Assembly (NCBI RefSeq): GCF_964199755.1
Contig: NC_133900.1
Span: forward strand, 75,128,727-75,192,726
From: Larus michahellis
Taxonomy: Eukaryota; Chordata; Aves; Charadriiformes; Laridae
Reading direction: 5' to 3'
DNA length: 64,000 nucleotides
Below are positions 1 to 64,000 of the stretch, piece after piece (within the stretch, counting starts at the first letter, position 1; each line of letters begins with the position of its first letter). The position numbers and the translations under genes are program-made. The notes under the pieces were generated by a model, which did no database searches, was not told the origin of the DNA, and saw only the letters and a list, made by a program, of their open reading frames with translations.

Positions 1-3000
1 CCAATATCTGAAAGGCATCAATGAGCTTACGAATGAAAAAGGAAATCTGGGAAGCCAGAAAAAAGCGCTTCATAAAAGGTGAATGCAGCAAAGTGGTGAC
101 TAAGAAACATGTTAAAGGAGTGTGGGGTCACAATATGATATCACAATGCAAATATTTAGGGGCACAAATAATAGAGGAGAAAAATAAAGAGCAGTTATGG
201 TGCCAGAGTTAGCTCTGACTTTAACTGTCACTTATCAGAGAAACACTGTAGCCGGGAAGATTTATTCTGCTTTTTAAAGCAAAGGTAGCGAACTTTAAAA
301 TAAGTAGGCAAACAAAAGCAGCACTACTCATACATACAGATTAGGGACAGCACCAGCAACAAAGTTTTATACCATTGGAACTCACGAAGTGAGCACAAAG
401 TACTAAGTCTGGGATCTCACCAGGGCATAAAAACACATATCCCACCTTCTGGGGCACTCCTTTATCCATAAGATCCTACACTGCAGGCATAGGCAGTGTC
501 CATGACATCCCCAGTTGAAGCCATGCCACTCCAGCGAAGGCCATAAAAAGAAGATCCCCGTTACAGCTCAGCTGAATATTATGCCATACAGGACAAAAGG
601 GAGAATTATTTATCTTAATTCAGTATTTTCCTGTCTATTCATTAAATACAGCAACCATAAGAAATGCTGAACACCAAAAAAAAAAAAAAAGATTATAAGA
701 AGTATTCAATAGAGCTCCAACTAAATTTTAGAGTAATAGAGATTCTTTCCTTCATGGAACCTAGAAAGCTAACCTAGTCAGTTAGATGCTTTCTGATTTT
801 TTGGATAGAAAAACATGCCATTTTATATGTGACTAATTATTTTTTTAAATAATTGTCACAACAAAGATAATACAGTTTCCTGACACTGTCACCAGAAGTT
901 CTTTACAAAAACGTACTTAATAATTCTTTAGTATGTTCTTTAAAGTGGAAAGTTCTTATTATTTAAGTACCAGTATTTTCCCTTAGTTCAGTTGTTTGCA
1001 AATGCAGCACCAGAAAAGGCACTTTTGAGACATTTTGATTTTTACTATGAGAAATCAATTGGAATTACTGAAAACTATTTGTTATTCTAGCCTAACATCT
1101 TATTTGCTCTAGATAAGAGTGGAACGTGAGCCAAAAATAAGACATCTGTTAGTGCAACTCCTTTAGACATCATCTAGAGATACCTAAAGCTGTATTCCAT
1201 CCAGGTCTTCGAGTTAGAAAATATTTGCCTCCTGGTAGCCTAATTCAGAGTGATTCAAAATCACCTGGTTCAAAGCAGTAGCCTGACTTAATCAGAGAGT
1301 ATCCCGGCACCTACTCCTAATGAATGGGCAGGTTTTTATGGAAGTGCTTGGAATATGAAAGCATTCCCATAATTCATTGATAAATAACCATTTCTTATAT
1401 CTGCAGCCCACATGTTGGACAAGATTCAGGTATCAGTAAGACATTTACAAATAAAATCCAAAAATCTTTCATCTTTAGAGAGGGCAGATTTAAAAAGTTG
1501 TTTGAAATGAGCTGCAAATGAGAAAGTCTACCTCAAAGACTTCCACCTGGACCAAGCTGTTATTTGAAAACAAAAATTATTTATTTTTTACACTGCTGAC
1601 TGCAAATACATAACATAGCTTGAAAAAAATATCCACTGGCCCAGTTGCCAATACCAATCCGGAAACTTGTAGATAGGAAGCTTTAGCTTTTACAAAGTGT
1701 AAGGCTGAAATTCAACAGAGTCATTCACCTGAAGGCCAAGCAGTGAGGTCGCAGGTAGGGGGACAGGGGAGAGAGTATATAAAAGGCTGAACACACCTAA
1801 GAAAATTAAAGATTTCAGGTACGACTTAATTCTGCCATTTCCCACTTCTTGACAACTGGTTTCACAACTTAAATGCTGTTCTTTTCATGTACTTTTTACT
1901 GTACCTTTTCTAGCAAACCAAAGAAACAAACCCTATTGTGTGGCACTAAAATCAGGGAAATATACCAATTTACCTCTGAAATGCACTAAATTTTTCTTCC
2001 TTCAGTTTGCACTGTACTTGATGGCAAGAGTATGGTATCACGCCCAAAGCATAAGAATGCTTCAGTGAAACTGTCAATGAATTCTGGAGATGTTTGTTGG
2101 TAACAAAAGAATGGCTGCATGAAGGGATCTTGTTTTCAGTTACAGATACTGAAAAGAATATATTCCTAAAAAAATTAATACTTTACTTTCTCACCAGTAC
2201 TCCAAGAGCTTTGATGCATCACCTCCAACGGTGCCCCACCACAGCCCTGATGTTTTCTCTGAAAAACCTTCTCCTGCTGAAGTACAAGATCCCAGACTTT
2301 ACTCCCCAGATATAAGCTGATAACAATTATCTCTCCTCATGCCTCCTCAACAGCCACCTTGCCAGGCAATTCCCTGTCACCCACAATTTCCAGTTCCTTT
2401 TCTTGTTTTTAATTCTTCCCACCACCTGAATGCACAAATCCTTGCCCAGTTTCACTGGTTCCCACCCCAAATGGGCACTCCTCTCACAGTTTCATTTTAA
2501 GGCTCTTCATCCAAGTCCGCCCTCCTGCAGCCTTCCCAGCAATCTCCCCAACCACAGCACAGCATTAACTGCTCAGATCCATAGCTGCTCTTCAGCACAT
2601 TGTCGACAGCTACGAACCCTGTAACACCGCAGGGATTACACAAAGCCAAAATCGAGGGCGGGAAAGAAAAAAAAAAAAAAGAAAAGATAGAAGACAATTC
2701 AGAGACAGATGAGCTGCAGGTGCAACATTGTGCCAAGCTCTTGCTATGGGACATGTGGTAGCAAAACTATGAACTGAATTATTGACCACAGATAATGCAA
2801 ACGGAATGAGGCCTGCACACTGTATATGTGAGCAGGTCTATCAATAATATGATGGGGTAAGCGAATGCAGCCACTCCTATATCAATTATTCTCTGAGTTT
2901 ACTGTTTCCTCTGAAAGATCGTTATTCCAGAAGCGAGAGCATGATACAAACTCTTTCTGGGTCACTGGCCCAGCACCTTCTGGCAACTCATTCAGTTGAT

Positions 3001-3787
3001 CTTTCCCTTTCTGCCCTTTTGATACCACATCTTACCAGCTTAAAAGACTTTACCTTGCTTACTAAGCTTGCAGGTCAATTACAATACAAGACATTCTCCT
3101 GACAGTTTCCGAGTGGGCTGTCACACACTCTCTACACTTGTCATCTTTTGCATCAATTTTGCATTAACTGGCAGTATTAAATTTACCATATGGTTCATTC
3201 TTACACTCGTTTGCTTCCCAGAGTGTTGTATAAACAAATCTGTATTGTTTTCACTCAAACATAATATTTTCAAGTTAACAACACCAGCCGCATGCAGTTG
3301 TTTCACTCAAAGACTAAGCATTATGGAGAGCATATAAAAACCATATATATACACATACAGAGACACTTTCAGGCATACAGATATAGCTAAGTGTATATAT
3401 GGATGTATATCTGTTTAGACAGGTTTAATGACAAGGGTAACAAGTAGATACACTGGGAAACATGTCACAGTATTCCACAAGGCCCAGTCTGAAATGTGCA
3501 GACCATTTCTTTCACACCTTGGGATGCCCCACTGGCACAGTGAAGGTCCCTAGTTTGCAGGAAAGTGGGAGTGACAAACAAACCCTTGTGTTTCCAGCAG
3601 TGCCTTCTGCTTCACTCTGGGTTTCTGTGACCCACTGGAGAGCAAGGACGTGTGAGCAACCACCATGGTCATGGTATTACACATCTGCCAGGCCACAAGG
3701 ACTCCTGCAACTACCTGAAACCCTCCCGACGGGGTGGATGTGGGCCCACAGGGATGACAGCCCCCGCACCAGTGAGGGATTTCTTAC
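1..3787 (-). other. SCFD2: SCFD2 intron 1 (partial, 5' part)
   Basis: The intron begins at the donor of the SCFD2 first coding exon (GTAAG on the minus strand, plus-strand 3783-3787) and runs off the left edge. I searched for the next SCFD2 exon by its expected protein content and saw none. The DNA is AT-rich, with short A-tracts (679-692, 2669-2681) and a TA/CA-rich stretch around 3340-3420. Open frames here are short and show no recognisable family. Confidence 0.75.
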
Positions 3788-4520
3788 CAGCGAGGTCCAA
3801 GGTCCTGTCCACGAAGACGACAGAGGCCTTGTTGGTAGCCATCCTCCTCCTGTTCCTGGCTGGGGCGTAGCTTGCCAGCTCAGCAGCAATAACCCTGCTG
3901 AGTGCCCCCACGGCGAAGCTCTCCTCCCGCAGGCCCAAGGCGGTGAAGAGAGCGTCGAGGTCACCCACCAGGGCCCGCACCGCCGCCCGCAGCTCGGCGG
4001 GCAGGGCGCCCAGCCCGACCTCCGCAGGGCCGGGCCCGCCAGGGCCGGGCAGAGGCTGGAGGAGCCCCGTCAGGGCGGGCAGCAGGCAGAGCTCCGCCGA
4101 GACGGGGGCCAGGAGCGGCGGTCCCCGCAGCACCACCTCGGCGCGGCCGCCCTCGCCCATCCACCGCCGCAGCGAATCCTCCAGCTCGGCCGGCCCGCCG
4201 CCCTCCGCCTCGCCGCCAGACACCAGCACGCAGTGCCGCACACCGCCCTGGCCCAGCAACTCCCTCACGGCGGCGGCCGCGCCGCCCCGCAGCCCCCCGC
4301 TCACCACCAAGACGACGCGGGCCGCCCCCGCCGCCTCAGCCGCCAGCGCCCTGACGGCCAGCGCCCCCGCCGCCAGCAGCTCCCCGGCCCCGCCACCGCC
4401 CCAGTGCAGCGCCTCGGCGGAGGCCGCGTCCAAGAAGACGACGGCCCGGGGTGCCTTAGCCAGCACGGGCTCCCAGGCCTGCCGGCACACTCGCCGCAAC
4501 TCCGCCACCGGCGCCGCCAT
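3788..4520 (-). CDS. SCFD2: SCFD2 first coding exon (Sec1 family domain-containing protein 2), partial gene
   Basis: SCFD2 is a distant Sec1/Munc18 family member implicated in vesicle traffic; its exact role is poorly known. The exon encodes about 244 residues from the ATG at 4518-4520 (minus strand) and ends one base into a codon at a consensus donor (CTG|GTAAG). Recognisable family stretches are AWEPVLAKAPRAVVFLDAA near residues 16-34, EALHWG soon after, REESFAVGALSRVIAAELA near residues 190-210, and SVVFVDRTLDLAG at the exon end. These match the first exon of vertebrate SCFD2 as I know it. The exon is extremely GC- and Ala-rich, so the middle is less conserved. The frame stays open upstream of this ATG through the promoter repeat, but that part reads as low-complexity proline/serine and matches nothing, so I kept the conserved start. 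The remaining exons lie beyond the left edge. Confidence 0.93.
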
Positions 4521-4551
4521 GGCGGGCAGCGCTGACAGCCACAACACACCG

Positions 4552-4557
4552 CACGTG
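4552..4557. promoter_or_regulatory. E-box CACGTG close to the SCFD2 start
   Basis: A palindromic CACGTG lies 32 bp upstream of the SCFD2 ATG. Factors of the MYC/MAX/USF/TFEB class bind this motif. Binding here is an inference. Confidence 0.4.
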
Positions 4558-4669
4558 CCCGGCGCGCCGCCGACGCCGCGGGATGACGTAGCGGGCGGGG
4601 GTTGGTTGGCTGGCTGCCCGCCGGCGGGGAGGGGCGGTGCGCCGCGGCCCTGAGGGAAGTGGCGCCGGT

Positions 4670-4950
4670 GGCTCTGGTGGGATCTGTGAGGGGAGGGTGT
4701 GACTTGGGGGTCTCCGGCGGGGTCTGTGAGGGGAGGGGGCGGGCCGAGGGTCTCCGGCGGGGTCTGTGAGGTGAGGGGGCGGCCCGGGCGTCTTCGGTGG
4801 GGTCTTTGAGGAGGGGGAGCGGCCCGAGCGTCTTCGGTGGGGTTTGTGAGGGAAGGGAGCGGCCTGAGGGTCTCCGGCGGGGTTTGTGAGGGAAGAGAGC
4901 GGCACAAGGGGGGCTGCGGCGGCCCGGGTGGCTCCGGCGGGGTTCATGGC
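4670..4950. repeat. GC-rich minisatellite, 40-bp period, about 6-7 units
   Basis: Unit starts fall exactly 40 bp apart at 4670, 4710, 4750, 4790, 4830 and 4870. Each unit has the core GTCTCCGGCGGGGTCTGTGA followed by a G-rich half (GGGGAGGGGGCGG...). A last, displaced partial copy of the core lies near 4928-4945. The units differ by a few substitutions, for example TCTTCGGTGGGG in units 4 and 5. The array sits 150-430 bp upstream of the SCFD2 start. The period is not a multiple of three, so it is not coding. Confidence 0.9.
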
Positions 4951-5130
4951 GGCGGTGAGGCCTTTCTATCGGCCGTGAGGGCTGTGCTGTAGCATTGCCT
5001 GTGGGACCCGCTGCTGGCTGCGGGGCCTGACATCCCCCGGGGTTAGCCTGGGCCAGCTCTCCCGCCCTCCTAGGGCTGTTACCTGGTGAGAGCAGCAGCG
5101 GGCATGCGCCTCTGGGAGAGGAGAGGGTAA

Positions 5131-8129
5131 GGGGCTCTTCTTTTTGCTGTCAGTGCCAAATTTTGACAAACGTTAAAATGTTTCTCTCGCATACGGTCTG
5201 TATTAGAAACTCTGCGACAGTCTGTAGCTCTGGCTGGTATCAGGAGGGACATCTGGGCCCTGACAGTTCTGTTTTGCCCGGCGTTTTCCTGAAAAGGCTG
5301 GGAGCTCCTTTGGTCTTGCTTCTGGTAAATGTTAAAACAATTCAGGGTCACTATTTATGTCACTACCTCTTTTGTGCGGCATCGGTATCTTTGTTATACT
5401 GGGAGAACAACTGTTTTGTTGATACTTTTTTTAAATGTACAGCACTGGAAAGGTGACACTTCCACCGCCATTCCCTGTCCTACAATTCTGTATTTCTTGT
5501 GTTAGTATTAACAACTCCAGTGGTTGATGAGCTAGCAACAAGAAATAGTCTTTTTTAATAAATTCAGCTTTCATGATATACAGTTGGAAGCAAATGACAA
5601 ATCATTTTAATTCCATTTCTACTTTTAAAAGCTCTTGATCTCAAAATCAGTTTCAAAACTAACTAGAGAAAATGCCATAATATGTATCTACAGTTTTTTC
5701 TCTCCAGAGAATGGATGGCTCGCTTGCAAATCTGTGCCCTACAGAATGAGAAGGCAATTTTTTTTCTGACATGTTTGGATTATCAGCAATAACAAAAAGA
5801 TAAATGATTTAATTAGTTCATCCACTATCTTAACTGGTCATCTTAGGTCTCTTTCTGGTTCATTTGGTTTCAGAACACTGAAAGACATGAATAATGCAGA
5901 ATTGCCAGATTTCCAGTAATGAAATTAAATCCTCTCCTTCTAGTCTGCTCCATGCACGTTCCTACCCCGATGCATTCTTCCCTCTTCCAAATGCAGGCTT
6001 ATGTCTTTGTGCTGTTCCAACCCCAATCTGTTGTTTTAATCTTAGGGCATATAACTTTGTGATGCTAGAAAAAGCCTTCTCAACTATTTTGATTTGAAAA
6101 ATGAATGCCAAGAAAGGATTGGTGACTGGACCCCTGGGTTTATACACAAGTAGAATTATCCTCCTCTCAGATTGAATTACCTCGGAGATTATGTATCTCT
6201 GAGCTTTTGCTTTCTGCTTGAGTGCCATGGACAAAAGCTAGATATATTATTGACTTGTCTGACTCTTTAGTTACCATTTTTAAAAGGTTGATTTTCTTTT
6301 TTTTTTTTTCAGACATAGTGTCAAAACAGCAGATGCTTTTTTAAGAAAACAAATAGCTTTTTTACTTTATAAATACCATATAGATTGCAACTAGTTCTGC
6401 ATATGCCAATGTTGGGGGGGAAAGAAAAGGATTACTAGCCAGAAGACAAAATGAGGTTAATCAGTTTAAAGTATAGTGGTTAAATTACAAAACAGATTTA
6501 TCCAAGTAGTTTTTACAGCTTACTGTATCCCATGTGCAAATTTACAACTACTGTGTTAGAAAATTAACTGTATTAAAGGTCTCCCATAAACTTGGTATCT
6601 TCTTGTGAGTTTCTGTAGTGTAACCTGCGAGTTCAGATGTTTATGCAGCTTGCAAAGATGTCGTCTTCTCTCCTCAGCCTTTTAGCTGTTCAGGGCCTTG
6701 GGAGAAGCCTTTTTTTGAGGCCTCAACTACTGCTCTCCCCCTGTGGAGCAGGAAGGAGAAACTGCAAGGTCCCTTCCAGAGACTGGGACTGGTGGGAGGT
6801 TTTATCTTTGAGGGCAGAAGTTAAAATGCCATCTAGGCCAGCACTTTGTCCTCATAAGCAAAGCAGGAAACAGTTCAGAGCACCCTCTCTGTCCAGCCAG
6901 AGCCAGGGATGGGTAAAGATCTTCCTGGGAGAAGTGGAAGGCCAGCAGCTATTTCCAGGACTTAGCCTTCTTGTGCCAGCTTCCAATGTTCAGGCTACTC
7001 AAGCTGTTCAAGATGGATTTTTATGTGACCACCAGCTGAATGTGATGCTTATTTAAAGGTTTCTACAAGGAAAACTGCTTTGAGGATCCATGTTGTATTT
7101 TAAGAGATTTTATGTTCAACACCTACTCCTGATTTCTCTTCCTGGTGTTTTCCACAAGAGTATTTTTTTCTTCCTTGTGTCTACATTCAAAGGAAGGTAT
7201 TACGAGTTCTTCCATGTCCTTTAATGTCAGCCAGAAGTGTATTAAATGGTCAAGTAAACAAAACAGTAGTGAAAATGAAGAAAGATACTGATGCCCAGTA
7301 AGAGATACTGCAATATAATTTTTTTTTGTGAGAAACAAGTGTCTAGAAATGTTTTGGGTGAAAACCACCTTTGCTGACTCCACTCCACTCCACATGTACA
7401 AAAGATGGAATTGCATGATGAAAGCCTACCCAATTATACCACATAATTCATGTTTGAGCAACCTGGTCTAGTGGGAGGTGTCCCTGCCCATGGCAGGGGG
7501 AGTCGTAACTAGATTATCTTTAAGGTCCCTTCCAGCCTATCTTTATGTGACACCCAAACATTTAATTTCCAGGGAAAAAAAACGTGCCTTTTAAGAAGGT
7601 AGTTTGTTCATGTGAACTCCATATATAAAACTTTAGAACAAGGTTCTCTCTGCAGGCAATTCAAAGAATAAGTTCGCCCCTTCCCAGAGTTGTGATGTGT
7701 TTATAATACAGCCGAGCCCTGTGGTCTGATTTTTCACAAGCTGTGCTGCTGTGAAAGAGGAGTCCCTTTTTTAGTGTTCACAAACATGGTAAGATGCTGA
7801 AGACTCCATTTGTACGCACAACTGGTCAGAACTTGTTTTGACAGTTGTTGGTCCTTAAAATTTTCTAATGAATCTTGCAGTTAGTGCAGCACTCACAGAG
7901 GTAAAGTGAGAAAAATCATCAGTAAAAACAGCTCGCTACTTCCCACCGCTTTTAAATAGAGCAATTTCTTCATGAAATGCATAATTAACACTCTGGAACA
8001 CTCACAGCACCCGATGAATGTTAAATCCCTATTGGAGCTAAAAATAAAATTAGGCAATTTGTGGAGGAAAAAGGAAAAAAAAAAAAAACAAACCCTATTT
8101 AGAGCTGTTAAACCTAACATACTACCTCC
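5131..8129. other. Intergenic region between SCFD2 and FIP1L1
   Basis: AT-rich DNA with no gene I can support. It contains a short CR1 3' fragment at 7455-7553, T-tracts, and one 139-codon open frame (6637-7056) with no recognisable domain. SCFD2 and FIP1L1 are transcribed away from this interval. Confidence 0.6.
7455..7553 (+). mobile_element. CR1 LINE, 3' end fragment
   Basis: The stretch has the typical CR1 3' sequence order: GAGCAACCTGGTCTAGTGGG, then TGTCCCTGCCCATGGCAGGG, then an ATTATCTTTAAGGTCCCTTCCAG tail. Orientation is plus. It is a short, 5'-truncated copy with moderate divergence. Confidence 0.85.
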
Positions 8130-8834
8130 AGCTGGGAGGGTCCCCGAGCCGAGGGCTAGCACAGCGCTGGTAGAAGTAGCAGCGCGTTTGTCCCGGCTAG
8201 AGGCTGCTCCGGCCGCTGCCGCCGGTGTAAGCGCAGCCCCGGGTCGTCCGGCGGTTAGCCCAGCCCTGCGCCCGGAGGTGGGCGAGGGTGTCCTGGAGGA
8301 GATGGCCGCGCTGCCGGGGATCCCTGCCGAGGGGGCGGCCGGCCCTTCGGGGATACAGCGGAGCGCAAGGGCCGCTGACAGCGGCGCAGACAAAGGGGAG
8401 GCGGCTCGGGCAGGCCGGCCGCGCCTGGGGAGGCTGGGGAAAGCGCAGCCCAGGTGAGTCCCGGCGGCGGGTCCGGCTCCGCGGGGCGGGCAGCCGCTGG
8501 CCGCTCTCCCCCTTTCCCTCCGGCCCGGCCCCGCTCCTCCCGCGGGGGGCCAGGAGGCCCCTCCGCTTCTCATGGCTGCCGGCCCGGCAGGGCCCCTCGG
8601 AGGGCGCCGGGCCGCGCCCGGCCACCTCCCCTGGCCGCCGGGCCGCCCCCCCCGCCGCATGCCGGTGCCCAGGGCGCCGCGGGGCCGGGCCGGGCCCGCT
8701 TCCTGTGCGTGTCACTCATCGGCGGGGGAGGGGAAGCGCCGAGCAGGCGGCGGCCGTTCCTCCGCCAGCGGTGCCGTTGGGCCGCCTGGCCGCTCGCAAC
8801 CCCCCTTCCCCGGAGCCGCCGCCCGATCCCGGCG

Positions 8835-8841
8835 TGACGTG
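8835..8841 (+). promoter_or_regulatory. CRE-like site TGACGTG upstream of FIP1L1
   Basis: A half-CRE within the CpG island, about 96 bp upstream of the FIP1L1 ATG. CREB/ATF binding is an inference from the motif only. Confidence 0.35.
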
Positions 8842-8936
8842 CCGGCGGAGGTCCCGGGCGGCGCGGCGGTGCTGCCCAGCGGCGGGAGGCCCCGGCACCG
8901 CCGGGCCTGGGCCCTCGCCTCCCGCGGCAGGCGGCC

Positions 8937-9018
8937 ATGTCGACCGGCGAGGTGGAGCGGCTGTCGGCGGACCTCGGCGGGGCTGCCGGCGACGAGGAGG
9001 AGGAGTGGCTCTATGGCG
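8937..9018 (+). CDS. FIP1L1: FIP1L1 coding exon 1
   Basis: It encodes [13 protein letters not shown]...DEEEEWLYG and ends one base into a codon at the donor GCG|GTACGG. The start lies in a CpG island with GCGGCCATGT context. This is the acidic N-terminus, which in the family helps contact poly(A) polymerase. Confidence 0.95.
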
Positions 9019-12000
9019 GTACGGACCTTCCCAGACCCCCGTCCCCAGCCCACCTCCCCCGGTGCGGGGGGGCTGGCGGCGGCGTGTGAGGGGGCGGGTA
9101 GGCCGCGGCGTGCGCCGCCTCGCCAGGCCGGAGCGCGGCCCGCACCTGCCCGTCGAGCCGGGGCTGCTCCGGCCGCCGTCTAAAAGGGTCCCCCCCGCCT
9201 CGTCCCGCCACCCCCGCGGCTGCTGAGTCCCCTCCTCCCGGCCAGCCCTCCGGCGGTGCCGGCCCGGGGCTGTGCGGCCCCCTCCCCGCGGGATCCCTGC
9301 CCCCGCCGCCGGTCTGTGAGGCGCTGACGGCCCCTCCGAGGCCCCGCATGGCGCTCCCGCCCCACAGGCGGCCCCTGCCCGGGCTCCGGCCTTGGAGTGC
9401 TGAAGCAGCCTTAACCTTTTACGCATAAACTTTCTTTACAACTTTAGGGTCTTTCTTTACGTTCAAATCATAACAAAACCTGCAAACTAAACCCTGCCCT
9501 GGTGGCGGAGCTGTCAGTACAGAGGGCTGTGAGGGCTTGGGGGTCTGCTCAACTGATTTCACAATCGAAATGTTATGAAAATGTCTCAATCGTAAACTGA
9601 AGAGTTGCCTAATAATCTGCATGGCAAGATATCTGGCCCAGTTGGTGTTCAGGGGATTTTATTCTTAACTATTGTGTTGGTTTTTTTCTTTTGTGGTAGA
9701 TGAAAATGAAGCAGAGAGACCTGAGGAAGAAAAAGCTAGGTGAGTACCCTGACAACTGGTAGTCCTGTAGCGTGGCTACACAAAAATTGTATTCCTTACA
9801 TTCTTCTTCCCAGCTGCTTGAAAGTCCATAATGCCTGGACACACTTTGGTGTCTTTGAAAATCCCCTTAGGACGGTATGTTTGGTCTGCTAGAATGACTT
9901 GGCTTTTCTGTGAAATGGTTTTACCTGTAAAATCGGCATACTTGAGTATTAAAGTTATCGGTTTTAACTGTATGGACAGCAATACCCCTCACAAAATGCC
10001 AACAGGTTTTTTCATTTCTGTAATAATTGTGCTTTGCAGTCTTAGGATGGATCAGGACTGCATTTGTTTTGGATAAATTAGAAATTAAAAGACAGTCTCC
10101 CAAAGAGTTTACGATGTAGTTATGAAAAGAGGAATACAAGGAAGCAGTGGAAGATTACCAGCTACTTTGTGCAGGTCACGTAACACATCTGCTTAGGGTT
10201 TGGCGATTGGGTTTTTTATTAGTAAGAGAGTATTTGAAAGAAATTTAGAAAAAGCTTTGGAAGTATTTGTGAGAGCCTGCTTGAGTAATAAGGCGCTGTA
10301 TGAGGGAAAGCACAAGATGCTTCTGTGAAAATCTTGCTAAGTTGATGGAGGTTGATAGCTGACTGGAAATGGGCATCAGTCTCGTACTGAATGAAAGAAG
10401 TCTCACAATTGATAAACTATGGAAATTGTTCATTGTCGAGATAAATTAAATAAATACAGGGTAAGCCAATGCAAGAAAACGTGCATTGTTATTTTCTATA
10501 AATGCTTCCAGTCAACAGAGATTTTTTTCAGTAAGAACTCTTGAACTTAGTTACCTTTGGATGACTTGTCTGTAAGCTTGCTCAGTTGCTTTTTTGAACT
10601 GACGTCAGCTTTTGACAGGCACAGTGTGATACAGCAGTAATGACATCCACCATTGACTACGTACGATACCCTTTTGAAGTGGTTACTAGATGCACTTATT
10701 GGATTCCCATTAGTTCGTGTAGTATAAGGAGTAGTTGTTTCCTCTCACCTTTTCCATGTCACTTAAGAGTTTTCTAGATCTTTGTTGCATTCATCTTGAA
10801 TCCTCTTTTTCCCAGGACAAAGAACTCTAATTATTTGTTTGCTCTTTATTTGGAAGCTATTCCAGATCAATTGATGCCTTGTATTTGGTTACCTTTTCTT
10901 GACCTGGCACCTTCTGTCAGTATTACTGTTGTTTAAGAAAATTATTTGCGTGGCAACCAAAATTATCTTTAGAAACAGCGGTGTTTTACTCCAGTTGCCG
11001 GTCAACAGTGTCTAGCTTGGCATTTGGCTACTGCAATACATAGTTACGGACTAAAAAGCATAGCAAATGGTAACTTATGCTTCTAATGGGTTATGTTTGG
11101 AACTCTGGAAGTGTGGTGACAGTTTACCTGTTAAAAGCTTTGGTCTCTGGCTTCTCATTTTTGGCATTGTTTGTGTATAGAAAAATAGTGAGGTTTTACT
11201 CAGGTTCTGTAGGTAGTCTGTCATTTTACTGGGTGGTGAAGGGAAATGGTCAAGCTTGAATCCTGGGGCCATACCTGGGCTGTGTCGGAATTTGGTGTAA
11301 CACTCAAGAGTGGGTATTTTGCCAACAGAAGATGGGGTCAACATCATCCTATTCAATAAAACTTGGCAGTTGCCCACTCCATTTCAGAAATATCTTTTCA
11401 GTGAAAGAATATTGTTTCTAAATCGTTCCCTGCTTACTCCACTGTTTGTGGTGCAATATTCTAACAGTTAATGGAACTGTGGAAATTAAAATATTGCTGT
11501 GTAAGAAGCAGCAGTAGGTAAGCCCAGTGAGACGGCTCGTTTGCATAGATTTGACAGTGCTGGTCATTTTACAGGGACCAGTAGTTTTAAAATTTTTACA
11601 GTTTTCAGTCTACAGTTAAAATGTAATTGAATTCATCGTTGCATTGTAGCTATTCCGTATGGTGGAAGAAAATTTCACAATGCAGATGTGAGAATTTTGG
11701 TTCAGTGCAACATTACCTATGGGTATTTAAATGTTTTTTTTCCCATTATGTCTTTGAAAGTGTCAGTCTGCAGGGGCGGGGGGGAAGCTATTATTCTCCC
11801 TTCATATATTATGAAGGATTTCACTCTGATTTCAAGAGGATCCAGGTGTAGTGCATTATTACTTCCAAGTATTCTACAAGCAGCCAGTTAGTATGATTTA
11901 TGAGAGCTAAATATTATCCTGCTAATGTAAAGTTATATTAATCTAGAAATTTTTTTTAATGAATTAGTTGTTTTTTTAAAATAATGCAGAACGTGGCCGG

Positions 12001-15000
12001 AGCTTTGTCTGTTCTCTGCAATGATGTAGCAAAGCTTTTTTCATCATTGTCTGATATATGTGAGATAATATGGCCATAAATACCTAGTTTGATCTTTTCC
12101 TGTTTGTTTTTGTTCAAGTGCTCCACCCCCACCTGGAAGTGAAGAGGAAGCTGCAGAAAATGGCGTTGTGAAAACGGTAGTTTTAAATGTGTTTTTGAAA
12201 TACTGCTTTAATTTGTTTTGATTTATGGGGTACTTGTAATTTGGCTAGGACTTATGATTAAATGAATTAATGCGTAAGTGTATGCCTTTGATTTTCTGAA
12301 AGGTGTTTGACACTGTCTCCAGAAACTCTGTAGAAATTATTAAATGAGGAAATCCAATTTCCAGCTGCAGTCCACTTTTTAAATCTAACTTACAGAAAAT
12401 AAATGAATGGTTTTTTGGGGGAAAAGATGGTGTTCAAGACAACTGTCTTTTCTCAAAGACATCTTTTTCACAATTATACTCTCTATTTTTCCTCACTGCT
12501 AGGAAAATAAAATCATCTGTTCATTTTTCTTTTTTGAACATGATAAACAATCATCGTTTGCAGAACTATGTGAAAATATGCATCAAGAGATGAATTACGC
12601 GTGCTTTTCAGAGGCAACATAACAGGCTTCTTTGGTAGTAGTCTTCAGTGTTCAGTATGACTTGTAACTTCAGTGTTAGTATGATGAAGGAAGGGACCAG
12701 GAAATGAAATTTACAGTTGCAATGTTGATGAAAGGACTCATTTTACTGTGAATGGGAACAGTTTAAATCTGTTCTATGAAAAAAATTGTAATTTTACTTC
12801 ACTGGGATTTTTTAGCTAATATCTTGCAAGAATTCTCTTAAGTGATGAGGAAATCATTATCATAATATTTGTGCAAGTTTTAAGGACTGGCCTCTCTCAA
12901 AGGTGTATTTTTTGAGTAAATCTAATTATTTATGAAAGATATTCCAACTTATTTAAAGTTGGAATAAAAAAAAAACTTATGAAAACTTTTAAAAACCTTA
13001 TTTCAGTTGTTTAAACTGAAAAGCTCGCTATTTTAAATGCACCAAAGGCTTTTTGTGCTGCTGCTTATACTATAGGTGGGTGTAGATTTAGTATGTTAAG
13101 TCCAAGGAGACAATAGTATACTTTTTTGGACATGCTGATTTTAAAATATTTCTGAAAATCCTCATTGGTGCAGTTTCCTTGTACTTGTAGGTCTTTGTGT
13201 TTCTCACCTATATAAAGCCTAGTGTTGTTAGGATATCATTAGAACATCTCTATAGAATTGAGAACTTCACGTTAAAAGGTCCACACAAAGGGTAGCAGTT
13301 ACCTAGAAAAATGGATGGTGTTCAAGCTGGCTGAATAAGAAAAGGTGAATATTTCTGTGAGGAGGGAACTAAGAAATTATTGTTTGTAAGTGAAGTTGGT
13401 TTCGTTTGAAAAGGTACACACTACAGACAAAATTTTATTTCCTGTTCGATGCATTTGTAATTGCTCTCTACTACATGGGTTGCCTGGTGTGTGTGAGAGT
13501 GGTGAACTTGTCCTTTTCGTCAGTGGGGCGTTGAAAGACTGTCTTCAGCTGTCGTTTGCAGAATATTTATACTGATCTAGACTTCTCCGCCCCTTGATTA
13601 GACTCTTAATTGCTATGTAAATTATATTAATGTTGTATAGTAAGGATGAACTGCACTCCAACATCGTACTTGTCTAATTTATGTACCAAGCAAGTTAATA
13701 AATGGTATCATATGTAAGGGCTAGAACTCAGCTGTGCTTGGATAACTGCAGCCTGCCTGGGCAGAATCAACTTGACTTTGGTATGTTCAGCCTCTTGCTG
13801 AAGGATTCAATGAGTATGTGAATAAGGGTGAACTGGTTGACTTGGATTCCACAAAAATTTTGAAGAAATTTCTCACCAAAGGATTTTAAGAAAACTAAGC
13901 AGCTGTAGGGTAAGTCCCACGTGGATAATTGATGTGTAAAAGACAGAAAACAGAGGATAGGAGTAAAGATTCCGTTTTCACAGTGAAGGAAGGTCACCTC
14001 CAGTAGGGATTCTCTGGAATGTTGTGTATAACCTGTGCTGTTTAACGTGTTTATGAGTTACTTGGAAAAGGGATAATTTGTGGGATCACAAGTTTTCTAA
14101 TGCTACAGAGTTATTCAAGATAGTAATAGCAAGTACTACCTGTGAAGAGCTGACTAGTTAATAATTGTGCATAGAAAAAGAAGAGTGATGTTTGCGGGAG
14201 GAAAAACAAGTTTACAAATAAAATGGTGGTCTCTGAGCTGATCATTACCACTTAGGAGGAGCACCAAGATATGTAGAAAGATCCATGAAACTGACAGTTA
14301 GCTGCTTGTCTGGAGTCTAAAAAGCAGTTAAACCTTGGGATGTAACAGAAAATGAATGGAGAACAAAATGGAAGGTATCATTAAATAAATTCATGGTGCA
14401 GTTGCACCCTGAATTTTGTGTGCTGTTTCGTTCCACTTAGATCATGAAGGCTTTACTTCAACTGAAAAAAGTGAGAGAAGAGGAACAGCAAGAGTAATCA
14501 GGGTAGCTTCTATACAAGGAATGTCTGAGTAGGCAAGGACTTCTCAGCCTGGAAGATGGGAATATGCGGGATATGATGGAGGCTAACAAAATCACATACA
14601 GAGACTATAAATAAGGATTTACTTCTCACAGTCCCTTCCATATGAGAACTGGGACTGTTAAATGAAAGTTGTAGGAGCCAGGATGAAAACAAGTAAGAGA
14701 TTGGCTCTTCATGCAGTAGACAGTGCTATGGAACTCCTTGCCAAAGAGAGTGTCGCTGCTGGGAGTTTATATAAGTTGAAGGGAAGTCTGGGCAAGTACT
14801 TGAGAGAAAAATCCATTGGGGGTTACTAAATAGACAAGCCATAACTGGCTTAGGAAATTCCCTGGGCTGATGATGATCAGCAGCAGAAAGACTGCTAGGG
14901 GGGAGCATCATATGTGTTTGCCCTGTTTTTTCTCTCCCCTGTGGTGTCTGGGAGGGGAAAACCAAACCAAAACACCAAACAAACTCAAAACACTGGATTA

Positions 15001-18000
15001 CAAGATGAACCCTTGGTATGAACTGGCATGACTCTTTTATTTACCAGCAAGCTTGAATGCTGTGGGACAGAACAGCATGCAGTGTGCTCTTGTATCTGTT
15101 TTCAGCCTGTTTGCTGAAAAAATCTCAAGCATATTATATAGTTTACTGATGTTAGGAACTTAATAGATATCTCTGAAGCGCAGTGTTCGTCTACAACTGG
15201 GAAAACATTTATTTGATTTACCCTGGATATGTAACTGAGGATGGTAAGAAGCTAGTCTTGTGTATCTTTACGTTCTTTCCTGGGTGACAAGATAGGAGTA
15301 GAACCAGTGTGTATGAGCTACGTATAGAGGAGAAGGATATTAGATAGTGGAAACTATTTTATGCTTATTTAGGAAATGTCATGTTTCAGAAACAGAGCTT
15401 AGTATTAAAGATACTTCCCTATTTTGATCCAGATGTTTCAGATACTTGTAGCATTTCAGCAGGTGAGCCTCCTAAATTTACTGTTAATGCGGCTAAGTGC
15501 TGAGGTCTGGGAAAAGGAGAACTTTCTTCTTTCGAAGATTTCTAGAACGGATAGTTTTGTTTGGGTTGTTTTTCCACTGTAAAGGTAAGTGACTGCTTTC
15601 TGTCTAAGCAATGACTTTTTCTTTCGTAGAAGGTGGCAGAGGCTGAGGATGACAGCGATAGTGATAGTGATGATGATGAAGATGATGTTCAAGTCACCAT
15701 AGGGGATATTAAAACAGGAGCTCCACAGTATAGGTAAGTTATTTGCAAAGATTAACTGGGGGAACTTTAAAGATTATATTAATTATTAATTCAGGCTCTT
15801 TAATACTTGCCAATGTCAAAATGTATGCATAGTTAGTCTCAATTTAGGTTTTTTTCAGCTCTTTAACAATGTTTTTAATGATATAGTGGCTTGAAAACAA
15901 AAAAGTGAAATGAATTCAGTGAGTTGTCTTAAAAGAAGAGCTGTTGTATGAGTTAAATTTTGTTTTCAGATTTTGAGAAGTACTTTTATTAAATTTGTAA
16001 AGTAGAGAGTTGGTTTTTATTATGGAATGGCTATGCAACATAGTATTTTTAGGGTTGTTATTGTGATGGTGACATTTTTGTTGCAAATGATAGAGTGGTA
16101 AGCACAGAGAACCTTAGAAACATTTGTCCTTGGTCCTGTTTGTAGTGGATACAGTTCTAATTAGACCTGTATAGTTGCAGTTCCTCTTGATGTTCTCAAA
16201 TATGATTTTAATGCACTTCAGGATGGAGTGGCCAGCCTCTGGACATAATTTCTCAAGATCATGGTTTAGGCGCTTGTACCATACAAGAAATTTTTTGCTA
16301 CTATTATTGCCCCGTATTGCTGCTTCTCTTGATAAAAGGGCTTGGTTTTTCACTGAACACTCTTGAGCAGTGTTAATTTTATCCAAAATTATGAAATATT
16401 ATTTTTCATTATATGGAAGTTTTCTGAGGGAAGTGGTTTACTTGTTTATCTTGGCAATCCTAAAGTTTTTATGCTTATTAAAACCAGAGTTACTAGGGCG
16501 TCATTTCTTAATAGAATTATATGAGGTCTGCAAGTAGGTCTGATTCATGTATGTTATTGTGTTCTTAACTTTAGAATGCAGGTGATCTACTAATTTTTTG
16601 AAACACAGTATTTTAAAACTTTCAATATGTCTTATCCCAAACTAACTGCAAATCAATGTAATATAAAAAATAGTAATTCTTCCAGTTCTTTATTTGTCTG
16701 CTTTCAGTAACTTGTGGTGTAGGCAGTGACCTCAAATTTTGTGAGACTAAAGCAAAACTGGATTTATATTCTCAGTGGATTTGCTGGTGCTCTTGAATAC
16801 AGAAAACAACAAGCAGATGATCCTAAATGTAATTAGAGTGGAAAGTTTTATGTAGAAATGGTTGTTTTCTGAAAAACCTTTTTTTCTGGGCAAATTGGAC
16901 AGAAGGTTCATGTAAGGGCAGTAATGTAAAACAAACTAAACATTGCTGTTTGTTTTAACTTTAGTATAGCAGGTTCCTTTTATAGGATTAAAAGATTTTT
17001 CATATAGTAGTTAACTGCTGTTTAAAAAAAAAAAAGATTTGTTTGAAAAAGTCATGCACAAATACAGCATGGCTGACGAGAAAGTTAAACGTTTTGCATG
17101 AGTTTTGTACTGTTGTAGCACTTGAAGGAAAACTAAAACTGCATGGAAGTGGGACTGTAAACTGTACGCTGCCTTCTAATTATATGTTAATCTCATTATT
17201 TTTATGGTTTGATACAACCTGTGAGGACAGGCTACATTGCATGCAAATGGTAGTGAAAGCTAGCTCTTAACGATCCAAGTGAACAATACTGTAATTCCTA
17301 GGGTAGTTAGATCAGTTCAGTATCCAGATTTCTGAGTGCATTTTTATGAAGAAAGCTCTCAAGTATTTTAGAAAGTGAAATGTTACATACTTTTCTGTTG
17401 GTCACAAAGATAGTACATTGAAACAGACAGCCTTTCAATCATTGTAGAGAAATGCTTGTATTTTCCACTTCTGTACAGATTAAATGGAATAATTATGAAA
17501 AGGAAAAAGGATCTGTCTAAACCCTTTCTTTTTTATTATTATTTCTTTTGTTTTTATGCTAATCCCCAGAGTGTCATCTGTATCCCTAAATGAACTGCGT
17601 TTTTCCTTTCTCTCTTCTCCTGGTTCTGTCCATTCTTGTTTCTATCAAGGTCTTTATCCTTTCAACTCAGGAAGAGTGACTGGGACTTGCTTCACAACTG
17701 TTTATTAGTTGGAGAAGTTGCTACTGAGCATAGAAAGGTACACTCTCTTCCTCCTAGGCTGATCTCTTTACTTTTACAGTGTTACCAGCTTGGAAAGCTA
17801 GAGATTCAGGATGACGATTGAGCCTGGGTCCAGTTTGTTTCTGGATCTAGCTAACTCTTGTTTTGTGTTTTCTTCTGTTTTAAGAGTTTTCTCTGTCTAA
17901 TTCAGTTTTGTTAATTTCTTTAAGTTATGGAGCGGCACCTGTGAATCTCAATATTAAGACAGGAGGACGAGCTTATGGATCTTCTGGTAAGAAAACTTGC

Positions 18001-21000
18001 ACAGTAATATTAGTAAAAATGTAAAAAAAAATGTTTGATTGTTTTGGATTAAGGAAGTCATTTTCGTTTCCAAAACTTCTTGATAAATTTAAATCTGACT
18101 TTTTATATCTATTTTAAGTGTGTTACAACTGTTAAAACTCTACTTGGTAGAGACAGAAGGCTCTAACTTTCTAATTTTTCTTCACAGGTGCTGCAAAAAT
18201 TAAAGGGGTGGATCTAGATGCACCAGGGAGTATTAATGGTGTGCCACTTCTGGAAGTAGATTTAGATTCTTTTGAAGATAAACCTTGGAGAAAGCCAGGT
18301 AATGCTCTGGTTTATGTTAACTGATATGTAGGGATTCAGTAGGTTATTTTAATCATAATTGCCGTTTACTGCATGTTGATGTTTTCTACCATATAGCTAG
18401 AAGATACTGTACAATATAACTTGGAAAAATCAGCTAAGTTATTTGTTGCCTTTGTGCTGTGTGGGTGTGCCATGTTTCTTACTAGACGTTCCACACGTGT
18501 CAGTAAAAAGAGACTGTAGGACGTGCTTTATTTTTTTTTTTAAATACATGTATATCCTGAACTCTCCTTGGAAATCTCCATTTCTGTGGAGATTATAGCT
18601 ATTGGTCTGTGCCGTAGGACCGAAGAATAAAGCAGAAGGGAAAGCAGTTCTAGCAGGTTTGAGCATAAAAAATGGTGAAACGTAGCTGCTTGGGCTTCTT
18701 TGTGTTCACGCATAAACGTCCTTAAGTTTTGAAGAAGAAGCTGGTAGCACGTGGGCTTTCCATATGTCTCCTGTGTGTTTTGTCTGGTTGGCTCAAGTGA
18801 TTTGGCCAGACTTATCTAATACCAGCATTGTTGGGGTTTTTTTAGTGGCAGTACGTCTTGCTGCTCTGTATAGTTTTTTCTAGTGTTTGTATATTGCTTT
18901 GGCAATGCAAATACTGTCTATAAAATGGAAAAAAGAAGCCTTTGATAATATTCTGGTGTTTGAACTGTTAGCTATTTGAGTTACGTCTGGTCTGTCTCTT
19001 ACAATAAAAATACTTCATGGCATCAAATGGAATTAGGAGTCGAAATGAGGAATCAAATACAGAACAAGCAAAAGTCAGTGGTTCTTCACTGAGCATACAG
19101 CAAACTTGTAGATCTTAGATTTATCCTATTGTAAAGATATGGGGATTATAATATCCTATGATATTCTGTAAGTATCTACTTTTGATCCCTGAGACAGGAT
19201 GCTAGGCAAAATACTCTTTCTGACTAAAGAATAGTTTTAAATAAAAACTTATATAAAGTTTTTATAGCCTTAGCTATGAATACTGTATGTTTACTGATGT
19301 AAGACTGTATTGTACATCTCAGTAGTATGTTTTTAGATCAATACCTAATCTGTTTTGATGTTATAAATAGAGGTGTATGTATGTTCAGTGAAGAAAAGAA
19401 AAGATGAGCTTTGTAGTGTCATAAAACCCTGTGCTTTTCTATTTAAAGGGGCTGATCTCTCTGATTATTTCAACTATGGGTTCAACGAAGATACCTGGAA
19501 AGCTTACTGTGAAAAACAAAAGAGAATACGAATGGGTCTTGAAATTTTACCAGTTACCTCAACCACAAATAAAATTACGGTAATTAGTACAACTTTTGTG
19601 GTATTCTACAGGCTTTTTCGCCTGTAAAGCTGTTTGTGTGTCATAAGCTTGTTTTGCTCAGTTCAGTGCCCGTGTTAGAGTTTGCACCTGACTCCCCACC
19701 TTGAGCCTAGAGCGTTTCTGTGTTGCTTCCCTGGCAATTTGTGTGGATAGTGTGACAGACTAGCTACAGCTAGATTGCGTCTGTACCATTATGCAGATTG
19801 TGGCCCAGGTCTAAAGAGTTTTATGGTATCTTAATGGGCAATGTGTTATTTAACTTAGGCTGAAGACAAGTCTATGGAAGTAAGACCCAGTGCAGAGATT
19901 CTCGATGGCAGATACCATCTTTTTAAGGTGAATTTTAGTAAACTTTTGTTGGTTGCTGTCATTTTTGTTGAGTATTGATTCCCATGCCACCACAGACTGA
20001 TTGAAGAACAACTGAAATGGACGTAGCCATTATTTCAAACCCTCATCTTACATCAGTGACATTCTGCGTATGTCACAAAATGCTGATTAAAAAGTGGTAT
20101 TTTATTCGTCACCCTTCTGCAAGCATGTGAGTTAATGGCCTGGTGAACTAACCAATTTCTCAGTGAAATTAATTTTTCTTTATGTGATGGTTTATTTTTA
20201 GTTGTAGTGCATTTGTTTGTGCAGATTAAAGAATTTGTGCAGATGTGCTGGGGAAGCTTTTGTACGTTATGGCATGTTTATTTTTCCTGCGGCCTTTTAG
20301 CTCTTACTGTGTTTTGTAACACCCTTGGCAACTCTGAGATTTGAAAATCAATCTTCCATATTTTTCTGTTGTCCTTTTGGAATTACATGGCAATAAATCA
20401 AGTTATATATAATATTTTTCTGTTTGGAAATTCTGATTTTCAGAGAACAGAAAAATCTGTGTGACAGGATTTATCTTAAGGATTGAACTTTTTTTCAACT
20501 TCTCATTTTCTCATTTATTCTTTTGTTAGACACTAAAGTTGAAGTTAGATTACAAGGGATATTTATTTTGGTTTTTTGCAATATGCAGTCATTTTTGTTC
20601 TTGAACTGTCATTAAACTGACTTGGAACTATTTGTTGTTTTCTTCTGTATGTTCCTGTGACAGAAGTGTCAATTGCAGACAGATATTTTGTTTCCTCTCA
20701 TACGCTACTTGAGGGTATCCAGTCATTTTGACTTTATCTTAGCAAGAACAGATCAGAAGCTCCCTGGGGTTTTTTGCCTTCCTCAGTTATCATTATAATA
20801 GTGTTATGGAATGGCGGAAATGTTGGGAAATGGGAGTTACGATTTGTAACTGACTACACTTCAAATTTCTCTGAAGTGTTGTCCCGAAGGAAGAAGGATA
20901 AGTATTCCAAACCAAAGCATCCCCTATTTCTAGCTCAGTATTGACTCTCTGGGGGTGCAGTGATCAAACAGTACAGGTAATAATTGTGTTGTAAGAGTCT

Positions 21001-24000
21001 GAAGTAACAGTTTGTCATGTGTTTTACAGAGAGGTTATATGTAATTATTAAATAATTTCATTAACTTTTTTCCACTCTTCTGAAATACTCTCATGTCTCA
21101 TGTAATTTACATGATATGTTTGGATTAATCTTCTGTAAATGGCAAGATTTTGCCTCCTGCATTTTCCAGTTACTCATTAATTAATATAAGTCTTACTTTT
21201 CAGAGTTTTAAAAGCTTAAACCAAACTTGTCAGGTTGCCTTTTTTTTTTTTTTCCCCCATATTTCTGGATATTAAAGTTTAATTCCATTTTTAATGGATC
21301 TTAACTATTTGTGTACATTTCCGGGGGGTTGGGAAAGAGGTGCCTGCGTTTAGAAGTGAGATTCTGCAAAAGCTTATTAGTTCACTTGCCTACAAGAAGC
21401 TGAGAGATCACAGCCTATGTGATGTTATACCATGAGGGAAGTAGCTATTGCGAGTGCTGTAGCCGTGTGGTTGGTACAGTGGGAGTGTCGTTAAAAACTG
21501 AATCAGTACCGGTTTGTCTTCAATGCTAACCAACGTAGGGTTTTCTTTCATGTATAATGCGCTGCTGAAGTCAAATGATACTTGAAGTACTTGCACCAAA
21601 GGTCTGGTATAGCTTTAATAATTTGTCTCTGGAATTTTGCAGTACTTCGGAAACAGCAGTATGTTTTTGAAGTATTCAGTCTGAACTAATGAAAAATCTT
21701 TTAAAGTTTGCATAACCCAGAGTGTGAGGTGACCCCTTGCTATGACTCAGAAATTAAGTGGTTACTAGATCTCGTGGTCAGTAAGGCAGACGAAGAATCC
21801 ACTCAGTTTCTTGTCTTGTGGTTTGGTTTTGGGTAGCAGACTTGTTAGGTATCTCTGTCGTTAGGATTATGAAGATTTTTATTATTTTAATAAGTTTGCG
21901 TCTCTTAAAAATTAAGATGTTATTTTGTTCATACAGGAAATTCTACAAGAAAATCAGTCTGGTCTGTTAATGTCCAAATCAAATGCTTGGAAAATAAATA
22001 TTAAAAATGTCTAGTCTTCTGTTAATAATTTGTTCTCTGACATAATGCTTCTTTATATTAAATACAATACTTAAGTAATATATCCTTATAAAATACAGAA
22101 TCTTACTAGCTGTGCAAAGGTGACAGTTTTTAAAATACCTTATTAAAGTTACTTTCTTTTTGTGTTGCCTATGTGCTTTGCTGAGTGTTGGGGCTACTAC
22201 GCTTCTGAGGTTAAACTAATGATGGAACATTATTTTGAAGGTACAGCAGGGCAGAACTGGAAATTTGGAGAAAGAGTTGGCAGTGCAGTCGACCAAAGCT
22301 GATTTCACATCTCCTCCTGCCTTATTCAAATCAGGAATTCCAACAAACAGGTCAGTTAGACAGTTGTAAGTCAAGACCAAAAAACTTTTCATTCTGCTAC
22401 CTTTATGTATTTGAAGTTCATGATTTCTCTAGGAAAAAAGGAAAATATGTTTTTGTAACAGGTAGACATGAGGGGAAGAGTGATCCTAATCACTTTTGGC
22501 CTTCAGTTACCATTACACATGAATGCTGGCTGTTTGGGAAAGAGAAAGTAGAAAGAAAGGGGAGAAAAAGCAACAGGACCAAATAACAAGGCAGCTATAA
22601 AAATCCAGGTGTTGATCACACCGTGGTTTTTGTGTAGAATTAGACTGGCCAACAAAATGTTTTGATCTAGCTCCTTTATGCGTATTAGCTAACATGTCTT
22701 CTCAGTTTAACAAGATGGAGTCAGACAACTATGACTTCCACTGCAAGAATTCCCGGAACCCGATCTCTTTCCTGCAAGGTGGCTTTAGCTTCTCCGTATT
22801 TTAATATTTTAGTATACTTTCTTTGAAATGCGAGAAATTATTTCCTAACTAGGGTTTCTTCCTTTCCTTCTTGCAGCCCCATGCTTTATTAAATTCTGTC
22901 CTTTATATCTCAGCTATTGCTGTTTGCTGTCTGGCACTTGGCTTAGGATGAATCCATGCTTCTGCTTCACTTAGTTATCAAGTGATCCTGTTTTGGAATT
23001 TTGGTTCTGTGCAAATTAAAAGCCACTGTATTATAAATGATGGTAAGGGAAGTAGAGCAGGTTGTACGCTTTAGTCATCAACAGTTAAAGATTGGCATCT
23101 ATGACTTGTCTTTAGCATTGCATCCATAAGTACCTTGACTAATTCAGAGGCACTCATGTTTAATTATTCCATCCTTTAAGAGTCAGTTTAACACCCAAAT
23201 ATATTTCGCTTGGGTGGAAAAAACAATCTTGTGTGATGCTCTTGCCTGCATTTTTCTTTCACTCCTAGAATATTCCTCCTGGTAGCCTAAATTCTTCTAT
23301 GAGCTTTCAGGTTATACTGCAGGTTTTAGTAGGTTTTAGTTGTTGGGTTTTTTTTTATCTTTGTTTGTCTAAGAAGTAGTAAAAGTCTTCCAAACTTTTT
23401 ACCAACCCTGTAATATTTTATATTTTTTTTAATTCTCTGAATTGTTTCTGATGTGTGATATTCTTGTAACAGAGTTCTCAAAATTGAATGTACGGTTGAC
23501 AGGGTAAGGATTCCAAATTTATATCTAGTACAGGTTTTGTTACAGGATTTCAATTCTTTATGCATCTCACTGTTGGACAGAGAATGTCTAAAATACTTTA
23601 GAAAGTAGTTAATGACCAGGATATTAAAATGTAGTGAAGCTTAAAGTTGTAGAAAAAATAAATGCATTGTGTAAATTCCGTGATTCTGTGAAATTTGCAT
23701 TTGTTGTGAGAAAACTTAATACAATTAGGTGATATATGTGCATGGTATAGGCTTCATTGGTGAAATCTTTGCTGTATGCTCTAGCTAGGATAAATCTATT
23801 TAATCACAGATGTCTTTATACCGTATTTTTATGTGGTACTTTTTTGTTTTCTGCCTGAAGTTGGCAATCCCAAGTTTAAGTAACCATCTTTTAAAGGTTC
23901 AAGGTTAGTATATTGGTTGTTAAACAGAGCTTTCATGAGAAAATTAAGATGTGTCTGTTTTCTCCGGGAACTAAGTTTACCTTAGCAAAGGTTGGAAAAC

Positions 24001-27000
24001 CCGTATATCTTTAAGAATGAGAAGCCAGTAAGCGGAGTTGGTCTGTTGTGTAGATAAAGAGGAAACAAACCCCTAGGTTTCCAGCCGTATAACCTCTGCA
24101 TTCCAGTGTTTCGAATAGGTTGTTTTATATACGTTTAGGGTGAATACAGTGTTGTTACAATGATGGCAAAACTGACTTCTTTCCATATTCAATATCCACT
24201 CCTTTCGATACATTTGCTTAAAATAAATTCTTATGTAAAGAAAAAGGTATTTCTACCAAGTGGTCAGAAGAGATTTTGAAAGAAAATTGTATGCTTAGAA
24301 GTGCGAGAGTAGCTCAGTGAATGAACGAGTCTTAACTGTATGGATTATGTATACTTCTACTTGAATGACTTCTTCAGAACACAGCTACTGTTTTCTGTAT
24401 ATAAAAACCTGCATTACTAATTTCTTTATAAACAGACAGTGTTCTATGAGATTGGACCTTTTTTTTTCTTTAATTAGAGACTTAATTTTAGGTAGGCAGA
24501 AATTTTTCATCAGTCCAGTTCTTTGATAATTTAAAATAATTGCCTTTATGCAATGAGGCATTTGTAATAGCTTTGTTGTGAAATTGCTGGAAGTATCTCT
24601 CACGTAGCAGGAAAACTTCTCTCAGCTTCTGATGTATTGTAGTTAATATATTTGGTGAAAGAGAGGAAAAATGGTGCAACTGGGTGTAGCAGCATTGGTG
24701 TGGGGATTGGTAAGGAGCTGGGCATGATGACAAGAAAAACTCAAAGAGGAAAGAAGATAGAGACGCAAGAAAAGAAAGACTTAGGCAATTTATCTCAGCA
24801 GAAGCAGTACCTCTTCTCAGTCACAGACAACCACTGCCTCCAGAAAAGCCAGTTAAGGCATCAGGAAGTGGCAGGAACAATATAGGAGGGACAAATCACC
24901 CAAATTAAGGTAAGGGAGGGGGAAATCAGGACATCCTAATCAGATCCTAATTTAACACTTTTTAATTCCCCATTTACCAGTCAGAGCTTCAACGTTGCTT
25001 TGTGGACAATTTTACATGTAGATTTTACAGCACATATTTCTCTTCAATGGGAAGTATGAGGACAGATAGTGAGTTTTGCTTTTTTTTATTTGTTTGTAAG
25101 CAAACATTAAAATAATTCTATGCCTGCTGTTTTTACCTTTTTAGTTTGAGTAAAGTAGGTATTTGCAGATGATTGCAGTTGAAATTCTCAAAAAAAAATA
25201 ATAAATCTCTGAGGTCTAGCAAGGCTGTTGCGCATTACCAATATGTAGGTTGTAGTTTACAAAAAAGAAACAGAATTATTGCTCACCAGCAAATAAGTTA
25301 CTACTTCACTAGAATTGCATCCTAAATGTTTAATTCAAAGAAAAATTCAGTGCTTGTTCATACAATGTGTCTGTGTGAGAAATTTTGCTTGAGTTTGTAA
25401 ACAATGACTGTCTTAATCATAGCGGAGCTATTAGTTGTTTAGAAATGACACCTGAACCTCTTGTCTGGACTTTGTGATGTTTAGGTCTGTTGAGGAGGAG
25501 TTAGAACATAATGGAAATGGTTTAGTAAATGCACATCATATACAAACAATATGGTATAAAACAGAACGTTTGTTCTCTAGAGGTAGTTAATTACAGGTTC
25601 ATTGTATGCATAGTCACAATTAAGGTAAAAACCTGAAGGAGTCTCTTTTGGGTGCAGTGTTTTCTGCAACATGGAGAGGATTTGGCATATTTCAAACCTG
25701 TCCTAACCAGCCAGGTCATAGAGAAATTTTACTGGTTTTTAGACCAGTGTTTTTCCTTATGTCATTTTTCAAGGACTCTGAGATAGTATTGCTTCAAAAT
25801 TGCTTTCCCTGCTTTAAAGCAGGGAAATAAGCAGAAGTTTCATTTACAAGCTGGATGCAAAAACTGGTATTTTCCCGTTCTGGTAATATCTAGAACAGCT
25901 CTCTGTCACAAAACTTAGTTCTGTCAGAAGCTCTTAGCTTTTTAATCTCCATTTATGCTTTTTGTGTTATTATGGAAGAGTATGTTACATTTAAATGAAT
26001 TTTGCTTTCAGGGAAATTAGCCTGTCAGTGCGATGGGCTATTTATCAGCTTTGTCTGTGCTTGGGTCTTTCTGTAAACAGAATTTTTATAGAAAATGGAT
26101 TTGTGATATGTCATTACTGTGAAAAAAATGCAGGTTTCTCTTGTTTCATGAGCTAGCCTTGTGAGACTAAACAATGAAAACCAATATTATTTTTGAAAAA
26201 TGTCTATTTCATATATCAATGATTTCTGTATTACATTTGTTTGCTTCTTAATTATATCAGTCAGTGGCAAGTGAGCTCAGCAAAGTTGAGGCTATCCTCA
26301 AGAGGAGGAAAATAAAGCATAAAACACGTAAGCAAGACAAGCAGGAACACAAGAACGTATTAAGTACCATTTTTAAAGTATGCTATAATTCTTAGACTAG
26401 ACTATAAGTCTAGTGAATAAGTGTGGCATCCAGTAGTTAGTCTGTTTCTGAATTTGGAAAAGTGCGTGTGGGGCAGTTCCAAAAAAGTGGTTCATTATTT
26501 GTGGTGGGGATAAGTGATTTCTGAAGCTATGACTCTGGAAAATAATTGGGTTTGTCTTTTTTTTTTTTTCTTTTTTTTTTCCTTTTCCCTTCTGCTTTTT
26601 CCCCCCCTTTCTCTTTGCTCTGTGGAACCTAAATAAATTCATCTTGCCAAATGAGATTGAGATATTATTCTGAATTAAATCTCCATGGAGGGTGGTGTTC
26701 CTAGTGCAAATAGCTCGTAAATAACGACTCTCTAATTAGAGTGAAATCACTGACTGAGTTGATGGAATGTTCCTCTCAAGCTACACTTTGTATGAACTCT
26801 GCTGTGGGTTCATGTGCATCCCACACGCATGGATTGCCTTTTTATGTTCGGGTGTATCCATTGGGAATGCATCTGTATCCCAGGTGCCCCAATCACGTAA
26901 AGGACAAACCAAACCCTTTCTTTTCTTTGTATACAGCACTGAGACAGAAACCTGGTAATGCTGGCTTAACATTTTACAGCTAAGATAGGTAATGGCTGGG

Positions 27001-30000
27001 GGGTCTTCAGATTTACCCATGTGCCAACTTGCTATGACTTAATCAAGATCCGAGGCTTCAGATTTGTCCCTTTTGCAAAACTGCTGAACTGTGAAATTCT
27101 GGACACTTCGGATGCCTCTTATGCCTCTGTGAAGATTATGTTTTTGACAGTGGTGTCATCTGCTGCTCCATTTGCAACTGAACGTATGCTTTCTCTTGTT
27201 CAATTTCAAGCTCTTAGTGGAGTACTTAATGAAATCATTATTGCAGTCTTGGAAATATAGGATTTGTCATGTTCAAGATATGATGGCAAATTACTTAACT
27301 TATCCATCATTACAAAAATTAAATCTCTTGGCAGCTGTTGGGAAGAACAATGGGCATACCGCTATAAAGCATTATTTACAAAATAATTATAAAGCATCAG
27401 CTCAGTGAGAATGAGTGAGCATAGGTGTACTCTTCAGCCTCCAGAAAAAATTCAGTGAAAGCCCTGTTCATATCAGTAAGGCTGATACCAACTGGTAGTC
27501 TAGGTTTGCTTCCTTCGATAATGCAGTGTTGTATTCAGGCTGCTTCCCAAGCCCAAATTAGTATTATTGTAGTATAGTTGTTGCACATATTACTTTCATG
27601 CCCAGTACTCTTGCATTGGTGTCCATTGCCTGTTTTCAGTGCTGGTTCCAAGAGCTGCTGGCAGTGTGCAAGCAGTGCAAGAGAGGAAGAGTCTTAATTT
27701 GAAATATACAGCTCCCAGGTGGAAGCCCTGTAAAACAGTGGAGTGAGCCAAGCAGGGAGTCACCTGAGGAGGGACTTCTTGCCGTAGAAGAGTCATCTAT
27801 CATACACAAGGACTAAAGCTGGGTAAAATGAGTTTTCTAGGTTACAGTTTTAGATAATTAAGAGAAGATACCAGCAACGGAGGAAAACCAGTGTCTTAGA
27901 ACTCTGAAACCAAATGAGCTGTCAGAGTGAAGACTGATGCAAACTTTTGTTGTTTTACAAAAATTCAGTTGTCTTTTTTTTTTTTTTCCCCTTTGAAGTG
28001 AAACAGTTGGTTTAGCAATTGTTTTATAATGCCTATGTTTCCAATTTAGTAGCTGAAGGCAAAATAATGATAATCCAAAGAGTGGCAGTGCTGGAATACT
28101 ATGCAAGACCAATGGGAGGATCAGAAAGCAGGTGTTGATTATTTCAGGATTTAGACTGAAACAACCTTGACTTTTAGGATGGGGTGTTAGAAGATAAGAG
28201 AATTTCTTAAACTTGTGTTATCCTTGGAAAAGCTGCTGGTTTAGTTTGCAGATGTGTTCTTAGACTTATACCATCGGACTTTATTATTTTTTTCCTACAA
28301 ACTGTTGTGGTTCATGAGCTTGCTTTAAAATCCAGGAGGAAGCTCTAAACCCAGGTATTGAAAAGCTCAGAGGACAGGCGTTTGGATCATCCTCAGTATG
28401 CAGTCTGCCAAGGAACTTTAGATTATCTCTGGGAGATCTAATTGATCCTCTAGTGTCTGCTGTGTCTTTCTCAGCTGCATTGGAATCTAGGCATTTGAAC
28501 AATTGGGGTCAGAGCTATCAGTCCAGCAGAACTTGGAGCCTGTAATCCCACCTTCCAGCTGTTCTCCCTGCTATTTCTATTAATGTGGTTAGTAGTCCAC
28601 CAAAGAGAAAAAATGCAAGAACTTATCTTCTAAAACTAGTGTTTTTTTTCTTTCTATGCATTTATTTTATGTAATTTCTTGAAAGATTTTTTCCCATTTT
28701 TTTTTTTAACTTTGTTATGTATCATGCTATTGGTAAATATTGTCAGTTTTCTGTACGGTGGTTTCCCTTATAGATGTGACACAGAGGTACCTTTGTGTCT
28801 CTCATCCATTAGCAATGTAATTTTGTGCCTCATTTTCTAATGGAGTTGACCTAAGTGAATCCTGCTTTTTAACCTTTTTTAGAAATTAACCGTGGGCTGC
28901 AAAGCAGGTAGGTTTGGTTCTGTCTGCATAAGAATAATAGAGCTATAAATTCTCTATAAAGCTAGGTTTCTGGATTTCATTTGGTTTGGGGCTGCAAACA
29001 GGAAAGTTCACTGTACTTTAGTTTCTTCCACTCTTCAAAATAGTGAAGAGACCCTTTGTCACAGGTACCAGGTTTTAGTTACGGTAGATGACATTCAGAT
29101 CCTTTTCATGCTATTTTCTGGTGTGGCGCCTGGAGTCCTTCTTTACTGTCAGTATATTCCCGTGTGATTGATTTATTGAAGATTTTGAGAGACTGAGTAT
29201 GCTTTAAATTTTAGTGTTTGTATCCAATGGAATGCCATTGTGTCTTTACCCTCAGTGTAGCGTTTTTAATCTGCTTTGAAAGGTTAAAAATAAAGTTGCA
29301 GTTGACAGCTGTGTGGCCATGAGGTCAGATGATTTTGGGGGCTTAAAGATATCTCTCTTAACAGACTATGCAAATATGTACATGGGAATTAAGAATTTTA
29401 TAGTAGGAACTGTGTTAAGTCTAACAGGCATAAGCTTAATAGATTGACTCATTTGGAAACTGAAATGAGATACATTTGCATTTGAAATTCACACATTGAC
29501 TCCAGTGTGAACTGGAATAACTCGTTCATAGTGAACTGAAATCACTGAAACATTAAATACTAGATTGCATTTTTCTAAATAAGATGCACTTGTTCAAATT
29601 AATCATTAATAATTTATAATCATACCCATTGAGAAAGAGATCTTGGAATTGTTGTTGCTGCATCCCAAAATGTTATTTCAATTTCCAGTGTTAGCCAAAA
29701 TAAGAAAATTGAATGGTAGTCATCATTAGCAGTGGGGAACAAACCGAGGAAAGTCATTATGGTAGTACATAAAGCCGTGATGCGTTGAGAGCTGAATATT
29801 ATCTGTGGTTCTGTTTATGTCAGGCAAGAAAAGATATAGTAGAGGTAGGAAGGTTCCACAAAAAGATGAAATAAATAATGAAAGTTATAGACTTGCTTCT
29901 GCATGAGGAGAGATGTGGACTAGTTCAGCTTGGGAAAGAGACGACTGAGAAAGAGATACAGCAGAGGTACCACGAATATTACACTGCCAGAGAGCCGGGG

Positions 30001-33000
30001 ATTTTTTTTATTTTTAACACAAGTACTGTAGGGCACCAAATACAATTGTCAGGCAAAAAAATAGCTGAAACAGGTCTCATTACTGGAAATCAAAAGTAAA
30101 AGTGTGTTCAAAAGAGATAGTGCAAATGCAAGTTAATCAGGAGCTATTAAAGAGAGTTACAAGGGAAGTCCTTCAATTTTTTGATTGGCAGAAACTGTGA
30201 GGGAAAGAATGTGTATATGCACATCACTTTTCTTGTCATTTTTCTCTAAAAGTCCATTACTAACTACTTCTAAGGTGAGTGTTCTTAATTTACATTATAT
30301 TCCGTTGTTGCCTGTCGGTGGTGTAAGGGAGACTGAGGTGGGTCTGGTGCTGCTGTTGCCAGTTTCTTTAAAGAAGGTGAACTTAGTGCTTAGCTGTGCA
30401 AACGCTTTAGAGGTGTTTGAGAGAGAGACATTTTGCATATGGAAAACCGAGGAGCAGAAGTATGAACGGCTGCTCTAAGATGCCTTTAAGTTCCGTGCAA
30501 GGTTTAATTGAAGACTCGGTGTCTGCTAGTTTCATATACTTACTGTTTGATATTAAGACTGTGTATTCCAAGATGAGAGAGAGAGCAGCTGCTCTTGTTC
30601 AATATGTGCTGCGATATTGACAGTATGCATGGTAGGGTTGGCTTATGTTTATGTCTGCCTCCTAATTTACCTTTGTTTGATCTTCCATGGAATCCTTCAA
30701 TATGGTTTCTTGCCGTTTAGAAATTATTTCTAATGATTAGTTTATAACTATTTTACTTAAGATTTTTGTAGGTGTTCTGTTTAATATATTTTTTCTTCCT
30801 GAGTTTTTTGTGATATCACCATAGTTCTTGAGTTGGTCTTTTTTCTTTTATCAGTAGCAGAAGTGTAGATTTATTATCTTGTAGGGGATGGAAGGAGAAT
30901 GCGGAGAGTCAGCCTTTGTCCTACAGGAGTCTTTATTGCTGCATTGTTTAGTTTGACACACTTGCATAGTCCAGCAAATTTATCATATTGAATGTTCTTC
31001 AGAAATGGTCTTTTATGTTCTATACAGGAGAAGGAACTTTTGGCATTTAGAATTAGAGAAGTCCATAAGACTTTCTTCTCTCTCTTTTCTTTTTCTTTTT
31101 TTTTTTTTTTCCCTCCTTTTCTAATTCTGCTTGTTGATTCTGGTTTGTGCTGTGTTGCAGGCGATTATCTGGCACAATAGATGTGATTGGACAGACCATC
31201 ACTATCAGCAGGGTTGAAGGACGACGGCGTGCTAATGAAAACAGCAACATACAGGTTTTATACTGTAGATTTGCACACTATCTTTGACTAGAAGACACTT
31301 TTGCTTTCCCCATAGCTTGTGATTAAAGCATTTCAGTGTGTATGAATGAGTAAAACAAAAGTAGCTTTAAGTTCAGGAAGAAAGTTGTGGCATTTAATTG
31401 AAATAGATTAAGATGAAATATTTGGTATATTTCAAAAGATAAATGTTTTGGTATACTTCTTACTGAAAGGAAATGAGCAATATTGCAGGCTTACAATCCA
31501 GGAGACAGCATTGGCTTTGCTAGATCTGCATGGGATAGCATTTTGTTTACTAAGTGAAAAAGATAAATATTTAAACTGACTGTCCATTTCTCCCCTATTC
31601 CTGCCAGACGCTAATGCTGCAAGTGAAAGCCGCTTCGTATGCAGTTTGAGAAATGCATACGTCTTTTAAAGTCTTTTAAAAACAAGTTGTGGAGGAATAA
31701 ATAGTAGATAGTATTATTTTTTTCCAAATGATATTGTATTATTTTACCATAAATTGTAGGATTAGTCTTTATGGGCTTGGATTATCTTAAGAAATCAACT
31801 AAATGCTTTAAGATTAAATACACTTTTTCTCTCCTGATTTACCTGTGGAGAAGAGTCAAGGTTGCTTGGTGCCCTAGCTGCATTTCCATGCCAACTTACG
31901 TTAAGGTTAAACCATGAAAATAATGATGGATTGTAGTGCTAATATTGAAAACGCTGCCATGTGTTTTTCAGCTGATCTCACAGTGTTTAAGTAACTTAAA
32001 GTCTTGGGGGTTTTCATGCTTTTCATTTTGATTTTTAAAATATTTTCCTTTATACATAAAGTGGTGTTTTGAGCCATATTCAGATGGCTTATATTCCCTC
32101 TCAGATCTCACGTTTGGTGTTCCCTATTGGCTGCTCCTACGCCTTCAGAGGTACTTGGCAAGTATGGGACACTGAACGTAGGGATGCAGGTAGAGCTTAA
32201 ACCATCTGAATATGGCTCTTCAGGTGCATAAGTAATACTTCCCTGTTGTAGTAACTGGAAAGAGAGGAAACCTATCTTCTACCCTTATGACATAGCAATT
32301 GTAACTATAGTTTGATATTTTACAGGTTCTTTCAGAACGATCTAATCCTGAAGTAGACAATTTTACCAAGCCACCTCCATTTTTCCCTCCAGGAGCTCCA
32401 CCTACCCACCTTCCACCACCTCCTTTCCTCCCACCCCCTCCAACTGTCAGTACTGCTCCACCTCTGATTCCCCCACCAGGTAAATATCCACATAGGATGT
32501 GAAAATGAGAGATGCGTCATCATCAGGTGCTAGATGATAATGAATTAAAGACAACGCATTCCATGCACATTTGGCTATATGTGTAGAATTGCAGAATTTT
32601 GTGTTCTACTCTTTTCTTAAATCTATCTGCAAGACAGAAACAGAAACTTTTGTCTCTACTTTCTCACTAAGCGTAATTCCAAGTAGTAACTAATCACCTA
32701 AAGACTAAGTGTTGGATCTTGTGTCCTTGAAAATGTTTGAAGTGAGAAGCTGTTTTCTGTAATTAAACTACTGTTAACGCTAATGAGAGATACACGTTAA
32801 CAAATCGTCCTACAAACTTTTGAACTATGAAGTATGGCATACCATGAATTTGTTTCGGAAGTTGGATTCTCTGATGTCTAAGGTCAAAGCAGCAGCAGAA
32901 GCTTTAATTCCCCTTTCCCCTCACAGTATGTATGAATTCCCAAAAGTCTGGTAGGAATCACCTTTGTGCTGTATCCTCTCTTTTAGTCAGAGGTCTTATT

Positions 33001-36000
33001 AGCAGCTGATGTTTTTGTCCAGCGTCCTGTGTCTGTAAGTCTTAGAGGAATCAAAGCTCTTTGAGTAATCTTCTCATTGTTAAATCTGGCTTGAAATTTA
33101 CTGATATTTACTGAATAATTACCAAAACTTTATATTAATGGAAATTTATTGCAGGGAGTGTCACGGGCATTTGCACAAATAGTGCAGTTACCGGAGTGTT
33201 GTCATTTTAAGGAATTAAGTTCAAAAGGACTTAGCAAGGAACTAAGAAGAATGGTCACTGGGAAGTGAAAATAGATGGAGAAACTCTGGGGACTGTTTGA
33301 GTAGGAAAGTGAAGGATTTGTTTATAGAAGAGACTGATGTAAGGTGGAGCCCCTTTCCTTATTTTCTCCTTTTGTTCCTTGCATTCTTTTAACTTGTTCT
33401 GAAATCATGCTGAGCGGTTTCTTTGCTGTTCTGTTCGTACAGGGAATCTTTTAAAAGTTTCTCTGTTAATACTCTTACATATAAGAAAGGAAGTAGCATC
33501 ATTATTTCTGTGCAACAAATTTGTCTGGGTTTTTATAGGGTTTAAAGCCTCATGGAAGAGGTTGTTTTCTTCAGTTGCCGCTGATGATTTTAAAACTACT
33601 AACTCCTGCTGCCTGGCAAGCTCTAGCTTTCATCAGTGATTGTCACACACAAAATGGTGCAACCTAGAAAACAGAAGAGAAGAGATTTTAAGATTAAAGT
33701 TCAAAGTTTTTGTGTGTAAATATAAAAAATAGGGTGTCTGAAGAGAGAACATGCTACTGCTCTGGCTGTTTTGTCATGTTTCCTGACTGCGGGGTCGGGG
33801 GGACAGAAAGGAGAGGAACATGATGCTAATGCCAACTGTGGTTTTAAGCTGCATTAAAACCTTTCTGATAAAATAATATAGGTAATGCATTGCAAGTTTT
33901 TAGAAAGTAATTTGTGTAATTGTGGTACAGAAAAGGTGATCTAAGTTGTAAATGAGATGAACCCCAAACGCACGTGGTGCAAGGATGTCATATAGGTGTA
34001 CTGGACTGTTCTTATGAAACCCCTTACCTGTTAAGTTTTCAAAGGTGAAAGAAATCCACACGTGTTACAGATTTAGCAAGCAGGTTTGGCTTTAGTCTTG
34101 TGGTTTACAGACAGGTTTATGACATTCACTTGTTCAGAAGGACAACTCCAACATCCTTCCGCGCTTCGAGTAGATTTGAAAATAACCATTAAGAGCTGTG
34201 GATTTGGTTTCTTCAGGCCTGTGTTTTAATTGTGCCGTTGCCAGCTCTTTATCTTCAAAGCTGTTCCTAAAATAGAATCTGCCATCCCTCCTAGGTTCAA
34301 TGGAGGAGGAGGGGGGAAAAAAGCTACTCTTACCCAATATTAAACCAGGACTACTTGCCAGCAAATTTTAAGTATTCCAAATATAAAACATCCTCCAAAA
34401 GCCCCTTTGAAAAAAGATCTTGCTTTGAAGTTAAATCTCTTGTTCTGAATTCATTCGCTCTTGAGATTCAAATCTTTTTTGAGGAACGAGTCCTGGAACG
34501 ATTCAAAGGGCCAAATGCAGAAAATTCTCCAGTACTCCTAGGAGATCACTGGCTGTGGCAAACAATGTGTTGTTTTTTGTTTGCTTGGTTTATTGCTATG
34601 TTGGAGTAATTTAAATCTAAAGAAGAACGTGGATGCTTCTGTTTAACAGGCTTTAAAAGTTGTTTTATGTGTTTTGCTTTAAGAGTGTAGTTAAAATGTG
34701 ACATGTATTTGTTGGGGGGAAAAAAAAATAAATTACTCTGAAGTATTGAACTTCTGTTGCATAACTTTGGAAAGTTTGACTGCCTAGACTTATACCAGGG
34801 CTTAGCAAGTAAGTGTACGTCTGCTCAGCCCCAGCAATCTAAGTGAGTAATTTTTATCTTCTGATAAAGGAGAGAGAATTTGACTCAGTTTAGCCTGTGG
34901 CAAAAGAAGTTTTTACACCAAGTTGAGTTATATTATGTTGCTGTGGGCTGTTACAAAGTTCAGTTGATTTGCAGTATGTTATTAAACTGTAGCAGCGTTA
35001 CCCTGTCTGATTCCTTATTCCCCAAGCAGAGCACATGTGGCATTGCTTTCCTTTAGTAAGACCTGTTTGGTTTTCTGTAAATATTTATCAGCCTTAAGTT
35101 AGTAGGATGCTATACAATGTCCTGAAAGCAATTTGGAGCACACGAGGTAAAATGCTGCGCTAATGCCATTTGGATTGCTTTTGACGCATGAGTCTGAATA
35201 TTTAGGTTTAAGCCAGGTGTATCTTTGTGGCGGTACAACATGTAGTAGGGACATGATGTGATCTGCGTTCAGTCACCTTCTTGCACTCCTACTTACGTTT
35301 AGTCACTACATTGCAAGAAGTGACTCAATATTTCAGAGTCTTTTTTTCTTTCTCAGAAGTAAATGGCTGATGATGCTTCTGCATTAGTAGAAGGTGGAGT
35401 GAAGAGTTAAGAGATTCTTAATTTTCCATTAAATGAATTTTGATTTTTTTTCTTTCTTACTTTGTGTCACATCTGTGTCTTAGCAAAGAAGGTGAAGAAA
35501 AAAAACTTTGTTTAGATCTTTTCAGTGATACTTGCTAAGTTGGAATGTAGAAGAATGTTTCTTCCATTATGATACCATCAAGTAAATTAGCCTCTGTCTT
35601 AAAATGATATAATCATTAATCATGACTTTCTAAATGTTCCTGAAGGTTTTTGAGGAAAAAATGTCTATGTGGGTTGTTGGGGTTTTTTTTTTTAGCATAA
35701 TACCTGGCATTACCCAATTCATTAAAATCATTTGGACATTTGGTCTCTGTATCTCAGTTGTATTCGCTCTGTCTTAACTTTATTTGAATAAATCTTAGGT
35801 GAAGCTTTTCATTTGGCTTTTAATCTTGTGATGAGATTTTTATTTGTGTTTCTGCACAAGATAAAACTCTGAGGAATATATTAATTGTTTAATCAGGATT
35901 TCTTCCTTTTTGTAAAGAGGATTAGCTGATGGTTTTCCAGGCAATTCTGTGCATAGTGCTGAGACTGGTATTAGTGCATCAATTGAAATTTTTTTAAGCA

Positions 36001-39000
36001 TAAGGTAGAGCTAATAAATTAATCAGTTTGAGAGAACTTCTGATATTTTTCTAGCTTATGTTCTTAATGTTGCTGTTAAGAGATATTTTTTCTCTATATA
36101 TATGTCTGTGTGTATATATACACACATTTTATATGTTGTAGGCTCGTGAAGAATCTGTTAAGGTGGACAATTAACCAAAAGAGATTAATAGAAAATACTT
36201 CAGCTATGTAACAGTTTGAGTTCCCAGTCTTCCTTTTCTTTCAGCAATTTTCATTAGGAGTGTTTGGTCTTTTAAATGTTACACACTCAAACTTTTTATG
36301 GTGTGATTTCCAGAGTTCTTAATAAGGATGGTGCACTTTGGAAAGCTTTTGCGCTGGTGAAGAGAAAATGATTTGGCTTTGGGGGTTCACTGGCTCCTGA
36401 TTTACATTTTGTCTGAGAGATTAGATTTTAAGTCTTCGGGATTGGACAGCAACCTCAGTTTTGTTTCACGATTTGTTTAATCCTATAGGATTAATGCTGG
36501 TAAGAATTCATGTCAGTGAAATCATCAGCAACTGCTGAACGTTGATATTGATTACTCTTCCTCAGCTTGCACATTCCTTCATTCTGTCCTTCTGCCAAGG
36601 CAATTTGGGAGCAGTTGGCATTTCTAGGCATCATAATATGTAGATATAGTTAAATGTTGCTGCCATACAATTCTCTTTTAGTTCTAATGTTGAACTAATG
36701 ATATATACATGAAATTAATCATGCAATGGCCAGTTCATCTAGGATAGCTTCTGAATGATGAAGCCTGGAACTTGAATGTGATGGGTTTTAATTTAAGTGG
36801 GTCTGGCGGCTGTTCTGTCTGAATGTTTATGCTTTTATGGCAAAACTGATGAAAGCACTTGGCAAAGTTTTCTGTTTTCTTCCCCCCAAAGTCTTGCAGT
36901 AAGTTGTCAGATTGAAAGTACTTATTTTTTTAATAGAAGTAGAGTTGCTCATAACTGAAGGAGGTTTATGCCTGGTAAAGCAGTCTGTTTTCTGACAATA
37001 TTGTTTTAGCCCAGTTTATTATTTTCATGTAACAGTGGTTTGTGTTCAGTTGAGGTAAAGCTATTTCTTTGCAAAGTGTGAGAAGATAATGTCCTTTAAA
37101 GTGTACAGATGATTTTTGCCTTGTAATCATTCCTTTCATAATCAAATAAGATAGGTTTAGATGTTGAGGTAGTATATTTTGTTAGGTCAGATAATTTAGT
37201 TGGTAAAAATTTCTCAGCTTTTAGTGAGATTTGTAACAGCTAAGCTAGGCCTAACGAGAAAAGTTAGGACAGTTTTTGAATGTGTTTGTATTAAAGGATG
37301 CTCCTTTCTCAGATACTTACAAGAAAATAGAGTACCAAATGTTTATTTATTTATTTATTTTTCCCTCCAAGTAGCAACTGAATGATTAATTGCAGTGTGG
37401 CATAGCATTGACTGAAAAGTCTGTAATGCATACTGTTGCTCTAAAATATTTTGTCCACGTGGACCTACCATTTCCTATACTAAGTTATTAAAGGTCAGAG
37501 GCCAATTGTATTTCCTTTCATCCAGTCATGGAATATAAAATAAGCAAATATATTCTATGGGATGTTACTTTCCTTGTGGATACTAAACATTTTAGGGTTA
37601 TGGATTTAATTCTAATCTTGAGACCCAGAGTCATTCTTCATTATTTTTGTCTCTAATTAAATAAGATCCTGAAGAATAGGAACTTAAATAAAAAGATATA
37701 TTTCCCAAGGCTTGCACAAAATCTTAACAATTGGTATTAATATGGGGTCTTCATCTGAGGACACAGAAAATAAGTTACCATTTTTCTAGATCACGTATGT
37801 GGTGATAGCTCAATCTGATTTTAGATCTACAGATAATAAACATAAACTATTATTATAACTGATGTATTATTTGTTGTCTTTTTAGGTATACCAATAACAG
37901 TGCCACCACCAGGTAAACTTGCTTAGCATTTTTTTTCCACAGTTGGTTAGGAAATGAAAACTTAACTCATGTGCAACTTATCAACTTCCTTTTAGTTTTG
38001 TAGATAGAAGTTCATAAATACAAAACTATATGTATAGATGTAGGTTTAGTTATATTGATGCCAGACAGAAAAGAAAATGTATGAAAATGCTGTTGACTAG
38101 TGGACCTAATTGGCCGTTTTCTTATATTTGTGCTTCCTTCTCTTCTTTCCAGTCTTTTTTTTTTTTTCAGCTATGCAGAAAATAGTTGTGATTGTTGTTT
38201 ATTAAGTATTGTTAGATACTCAGGAATTTTCCTGTGCTGCTAAATTATTATATTTTTTTAAATGATAAGGTATTTGCTTTGAAGCACTGATAATACACGT
38301 TTAATCAAAGTAGTTCTCAGTCTTACAAAATTAAAAGCTATTTACACAGTGAGAAACAATTTTTTGTGTTGTACTCTGGAATTTGTTTGCCATTGTATGC
38401 TTAGCCTACTTTTATGTGTTTATGGTTTGTTTTGGTGTTTTTTTCATTCTTTCCCCCTCACCTGATTTATTATTCCAGGCTTTGCACCACCACCTGGCGG
38501 TCCTCCACCTTCCCTCATACCCACAATAGAAAGGTGACTATCTCTTTGAAATCTTATAAAGCAAAATATCGGTATTCTGTCATTGAAGTAAATTAGTAAG
38601 GATTCTTACACGACCCAGTGTTTTATAGATTTTTATCTGGGACTGGGGAGACATTTTCAGCTTTTTACAGAAATGTTACTAGTCTCACCTGTCTGATAAT
38701 ATTCTTTTGAGTAGATTACTTGACCACTTACTAGTTTAGTTGAGTTATGACACTGTATCAATGCCAAGACTTAAGAGCAGAGTCAAGGTAAGGATCGTTA
38801 AAGTATTCTTTAGTAGTCTGAAGGCTTATTGATGTGAACTGTATCAGCTGCCATATCCTGTTCTATAAATGCGAATAAAGAATTTAGCCACAGATTCAAG
38901 CCCTCATAAGCTATAGGAAACTCCGGAGTTCCACAGAATCCAAATCTGTATTTCTACTGTGTTTGTTCTAAGTGTTCGGCTTTAGTAGGCTAATGGTATT

Positions 39001-42000
39001 TTTTCATTATCTTTTTTATATACACGCATGTGTATATGCGTACATGTATATTTTTATATATATATAAAAGGAAGAAAAAAAGGTTGGCCAGCACAGTCCT
39101 TGAAAAGTGTTTATATTTTGCTGGAGGGCAAAACCAGGTCATGTACAAAGCTTACTTAAGAAGATGGCACAAGCCTCTTTTTTGCCGGTCCTTTGGGTTT
39201 CACTGAAGGAAGGTACACAAATCTGTTCCTTTGAAACTGAAAATTCTGTTAACGTATTTGCTACAGTATGGTGACAGTAAATCTCTGAGACAATCCTCAT
39301 CTGATTTAATTCAGAAAAAAACCCCAACTGGGTGCATTTGACGTGCATGAAAGTAAATTTATTATTTCTTACTGACAATTGCTGTGAGTGACTGCTGCTT
39401 CTGACTGTTAAGCAGTGGTCATTGCATTTACTTGTAGTGAATATTTATATAGTTTCTGAAATAGGATGTGAAAAAATCAAGTTTATTGTGGAACCTAGGA
39501 ACTAAATCTCATGCTTTTAAATGTTAAAATGTTGCATTGGCCTTTCATTATCATTGGTTTTGCTTTGTTTTTAAATTAAGCTAACCCAAAACTTATTTCT
39601 TAATGTTAAAGTGCCTTCAAGAACACTTAAGATAAATACAGCAAAGATGATTCATTCCAGTTATGTAGGAAGTGCTAAAAGGCACGAAAAAATTATATAT
39701 GTGTGAATTATGTCCTGGGCACATACCGTCCTTTTTAACCTTTCTAGTTTTTACCTGCTTGAGTTGGCTACCACTGAAAGAAGTCAGCTTAGAAAACGTG
39801 TAGCTAATTTAATAGTTTATTTATAGAACTACACATTTGAAGTCCACCTGTTCTTAGATACAATCACGTATCTACTTTTTAACAGAAAGAATGAGAATGG
39901 CTTCATTCGTGAATGAAGCACTTAAAAGCAATTGCAGATTAAGTTCAGTACCAGTGCAGAAACATCTTACGATACAAGAAATATTTGAAATAGAAAATTA
40001 ATTGAAAATACAGAACAGCTTTGATGATACAAATATTTTTTGTTTTAAATTTTAAGAACAGAGAATGCTATTTTCACCGCCTGTAGTAAAATATGAAATA
40101 TACGTGTTTGTGTTGATAGACAGCTTAATTAATTAGCAATGCTTAAAATGGAGGACTTAAATCCATTTATAACAGACCCTTTGTTTTAGTCTGTATGGTG
40201 GTAAGAATTCAGAGGAGTAATATTAAAAGTATATATTTATTGATGGAAGTAGCTATGATGGTAAAACTGGATTTTTACACGTTTTTCTTTTCAACAGTGG
40301 ACATTCTTCTGGCTATGATGGTCGTTCTGTTCGTGCATTTTCGTATGGCAGTGGTGAGTAGCTTGTTGGCTTTGAAAATTTTGACTAGTGCTATATCAAA
40401 TTGTTTGATACACTTATCAGGATTTTAGCTGAGAGACTAAACAGTCCTTTCAGTGATTCATTATGAAAGCTCATTGCCTACTATTGCAAACTGATACACG
40501 CTGTTGCAAATTTAACAGCTGTTGGTAAATAATATTGTTTTGCTTACTAATTTGTATCCTAGATTTCTTTCCATGCTGCTTTTGCAGAACTGTCATTTTG
40601 AAAAATAATAGACCGTAATACAGACCACAAGTCAGTGAGAATTTTCCAAGAACTGGTAGGATTTAGAAGCAGGAGGACAAGTAGTGTTGAGATATCATCA
40701 GAATTTTAACCAGCAAGACCAATCATTGAGAAATCCTGGCAGATGTACCTCTCCTTTGAAAAAACTGTTTGTTGAAGATACTATAATCTTCAGCTATTCT
40801 GTTGCAAAGTCAGTCTTTATTGGTCAATGTTATGGAAAAAATATGAAGCTGAAGAACATCGCATTCTGGTTTTATAGTAAAAGTGAACCAAATAGAAATT
40901 TCATTATGTGCAGTCGAATGGACATCCACAGAACCTACAGTGAGTTTACAACTGTTACCTGGCATGGCTCTGCTTCTTGAGCTGGAAGAGTGACAGCAAT
41001 GCTAAGATGTCAGCTTCTTCCTGAGCTATCCAAAATTGGGAAGACAAAGTAAACATAGAATCACAGAATGGTTTGGGTTGGAAGGGACCAACAAAGATCT
41101 AGTCTACCCCCCTGCCATAGGCAGGAACACCTCCCACTAGACCAGGCTGCTCAAAGCTCCATCCAGCCTGGCCTTGAACACCTCCAGGGATGGGGCATCC
41201 GCAGCTTCTGTAGGTAACCTGTTCCAGTGTCCTGCCACCCTCACAGTAAAGAATTTCTTCCTTAAGTCCAATCTAAACGTACCCTTTTTCTGTTTAAAAC
41301 CATTGTCCTTTGTCCTGTCACTACGGGCCCTGGTAAAAATGTCTCTCCATCTTTCTTATAAGCCCCCTTTAAGTGTTGAAAGGCTGCAAAAAGGTCTCCC
41401 TGGAGCCTACTCTTCTCTACATTGAACAACCTAGGAGAGATGTTCCGGCACTCTGATGATTTTTCGTGGCGCTGCTCTGGACCTACTCTAACATGTCTGT
41501 CTTGTACTGGGGGCCTGAGAGCTGGGGTCTCAGGAGGGCGCACAGAGGGAGAATCACCCCCCTCAAACTGCTGGCCACAATTCTTTTTATGCAGCCCAGG
41601 ATACCATTTGCTTTCTGGGATGCAAACTCACGTTGCTGCCTCATTTAATTTTTTTTGTCCACCAGTATCGCCAAGTCCTTCTCTGCCGGGCTGCTCTCAA
41701 TCAATTCATCCCCCGTTCTGTCCTGATATTGAGGATTGCTCCGACCCGGGTGCAGGGCCTTGCATGTTGCCAGTCACTGCATCTGCCATCCAGCCCCACG
41801 CCTGGTGCCTTTTCTTCCAGCTGATTTTTTCTGTCTCCTTGCTCTTTGTTTCTTTAGACCCTAGCTGCTCTGAGGAGAAATTGTAAGGAAAGTTCTGTCT
41901 GGTTCTGGGGATACATAATGTTCAGCACAGATCAAATGTTCAGATAATGTATCTCCCAGATGTTCATAAGTCTTTAAAGAAGAAATACAAAATCACACTT

Positions 42001-45000
42001 TTGAATGGCTTGTAACTTGAAGTTGGAGCAGTTTATGGAGTAACAAGTGGTACTTTGTTAACATTGAAAGGATCCTCATCAGTTATCAAGTGTTTGCTTT
42101 TATGCATGAAAGCTTGTTAAGTTTTCAATATTTTTTCATGTGGGCAAACAGCTGCTTTACACTAACTAATTCTTTAGCAATAATCAAACTGTGTTTGATG
42201 AAGTTTTAGCAAAAAGCTAAAGCTGAGGCAGGTGACTAAGATACCCAAGTGACTATTTTGCTGAAGCTTCAACATCTAAAGCCATGCAGAGTATCATAAG
42301 GAAAGCAGTTTTACTGTCGTTAGTATGTACATTGCATCTAATATGTAGTCTCCAATTTTAAATGTTTTTCACTTTGGAATCTCTTTTGTTAGAATTTGCT
42401 ATTCTGTCAAGTATTGTCAGGGACACAATAATATTTCCAAGTTTTATGTTGACATTCAGAGGTGATGGCACGTTTATGTTGTTGGAGTACCGATATTCAA
42501 AAGATGACTGTCATTGTCACCATGCCAACATTGAATTTGAACTCCCTTAGCAGGGTTAAAAAATTATGTTTGCCTTTGTATGATTATGGAGACCAAGGAG
42601 CACACCCTGTGCCCATCTTGCCAGTGTATCTGACATCCCTGTTGTGGCAAAAGCTTTCCTATTTGCAGCAAAAAGCAAATTGTCTGTCTCTAAGCTGTGC
42701 CTGACATACATACTTTTGGATCTGTAGAGGCTGAGTGGCATTTTATCGCTGTTGTTCATCTCTTAGTGAAAGATGTTTTCCTGGCCAGAATCTTACTCTC
42801 ACAGTCCCTGTCTCATAACATGATCGCAGGCCAATTTTACCAGTGCTCTCCGAGCATCAGAGCTTAGGTAAATGGAGGGCTCAGTGGCGCAGTAGGGTAC
42901 AGATGATCATTTTAATTAGGAATCACTAAATATAATTATTTAATAGTTACTTTGGATGATAGCACTGGGTCTACAACCCATTTTCTTCTTTGCCAGTCTG
43001 TGTGTTTCATGGCTTTGTCAAAATTATGGGGGAAGACGAACATATGAAACGCACTGCAAAAATTACCAATCTTGATGAAGGCACTAGCCTTTCTTCTGCC
43101 TATTCAAATTGCTAATCTCATGCCTTTGTGTCTTTTCCCTAGTGGTCAGGCATGTTTCCTACTGCAAGCCTGTTAGGAGGGTTGCATAGTAAAATAATAT
43201 CCTTAACTTGTAGCTTCAAGAATATCTATTTTGCCTTTGTGGTCTTCCACTGTATCAAAGCTACCTTTGCCATCAAATCTTTGAGTTTTATTGAGCTGCC
43301 GATATATGGCACTGCATTTGGTCCGGTGGGGAAGCGACTCGTATTGAGCGCTTGTTTGCTTTTTCCTTGCGCATTTCTCTGTGTGCTCTAAATGTCTTTA
43401 TATCTTTATGATATGTTCTTTATATCTTTATTTATGTTCTTTATAGTTTAGAACTTGCAAGAAATTTAGCATTACAGAAACAGTTTGAGAGTCAGTATTT
43501 TTTGAGGCACAAAGAAGATGTATTACTAGTTTGCCTTATACTGTGCCACCATGCAGCTTTAAATTTTTAAACCGTCTCCAAAACAGGACTTGAGTCTCCA
43601 AAACTACAGATTGTTCAAAGCTCCCTCTCTTCCTGTTTTAAAAATAAAATAGGAGTTAAACTTCGGAAGTGTCTTTGTAGAAATTATTAGAATAATCCAT
43701 GTAGAAATATTACAAGTGATAAATTACTCCATTCTAAGTAGTAAACGCAGAACACCAATTCATATTGGGAAGTAAGCTTCTTGCATGTTGTAAATAATTA
43801 CTGCTGAAAATCTAGAAAAAAAAAGCGCAGAGTATCGAATAACTGGTTTATCTCAGGTTATTGGGGTGGAGGTGGCGTACTTCTGTCTCATGAGAATTAC
43901 TGCAGATGCGAGGGTGTGACCAAAATTTATCATAAAAGTTTATATTGCCATTAATAATTTTTTTTTGTAGCATACCTTTAAAGTTAAACTTAAGTTTACA
44001 CTTTAGATCGGAATATTCTGGCAGCCAGTGTCTTGTAGACCATACGTATGTTGTTGACATAGTGGCAAGTCAAGGAAATTAGCAGTCTTTAAAGTCCATC
44101 TGTTTTTTTGCTATTTCTGGCTGCTTTCCTTAGAAGAATTTCAGGTTTTGGCAGTATAATGAACAACATACTATTGTATTAGGGTATTTTTTTCTGTTAA
44201 CTCCTCATTTTGTCTGTAGCCCTGAAGTGAAACAGTGTCAAGCATTTTGTTAGAGGCAAAACCTCGTATAAATGCTTTTTTAAAGAATTATAATGCTTTT
44301 CATTGCATATGTATTTTAACAATGAAGTGTTTTTTCCTGCTCCACTGCCTGCTCAAAAGGTCTCTTGTATTCCTCCTTTGGATGTTTGGCAAACTGCTGT
44401 CCTGAAGCTTCTGCCAAAGCTTTCTGGGGCAGCCGTACCCCAGACATAGGCAAGGCAGTCTGAACATCGCTGTCAGGAGAAAACACTGGGTTTATAACTC
44501 GACAGCATTAAATACAGCATCAGTAAGGCACTTTACATTGTTCAGTGGATGTTTATGTTAATTATACTATTAATCTCTCTTTGTGACACCATGGAGTCAA
44601 GTGAATATTGTTCTCGTATTATAGATAAAGAAGTGGAGCTCAAAACAAACGATTTATTGAAGGCTATGTTATCATTGGCTAGCAAAGCAGATAAGCAGAA
44701 AGTGGGAGTCCCTCTGTACTGTAAGTCCACTAGAGAGTGCTGTTTCCAGTTAAATACTACAGCCCTTATTTTTCATTAATAGGATGCATTCACAGGGCTT
44801 CTGGAGAGGGAGGGCAGGACAGAACAATCGGGGCATTAAGAGTAGTAGTTATTTATTATATCGGACTTGGCAGAAAGCAATGGAGAAGCATGTCCCTTCT
44901 CTCTGCCCATTGCTGGTTATCTAAAAATATTGTGAGATGGTGTTGTGATTTCCTTCTTAAGCGCATCATCTTTTAGATGAAGATAATACGCTTAATTTTC

Positions 45001-48000
45001 TGAAACTATTATATTTTAGTGGTAATAGCGGTTGTGCTGAGTATTCATTAGAAATGGTATCCTACAAAGAATAAGTAGGAGCATTATTTCTTCTCCCCAG
45101 TACGAATTTATGGAATTTATTTCTAAAGCTGTTACATTCTCTAATAAGAAAAGTATGGCAAAGCACAGTATAGAATATAAATTAGTGAATGAGAACTTTG
45201 TAACTAACATTATATTTTAAATACCATTTTTTTAAACAGACAAAACATAAAAATAGTAGCATCTAAATATAAAGTTGGAAGCATCTTTTTTCCCTGTTTT
45301 TCTGAACTGTATTTTCAGAGCAACTGGGTTTCAAAGGCAGTTTTGTTTTCGGTTGTTTTTGTTCTGTTGTTCCCCCAAAACAAAGCCATTTGACCACATA
45401 AAATCAGATTCTTTCAGCAAATCTTTGCACAAAATATATGTATTTTTTTTCAAAAGGATTTAGACAGGCTTGTGCTGTATATCCTGGTTCTGTATATCTT
45501 CATAACGAGTACTTAAATGAGTGCCAGAGGCCTTTATTAGCATCATGGAAAAAATACAGAGTTTGCTCAGAATTAGCTTTTATGTAAACGGGGGAGATTG
45601 AAAAATGTCAGTGGAGGAGGCTGACAAATGTCTGTGTTTTCATGCATAAGTAGTATTACAGTTTTCATATGGTATCTCATTTTGTTCTTTCTAATACCCG
45701 CGTCTTTTTCTTTAGTCACCTTTCCGCACCTTGCAGGTTCTGCTCCTTCGTGGTCTAGTCTTATGGACACCAGCAAACAGTGGGATTACTATGCACGAAG
45801 AGACAAGGATAGGGAACGTGAGAGAGAGCGATCCAGAGATCGGGATCGCGACCGGGACCGAGACAGAGATCGAGAACGTACCAGAGACAGAGAAAGGGAC
45901 CGAGATCACAGTCCAACTCCAAGTGTCTTCAACAGGTTAGTGAAATGTCTTAAGCATGCTGCAACTCTGCTCAAAACCCTGTGTCTGTGTTAAACAGTGT
46001 GCTTCAACATTAAAATTTAGTGTTCAGCTGTATATTCCAAAGAGCTAGAGGGTGTGGTTTCCTCCCCTTCCCCCCTTTCTCTTAGAAACTACAATTAAAT
46101 TCCTAAATGTAAACCAGAAGTGTAAAAACAACAGCATACATCCAAACTGGTCCTAGTGCTTTACGGGTCAAAGGTATGATTTAAGCTCTGTGTATGAGTG
46201 AGATAGCCAGCTCGCTTTGACATTGGTAGTTCTAGAAAAATCTGTAGAAGTACTAATGAATCCTCGTTGTCAATTCAGTGCTAAGAGCAATGCAGTGCAA
46301 CATTTGACCTTAATTAATGGTGTTATTAGCTGCTAAAACGGTTAGTTTGGTCGTTAGCACTAGCTGGATAATTATCTGCCCTATCTTTTTGAGAACTATT
46401 ATTGCAAGGTCAAGAACATTTTTCCATTTTCAGGCAGATGATGAAAATAATGGCAGATAACTTTATTCGGCTTTCAACTCTCTAATTGCTTTAAAAAAAA
46501 AAAAAAGAAAAAAGAAAAAAGCTGCAATTCTTCTGTGGTTCATGTGCTCAAGTACAAAGCATTTATGTTGAGCTCACTGTGACTCCATAGAGCAGAGGTC
46601 TGTTGGCTTTCCAGATTTATCTAAATTTACTTTGCTCATCATTTGCTAAGTATTTTGGGGTAAACATCCTGATGCTTTTCTCAGTGCTTTTTGTTAAGTT
46701 TCCCTTTTTGCAGAATATGTATGTTAGCTGTTAGGCGGATTGTTTTTACCGGTGATTTTGCGCTGTGGGGATTAAGAGCACCCAGAGTCAACATTACTTC
46801 AGTTGAGAGATGACATTTTTTCGCATGATGATTGTTAGCTGAAGACCCAAACTTGGTGCAAGACGAGGGATTTTCCATGTATGCTGATGTGGTGATGTCC
46901 TCTCCCGTGTGCATGTGCTGTGTTCCAGGGTCAGTTTCTGAGAACTCAAGACCAATCTAAACATCTGTTTCTCAGACAGCTTGATTGAAGGCCAGAAAGA
47001 AGCCTGGTCATTCAAGGGTGCTTGAAATGAACCTTAATAGCTTCCAGGCCTCGAGAAATCTCTGTGCTGCTGCCAGAGTTATCTGTAAAGGAGGGGGAAG
47101 AGCAGGCTTCAACTTTTTTATGTGACTAAATTATCCACCATCTGTAGCAAAGCTGTTGCCACATGGCTGTGTAAGAAAACAGGAGGCCCTTAGCTAGTAT
47201 AAGTTGGTTTGGGAGTCCCAGAGATGGTGGGAGAAGCTTAAGACAGAACATGCAGATGCAGTGTTTTTCAAGAAGGTTTATTTTCAATTCTATGCACTTA
47301 AGAAAATAAAATTAAATGAGCTACAAGGAAGAGAACGTGGACTACTTTAGAGGCTGCACAGATGCATTACTTTTATTGAAATTCCCTTTGTTCAAGCTTT
47401 GTTTAAGCAATACTGTGGTGGGATTTGGAGTAAGCATCATCTTTAGCTTTTTACTGCTCAGAAATTACTGCTTTCGATGTTTTGCGGCACTTCTTTTCCA
47501 GATAAATAGCCTGTATTTGTGCTATAGTACTTCTTAAAATGGTAAGAAAATGGGACCTTCAGCTCTCTTTATATTCTGTTCTACCTTTACCCAGCTATCC
47601 TCAGATGAAATCATGCATTTTTACTATGTATCTCAGTCTGCTTCCTTGAGAAGATGCCATTCTTTTTGGACTGTTGTCTCTTCTGCAAAGACTATGTTTT
47701 CTTTTTTAGTTTTGATAGTTTCAATTCAATTAGTTACCACTAAAAAATGTAAACTTTGGAATTTGATTGATACGTTACCATTTTGTGGTTCTTCCTCAGC
47801 AATTTGAAAAACAAAACCAAACCACAACAACTGTATTTCTAAGTTCCTGGAACCCAATAGTCCCAAGCAACAGAGCAGATGTAGGGTCTGTCTGGCCAGA
47901 AAGCAGCTAACAGGAAAGGACTTGGTGTCCTGATGGACAGCAAATTGAACGGGACCCGGTGCTCCTTGTGCGATAATGGTCAAAATGCACTGAGCTGCAT

Positions 48001-51000
48001 TAGAGTGTATCCCGCAGGTGGAGAATGCCGATATTCCCCTTTTATTTGGCACTTGATACAACGTGCAAAGTACTGTGCCCAGTCTTGGGACCCTCGGTAG
48101 GACAAAGAAGACATTGACAGACCAGAGAGTCCAGTGGAGGTCTGAAAGGGTGGTTAGGAGGGCTAAGGGCTTGGAGTTTATTTAGCTTGAAAGGAGAAGG
48201 ATGAGGAGGGTTCTTAAAGGCTATTTTCAGCTACCTACTGGGCGGTTATAGAGAAGATAGAGCCAGGCTCTTTTTCAAGGTGCACAGAGAAAGGACAAGA
48301 GGCAATAGTTAAAAGTCACAGCAAGGGAAATTCCAATTACATGGAGGGAGGGAGGGAATAATCACAAAAAGAGTCATCAGCTGGTAAGAGAGATTGCAGG
48401 TAGAGGTCATGAAATCTCCAGCCTCTGAGATACTCAGAACTTTACTGAACAAGCTCCTGAGCACCTGACCAGACTTCTGAGTTAGCCCTGTGTTGAGGAG
48501 GCGTTAGCCTAAGTGACCTCCATGAAGTCCTGTCCAGCCTAACTCCTTCTGTTATTCTTTGTTGAAGGGGTTTTTGAATATATGGGAAAGATATCAGAAG
48601 TTAGGCATCTCTGCCAAAGTGAGATCTCCTGATTTGTGAAGTTAATAGCTTGTAGTCTGTTTCAAAAAAGTAACCAAAGGTGTAGAGAATGGAGATTTTA
48701 TGGAACGGACTGGTTTTGGGCTTCTTTCCCAGGAGGACACAGGTCAAAGGTTGTAGTGCTCTCAAGGCTGTCCCTTGAAGGCTTTGATAACTGTAAGCCC
48801 AGATACAAAATGGGGAGGAGATCAGTGGTGTAACATTGGGTACATAGCACTTATTCCTGTTCCTGAAAGCTCCCAACATACTGGACTTGGCAAACTGATT
48901 TTTTGCTTTACTTATAGAAAGGCTGTTTGTTTTCAGGCACGCTTACAAGCTGTCATGGTTCCTTAGCAATTTGCCAAAATAAGGTTTACAAAAAGGAGTA
49001 TCAATATATATAGGATATATATATATAGAGAGAGAGAGGATATATATATAGATATAAAGGAGTATCAATAATATTTTTAAACTTTTCTAGAGTGTTTTAA
49101 AAAGTTGTGTAGCAGAGCAAATGCAGACAGCGAGTTAACGTTAAAGGTTTTGAATCTCAGCTTTGAAACCAAGCTGTAAGTCTACAAGTAGTAATCTAAC
49201 TTCTTACAGCAAGCTCATCCAAAGGCAGCGTTAGACGTTCAAATTTTGACTTTTTAATTAGATACTGATCATCAAAGTGTTAGTTCTGGATAGGAATATC
49301 AGATATTGGGAGTAAACTATAGCTGAATTGGTGCTACCTTTTTCCTATCCCTGCAAGGCTGCAGAAGTGTAAGGCTCCTAAAATTGTGATGACTAGAAGC
49401 ACTTTTAAAGGGATGTTAGTACAGGAATCCCACCACTAACAAAAATTTTCAGTTGTTGTTCAAATTAGACTTCACCTTTTGATTGAAACTTTTGGTAGAT
49501 TTCAGAACCTAATTTTAATTTGATTTTTAACTTTATAATTTTTTTTTATATCATAAAACAGCTTTGTAACTAGCCTTCACCAGGCACATGATGTCTTTAT
49601 GGTGCTGCTTTATTACACATCAAATTAAAACACGCTTCAAACATAGATCTAATGAAGACTGTCATTCTGAACCGCAAAACCAACTGCTGTGTGAGCTAGG
49701 CGAGTCTTCTCTTCGCTATGACTTATCCTAGAAACTAGCAGCTGATATCAACCTTCATCTTTCTGTAACATTTGATAAGAAAACTCTTCTAATTGTTGCT
49801 TTTACCCTTTTCCCTGAAGCCTTGAGTTTGTTTCTCATGAGAAGAAATGCTCAGTAGAAAGGGACTTGGACTGTGTCTCCCCTACGTGTCCCTCCTTCTC
49901 CTGAGAGTAGAGTAGAAACTTGAAGGTAAAACACTGGTTAAGGATTGATACAGATAGAAACAGGTTAAAGACGTAAGACTTGAGGTTTTCAGCATTGTAA
50001 GATTTGGGATTTATTTTCTCCCTTCCCCCCACCCCCAACTGCTTTAGTTTACCTGTCTGTGTTTTGGCCATCTCAGTGGAACAAGTGAATTTGCTTTCAT
50101 ACCCTGGGCTGTAACCTAGGGTGCCTTAAGCTGGATGTGGAGTAGCATCATCGGAATTCATGTTCTGTGGCTGCACTGCCTTCATTTTTTATAAGTTGAC
50201 ATGTCTCTGTTGTAGGGTTTTCTTGTGGGAGAGACATGTTAGATTTAACATAGTCTTTTTAAAAAGTGTTTAATGAGGTTAAACTACACTTTTGTCTTGG
50301 GGGGGGCCAATAGTTAAGAGAAATGATAGTGGCATGATGCCTGTGAGGGTGACTGAGCACTGCTGGAGAGGTCGCGGAGTCTCCATCCTTGGAGATATCC
50401 AAAAGCTCTCTAGACATGGTCCTGGGCAACTGTTGGTCCTGGTGGCCCTGCTTGAGCGGGGGTTTGGACCAGCGGACCTGCAGTCATGCCTTCCAACCCC
50501 AGCCAGTCTGGGATTCTGTGATCTGTCACAAACGTACTGTGTAGGATTTGATCAGCTTGCTCTCAGATCTGTAGTTATAAGTGCATTATAAAATCATATA
50601 AATATTATAAGAGTTTTATAACAATACAGGCACTACTCAATGCAGCCATATTGCTCAGTGACAAATCATAACTTTGAGTTCTTTAGTAATTTTCCTGATA
50701 TTTTTTTTTCCCCTGTAGTTTTCCTGGTTTTGGTGTGTGAATATTTTTCATGTCCCTTAGAAAAATAGGATTTTCTGTGGGGCGTTTGATGCTTCTCTAC
50801 GGTATCTTAAATTGCTAATTTTTTAAATTTGCTTCATGATATAATCGTACAAAGCGTCATAGAAAGACTAGTGCTCTTGCATGAGGCATTCACGCTTTTC
50901 TGAGTTTTCATGCCTAGCCGTAATAATCGCCGATGTAATGTTTTCATTTGGGAAATGGCCACAGGATCCAAGTTATGGCAGGTAAAACTGTTTTGATCCA

Positions 51001-52928
51001 AGTTCTCACTGCTCCAGGAGTGAGAAATCTCCCTGGGCTTGAGATGTTCTGCTTGTGTGACCTGTCTGCTCTCTTCTGCTGCTGTCAGGGTCCTCAGGAA
51101 GAGTCTTTCCTTTATGGCAAGTGTTGGCAAAGAAAGCATGAAACACTTGGCTTCTGTCAGCTTAATAGTATCTGAATTGTTATTTGTTTTAATTCCTGCC
51201 TCTGAAAACCTGGTCACATTGTGTCTTTCTGTAGGACTTGGTAGGGATCTTCCAAACTATGGTTACAAAGACTTCGTGTGATACATAAATAGTTACAGTA
51301 AATTCATTTGTATATAACTTTCATTGTCAATTGATACTGGACACTATATCTGGGTAGTATTTTCTTGGTAGAGAATTGATTAAATGAGCATGCCTTTTTA
51401 AGCTATGCTAATACAGCATTTGAGTGGTGTTGGCTAACTATAGACACTGCTCTAATTTTCTTTTTTTTTTTTTTAATTTCACTAAACTCTTAGAACTGCC
51501 CTTTTCATTAAGTCAAAATAGGAAAATACATTCGTAAGTAAAGCTTTTAAATTCTTGTATAGCCTGTAATATTTAGGGGGTTTTACCAGCATTGTGGCAG
51601 GGCAGCACTTGTGGTAATAAACTTTAATGTGGCACTGTTGTATTCTCCTTTCCTTCCATTTTTATTGTACAATCCTCTTTCAAAATTACATTAACCACAG
51701 AAGTCTAGTGTTTAAAGTGAAGAGCTTAATGTCCTTATAGCATATGTTGTGGATCTCATTTAGAAACCCAGAAGCAACACTGAGTTTTTCTGTCATTTAT
51801 ATCTTGAGAGTGTGTAGGAATGTCTTTTTTTTTTTTTTAATATATATACTGCTTTCCTGAAAATATCATCTTTTTTTAATCAGTGACGAAGAACGATACA
51901 GATACAGAGACTATGCAGAAAGAGGCTATGACCGCCATAGAACAAGTAGAGAGAAAGAAGACAGACACAGAGACAGGAGACACAGAGAGAAAGAAGAGAC
52001 TAGACACAAGTCATCTCGAAGGTTTGATTTTTTTTTTTTTAATAGGATATGAAAGACTTGAACAGTTTAAAAAAATAAAGTAAATTTTTGAAAGAACCCC
52101 AGACAAACTGGAGTTTTGTGGAAAGACTGTATAAACACTTAGATGTACTACTTGGAACAAGTCTGCCACATAAAATGTGGTCAGACAAAAAGTGATGTTG
52201 GCCCCAGGTAACTTCATATTGAATAATGGATGTGACAGTCTTAGGTAGTGAACAGGAATTATGAATTTGGGGAAAGAAGGGTAGAAATGGTAGGTCAGAA
52301 AGAAATGGAGTAAAGCTGACATTCAGCAGCATTGACGTAAGAGCTCAACAGTGATTCTTAGTAAGTAAAATAATCCTCATGGTCACTTGATAGAAATTGT
52401 TCAACTTGATTCTTTTGAAGTTAGAAATAAAGGTTAAGTCCAGGGAACGGGGTCAATAAACCATTAAGGGATGCCCATAGGGACATGACATTATTAAAAG
52501 TCTTGCTATTGGAACATGAGTTACAAATGTAAAAAAAAAAAAAAATCATTCCAGTTTCCCAACAAAAAGTACAGGATGGGTGGATGTATGTACCATGCCA
52601 TGAAAAATTAAATTCTGTGCTGACATCCAAATACTACCTGGGTCGGAACAGGAGCAGGTGCCAGTTTTCAAATACGAATGCAAAGGGCTGGTTTTTTGGT
52701 CCTCTGTTAATTAAGTGGGGCCTGAAGTGTCGTGCAATTGTTTGAGGTATTTTTTTTTTTTTTTCTCTCTCTCTATTTAGTAACAGCAGACGTCGTCACG
52801 ACAGTGAAGAAGGGGACAGCCACAGAAGGCACAAACACAAAAAATCCAAAAGAAGCAAAGAAGGAAAAGAAGCCAGCGGTGAACCTGCTCCTGAACAGGA
52901 AAACACTGAAGCTGCCCCCGCGGAATAG
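8937..52928 (+). CDS. FIP1L1: FIP1L1, pre-mRNA 3'-end-processing factor FIP1 (17 constitutive coding exons)
   Basis: FIP1L1 is the nuclear Fip1 subunit of CPSF. From knowledge of the family it binds poly(A) polymerase, CPSF30 and U-rich RNA near the AAUAAA signal. Joining 17 exons gives 1659 nt, or 552 residues plus stop, with every junction in phase. In order I see: an acidic N-terminus (DEEEEW near 19-24; [12 protein letters not shown] near 69-80); the conserved Fip1 motif with [25 protein letters not shown] near 148-173; a proline-rich region near 295-365; an RD/RE dipeptide block near 410-450; and a basic, Arg/Lys/His-rich C-terminus. The human protein is about 594 residues; two cassette exons used there are missing or disabled here, which explains most of the difference. 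The start matches the conserved MS-GEVERL N-terminus. In humans FIP1L1 is the 5' partner of the FIP1L1-PDGFRA fusion. Confidence 0.96.
9700..9739 (+). CDS. FIP1L1: FIP1L1 coding exon 2
   Basis: A 40-nt exon encoding [13 protein letters not shown]. The acceptor TTTTGTGGTAG follows a T-rich tract and the donor is TAG|GTGAGT. The join to exon 1 makes ...[12 protein letters not shown], the form that lacks the PWDVHVHSDLAKDL segment present in some mammalian isoforms. Confidence 0.95.
9740..12118 (+). other. FIP1L1: FIP1L1 intron 2
   Basis: AT-rich intronic DNA between exons 2 and 3. It contains a full palindromic CRE (TGACGTCA, near 10600-10607). No repeat family or extra exon was recognised. 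Confidence 0.6.
10600..10607. promoter_or_regulatory. Palindromic CRE TGACGTCA in FIP1L1 intron 2
   Basis: A perfect consensus 8-bp CRE inside AT-rich intron sequence, about 1.7 kb from the promoter. It may be an intronic enhancer site or chance. Confidence 0.3.
12119..12176 (+). CDS. FIP1L1: FIP1L1 coding exon 3
   Basis: It encodes [20 protein letters not shown]. The acceptor is TTGTTCAAG and the donor ACG|GTAGTT, ending in phase 0. It corresponds to the mammalian SANPPSGIEDETAENG segment. Confidence 0.93.
12177..15629 (+). other. FIP1L1: FIP1L1 intron 3
   Basis: The intron holds a roughly 1.1-kb old CR1 LINE remnant (about 13780-14890). The rest is AT-rich unique sequence. Confidence 0.65.
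13780..14890 (+). mobile_element. Ancient CR1/L3-type LINE remnant, 3' half
   Basis: The order of recognisable segments is that of widespread amniote CR1 elements. First come the reverse-transcriptase-end segments (CACCAAAGGATTTTAAG; GACAGAAAACAGAGGATAGG; TTTTCACAGTGAAGGAAGGT; AACGTGTTTATGAGTTACTT). Then come 3' parts (AACTGGGACTGTTAAATGAA; a GTTTATATAAGTTGAAGGGA-like end). It is heavily mutated with no intact frame. It is sense-oriented within FIP1L1 intron 3. Confidence 0.75.
15630..15733 (+). CDS. FIP1L1: FIP1L1 coding exon 4 (acidic tract)
   Basis: It encodes [19 protein letters not shown], then [15 protein letters not shown]. The acceptor is TCTTTCGTAG and the donor TAG|GTAAGT. The Asp/Ser run is the highly acidic block of the family, followed by the conserved [11 protein letters not shown] motif. 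Confidence 0.96.
15734..17924 (+). other. FIP1L1: FIP1L1 intron 4
   Basis: AT-rich intron with A- and T-tracts. No repeat family, exon or RNA gene was recognised. Confidence 0.6.
17925..17986 (+). CDS. FIP1L1: FIP1L1 coding exon 5
   Basis: It encodes [22 protein letters not shown]. The acceptor is TTTCTTTAAG and the donor CTG|GTAAGA. Confidence 0.95.
18188..18298 (+). CDS. FIP1L1: FIP1L1 coding exon 6
   Basis: It encodes [20 protein letters not shown], then [17 protein letters not shown], the first half of the Fip1 core motif. The acceptor is TCTTCACAG and the donor CAG|GTAATG. The intron before it is only 201 bp. Confidence 0.97.
18299..19448 (+). other. FIP1L1: FIP1L1 intron 6
   Basis: AT-rich intron of 1.15 kb with a T-tract near 18530-18540. 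Nothing else was recognised. Confidence 0.6.
19449..19579 (+). CDS. FIP1L1: FIP1L1 coding exon 7 (Fip1 core motif)
   Basis: It encodes [20 protein letters not shown], then [23 protein letters not shown], the most conserved part of the protein. The acceptor is CTATTTAAAG and the donor ACG|GTAATT, in phase 0. In the family this segment contacts CPSF30. Confidence 0.98.
19859..19927 (+). CDS. FIP1L1: FIP1L1 coding exon 8
   Basis: It encodes [23 protein letters not shown], 23 codons, phase 0 at both ends. The acceptor is TTTAACTTAG and the donor AAG|GTGAAT. Confidence 0.93.
19928..22240 (+). other. FIP1L1: FIP1L1 intron 8
   Basis: AT-rich intron of 2.3 kb with a T-tract at 21239-21254. Nothing else was recognised. 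Confidence 0.6.
22241..22350 (+). CDS. FIP1L1: FIP1L1 coding exon 9
   Basis: It encodes [20 protein letters not shown], then [16 protein letters not shown], ending two bases into a codon at CAG|GTCAGT. It can join in frame either to the decayed cassette at 24799 or directly to the exon at 31161. Confidence 0.95.
24799..24909 (+). pseudogene. FIP1L1: Disabled FIP1L1 cassette exon with in-frame stop
   Basis: This 111-nt stretch in intron 9 has an acceptor TTTATCTCAG and a donor AAG|GTAAGG. Entered in the phase left by exon 9 it reads [19 protein letters not shown], then a TAA at 24854-24856, then [18 protein letters not shown], and it exits in the phase needed by the exon at 31161. This matches, segment by segment and at the same length, the mammalian alternatively spliced exon ([15 protein letters not shown]...KWQDRYGRAESPDL). 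A single change (TAA for a serine TCA-type codon) would explain the stop. It is not counted in the 552-residue product. Inclusion would truncate the protein and should trigger nonsense-mediated decay. Confidence 0.85.
25804..25827. repeat. 24-bp perfect palindrome
   Basis: Twelve bases (TTTCCCTGCTTT) are followed at once by their exact reverse complement (AAAGCAGGGAAA). There is no loop, so it could form a cruciform or a hairpin in the transcript. No function is known. Confidence 0.85.
29640..30000 (+). mobile_element. Old CR1-type LINE fragment
   Basis: Segments such as GATCTTGGAATTGTTGTTGC, then CATGAGGAGAGATGTGGACT and TTCAGCTTGGGAAAGAGACG, match the order of CR1/L3 3' reverse-transcriptase sequence. 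The copy is strongly diverged. The 73-codon frame at 29878-30099 overlaps it and is not a gene. Confidence 0.55.
31161..31254 (+). CDS. FIP1L1: FIP1L1 coding exon 10
   Basis: It encodes [20 protein letters not shown], then [12 protein letters not shown] very strong pyrimidine tract (31073-31113) precedes the acceptor GTTGCAG; the donor is CAG|GTTTTA. Phase fits exon 9 directly (AG|G). Confidence 0.97.
31255..32325 (+). other. FIP1L1: FIP1L1 intron 10
   Basis: A 1.07-kb intron that contains the long inverted repeat at 32071-32218, ending 107 bp before exon 11. Nothing else was recognised. Confidence 0.6.
32071..32218. repeat. 148-bp imperfect inverted repeat (MITE- or hairpin-like)
   Basis: The outer arms GAGCCATATTCAGATGG (32071-32087) and its exact reverse complement (32202-32218) bracket the unit. 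The inner halves remain partly complementary (ACGTTTGGTGTTCCCTA against the complement of the TATGGGACACTGAACGT side), so the whole unit can fold into one long hairpin. Terminal inverted repeats of this kind fit a small non-autonomous DNA transposon or an RNA hairpin. No clear target-site duplication was seen. Confidence 0.75.
32326..32479 (+). CDS. FIP1L1: FIP1L1 coding exon 11 (proline-rich)
   Basis: It encodes [15 protein letters not shown], then a proline-rich run ([36 protein letters not shown]). The acceptor is ATTTTACAG and the donor CAG|GTAAAT, one base into a Gly codon. Confidence 0.97.
32480..37885 (+). other. FIP1L1: FIP1L1 intron 11
   Basis: A 5.4-kb AT-rich intron with a TA/TG microsatellite near 36096-36128 and a TTTA repeat at 37341-37362. 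No exon or known repeat family was recognised. Confidence 0.6.
37341..37362. repeat. (TTTA)n simple repeat
   Basis: Five tandem TTTA-type units in FIP1L1 intron 11. Confidence 0.85.
37886..37912 (+). CDS. FIP1L1: FIP1L1 coding exon 12 (27-nt microexon)
   Basis: A nine-codon microexon encoding GIPITVPPP, with acceptor TGTCTTTTTAG and donor CAG|GTAAAC. It starts and ends in phase 1, so skipping keeps the frame. The human protein has [10 protein letters not shown] at the same place, which supports it as a real exon. It lies 5.4 kb after exon 11 and 566 bp before exon 13. Confidence 0.92.
38479..38533 (+). CDS. FIP1L1: FIP1L1 coding exon 13
   Basis: It encodes [18 protein letters not shown], continuing the proline-rich region. 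The acceptor is TATTATTCCAG and the donor AAG|GTGACT. Confidence 0.95.
38534..40297 (+). other. FIP1L1: FIP1L1 intron 13
   Basis: A 1.76-kb AT-rich intron with a TA/TG-rich microsatellite at about 39017-39068. Nothing else was recognised. Confidence 0.6.
40298..40353 (+). CDS. FIP1L1: FIP1L1 coding exon 14
   Basis: It encodes [19 protein letters not shown], matching the mammalian [15 protein letters not shown] segment. The acceptor is CTTTTCAACAG and the donor GTG|GTGAGT. Confidence 0.95.
40354..45715 (+). other. FIP1L1: FIP1L1 intron 14
   Basis: A 5.4-kb intron with a well preserved CR1 copy in antisense orientation (41055-41780). The rest is AT-rich with no recognised element. Confidence 0.65.
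41055..41780 (-). mobile_element. CR1 LINE, well preserved 3' portion, antisense to FIP1L1
   Basis: It begins with the reverse-complemented CR1 tail (ATAGAATCACAGAATGGTTT, GGGTTGGAAGGGACC). It continues through typical CR1 3' sequence (CTGCTCAAAGCTCCATCCAG; CCTTGAACACCTCCAGGGAT; TGAAAGGCTGCAAAAAGGTC; GCAGGGCCTTGCATGTTGCC). It is clearly younger than the CR1 remnants in introns 3 and 9. Weaker similarity may extend to about 41880. The open frames here are shadows of the element. Confidence 0.93.
45716..45935 (+). CDS. FIP1L1: FIP1L1 coding exon 15 (RD/RE repeat)
   Basis: It encodes [32 protein letters not shown], then a long block of alternating Arg with Asp or Glu, ending [10 protein letters not shown]. 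The acceptor is TTTTCTTTAG and the donor CAG|GTTAGT. Arg/acidic dipeptide regions of this kind are known in FIP1L1 and in CFIm68-type proteins; contacts with other RD/RE/RS proteins are an inference. Confidence 0.96.
47870..48561 (+). mobile_element. CR1 LINE fragment, 5'-truncated
   Basis: It contains CR1 reverse-transcriptase-end and 3' sequence in the usual order: GGTGTCCTGATGGACAGCAA; GCTGCATTAGAGTGTATCCC; AGTACTGTGCCCAGTCTTGG; ACCAGAGAGTCCAGTGGAGG; and a degenerate end with GTGACCTCCATGAAGTCCTG. The copy is diverged and has no intact frame. Confidence 0.85.
48993..49070. repeat. TA/GA microsatellite with flanking 14-bp direct repeat
   Basis: AAGGAGTATCAATA occurs at 48993-49006 and again at 49057-49070. 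Between the copies are (TA)n, (GA)n and (TA)n runs. This looks like a local duplication followed by microsatellite growth. Confidence 0.8.
50340..50525 (+). mobile_element. CR1 LINE 3' fragment
   Basis: It reads GGAGTCTCCATCCTTGGAGA, then ATCCAAAAGCTCTCTAGACA, GGTCCTGGGCAACTG, CCTGCTTGAGCGGGGGTTTG, and ends TTCCAACCCCAGCC...GGGATTCTGTGATCTGT, the standard CR1 3' end. Confidence 0.92.
51884..52021 (+). CDS. FIP1L1: FIP1L1 coding exon 16
   Basis: It encodes [20 protein letters not shown], then [19 protein letters not shown] and TRHKSSR, rich in Arg, His and acidic residues. The acceptor is TTTTTTTAATCAG and the donor AAG|GTTTGA (weaker than consensus). Confidence 0.96.
52022..52780 (+). other. 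FIP1L1: FIP1L1 intron 16
   Basis: A 759-bp intron with an A-tract near 52531-52545 and a strong T/CT tract before exon 17. Nothing else was recognised. Confidence 0.65.
52781..52928 (+). CDS. FIP1L1: FIP1L1 last coding exon 17
   Basis: It encodes [40 protein letters not shown] and ENTEAAPAE, then TAG at 52926-52928. It follows a T/CT-rich tract ending CTATTTAG. The basic tail is the U-rich RNA-binding part of the family. Confidence 0.97.
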
Positions 52929-53105
52929 GCCTGTGTGATTTTTGCCTACTTGCATATATATTAGTGCCAGAAATAGATGACTATAAATCTTGTTATTTTT
53001 CTGGGTATTAAAATAATTTGCTCTTAATCTTGTTCTGTTAGTTTGAAATCAAAAGTTACTTTGTTTTTTTTGAAAATAAAAGAATGAATTTTTCATGTTA
53101 AGATT
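52929..53105 (+). other. FIP1L1: FIP1L1 3' UTR
   Basis: A short AT-rich 3' UTR of about 150-180 nt, ending a little after the AATAAA at 53075-53080. The exact cleavage point is not visible. Confidence 0.7.
53075..53080 (+). terminator. FIP1L1: Poly(A) signal of FIP1L1 (AATAAA)
   Basis: A canonical AATAAA 147 nt after the stop codon, followed by a T/GT-rich stretch (TTTTTCATG, then GACTTTGTCTTTT) suitable for CstF. A weaker TATTAAAATAA lies upstream near 53006. Confidence 0.75.
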
Positions 53106-53249
53106 TCTGGACTGACTTTGTCTTTTAAGAAGCAGCGAGAAGACGTCTTACAGCTAGAGGCTTATGCGCTTACAATATACCTAGGGCTTAAATTCTTTGT
53201 ATTAAATTGTCTCCTTTTTTCATAAGCCAGTGGGAAGGTCATTGCTTTA

Positions 53250-54557
53250 CTGACTTTAGAAACAATGTGCATTCACTTTATTATATACCACCATCTGGAA
53301 CAGCGTGGGTTTAGTATAGCTTTTGGAGTTCATATTTGAAAAGGTCATCCTTTACTACAGGGACAGGCAGGAATTGCAGACTCTTCAAGAACCTTGTACT
53401 AAGGTGAAACGAAAAAAAAATTAGAAAATCTGGGAAAGGTGCTGATTGTTCTTAGTCTGGTGGAACACTGAGTGCTGTGATCATACACTTGGTAATTGTG
53501 TCTGGTTTGTGTGGGTGCATATGGGTGAGCTGAGCTGGATAATCACCCCTGCTGCTTTTCAGTGGCTTAAGAGAAAGTTCATTTTAGCCTTCGTTCTAGG
53601 GGAACAGCTGTCCTTAACATGCTAAAGATTAACAAGCATATCCTCCTCCCATTGCCAACTTGTGAGGAAAAAAAAAAAAAAAAAGACTTTGAAACATGGG
53701 TAATTTGCAGAGAAAGGCAAACAACTATTTTAAGAAAAATACAAGACCATCACCAGTTTCAGATTTACTCCATCCATCCAGAACAGTATCGAGTGCAGTT
53801 GGCACGGCAGTCCTGCAAACGTAGTGCCCTGTCAGGGTGCTATTTAGAAGACTTAACTGATGGTATTAGCAGGGTGCAGTGTACTTCCTTATAAACAATA
53901 ATTCTATATAAAAATCCTACATTTAATAGCATTAATCAAAACATAGCAGGGAAACGAGGTCATTTGGTTTTGGATGAAAATAATGTCTGTACAAGTACAC
54001 AGTTACAGTTATTTTTAATTATTTTAGAAATTTAATTCACAGTTTTACAGACTAACAAACAGTACTTGAAAGTCTTGAAAATACCAGCTTCATGCTGACC
54101 ATGAAAAATACACATAATCAAAGTGCTATTATTGTGTTGGATAAAAACCTTCACCTGATTTTTGCAACTAGAAAAATTGCAAGAAATTTTTCCAGAAGTT
54201 ATTCAAGGATTTCTTTCTGTAAATTAAAATAAAGTAGGTGAGTAGGAGCTGCTGCTCCTTCAATTTCATTATTATTATTAAATGCATTAAATATATATAT
54301 ATTTATAAAAAAAAAACAACAAAAAAATCTTAAGAACACGGGGAAGGAAAGACTTAAGTCCGTAGCTTAAATCACTCTGATTTTTCTGACGAGTGTCCTT
54401 GCTTTGCCTAAACTTGACCTTTCTTGACATGCAGGTTGAAATTTCACAAACCTTTTCTTTATAAACACATACTTCACCCCCCAAAAAAGCAAAGAAAGAC
54501 TGACGTTCCTTTTTTTTTTTTTTCCTGCTTTAAATTACGTGTTATACTCTCCATATT
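53250..54557 (-). other. LNX1: LNX1 3' UTR (probable)
   Basis: The sequence after the LNX1 stop is AT-rich and non-coding, with T- and A-tracts (53670-53684 and about 54307-54328) and a TATATA run near 54290-54303. Its end is inferred from the AATAAA at 53277-53282. Confidence 0.5.
53277..53282 (-). terminator. LNX1: Candidate poly(A) signal of LNX1 (AATAAA on the minus strand)
   Basis: TTTATT on the plus strand reads AATAAA on the minus strand, about 1.28 kb after the LNX1 stop codon. It is the last canonical signal before the FIP1L1 3' end. Earlier cleavage sites cannot be excluded. Confidence 0.45.
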
Positions 54558-54693
54558 TTATAAAAAAGTGCCAGGCCAGGACACGATTGTGAGAGTAATT
54601 TTTCCTTTCAGTTCTTTGAGCATCCTTGCCAAGCAGGTGTGCATCATTCCCGATGTGTTCCTGCCGTTGACGGCAAGGAGGATGTCGCCGCAT
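54558..54693 (-). CDS. LNX1: LNX1 last coding exon (second half of PDZ4)
   Basis: It encodes (R)[38 protein letters not shown] and WPGTFL, then TAA at 54558-54560 (minus). The acceptor is GGTTTTTCAG|ATGCGG. 136 nt fits the phase left by the previous exon (AG|A = Arg). Confidence 0.96.
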
Positions 54694-57600
54694 CTGAAAA
54701 ACCAAAGGCAAAGATGGGAGAACAATTAAACAAGGTGACTTCTTACCTTAAACACTTGCAAATGCCAAAGCGTGTCCTGTGAGGAAGGCGTAGAAATGAG
54801 TTTTACTATTCCTTCTCTGGCTAACCATGGTTCATGAGTAAGGGAATAAAGCAGGTGAAAATACTTTGCTTGGTTTTTTCATTATTTTTTTTTCTTACAA
54901 CTTTATAATTAATTAGACATATTTGAAAGAAAATAAGATGTAGTTCTTTCAGGTGGGAATGATCCGTGCTCTGAACAAACTGTGTTTTAAGACTACTTAA
55001 TTGATTTAAGTTTGCTCCATAATTCTGCATTTACCGTCTTAAGTTGTATTGGTGTTTGCAGGGAAGGTGGGTGGGTGGGTGGTTGGTTGGGGGTTTTTTT
55101 TGGGCTGGGGATGTGGGAAAGCTGCTGTGTGCTGGCACATACTACGCCGGAGATCAAACTGACTTATCTTTGTACTTATTCATGTACTACTAGTGATTGC
55201 TAGACATCTGAAAATATTCTACTATGAAGGCAAATCTATGAAAGTTCAGGACGCTCATGTCCTATTGCCAGGTCTGTCAGAGTTCTGGATCAGTGAGTCC
55301 TTTCCCCCCCCACACACACTGTCTCCATGGAAACTTGTTTAGGAAAAAACCCCAATGAACTAGATGAAAGACTTACTTAAATGCTACTTTTCATTAGATA
55401 GTTATCATTACCTAATTCTGCCATCATTATATGCTGGTGTTCCCGCAACGATGGATTTGATGAAGAATGGTTTGTTCCCAGTATGTTCTTCATAACCTCC
55501 TACGATGCTGAAGCCAAGACTTCCAGATGTGTTTCTTCGTAATACTATTTCTTTGCAGCTGTACAAATACCTGAAACAAACCAGTCTTATTAAATGCCTT
55601 GCAGTTAACTTTAGGTTCTGGTGAATCCTTAATGATGAATCTGCCTCTTCCTACACCCGTAGAGTGTTTTGAAGACCTAAAATAGCACTGAAGTTCCACT
55701 GCAGTAGACACCTACGCTTCCCTCCTGGCTTTTTGTACTGCCGCTTTCCACAACCGCTTATCTTAAAAGTAAAACTACTAGGTTAATCTTGGGGTTAAAA
55801 TATTAAATAAATTGCTTCATAGAGTAAAAATTAATGGAAATGATCCAGTTGCAATTGAAAGTGATGGAGAAAAAACACTTAAGTGAGACTGGATTTAATA
55901 TTTGTAAACCGTTATTCTAGAGGTGGTTTTATCTGCCTTGTACGGTCCAGTGACTTATTACTGTGGTGCATGTCAAAGCTAAATAATTTCAGGGACAATG
56001 AAATGAGCCAGAATTCCCAAAAATCACAGAGATGACCAGTGGAAGAAGGGACCCTGAGCTTTTCTTGTCAGGGAACGTGGTAAGTCGCAGCATGGAATGG
56101 GAGAGAATCCTGTCCGTGTCCTTCAGTGCTTGGGAGTGCTGAGGCTGCTGTCAAGAGGACACCTTGTCCTCACTATAACCATTAACGCGGTATTTTATGG
56201 TAAGAGAGCTGAAATCTGCCTCTTCCTCTGCCCTTTACATTTATTTTGTGATACTGGAAGTTATGCTGAGTCAAAGCTTAGCTGAAACAAGGACTAGGGA
56301 AAGGCCAGAGTAGTAAGGTCGTTAGACTCCTACGCATTGCCTGTTGCTCTGAGCACAGTAATAACCTCAATACCTGCCTTGTGCTTTTTTTTTTAAACAA
56401 GTAGGAAAAAACAAGATGAGTTTCATTAGCTACAGAGCAACCAAGATTTCTGTGCTTGGTACTTGACCCACTCATCATTGCCGGTGTACCCAGGAATGAC
56501 TGAAGAGCCTGAAAATCCTTTGGCTGTTCCAAATCTGAAAGGATAGGCTGGTCTACGGCACGGAACTGCTACAAGATCCCTTCAGAGACTCTAGGTTTCT
56601 AAGAAATGGCTGACACTTCTGTAAAAAGGTAAGTTACTTATCTTAAATGCAGCTTAAAGGCCAATGCGTCTACCTTTTTTAAACTCTTATTTGTCACATG
56701 ATGCTTTTGCTGTGTTTCACAGCAGGATTTTATAGCAATGCTAGATTAGTCCCTCAGGACCTACAAATATTCACCTGCTGCCAGGAGGGTAGGGATATAC
56801 TGTTTGCACAAGAATCCACTAATGTAAGAAACAGGTGACGTTTGCTTCTTTCCTCAGCAGCCAGGCATTACTGCGTTACCATCTGTGGACTTCTTCAATG
56901 TGCAAAATCACTTAAACCCTCTGTGTTTGATGGTACTTATCAAGGTCATGACCAAGCGGTGCCAGGCTTCAGCCGGTAGTGCTATTACCTAGTGTTGATT
57001 TTGGGGGGGGGGGGGGGTGGTGGCAGGAGGCTCTGTTTGCTGCCTTAAGGAGTACGTTGCCGAAAGTGAAAGGTGAGCAGCTAAAGCCTAATGCCTTAGA
57101 AAAGAAAAAGCCGAGCGGGTCAAGACAGGAGAAGAAAAGGCAGTGCAGACACACAAGGCTTACATGCATTCTGTACATACAGCCCGTAAGGTTACAGAAA
57201 TACGTATTTGCCGTCAAAGCGTGTGCTAAGTTTAAGTGGAATAGACGTGGCATACTGGCATTAGGCTTGTTTTCTCTGCCAGAGCAGAGGAAACACATGG
57301 GAAGCAAGGAGTGGGAGAAACTACCCTGTCCTGACTTTGTCCCCCTGCGCTGCCGGTCCCCTCACTGAAGGGACGGGTGTCACCTGCTGTGACAACAAGG
57401 CAGCGGAGACCAGGGAAGTGGGAGGAGAGGCGCTGGAGTGAAGCTCGCTGTGGGAAAAGGGGGGGAAAGGCATTTTCCAAAGTGTTTATTTGTTTGTCAC
57501 CTTTGGTTCCCAATACCCAAATTGGTAATTAAATGTTCTAAATTAAATTCCCCAAGCTAAGGCTGTTGTGCCCACAAGAGTGATTTCCCTGTCTTTACTT

Positions 57601-60600
57601 CGACCCATAAGCTTTTTTTTTTTTTTTTTCTCTTGTTTTTCCTATTTTCTCTCATCCTGATGGGGGGTGTTGAGCTTTGTGGGCACTTGGTGCATGCACA
57701 GTCCAACCCACTGACCACAGCTAGAGTTCAACTCTCGACAGAACAGGAGTGGCCACGTGGTGTTTACGCCTGTAAATTGATGGTTCCTTATCTCCATCCT
57801 GTGGGACAGAGCGTATAAACACGGCAGTGCACCGTCCATTAGTGCTGTCAGAAATGGGGAAGGGATGCTGGGAGGCAGGTGTGTGCAAATCTGAGCTACG
57901 TCTGTTACCGCTTGCTCCCAATATTTCGGTGCGTAAGCGGCCACTGCCCGCTCTGCCGGAGCAATGAGTTCGTTCATTCGGGTCTGTTTGCGGCTGTGCG
58001 GTTACAAAGACAAGCAAGAAAGTGTCACAGAGAGAAAATGAAATAAGTACTTGCGTCATCCGAAGATGCTTAGTGTGTGTGAGTCCGTTACCTCTCTGCC
58101 GTAATGAGAGCCCCGGTCTGTGTGTTTTGACCTGGTTAAACTGCCATAAGCCACTAAACTGCAACTGGTCCGAGGAGAACCGTCTTCTGCCTCGATCTGT
58201 AAATACTCCGAAAGCTGAGGACAAGGAGTAATTTATGTGTGAACTTGCCTCAGATTCAAGGCTTGAGGATAAATAGTGTCTAGACACAGGGTCCTATCGT
58301 AAGAAATACTACAACCGAGCATCGGTTAGTGGTGCAGGAGGAATTTTAAGAGTGCCTGTTTTCAAGTAGTTAAATGTACAATTCTCTGCTGCTTTTCGCA
58401 AAGCCTGAGTGGCCTTACGCTCTGGGAATCAAAACCAGCCTGGCTTCGGGTGGACTCCAGCAATAACAGGTATGAAAATCACGAGTCCCTCCCCCTGCCC
58501 CATCACGGTCGATGACTGGCCCTGGAGTACAGTAATATTTGAGAATTACTCCCATCAGAGCCCTCCAGCCCGGATGGAGTTAATTTGGGTTCCACGTCTC
58601 CTAGTTCCATGTTTTACGTCCAGTTCTACCTCCAGTTTGCGGAATGACTTTGGCCACCTCCTGTCTTTCTCATCGCACTTTGCAGATGAAGAAAAGCACT
58701 CGTGCGAAGTGCTAATGTTTGTAAATGTTATGACAGGATGATCTATAAAGCGTTTTTAAGCTTTAGCTGTGGGGGGAGGAAATGTGAGGAGAGCGAAGAA
58801 AGGAGAGCAGGGAAACAAGCAAGAGCAGAAGCAGCACCACGGGGCTGGGGAAAGGCTATTCCCCAGCTGCTCCGCGTTATTTATTTATAGTGCCCCGCGT
58901 GGGGCACTGAGGGACATGGTTTAGAAGTGGCTTTTGTCAGGGTAGGTTAAAGGTTGGACTCGATGATCGTAAAGGTCCCTTCCAACCTCAGCGATTCTAT
59001 GATTTCCTTAGTGCACGCCTCACAGCAGCGTTTCCCTCTGACAATAAAGCAGACCTGTCTTCCTCAACAACAACAACAAGCAATTAAATTAGCTTCCCTG
59101 AAACAAGTTCTTGGGGCAGGAATGCTTGAGGTCCTGCATCACAGCTTCCTCCCCACGCCCAGCCCGCAGCCCTCCGAGTTCTGACAGACGTCGGACGCAC
59201 ATGTGTGTCCATTTTATAACCGCTGCGTATTGGATTAGACTACAGAAAGAACGGAGGAGTTGCTTATGGACTATCAAGCTGTATAAAAGTGACCGAGGCC
59301 AATTTTGAGATCTCACAAGAAAAGGGCTGAAATGGAGGTGAGATCCACAAACGTTAAATTATGCGAGACGGCTTTCCCAAGGCTTTTGGAGCGAGGAGTC
59401 AGATAACCTGTCTGATTTCTGCTGCCACTGACTTGATCCAGAAAGATGGTGCCATTCCCTAAGTCTCAATATTTGTGCCGTCGCTGCAATGTGTATGCAG
59501 TCCTGGGGAAAGGGGCAAGTTCAGTGCCAGGACACAGAATTAGGCATTTACACCATTTACACCACAGCAGCCTCAAAAGTGAGGAAGGCATGCTTGATCA
59601 TGTAACTATTATTAATGTTTGCCAGTTTTCTACTTCATAAGTCACGGACAGAGGTTTGTAGACATCCTCTAGTGTTTACCTCAACTCAGCACATTTTATG
59701 GGACCATCCTTCACAGGATTATCGTCAAAACTCTGTGTTTTTTGAACATGGAAGGAAAGACTCTCCTCCCTTGGTTTCCTGAGCCCGAGTGTCCTGCTGT
59801 AAGCCACGATGTCAGGCTGTCTCTGTGCTCCCCGCTTTGTTTGCTGTGAGCAGATACTCACACAGCCTGCCATGGCTGGTCTAGAGTCACATCTTTCCCT
59901 TCTCAATGGAATTTTAAGATTCCACCATCCAGCTGCCTCTTTTTCTTTTTTTTTTTTTTTTTATGGTGCCTGCTCCTGGCCTACCATGTTACCGCCTTTT
60001 CTATTTGTTCAGTTTTGCAGGTGTTTCCCATCCTGTCCATCTTCCCAAATACCTTGCATGATCCTGTATAGGCGTGATTTTGACATTTCTGCTTTTCCAT
60101 TAGCTGTACCAAACATTCTTAAACTTACGTGCCTTGGAGCAGTCCTTCTGGTGAATGGTATGGCTCTACTAATGCCATCAATTTTAATTAAGACAGGTGA
60201 ATCTTCACCGTCTTGCCCCATAGTTGCACATCAGGCATCTTTACCAAGATGGACCTGTCAGACACGTATTTGGACAGAGAATAATTTTCTGTAGCAGCCT
60301 AGAAAGCGTGTGAGGCTGCTGCTGATGCCTTGAGGTCTAGTGGCACGTGGTCCTTGCCAAAAGCAAACTGAAAGCCAGATAGGGAAAGGTTAAATGCTCA
60401 GACTGGAGGGAAATGAGTTAATGCGATACACGTCCTGGTGAGAGAACTTGCTGAAGGACTTCCAGATATCCGGTGCAGGCCCTGGAGACTCAGTACACAC
60501 GTAAGAGTGTGAGCACACTCACGCTGGGGAAGACTGGAGGGTCTGATAATTCCTAGTGAGCAACCCAAACCTGATCCTACCACCCATACTCAGCCAACAA

Positions 60601-62714
60601 GCTACTGATAAGGATGGGGAACACCTTTGTTGCCGTCACGTCTGATCAGCGTTGGTCCCTGTCTTCATCTGACGTCCAGAGCAGCGTACCAGCTCAGCAC
60701 ACCATTCCCCCTGCTTTGCCTCGGCCCCGCCGTGCTCTGTGCACGGGGTCACAGCTGGGGACAGAGCCACAACGAGCCCCTCTCTGCAGCCTTGCTGATG
60801 CTGGGGATGGTTTTCCTTCAGACCAAAGGGCTGGGAATGGCTTCACGCACACAGCCTTTGGAGCGTGGGGGAAGGAATAGAATGAGCTTAGAGCCTGCTT
60901 TTAAAATGGGAAAAAACACCATTTCTTCCCAAACTTCAAAGCAGAACTGACTGATGTGAACCTTGGGTGCAAGTCCGCAGTACTGCCAAGCTCTGTGCTT
61001 CATCCCTGTCACCTTGCTGAGGGCATGAGGACTTCAGGCAGCTGCGGGTAGAAGATGACGACCAGGCAGCTCAGCTTTTCTATACGGCACAACAAAGGTG
61101 GGGTGCAATTGTTTCAGCCCATCTAGCGACGGGTGGTGATGGAAGGCAAGACTCAGCGTTGCAGATTGCAGCAGCTATAGGGCCTCGAGCCTCCTCTCTC
61201 CGCTGGGAGTGTTACCTGTGCTCCAGTGCCTTCATGTTGGTGCGTAGCTGGCCAAGCTCCGGGGTGCAGAAGCAGCGAGCAGGCATGAGGCCCTCCCTGG
61301 CCCTGCCTGTCTGCAGCGAGACTGGGTGAAAAAAGTTTACCATTGCCTGGGGCAGCAAATTCTGGGCCAGCCCTTTACTGCTTTTTCTTTTTTACTGCTC
61401 CCCTTTCACAGGAATAAGGATGTAGTTCTCTCCGCTTTCATCTGTGGGCGACACACACGCAGCCTGCCTCCTGCTCTTGCAGCACTTCAGCACGTGTTAC
61501 GCAGTCGTTAGCCTCAGACCAAGCCCTGGGACACATCTGGCCCTCACAGCAGACCTTGCTGCAAGGTGAATGAGCTCAAAACAGCTCAAGCCAGAAGGAG
61601 GGAAAACATCTAACCTGATATGCGAGACTGGGAAATGAAGAGAAGTCCTGAAACTCTGCCTAGAGCAAAAGCCCACCTGTTCTGCAGACCATCTTTCCGT
61701 GCCCTTCCGTAAAAGAGGAAAACACGCTGAACTGCTGCCAGGGTTAGAAGCATGGGCAAAAGTAACCTGCAAGCTAAATTCTTCGTTCCTCAAAACTGAA
61801 TGCCAACTTCAACTGTACGATGCTAGCTTCGCCCGTTCGCAGATTCACCCCGTGTCCTCATTTAATACTTTACAAAACGTCGGCGGAGCTGCAGGTATAC
61901 ACCCTGCACACCGAGCGTGCTTGAGAGAGCTTAACGACATGCGATGTGGCTTTTATTACCCTTACTGCAGTGACAACACAGCTGCTTCCTGTGTATGACA
62001 AATGTACTTCTTCCAGTCGGGGGTGGGGTTAAAAGAGGTGATTCGGAGACACCGGCCAACTGCACGCGCTTTGCAACATCTGGGCAAAGTCAAACAAATC
62101 GTCTGGATTTGGCTAAGGAGAAGGGCTCGAGAGCTGCAGGAGGGGTAGCTCTGCCTTCTGCAGGGTGGTCGAGCCGAGACCCCGGGTTCAGCAAGCTCCT
62201 GTATCCCTGCGAGCTTTGCCTTTCACTCCCCGAGTGCCAGGTATGTTTTCAAGACTGGAACAATTCAGGATCTTTTCCTCCCCTGCAACGGGGATCTACG
62301 TGTCTGTTTTTCCATGTGCGCATACCCGTTTACAAAAGGGAGGTATTTAGAGTCAAGTCTGCGACAGAGCCTGGATTTAATTAAGATGTCAGTGCAATGA
62401 ATCAAGCCAAAAGAAAGAAGTGCCAGAAAATACAAATCTTTCCTCCCATTCCCCTTCAGCAAGAGGATGCAATCTGTGGACCTACCGTGGCAGCCCCAGC
62501 CACATCACCCAGGACGGTGACCACTCGCTGCTCTCGCAGGTGGCCTGCGTGGCCTCAGGGGACGGCAGGTGGCCCCGCTCCTCCTGGGCATCGCACGCTC
62601 TCATCTCCAGGGCTTTGAGCACCACCGACGAGTTGGTGTGTTTCAGCAAGGCCACGGCCTCGCTCCGGCTCACCCCCGTCAGGTCGATCCCGTTCACGTT
62701 CAGGAGGATGTCAC
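54558..62714 (-). CDS. LNX1: LNX1, C-terminal part of the E3 ubiquitin ligase (last three coding exons)
   Basis: LNX1 (ligand of Numb protein X1) has, in the family, an N-terminal RING, an NPAY-type Numb-binding motif and four PDZ domains; it ubiquitinates Numb and binds many membrane-protein tails. Only the C-terminal 173 or so residues lie here: the second half of PDZ3 ([39 protein letters not shown]), a linker ([15 protein letters not shown]), and all of PDZ4 ([20 protein letters not shown], then [18 protein letters not shown]), ending [13 protein letters not shown]. The PDZ4 carboxylate-binding loop is SLGF, a normal GLGF variant. All three exons join in phase: 62486-62714, 55412-55570, 54558-54693. 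The rest of the gene lies beyond the right edge. LNX2 is excluded by the close match to the LNX1 C-terminus as I know it. Confidence 0.95.
55412..55570 (-). CDS. LNX1: LNX1 penultimate coding exon (first half of PDZ4)
   Basis: It encodes [20 protein letters not shown], then [20 protein letters not shown] and [12 protein letters not shown]. The acceptor is GTTTCAG|GTATTT and the donor TTAG|GTAATG. The human counterpart has [20 protein letters not shown]. Confidence 0.96.
57003..57017. repeat. Poly-G run (15 G)
   Basis: Fifteen consecutive G, followed by TGGTGGCAGGAGG. It could form a G-quadruplex and is prone to length errors in sequencing. Confidence 0.85.
58908..59004 (+). mobile_element. 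CR1 LINE, short 3' end
   Basis: It reads GAGGGACATGGTTTAGAAGT, then GGTTGGACTCGATGATCGTA, AAGGTCCCTTCCAACCTCAG, and the terminal CGATTCTATGATTT. This is the distinctive avian CR1 3' end; the copy is about 97 bp and rather young. Confidence 0.94.
59064..59079. repeat. (CAA)n simple repeat
   Basis: Five CAA units in the LNX1 intron. Confidence 0.8.
62486..62714 (-). CDS. LNX1: LNX1 coding exon (second half of PDZ3 and PDZ3-PDZ4 linker)
   Basis: It encodes (G)[60 protein letters not shown] and [16 protein letters not shown]. The acceptor is GTGTCTCAG|GTGACA and the donor CCACG|GTAGGT. The phase (CG|G) joins the exon at 55570. The linker [16 protein letters not shown] differs most from mammals. 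Confidence 0.95.
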
Positions 62715-64000
62715 CTGAGACACGTAAAACGGATGATAAAAACCCCTGCAAGTGTTCCCAGGACCCTCTCCCCACCCTCCCCTGAACAAGCGAGTCAAAG
62801 CCAGGACCAAGAGCTTGCTGCCTGATGAGGCTGTTTGTTAATCCTATCATTTAACGTGGCCGTGAAGCATATGCTGGTAAACATGCCGCAGGCACGAGGG
62901 AAGAGGCTAAATCCCCGTACACAGGAGCATCGCCGGGCTCTGGAGGCTTTGGTCCTGGTTTCTTGTCGCGTCACATGCTGTATCTGGAGCCAAACGGCAC
63001 AGCCGGGGTCCTGCGGTACCAACCGGCTTTGGTACGGGCACCTGATGCTAGTCCAGGTCTGTGAAGCCCACTTCCATCTAAGAGCTTTTGTACCCAACCT
63101 GAGCTTGAAACCTGAAAGCTCGAAGGTGGCTTTCCCCCAGCGCTCCCTAAGCTGAGGACTGAGCTCCAGCTGGCTCTTTGCTAAGTTTGCTTTGTGGAAT
63201 AGCATGTTATTATTTTAATGTTAATGCCTGTTTGAACGGCCCCGAGCCAAAACATCTTTCCGTGTGCCTTATTTATAATGTAGGCACAGCAGCTTCAGAG
63301 AAAAATGCAAAGCTGACCTCAATTACTACAGGGAGAACAATAAAGGCATCATTAATGTCATGCAAGCGGCCACAGTGCCAAGTGTTCTGGCTGCTTCCAG
63401 GGCAGGCCCCAACGCCAGGGCTTCCCTGGGTGCCCTCTGTGCTTTGCCGGGATGTTCCTCCGGGCAGGGGCTGTATTCCCTGGCACTCCAGGCAGCGCGA
63501 CGTGAATGTTAACCTCTTCTCGTGGTCTGCCCCGATGAGAGAGACAACAGCCTAAGGGCTGCTCTAAACCGTGGAGGCTTATGGCGCCGTTATAGCATCA
63601 CGCATTCATTTGTTTCTAATTTTATCAAATTAACTAGGCTGAATTTTCCATGCTGCCTCATGATGCATATTTTTTTGGAAAATGTATCCCACTGAGAGGC
63701 AGTCATTTCCCAGCAGGGGGAAAGGGGAAAACCTGCTGGGTTGCTCCTGTTGTCGTGTTCTTACATGGGTTTTGCTGAGCAGCCGTAGCTCCCGCGAAGG
63801 GGAGGTTCCACCCCGGATGCTGGGGCTCGGCTGGGCTGCAGCTATTCTGCCCCACTTTTGGGTGCCTTCACTTCCCTCACACTCAGGATTTCCCTCCAGC
63901 TTCTGGGCTGAAGGTGAGCGTCGGGGATGAAGGGCCAGGGGACGGGGAGCTGTGTGGTTGCTGAATGCAGGGTACCGCGGTACTTGGCCCTCGGAGATGT
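62715..64000 (-). other. LNX1: LNX1 intron upstream of the PDZ3 second-half exon (partial)
   Basis: GC-richer DNA reaching the right edge. I looked for the preceding PDZ3 exon on the minus strand and saw none. Open frames here are short and unrecognised. Confidence 0.6.

Follow-up and report, generated by a model that had tools for sequence, protein, structure and literature searches.

An in-frame stop codon in a cassette exon of gull FIP1L1: probable decay of an unproductive exon or, less likely, a poison exon

Intron 9 of the FIP1L1 gene of the gull Larus michahellis contains a 111-nt segment, apparently homologous to a coding cassette exon, that an in-frame TAA interrupts. The reading favoured here, and considered rather probable, is that of a formerly coding cassette exon, unproductive if included, which drifts and decays without a selected regulatory role. 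In this line, the coding role of the exon would have been lost in the lineage with the gain of a nonsense codon, TCA changing to TAA, and the main FIP1L1 product would be the one from which the exon is skipped. Some transcripts probably still include it, because its splice sites remain, and nonsense-mediated decay (NMD) would remove such messages, which would be unproductive. Drift of a dispensable alternative exon, with no selected role, would be the simplest account of this history. The decaying unproductive exon was judged the most likely reading and a selected poison exon the second; the DNA alone fits decay and a useful off-switch alike. What the analysis newly brings is a second copy of the exon in the same genome, which has TCA where FIP1L1 has TAA and which lacks splice dinucleotides.

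The cassette segment within the FIP1L1 gene

The window, that is, the whole 64-kb stretch of DNA analysed, carries FIP1L1 on its + strand, the gene being identified by a profile match to the Fip1 motif (PF05182, 60 bits) at positions 19445-19531, + strand (G000:C9:75148171-75148257). The joined gene model starts at exon 4, with exons 1-3 placed roughly and left out, and without the segment it reads as a single open frame of 482 codons plus stop that runs from exon 4 (model position 15632) through to the stop in exon 16. The segment itself (24799-24909, + strand) lies inside intron 9 (22351-31160), downstream of the 110-nt exon 9, which ends in AG (22241-22350, + strand), and upstream of exon 10 (31161-31254, + strand), whose first base completes the codon. 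Preceded by CAG and ending in AAG ahead of the donor GTAAGG (24910-24915, + strand), it measures 37 codons, enters and leaves in phase 2, and its inclusion in the joined model adds 37 codons with one TAA (24854-24856, + strand). The sequence and the joined gene model thus confirm all the structural elements of the original prediction, namely coordinates, splice dinucleotides, phase, 111-nt length and in-frame TAA. A protein search displays two TAA in the cassette match; the match overruns the exon, and the second of them lies within the donor GTAAGG.

A tblastn search of the 64-kb window was made with a provisional human FIP1L1 protein sequence, its exon borders being provisional as well; it found the segment 65.8% identical (E = 1.5e-9) and correctly placed after exon 9 and before exon 10. 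Its mammalian counterpart is presumably an optional exon, present in the canonical isoform. As expected of an orthologue of that exon, the gull segment shows the same position, a compatible phase, equal length and similar residues (the human side being provisional), but its reading frame is not open, owing to the TAA at 24854-24856. The homology to a mammalian FIP1L1 cassette exon that had been claimed is therefore supported by place, by the 37-codon length and by the identity to the provisional human protein, and a chance resemblance is ruled out by the E value of 1.5e-9 together with the rank of the donor, second among the 583 GTs of intron 9.

Wider searches returned no further relatives. 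Solved structures gave none, with three matches at E 1.3-1.6, and single scans of prokaryote contigs (422 pattern stretches) and viral contigs (69) with exons 10-11 as the query confirmed none; none of the 14 control genomes gave a match to the Fip1 motif. Over 22351-31160 the gathering score was not attained by any Rfam family, and the folding predicted for the RNA of 24700-24960 does not stand out (z -0.77). Elsewhere in the gull genome, a second FIP1L1-like gene with introns and its own Fip1 motif (PF05182, 60 bits) is located on the - strand at G000:C13:49005000-49014900 and just beyond. Three stretches of this gene are 69-72% identical to the protein of the window, and it is perhaps a retained ancient paralogue. 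Its matching intron of 1,967 nt contains no convincing cassette exon, the best candidate having E 0.059 and lying on the wrong strand.

A second copy of the exon and the origin of the stop

When the 1.4-Gb genome was searched with the segment, only the segment itself and one other place were returned at E <= 0.001, the latter on contig C10 (G000:C10:57911361-57911429, 83% identical, E 6.4e-9), and a reverse search with the C10 stretch gave the same two places only at the same threshold; such a search scores the best candidates only and may have missed weaker copies. On C10 the sequence is NSTLSGREVALPPKKANSGFRKWQEQWERADQPDL, which resembles the provisional human exon (45.7%, E 2.4e-5 with about 20 kb searched; E 0.009 with about 80 kb and composition adjustment). 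Aligned over the whole exon, the window and C10 sequences share 86 matches, against 18 mismatches and 20 columns with gaps, those at the ends included, and the C10 copy shows several indels, including a frame-shifted block. A check of its edges found no AG and no GT.

The copy (G000:C10:57911353-57911457) appears as a stray single exon, with no FIP1L1 neighbour exons or clear intron-flank homology found. Within 79,840 surrounding bases, partly N-masked, no other FIP1L1 sequence was detected at E <= 1e-3 (DNA) or 1e-2 (protein), and neither exon 9 nor exon 10 was found next to it, the score being reached by a fraction of 0.844-0.874 and 0.386-0.978, respectively, of 500 shuffles. An origin of the C10 copy as an ordinary retrocopy is therefore not supported, since it has neither exon 9 nor exon 10 beside it and nothing else of the window turned up at E <= 1e-3 in those partly masked bases. 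A DNA duplication that carried intron flanks along was likewise unsupported. In anchored comparisons of the C10 flanks with intron 9, the fraction of 500 shuffles reaching the score was 0.078-0.628 for the upstream flank and 0.15-0.326 for the downstream one. With 100, 200 and 400 nt of flank, in local tests of 1000, the score was reached upstream by 635, 171 and 190 shuffles and by 13, 8 and 106 random FIP1L1 windows, and downstream by 740, 778 and 541 shuffles and by 743, 714 and 324 random windows. A purine-rich stretch would give such a pattern in the upstream flank, where the signal arises against random windows and not against shuffles.

The codon of the C10 copy aligned to the TAA is TCA (Ser), the very codon that had been guessed as the state before the stop. 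The TAA is most simply taken as derived, because the provisional human exon and C10 both have Ser at this site, and a single C-to-A change, TCA to TAA, is its most likely origin. It seems improbable to us that the TAA reflects a polymorphism in the individual sequenced, or a mistake in the assembly, and that the exon still codes in the species: a single sequence underlies it and the TAA is one change away from the TCA of C10, but modern assemblies seldom contain such mistakes, and the window exon has four further replacements, at sites where the provisional human exon and C10 agree, that suggest a longer relaxation. Of the 16 sites of agreement between the provisional human exon and C10, 5 are changed in the window exon (N to S twice, S to stop, A to D, D to K), and C10 retains the N, S, A and D residues that the window exon has lost. 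Conversely, of the 22 sites of agreement between the provisional human exon and the window, 11 are changed in C10, or 4 of 15 outside the frame-shifted block; these counts are small and depend on the provisional human sequence. Compared with one another, 5/16 and 4/15 give no sign that coding constraint has been stronger in the exon of FIP1L1 than in the spliceless C10 copy, which suggests that constraint on the FIP1L1 exon may have been relaxed, rather than broken by one isolated change.

Identity to the provisional human exon is also unequal on the two sides of the stop, 16/19 before it and 9/18 after it (Fisher p 0.038, post hoc). This excess of later changes was set aside as evidence, four of the later differences being common to C10 and therefore older than the split of the two copies.

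Splice signals and fate of the included message

Damage to the splice sites or to the length, as expected of a relic, was not found in 24799-24909. According to scores derived from approximate consensus frequencies rather than a trained model, no other donor among the 13 scored for the gene model exceeds AAG|GTAAGG (7.26). The acceptor is weak: it ranks 99 among the 652 AGs in intron 9, and among 13 acceptors scored only that of exon 9 is lower, with the acceptor of exon 4 absent from the set as unscorable at the boundary used. The sites available to a poison exon would thus comprise a strong donor and a weak, tandem acceptor on this approximate consensus. The tandem CAGCAG (24796-24801, + strand) could move the exon start by 3 nt, from 24799 to 24802, and either start, if used, preserves both frame and TAA. 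An internal AG might also serve as acceptor and bypass the stop, with the exon starting at 24865 as a 45-nt in-frame coding form (24865-24909). Although this form is open through the gene model, its acceptor scores poorly (-2.58, 291 of 652 among the AGs of intron 9), and we regard it as the least probable of all the readings weighed.

A stop more than 50-55 nt upstream of the last exon junction directs a message to NMD. The TAA stands 53 nt ahead of the next junction, and in the gene model seven junctions lie downstream of it in total, so that it is well over that distance from the last one, as in a poison exon. Following the general rule, a message that included the segment is a predicted NMD substrate because of these seven junctions. 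They also speak against a form that escapes decay and yields a short FIP1 with the acidic part and the Fip1 motif but neither the proline-rich nor the Arg-rich part. The TAA follows the Fip1 motif and precedes the exons rich in proline and in RD/RE; this position would suit such a product, which we nevertheless consider very unlikely.

How much weight the undamaged splice signals can bear was estimated by a neutral simulation, a simple one with assumed rates and a donor threshold of 4, looser than the actual donor score of 7.26. Splice signals and length were kept in a fraction of 0.39-0.53 of the neutral runs at 5% divergence, 0.25-0.37 at about 8%, 0.10-0.22 at 12% and 0.02-0.07 at 20%, and another stop was gained in 0.27, 0.51 and 0.65 of them at 5, 12 and 20% divergence. 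No additional stop is seen in the window exon. The original prediction took the intact splice sites, and a similarity unbroken on both sides of the stop, as favouring a recent or selected change; signals and length are indeed kept, whereas as an argument this discriminates weakly, given neutral retention of 0.39-0.53 at 5% and 0.10-0.22 at 12% and the replacement of 5 of the 16 residues. On the other hand, if all the replacements came after full relaxation, at about 12% divergence or above, the rarity of retention together with the lack of a further stop keeps some constraint on splicing or a recent stop plausible. Altogether, two histories fit the pattern: a recent full release that followed relaxed coding, or a loss of coding with splicing kept by selection.

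The second of these corresponds to a selected poison exon, whose inclusion would destroy the message and through which FIP1 or its regulators would tune FIP1L1 output by NMD. We consider it an unlikely reading, if a serious one. It draws on the splice dinucleotides, exact length and frame that are kept around a TAA with seven junctions downstream, on the absence of those dinucleotides from the C10 copy, and on a published exon-inclusion screen in which FIP1L1 activated an upstream tethering reporter (PMC11389820). Against it stand the weak acceptor, the simulation, in which neutral retention of the signals is not improbable, and a literature search for FIP1L1 with a poison exon, which led to the poison exon of PRPF39 instead. 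Still more tentative is the proposal that one C-to-A change made the coding cassette a selected poison exon tuning FIP1, with the C10 copy as the pre-stop state that would order the switch in time. The decaying unproductive exon, for its part, is favoured by a frame that is open without the exon, by the TCA of C10 and the Ser of the provisional human exon, by the residue changes, by the weak acceptor, by neutral retention that is common up to about 8% divergence, and by the lack of notable RNA folding or of an Rfam family in the region. What argues against decay is the top-scoring donor of 13 and the length of 37 codons, equal to that of the provisional human exon, set beside a C10 copy with indels and without splice dinucleotides.

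Optional FIP1L1 exons and comparison with known systems

FIP1 participates in poly(A) site choice. If a coding option of its gene became an off-switch, the gull exon would be a natural experiment on the origin of poison exons from coding ones; with decay only, it amounts to a small difference in gene structure and a caution to annotators against forcing a coding exon or repairing the frame. In PMC5963917, alternative exons 9 and 13 are named for mouse Fip1l1, exon 13 responds to loss of SRSF3, and SRSF3 autoregulation is mentioned; any correspondence of mouse exon 9 to the gull cassette is hypothetical. PMC2640376 describes a patient FIP1L1-PDGFRA isoform without FIP1L1 exon 7a, which shows that optional FIP1L1 exons exist in human, though not this cassette. 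No title or abstract on a FIP1L1 poison exon was found in the literature searched, mostly non-subscription, and a search with the exon peptide found no paper.

Both poison exons and inactivated alternative exons are already known kinds of system, the former in SR proteins such as SRSF3 and in other RNA-processing factors. The gull exon shares with the mammalian FIP1L1 cassette its place between exons 9 and 10, its 37 codons and 65.8% identity (provisional human sequence), and differs from it in the TAA and in replacements at residues common to the provisional human exon and C10. With SR-protein poison exons it has in common a frame-compatible cassette, a stop far ahead of the last junction and a gene for RNA processing; these are characterized by inclusion, NMD, autoregulation and conserved exons and flanks, whereas the gull exon is known from DNA. 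As in lineage-specific inactivated alternative exons, a stop has been gained, the residues are apparently relaxed and the frame is open without the exon, but unlike the relics of such exons, the gull exon has its splice dinucleotides and its length undamaged.
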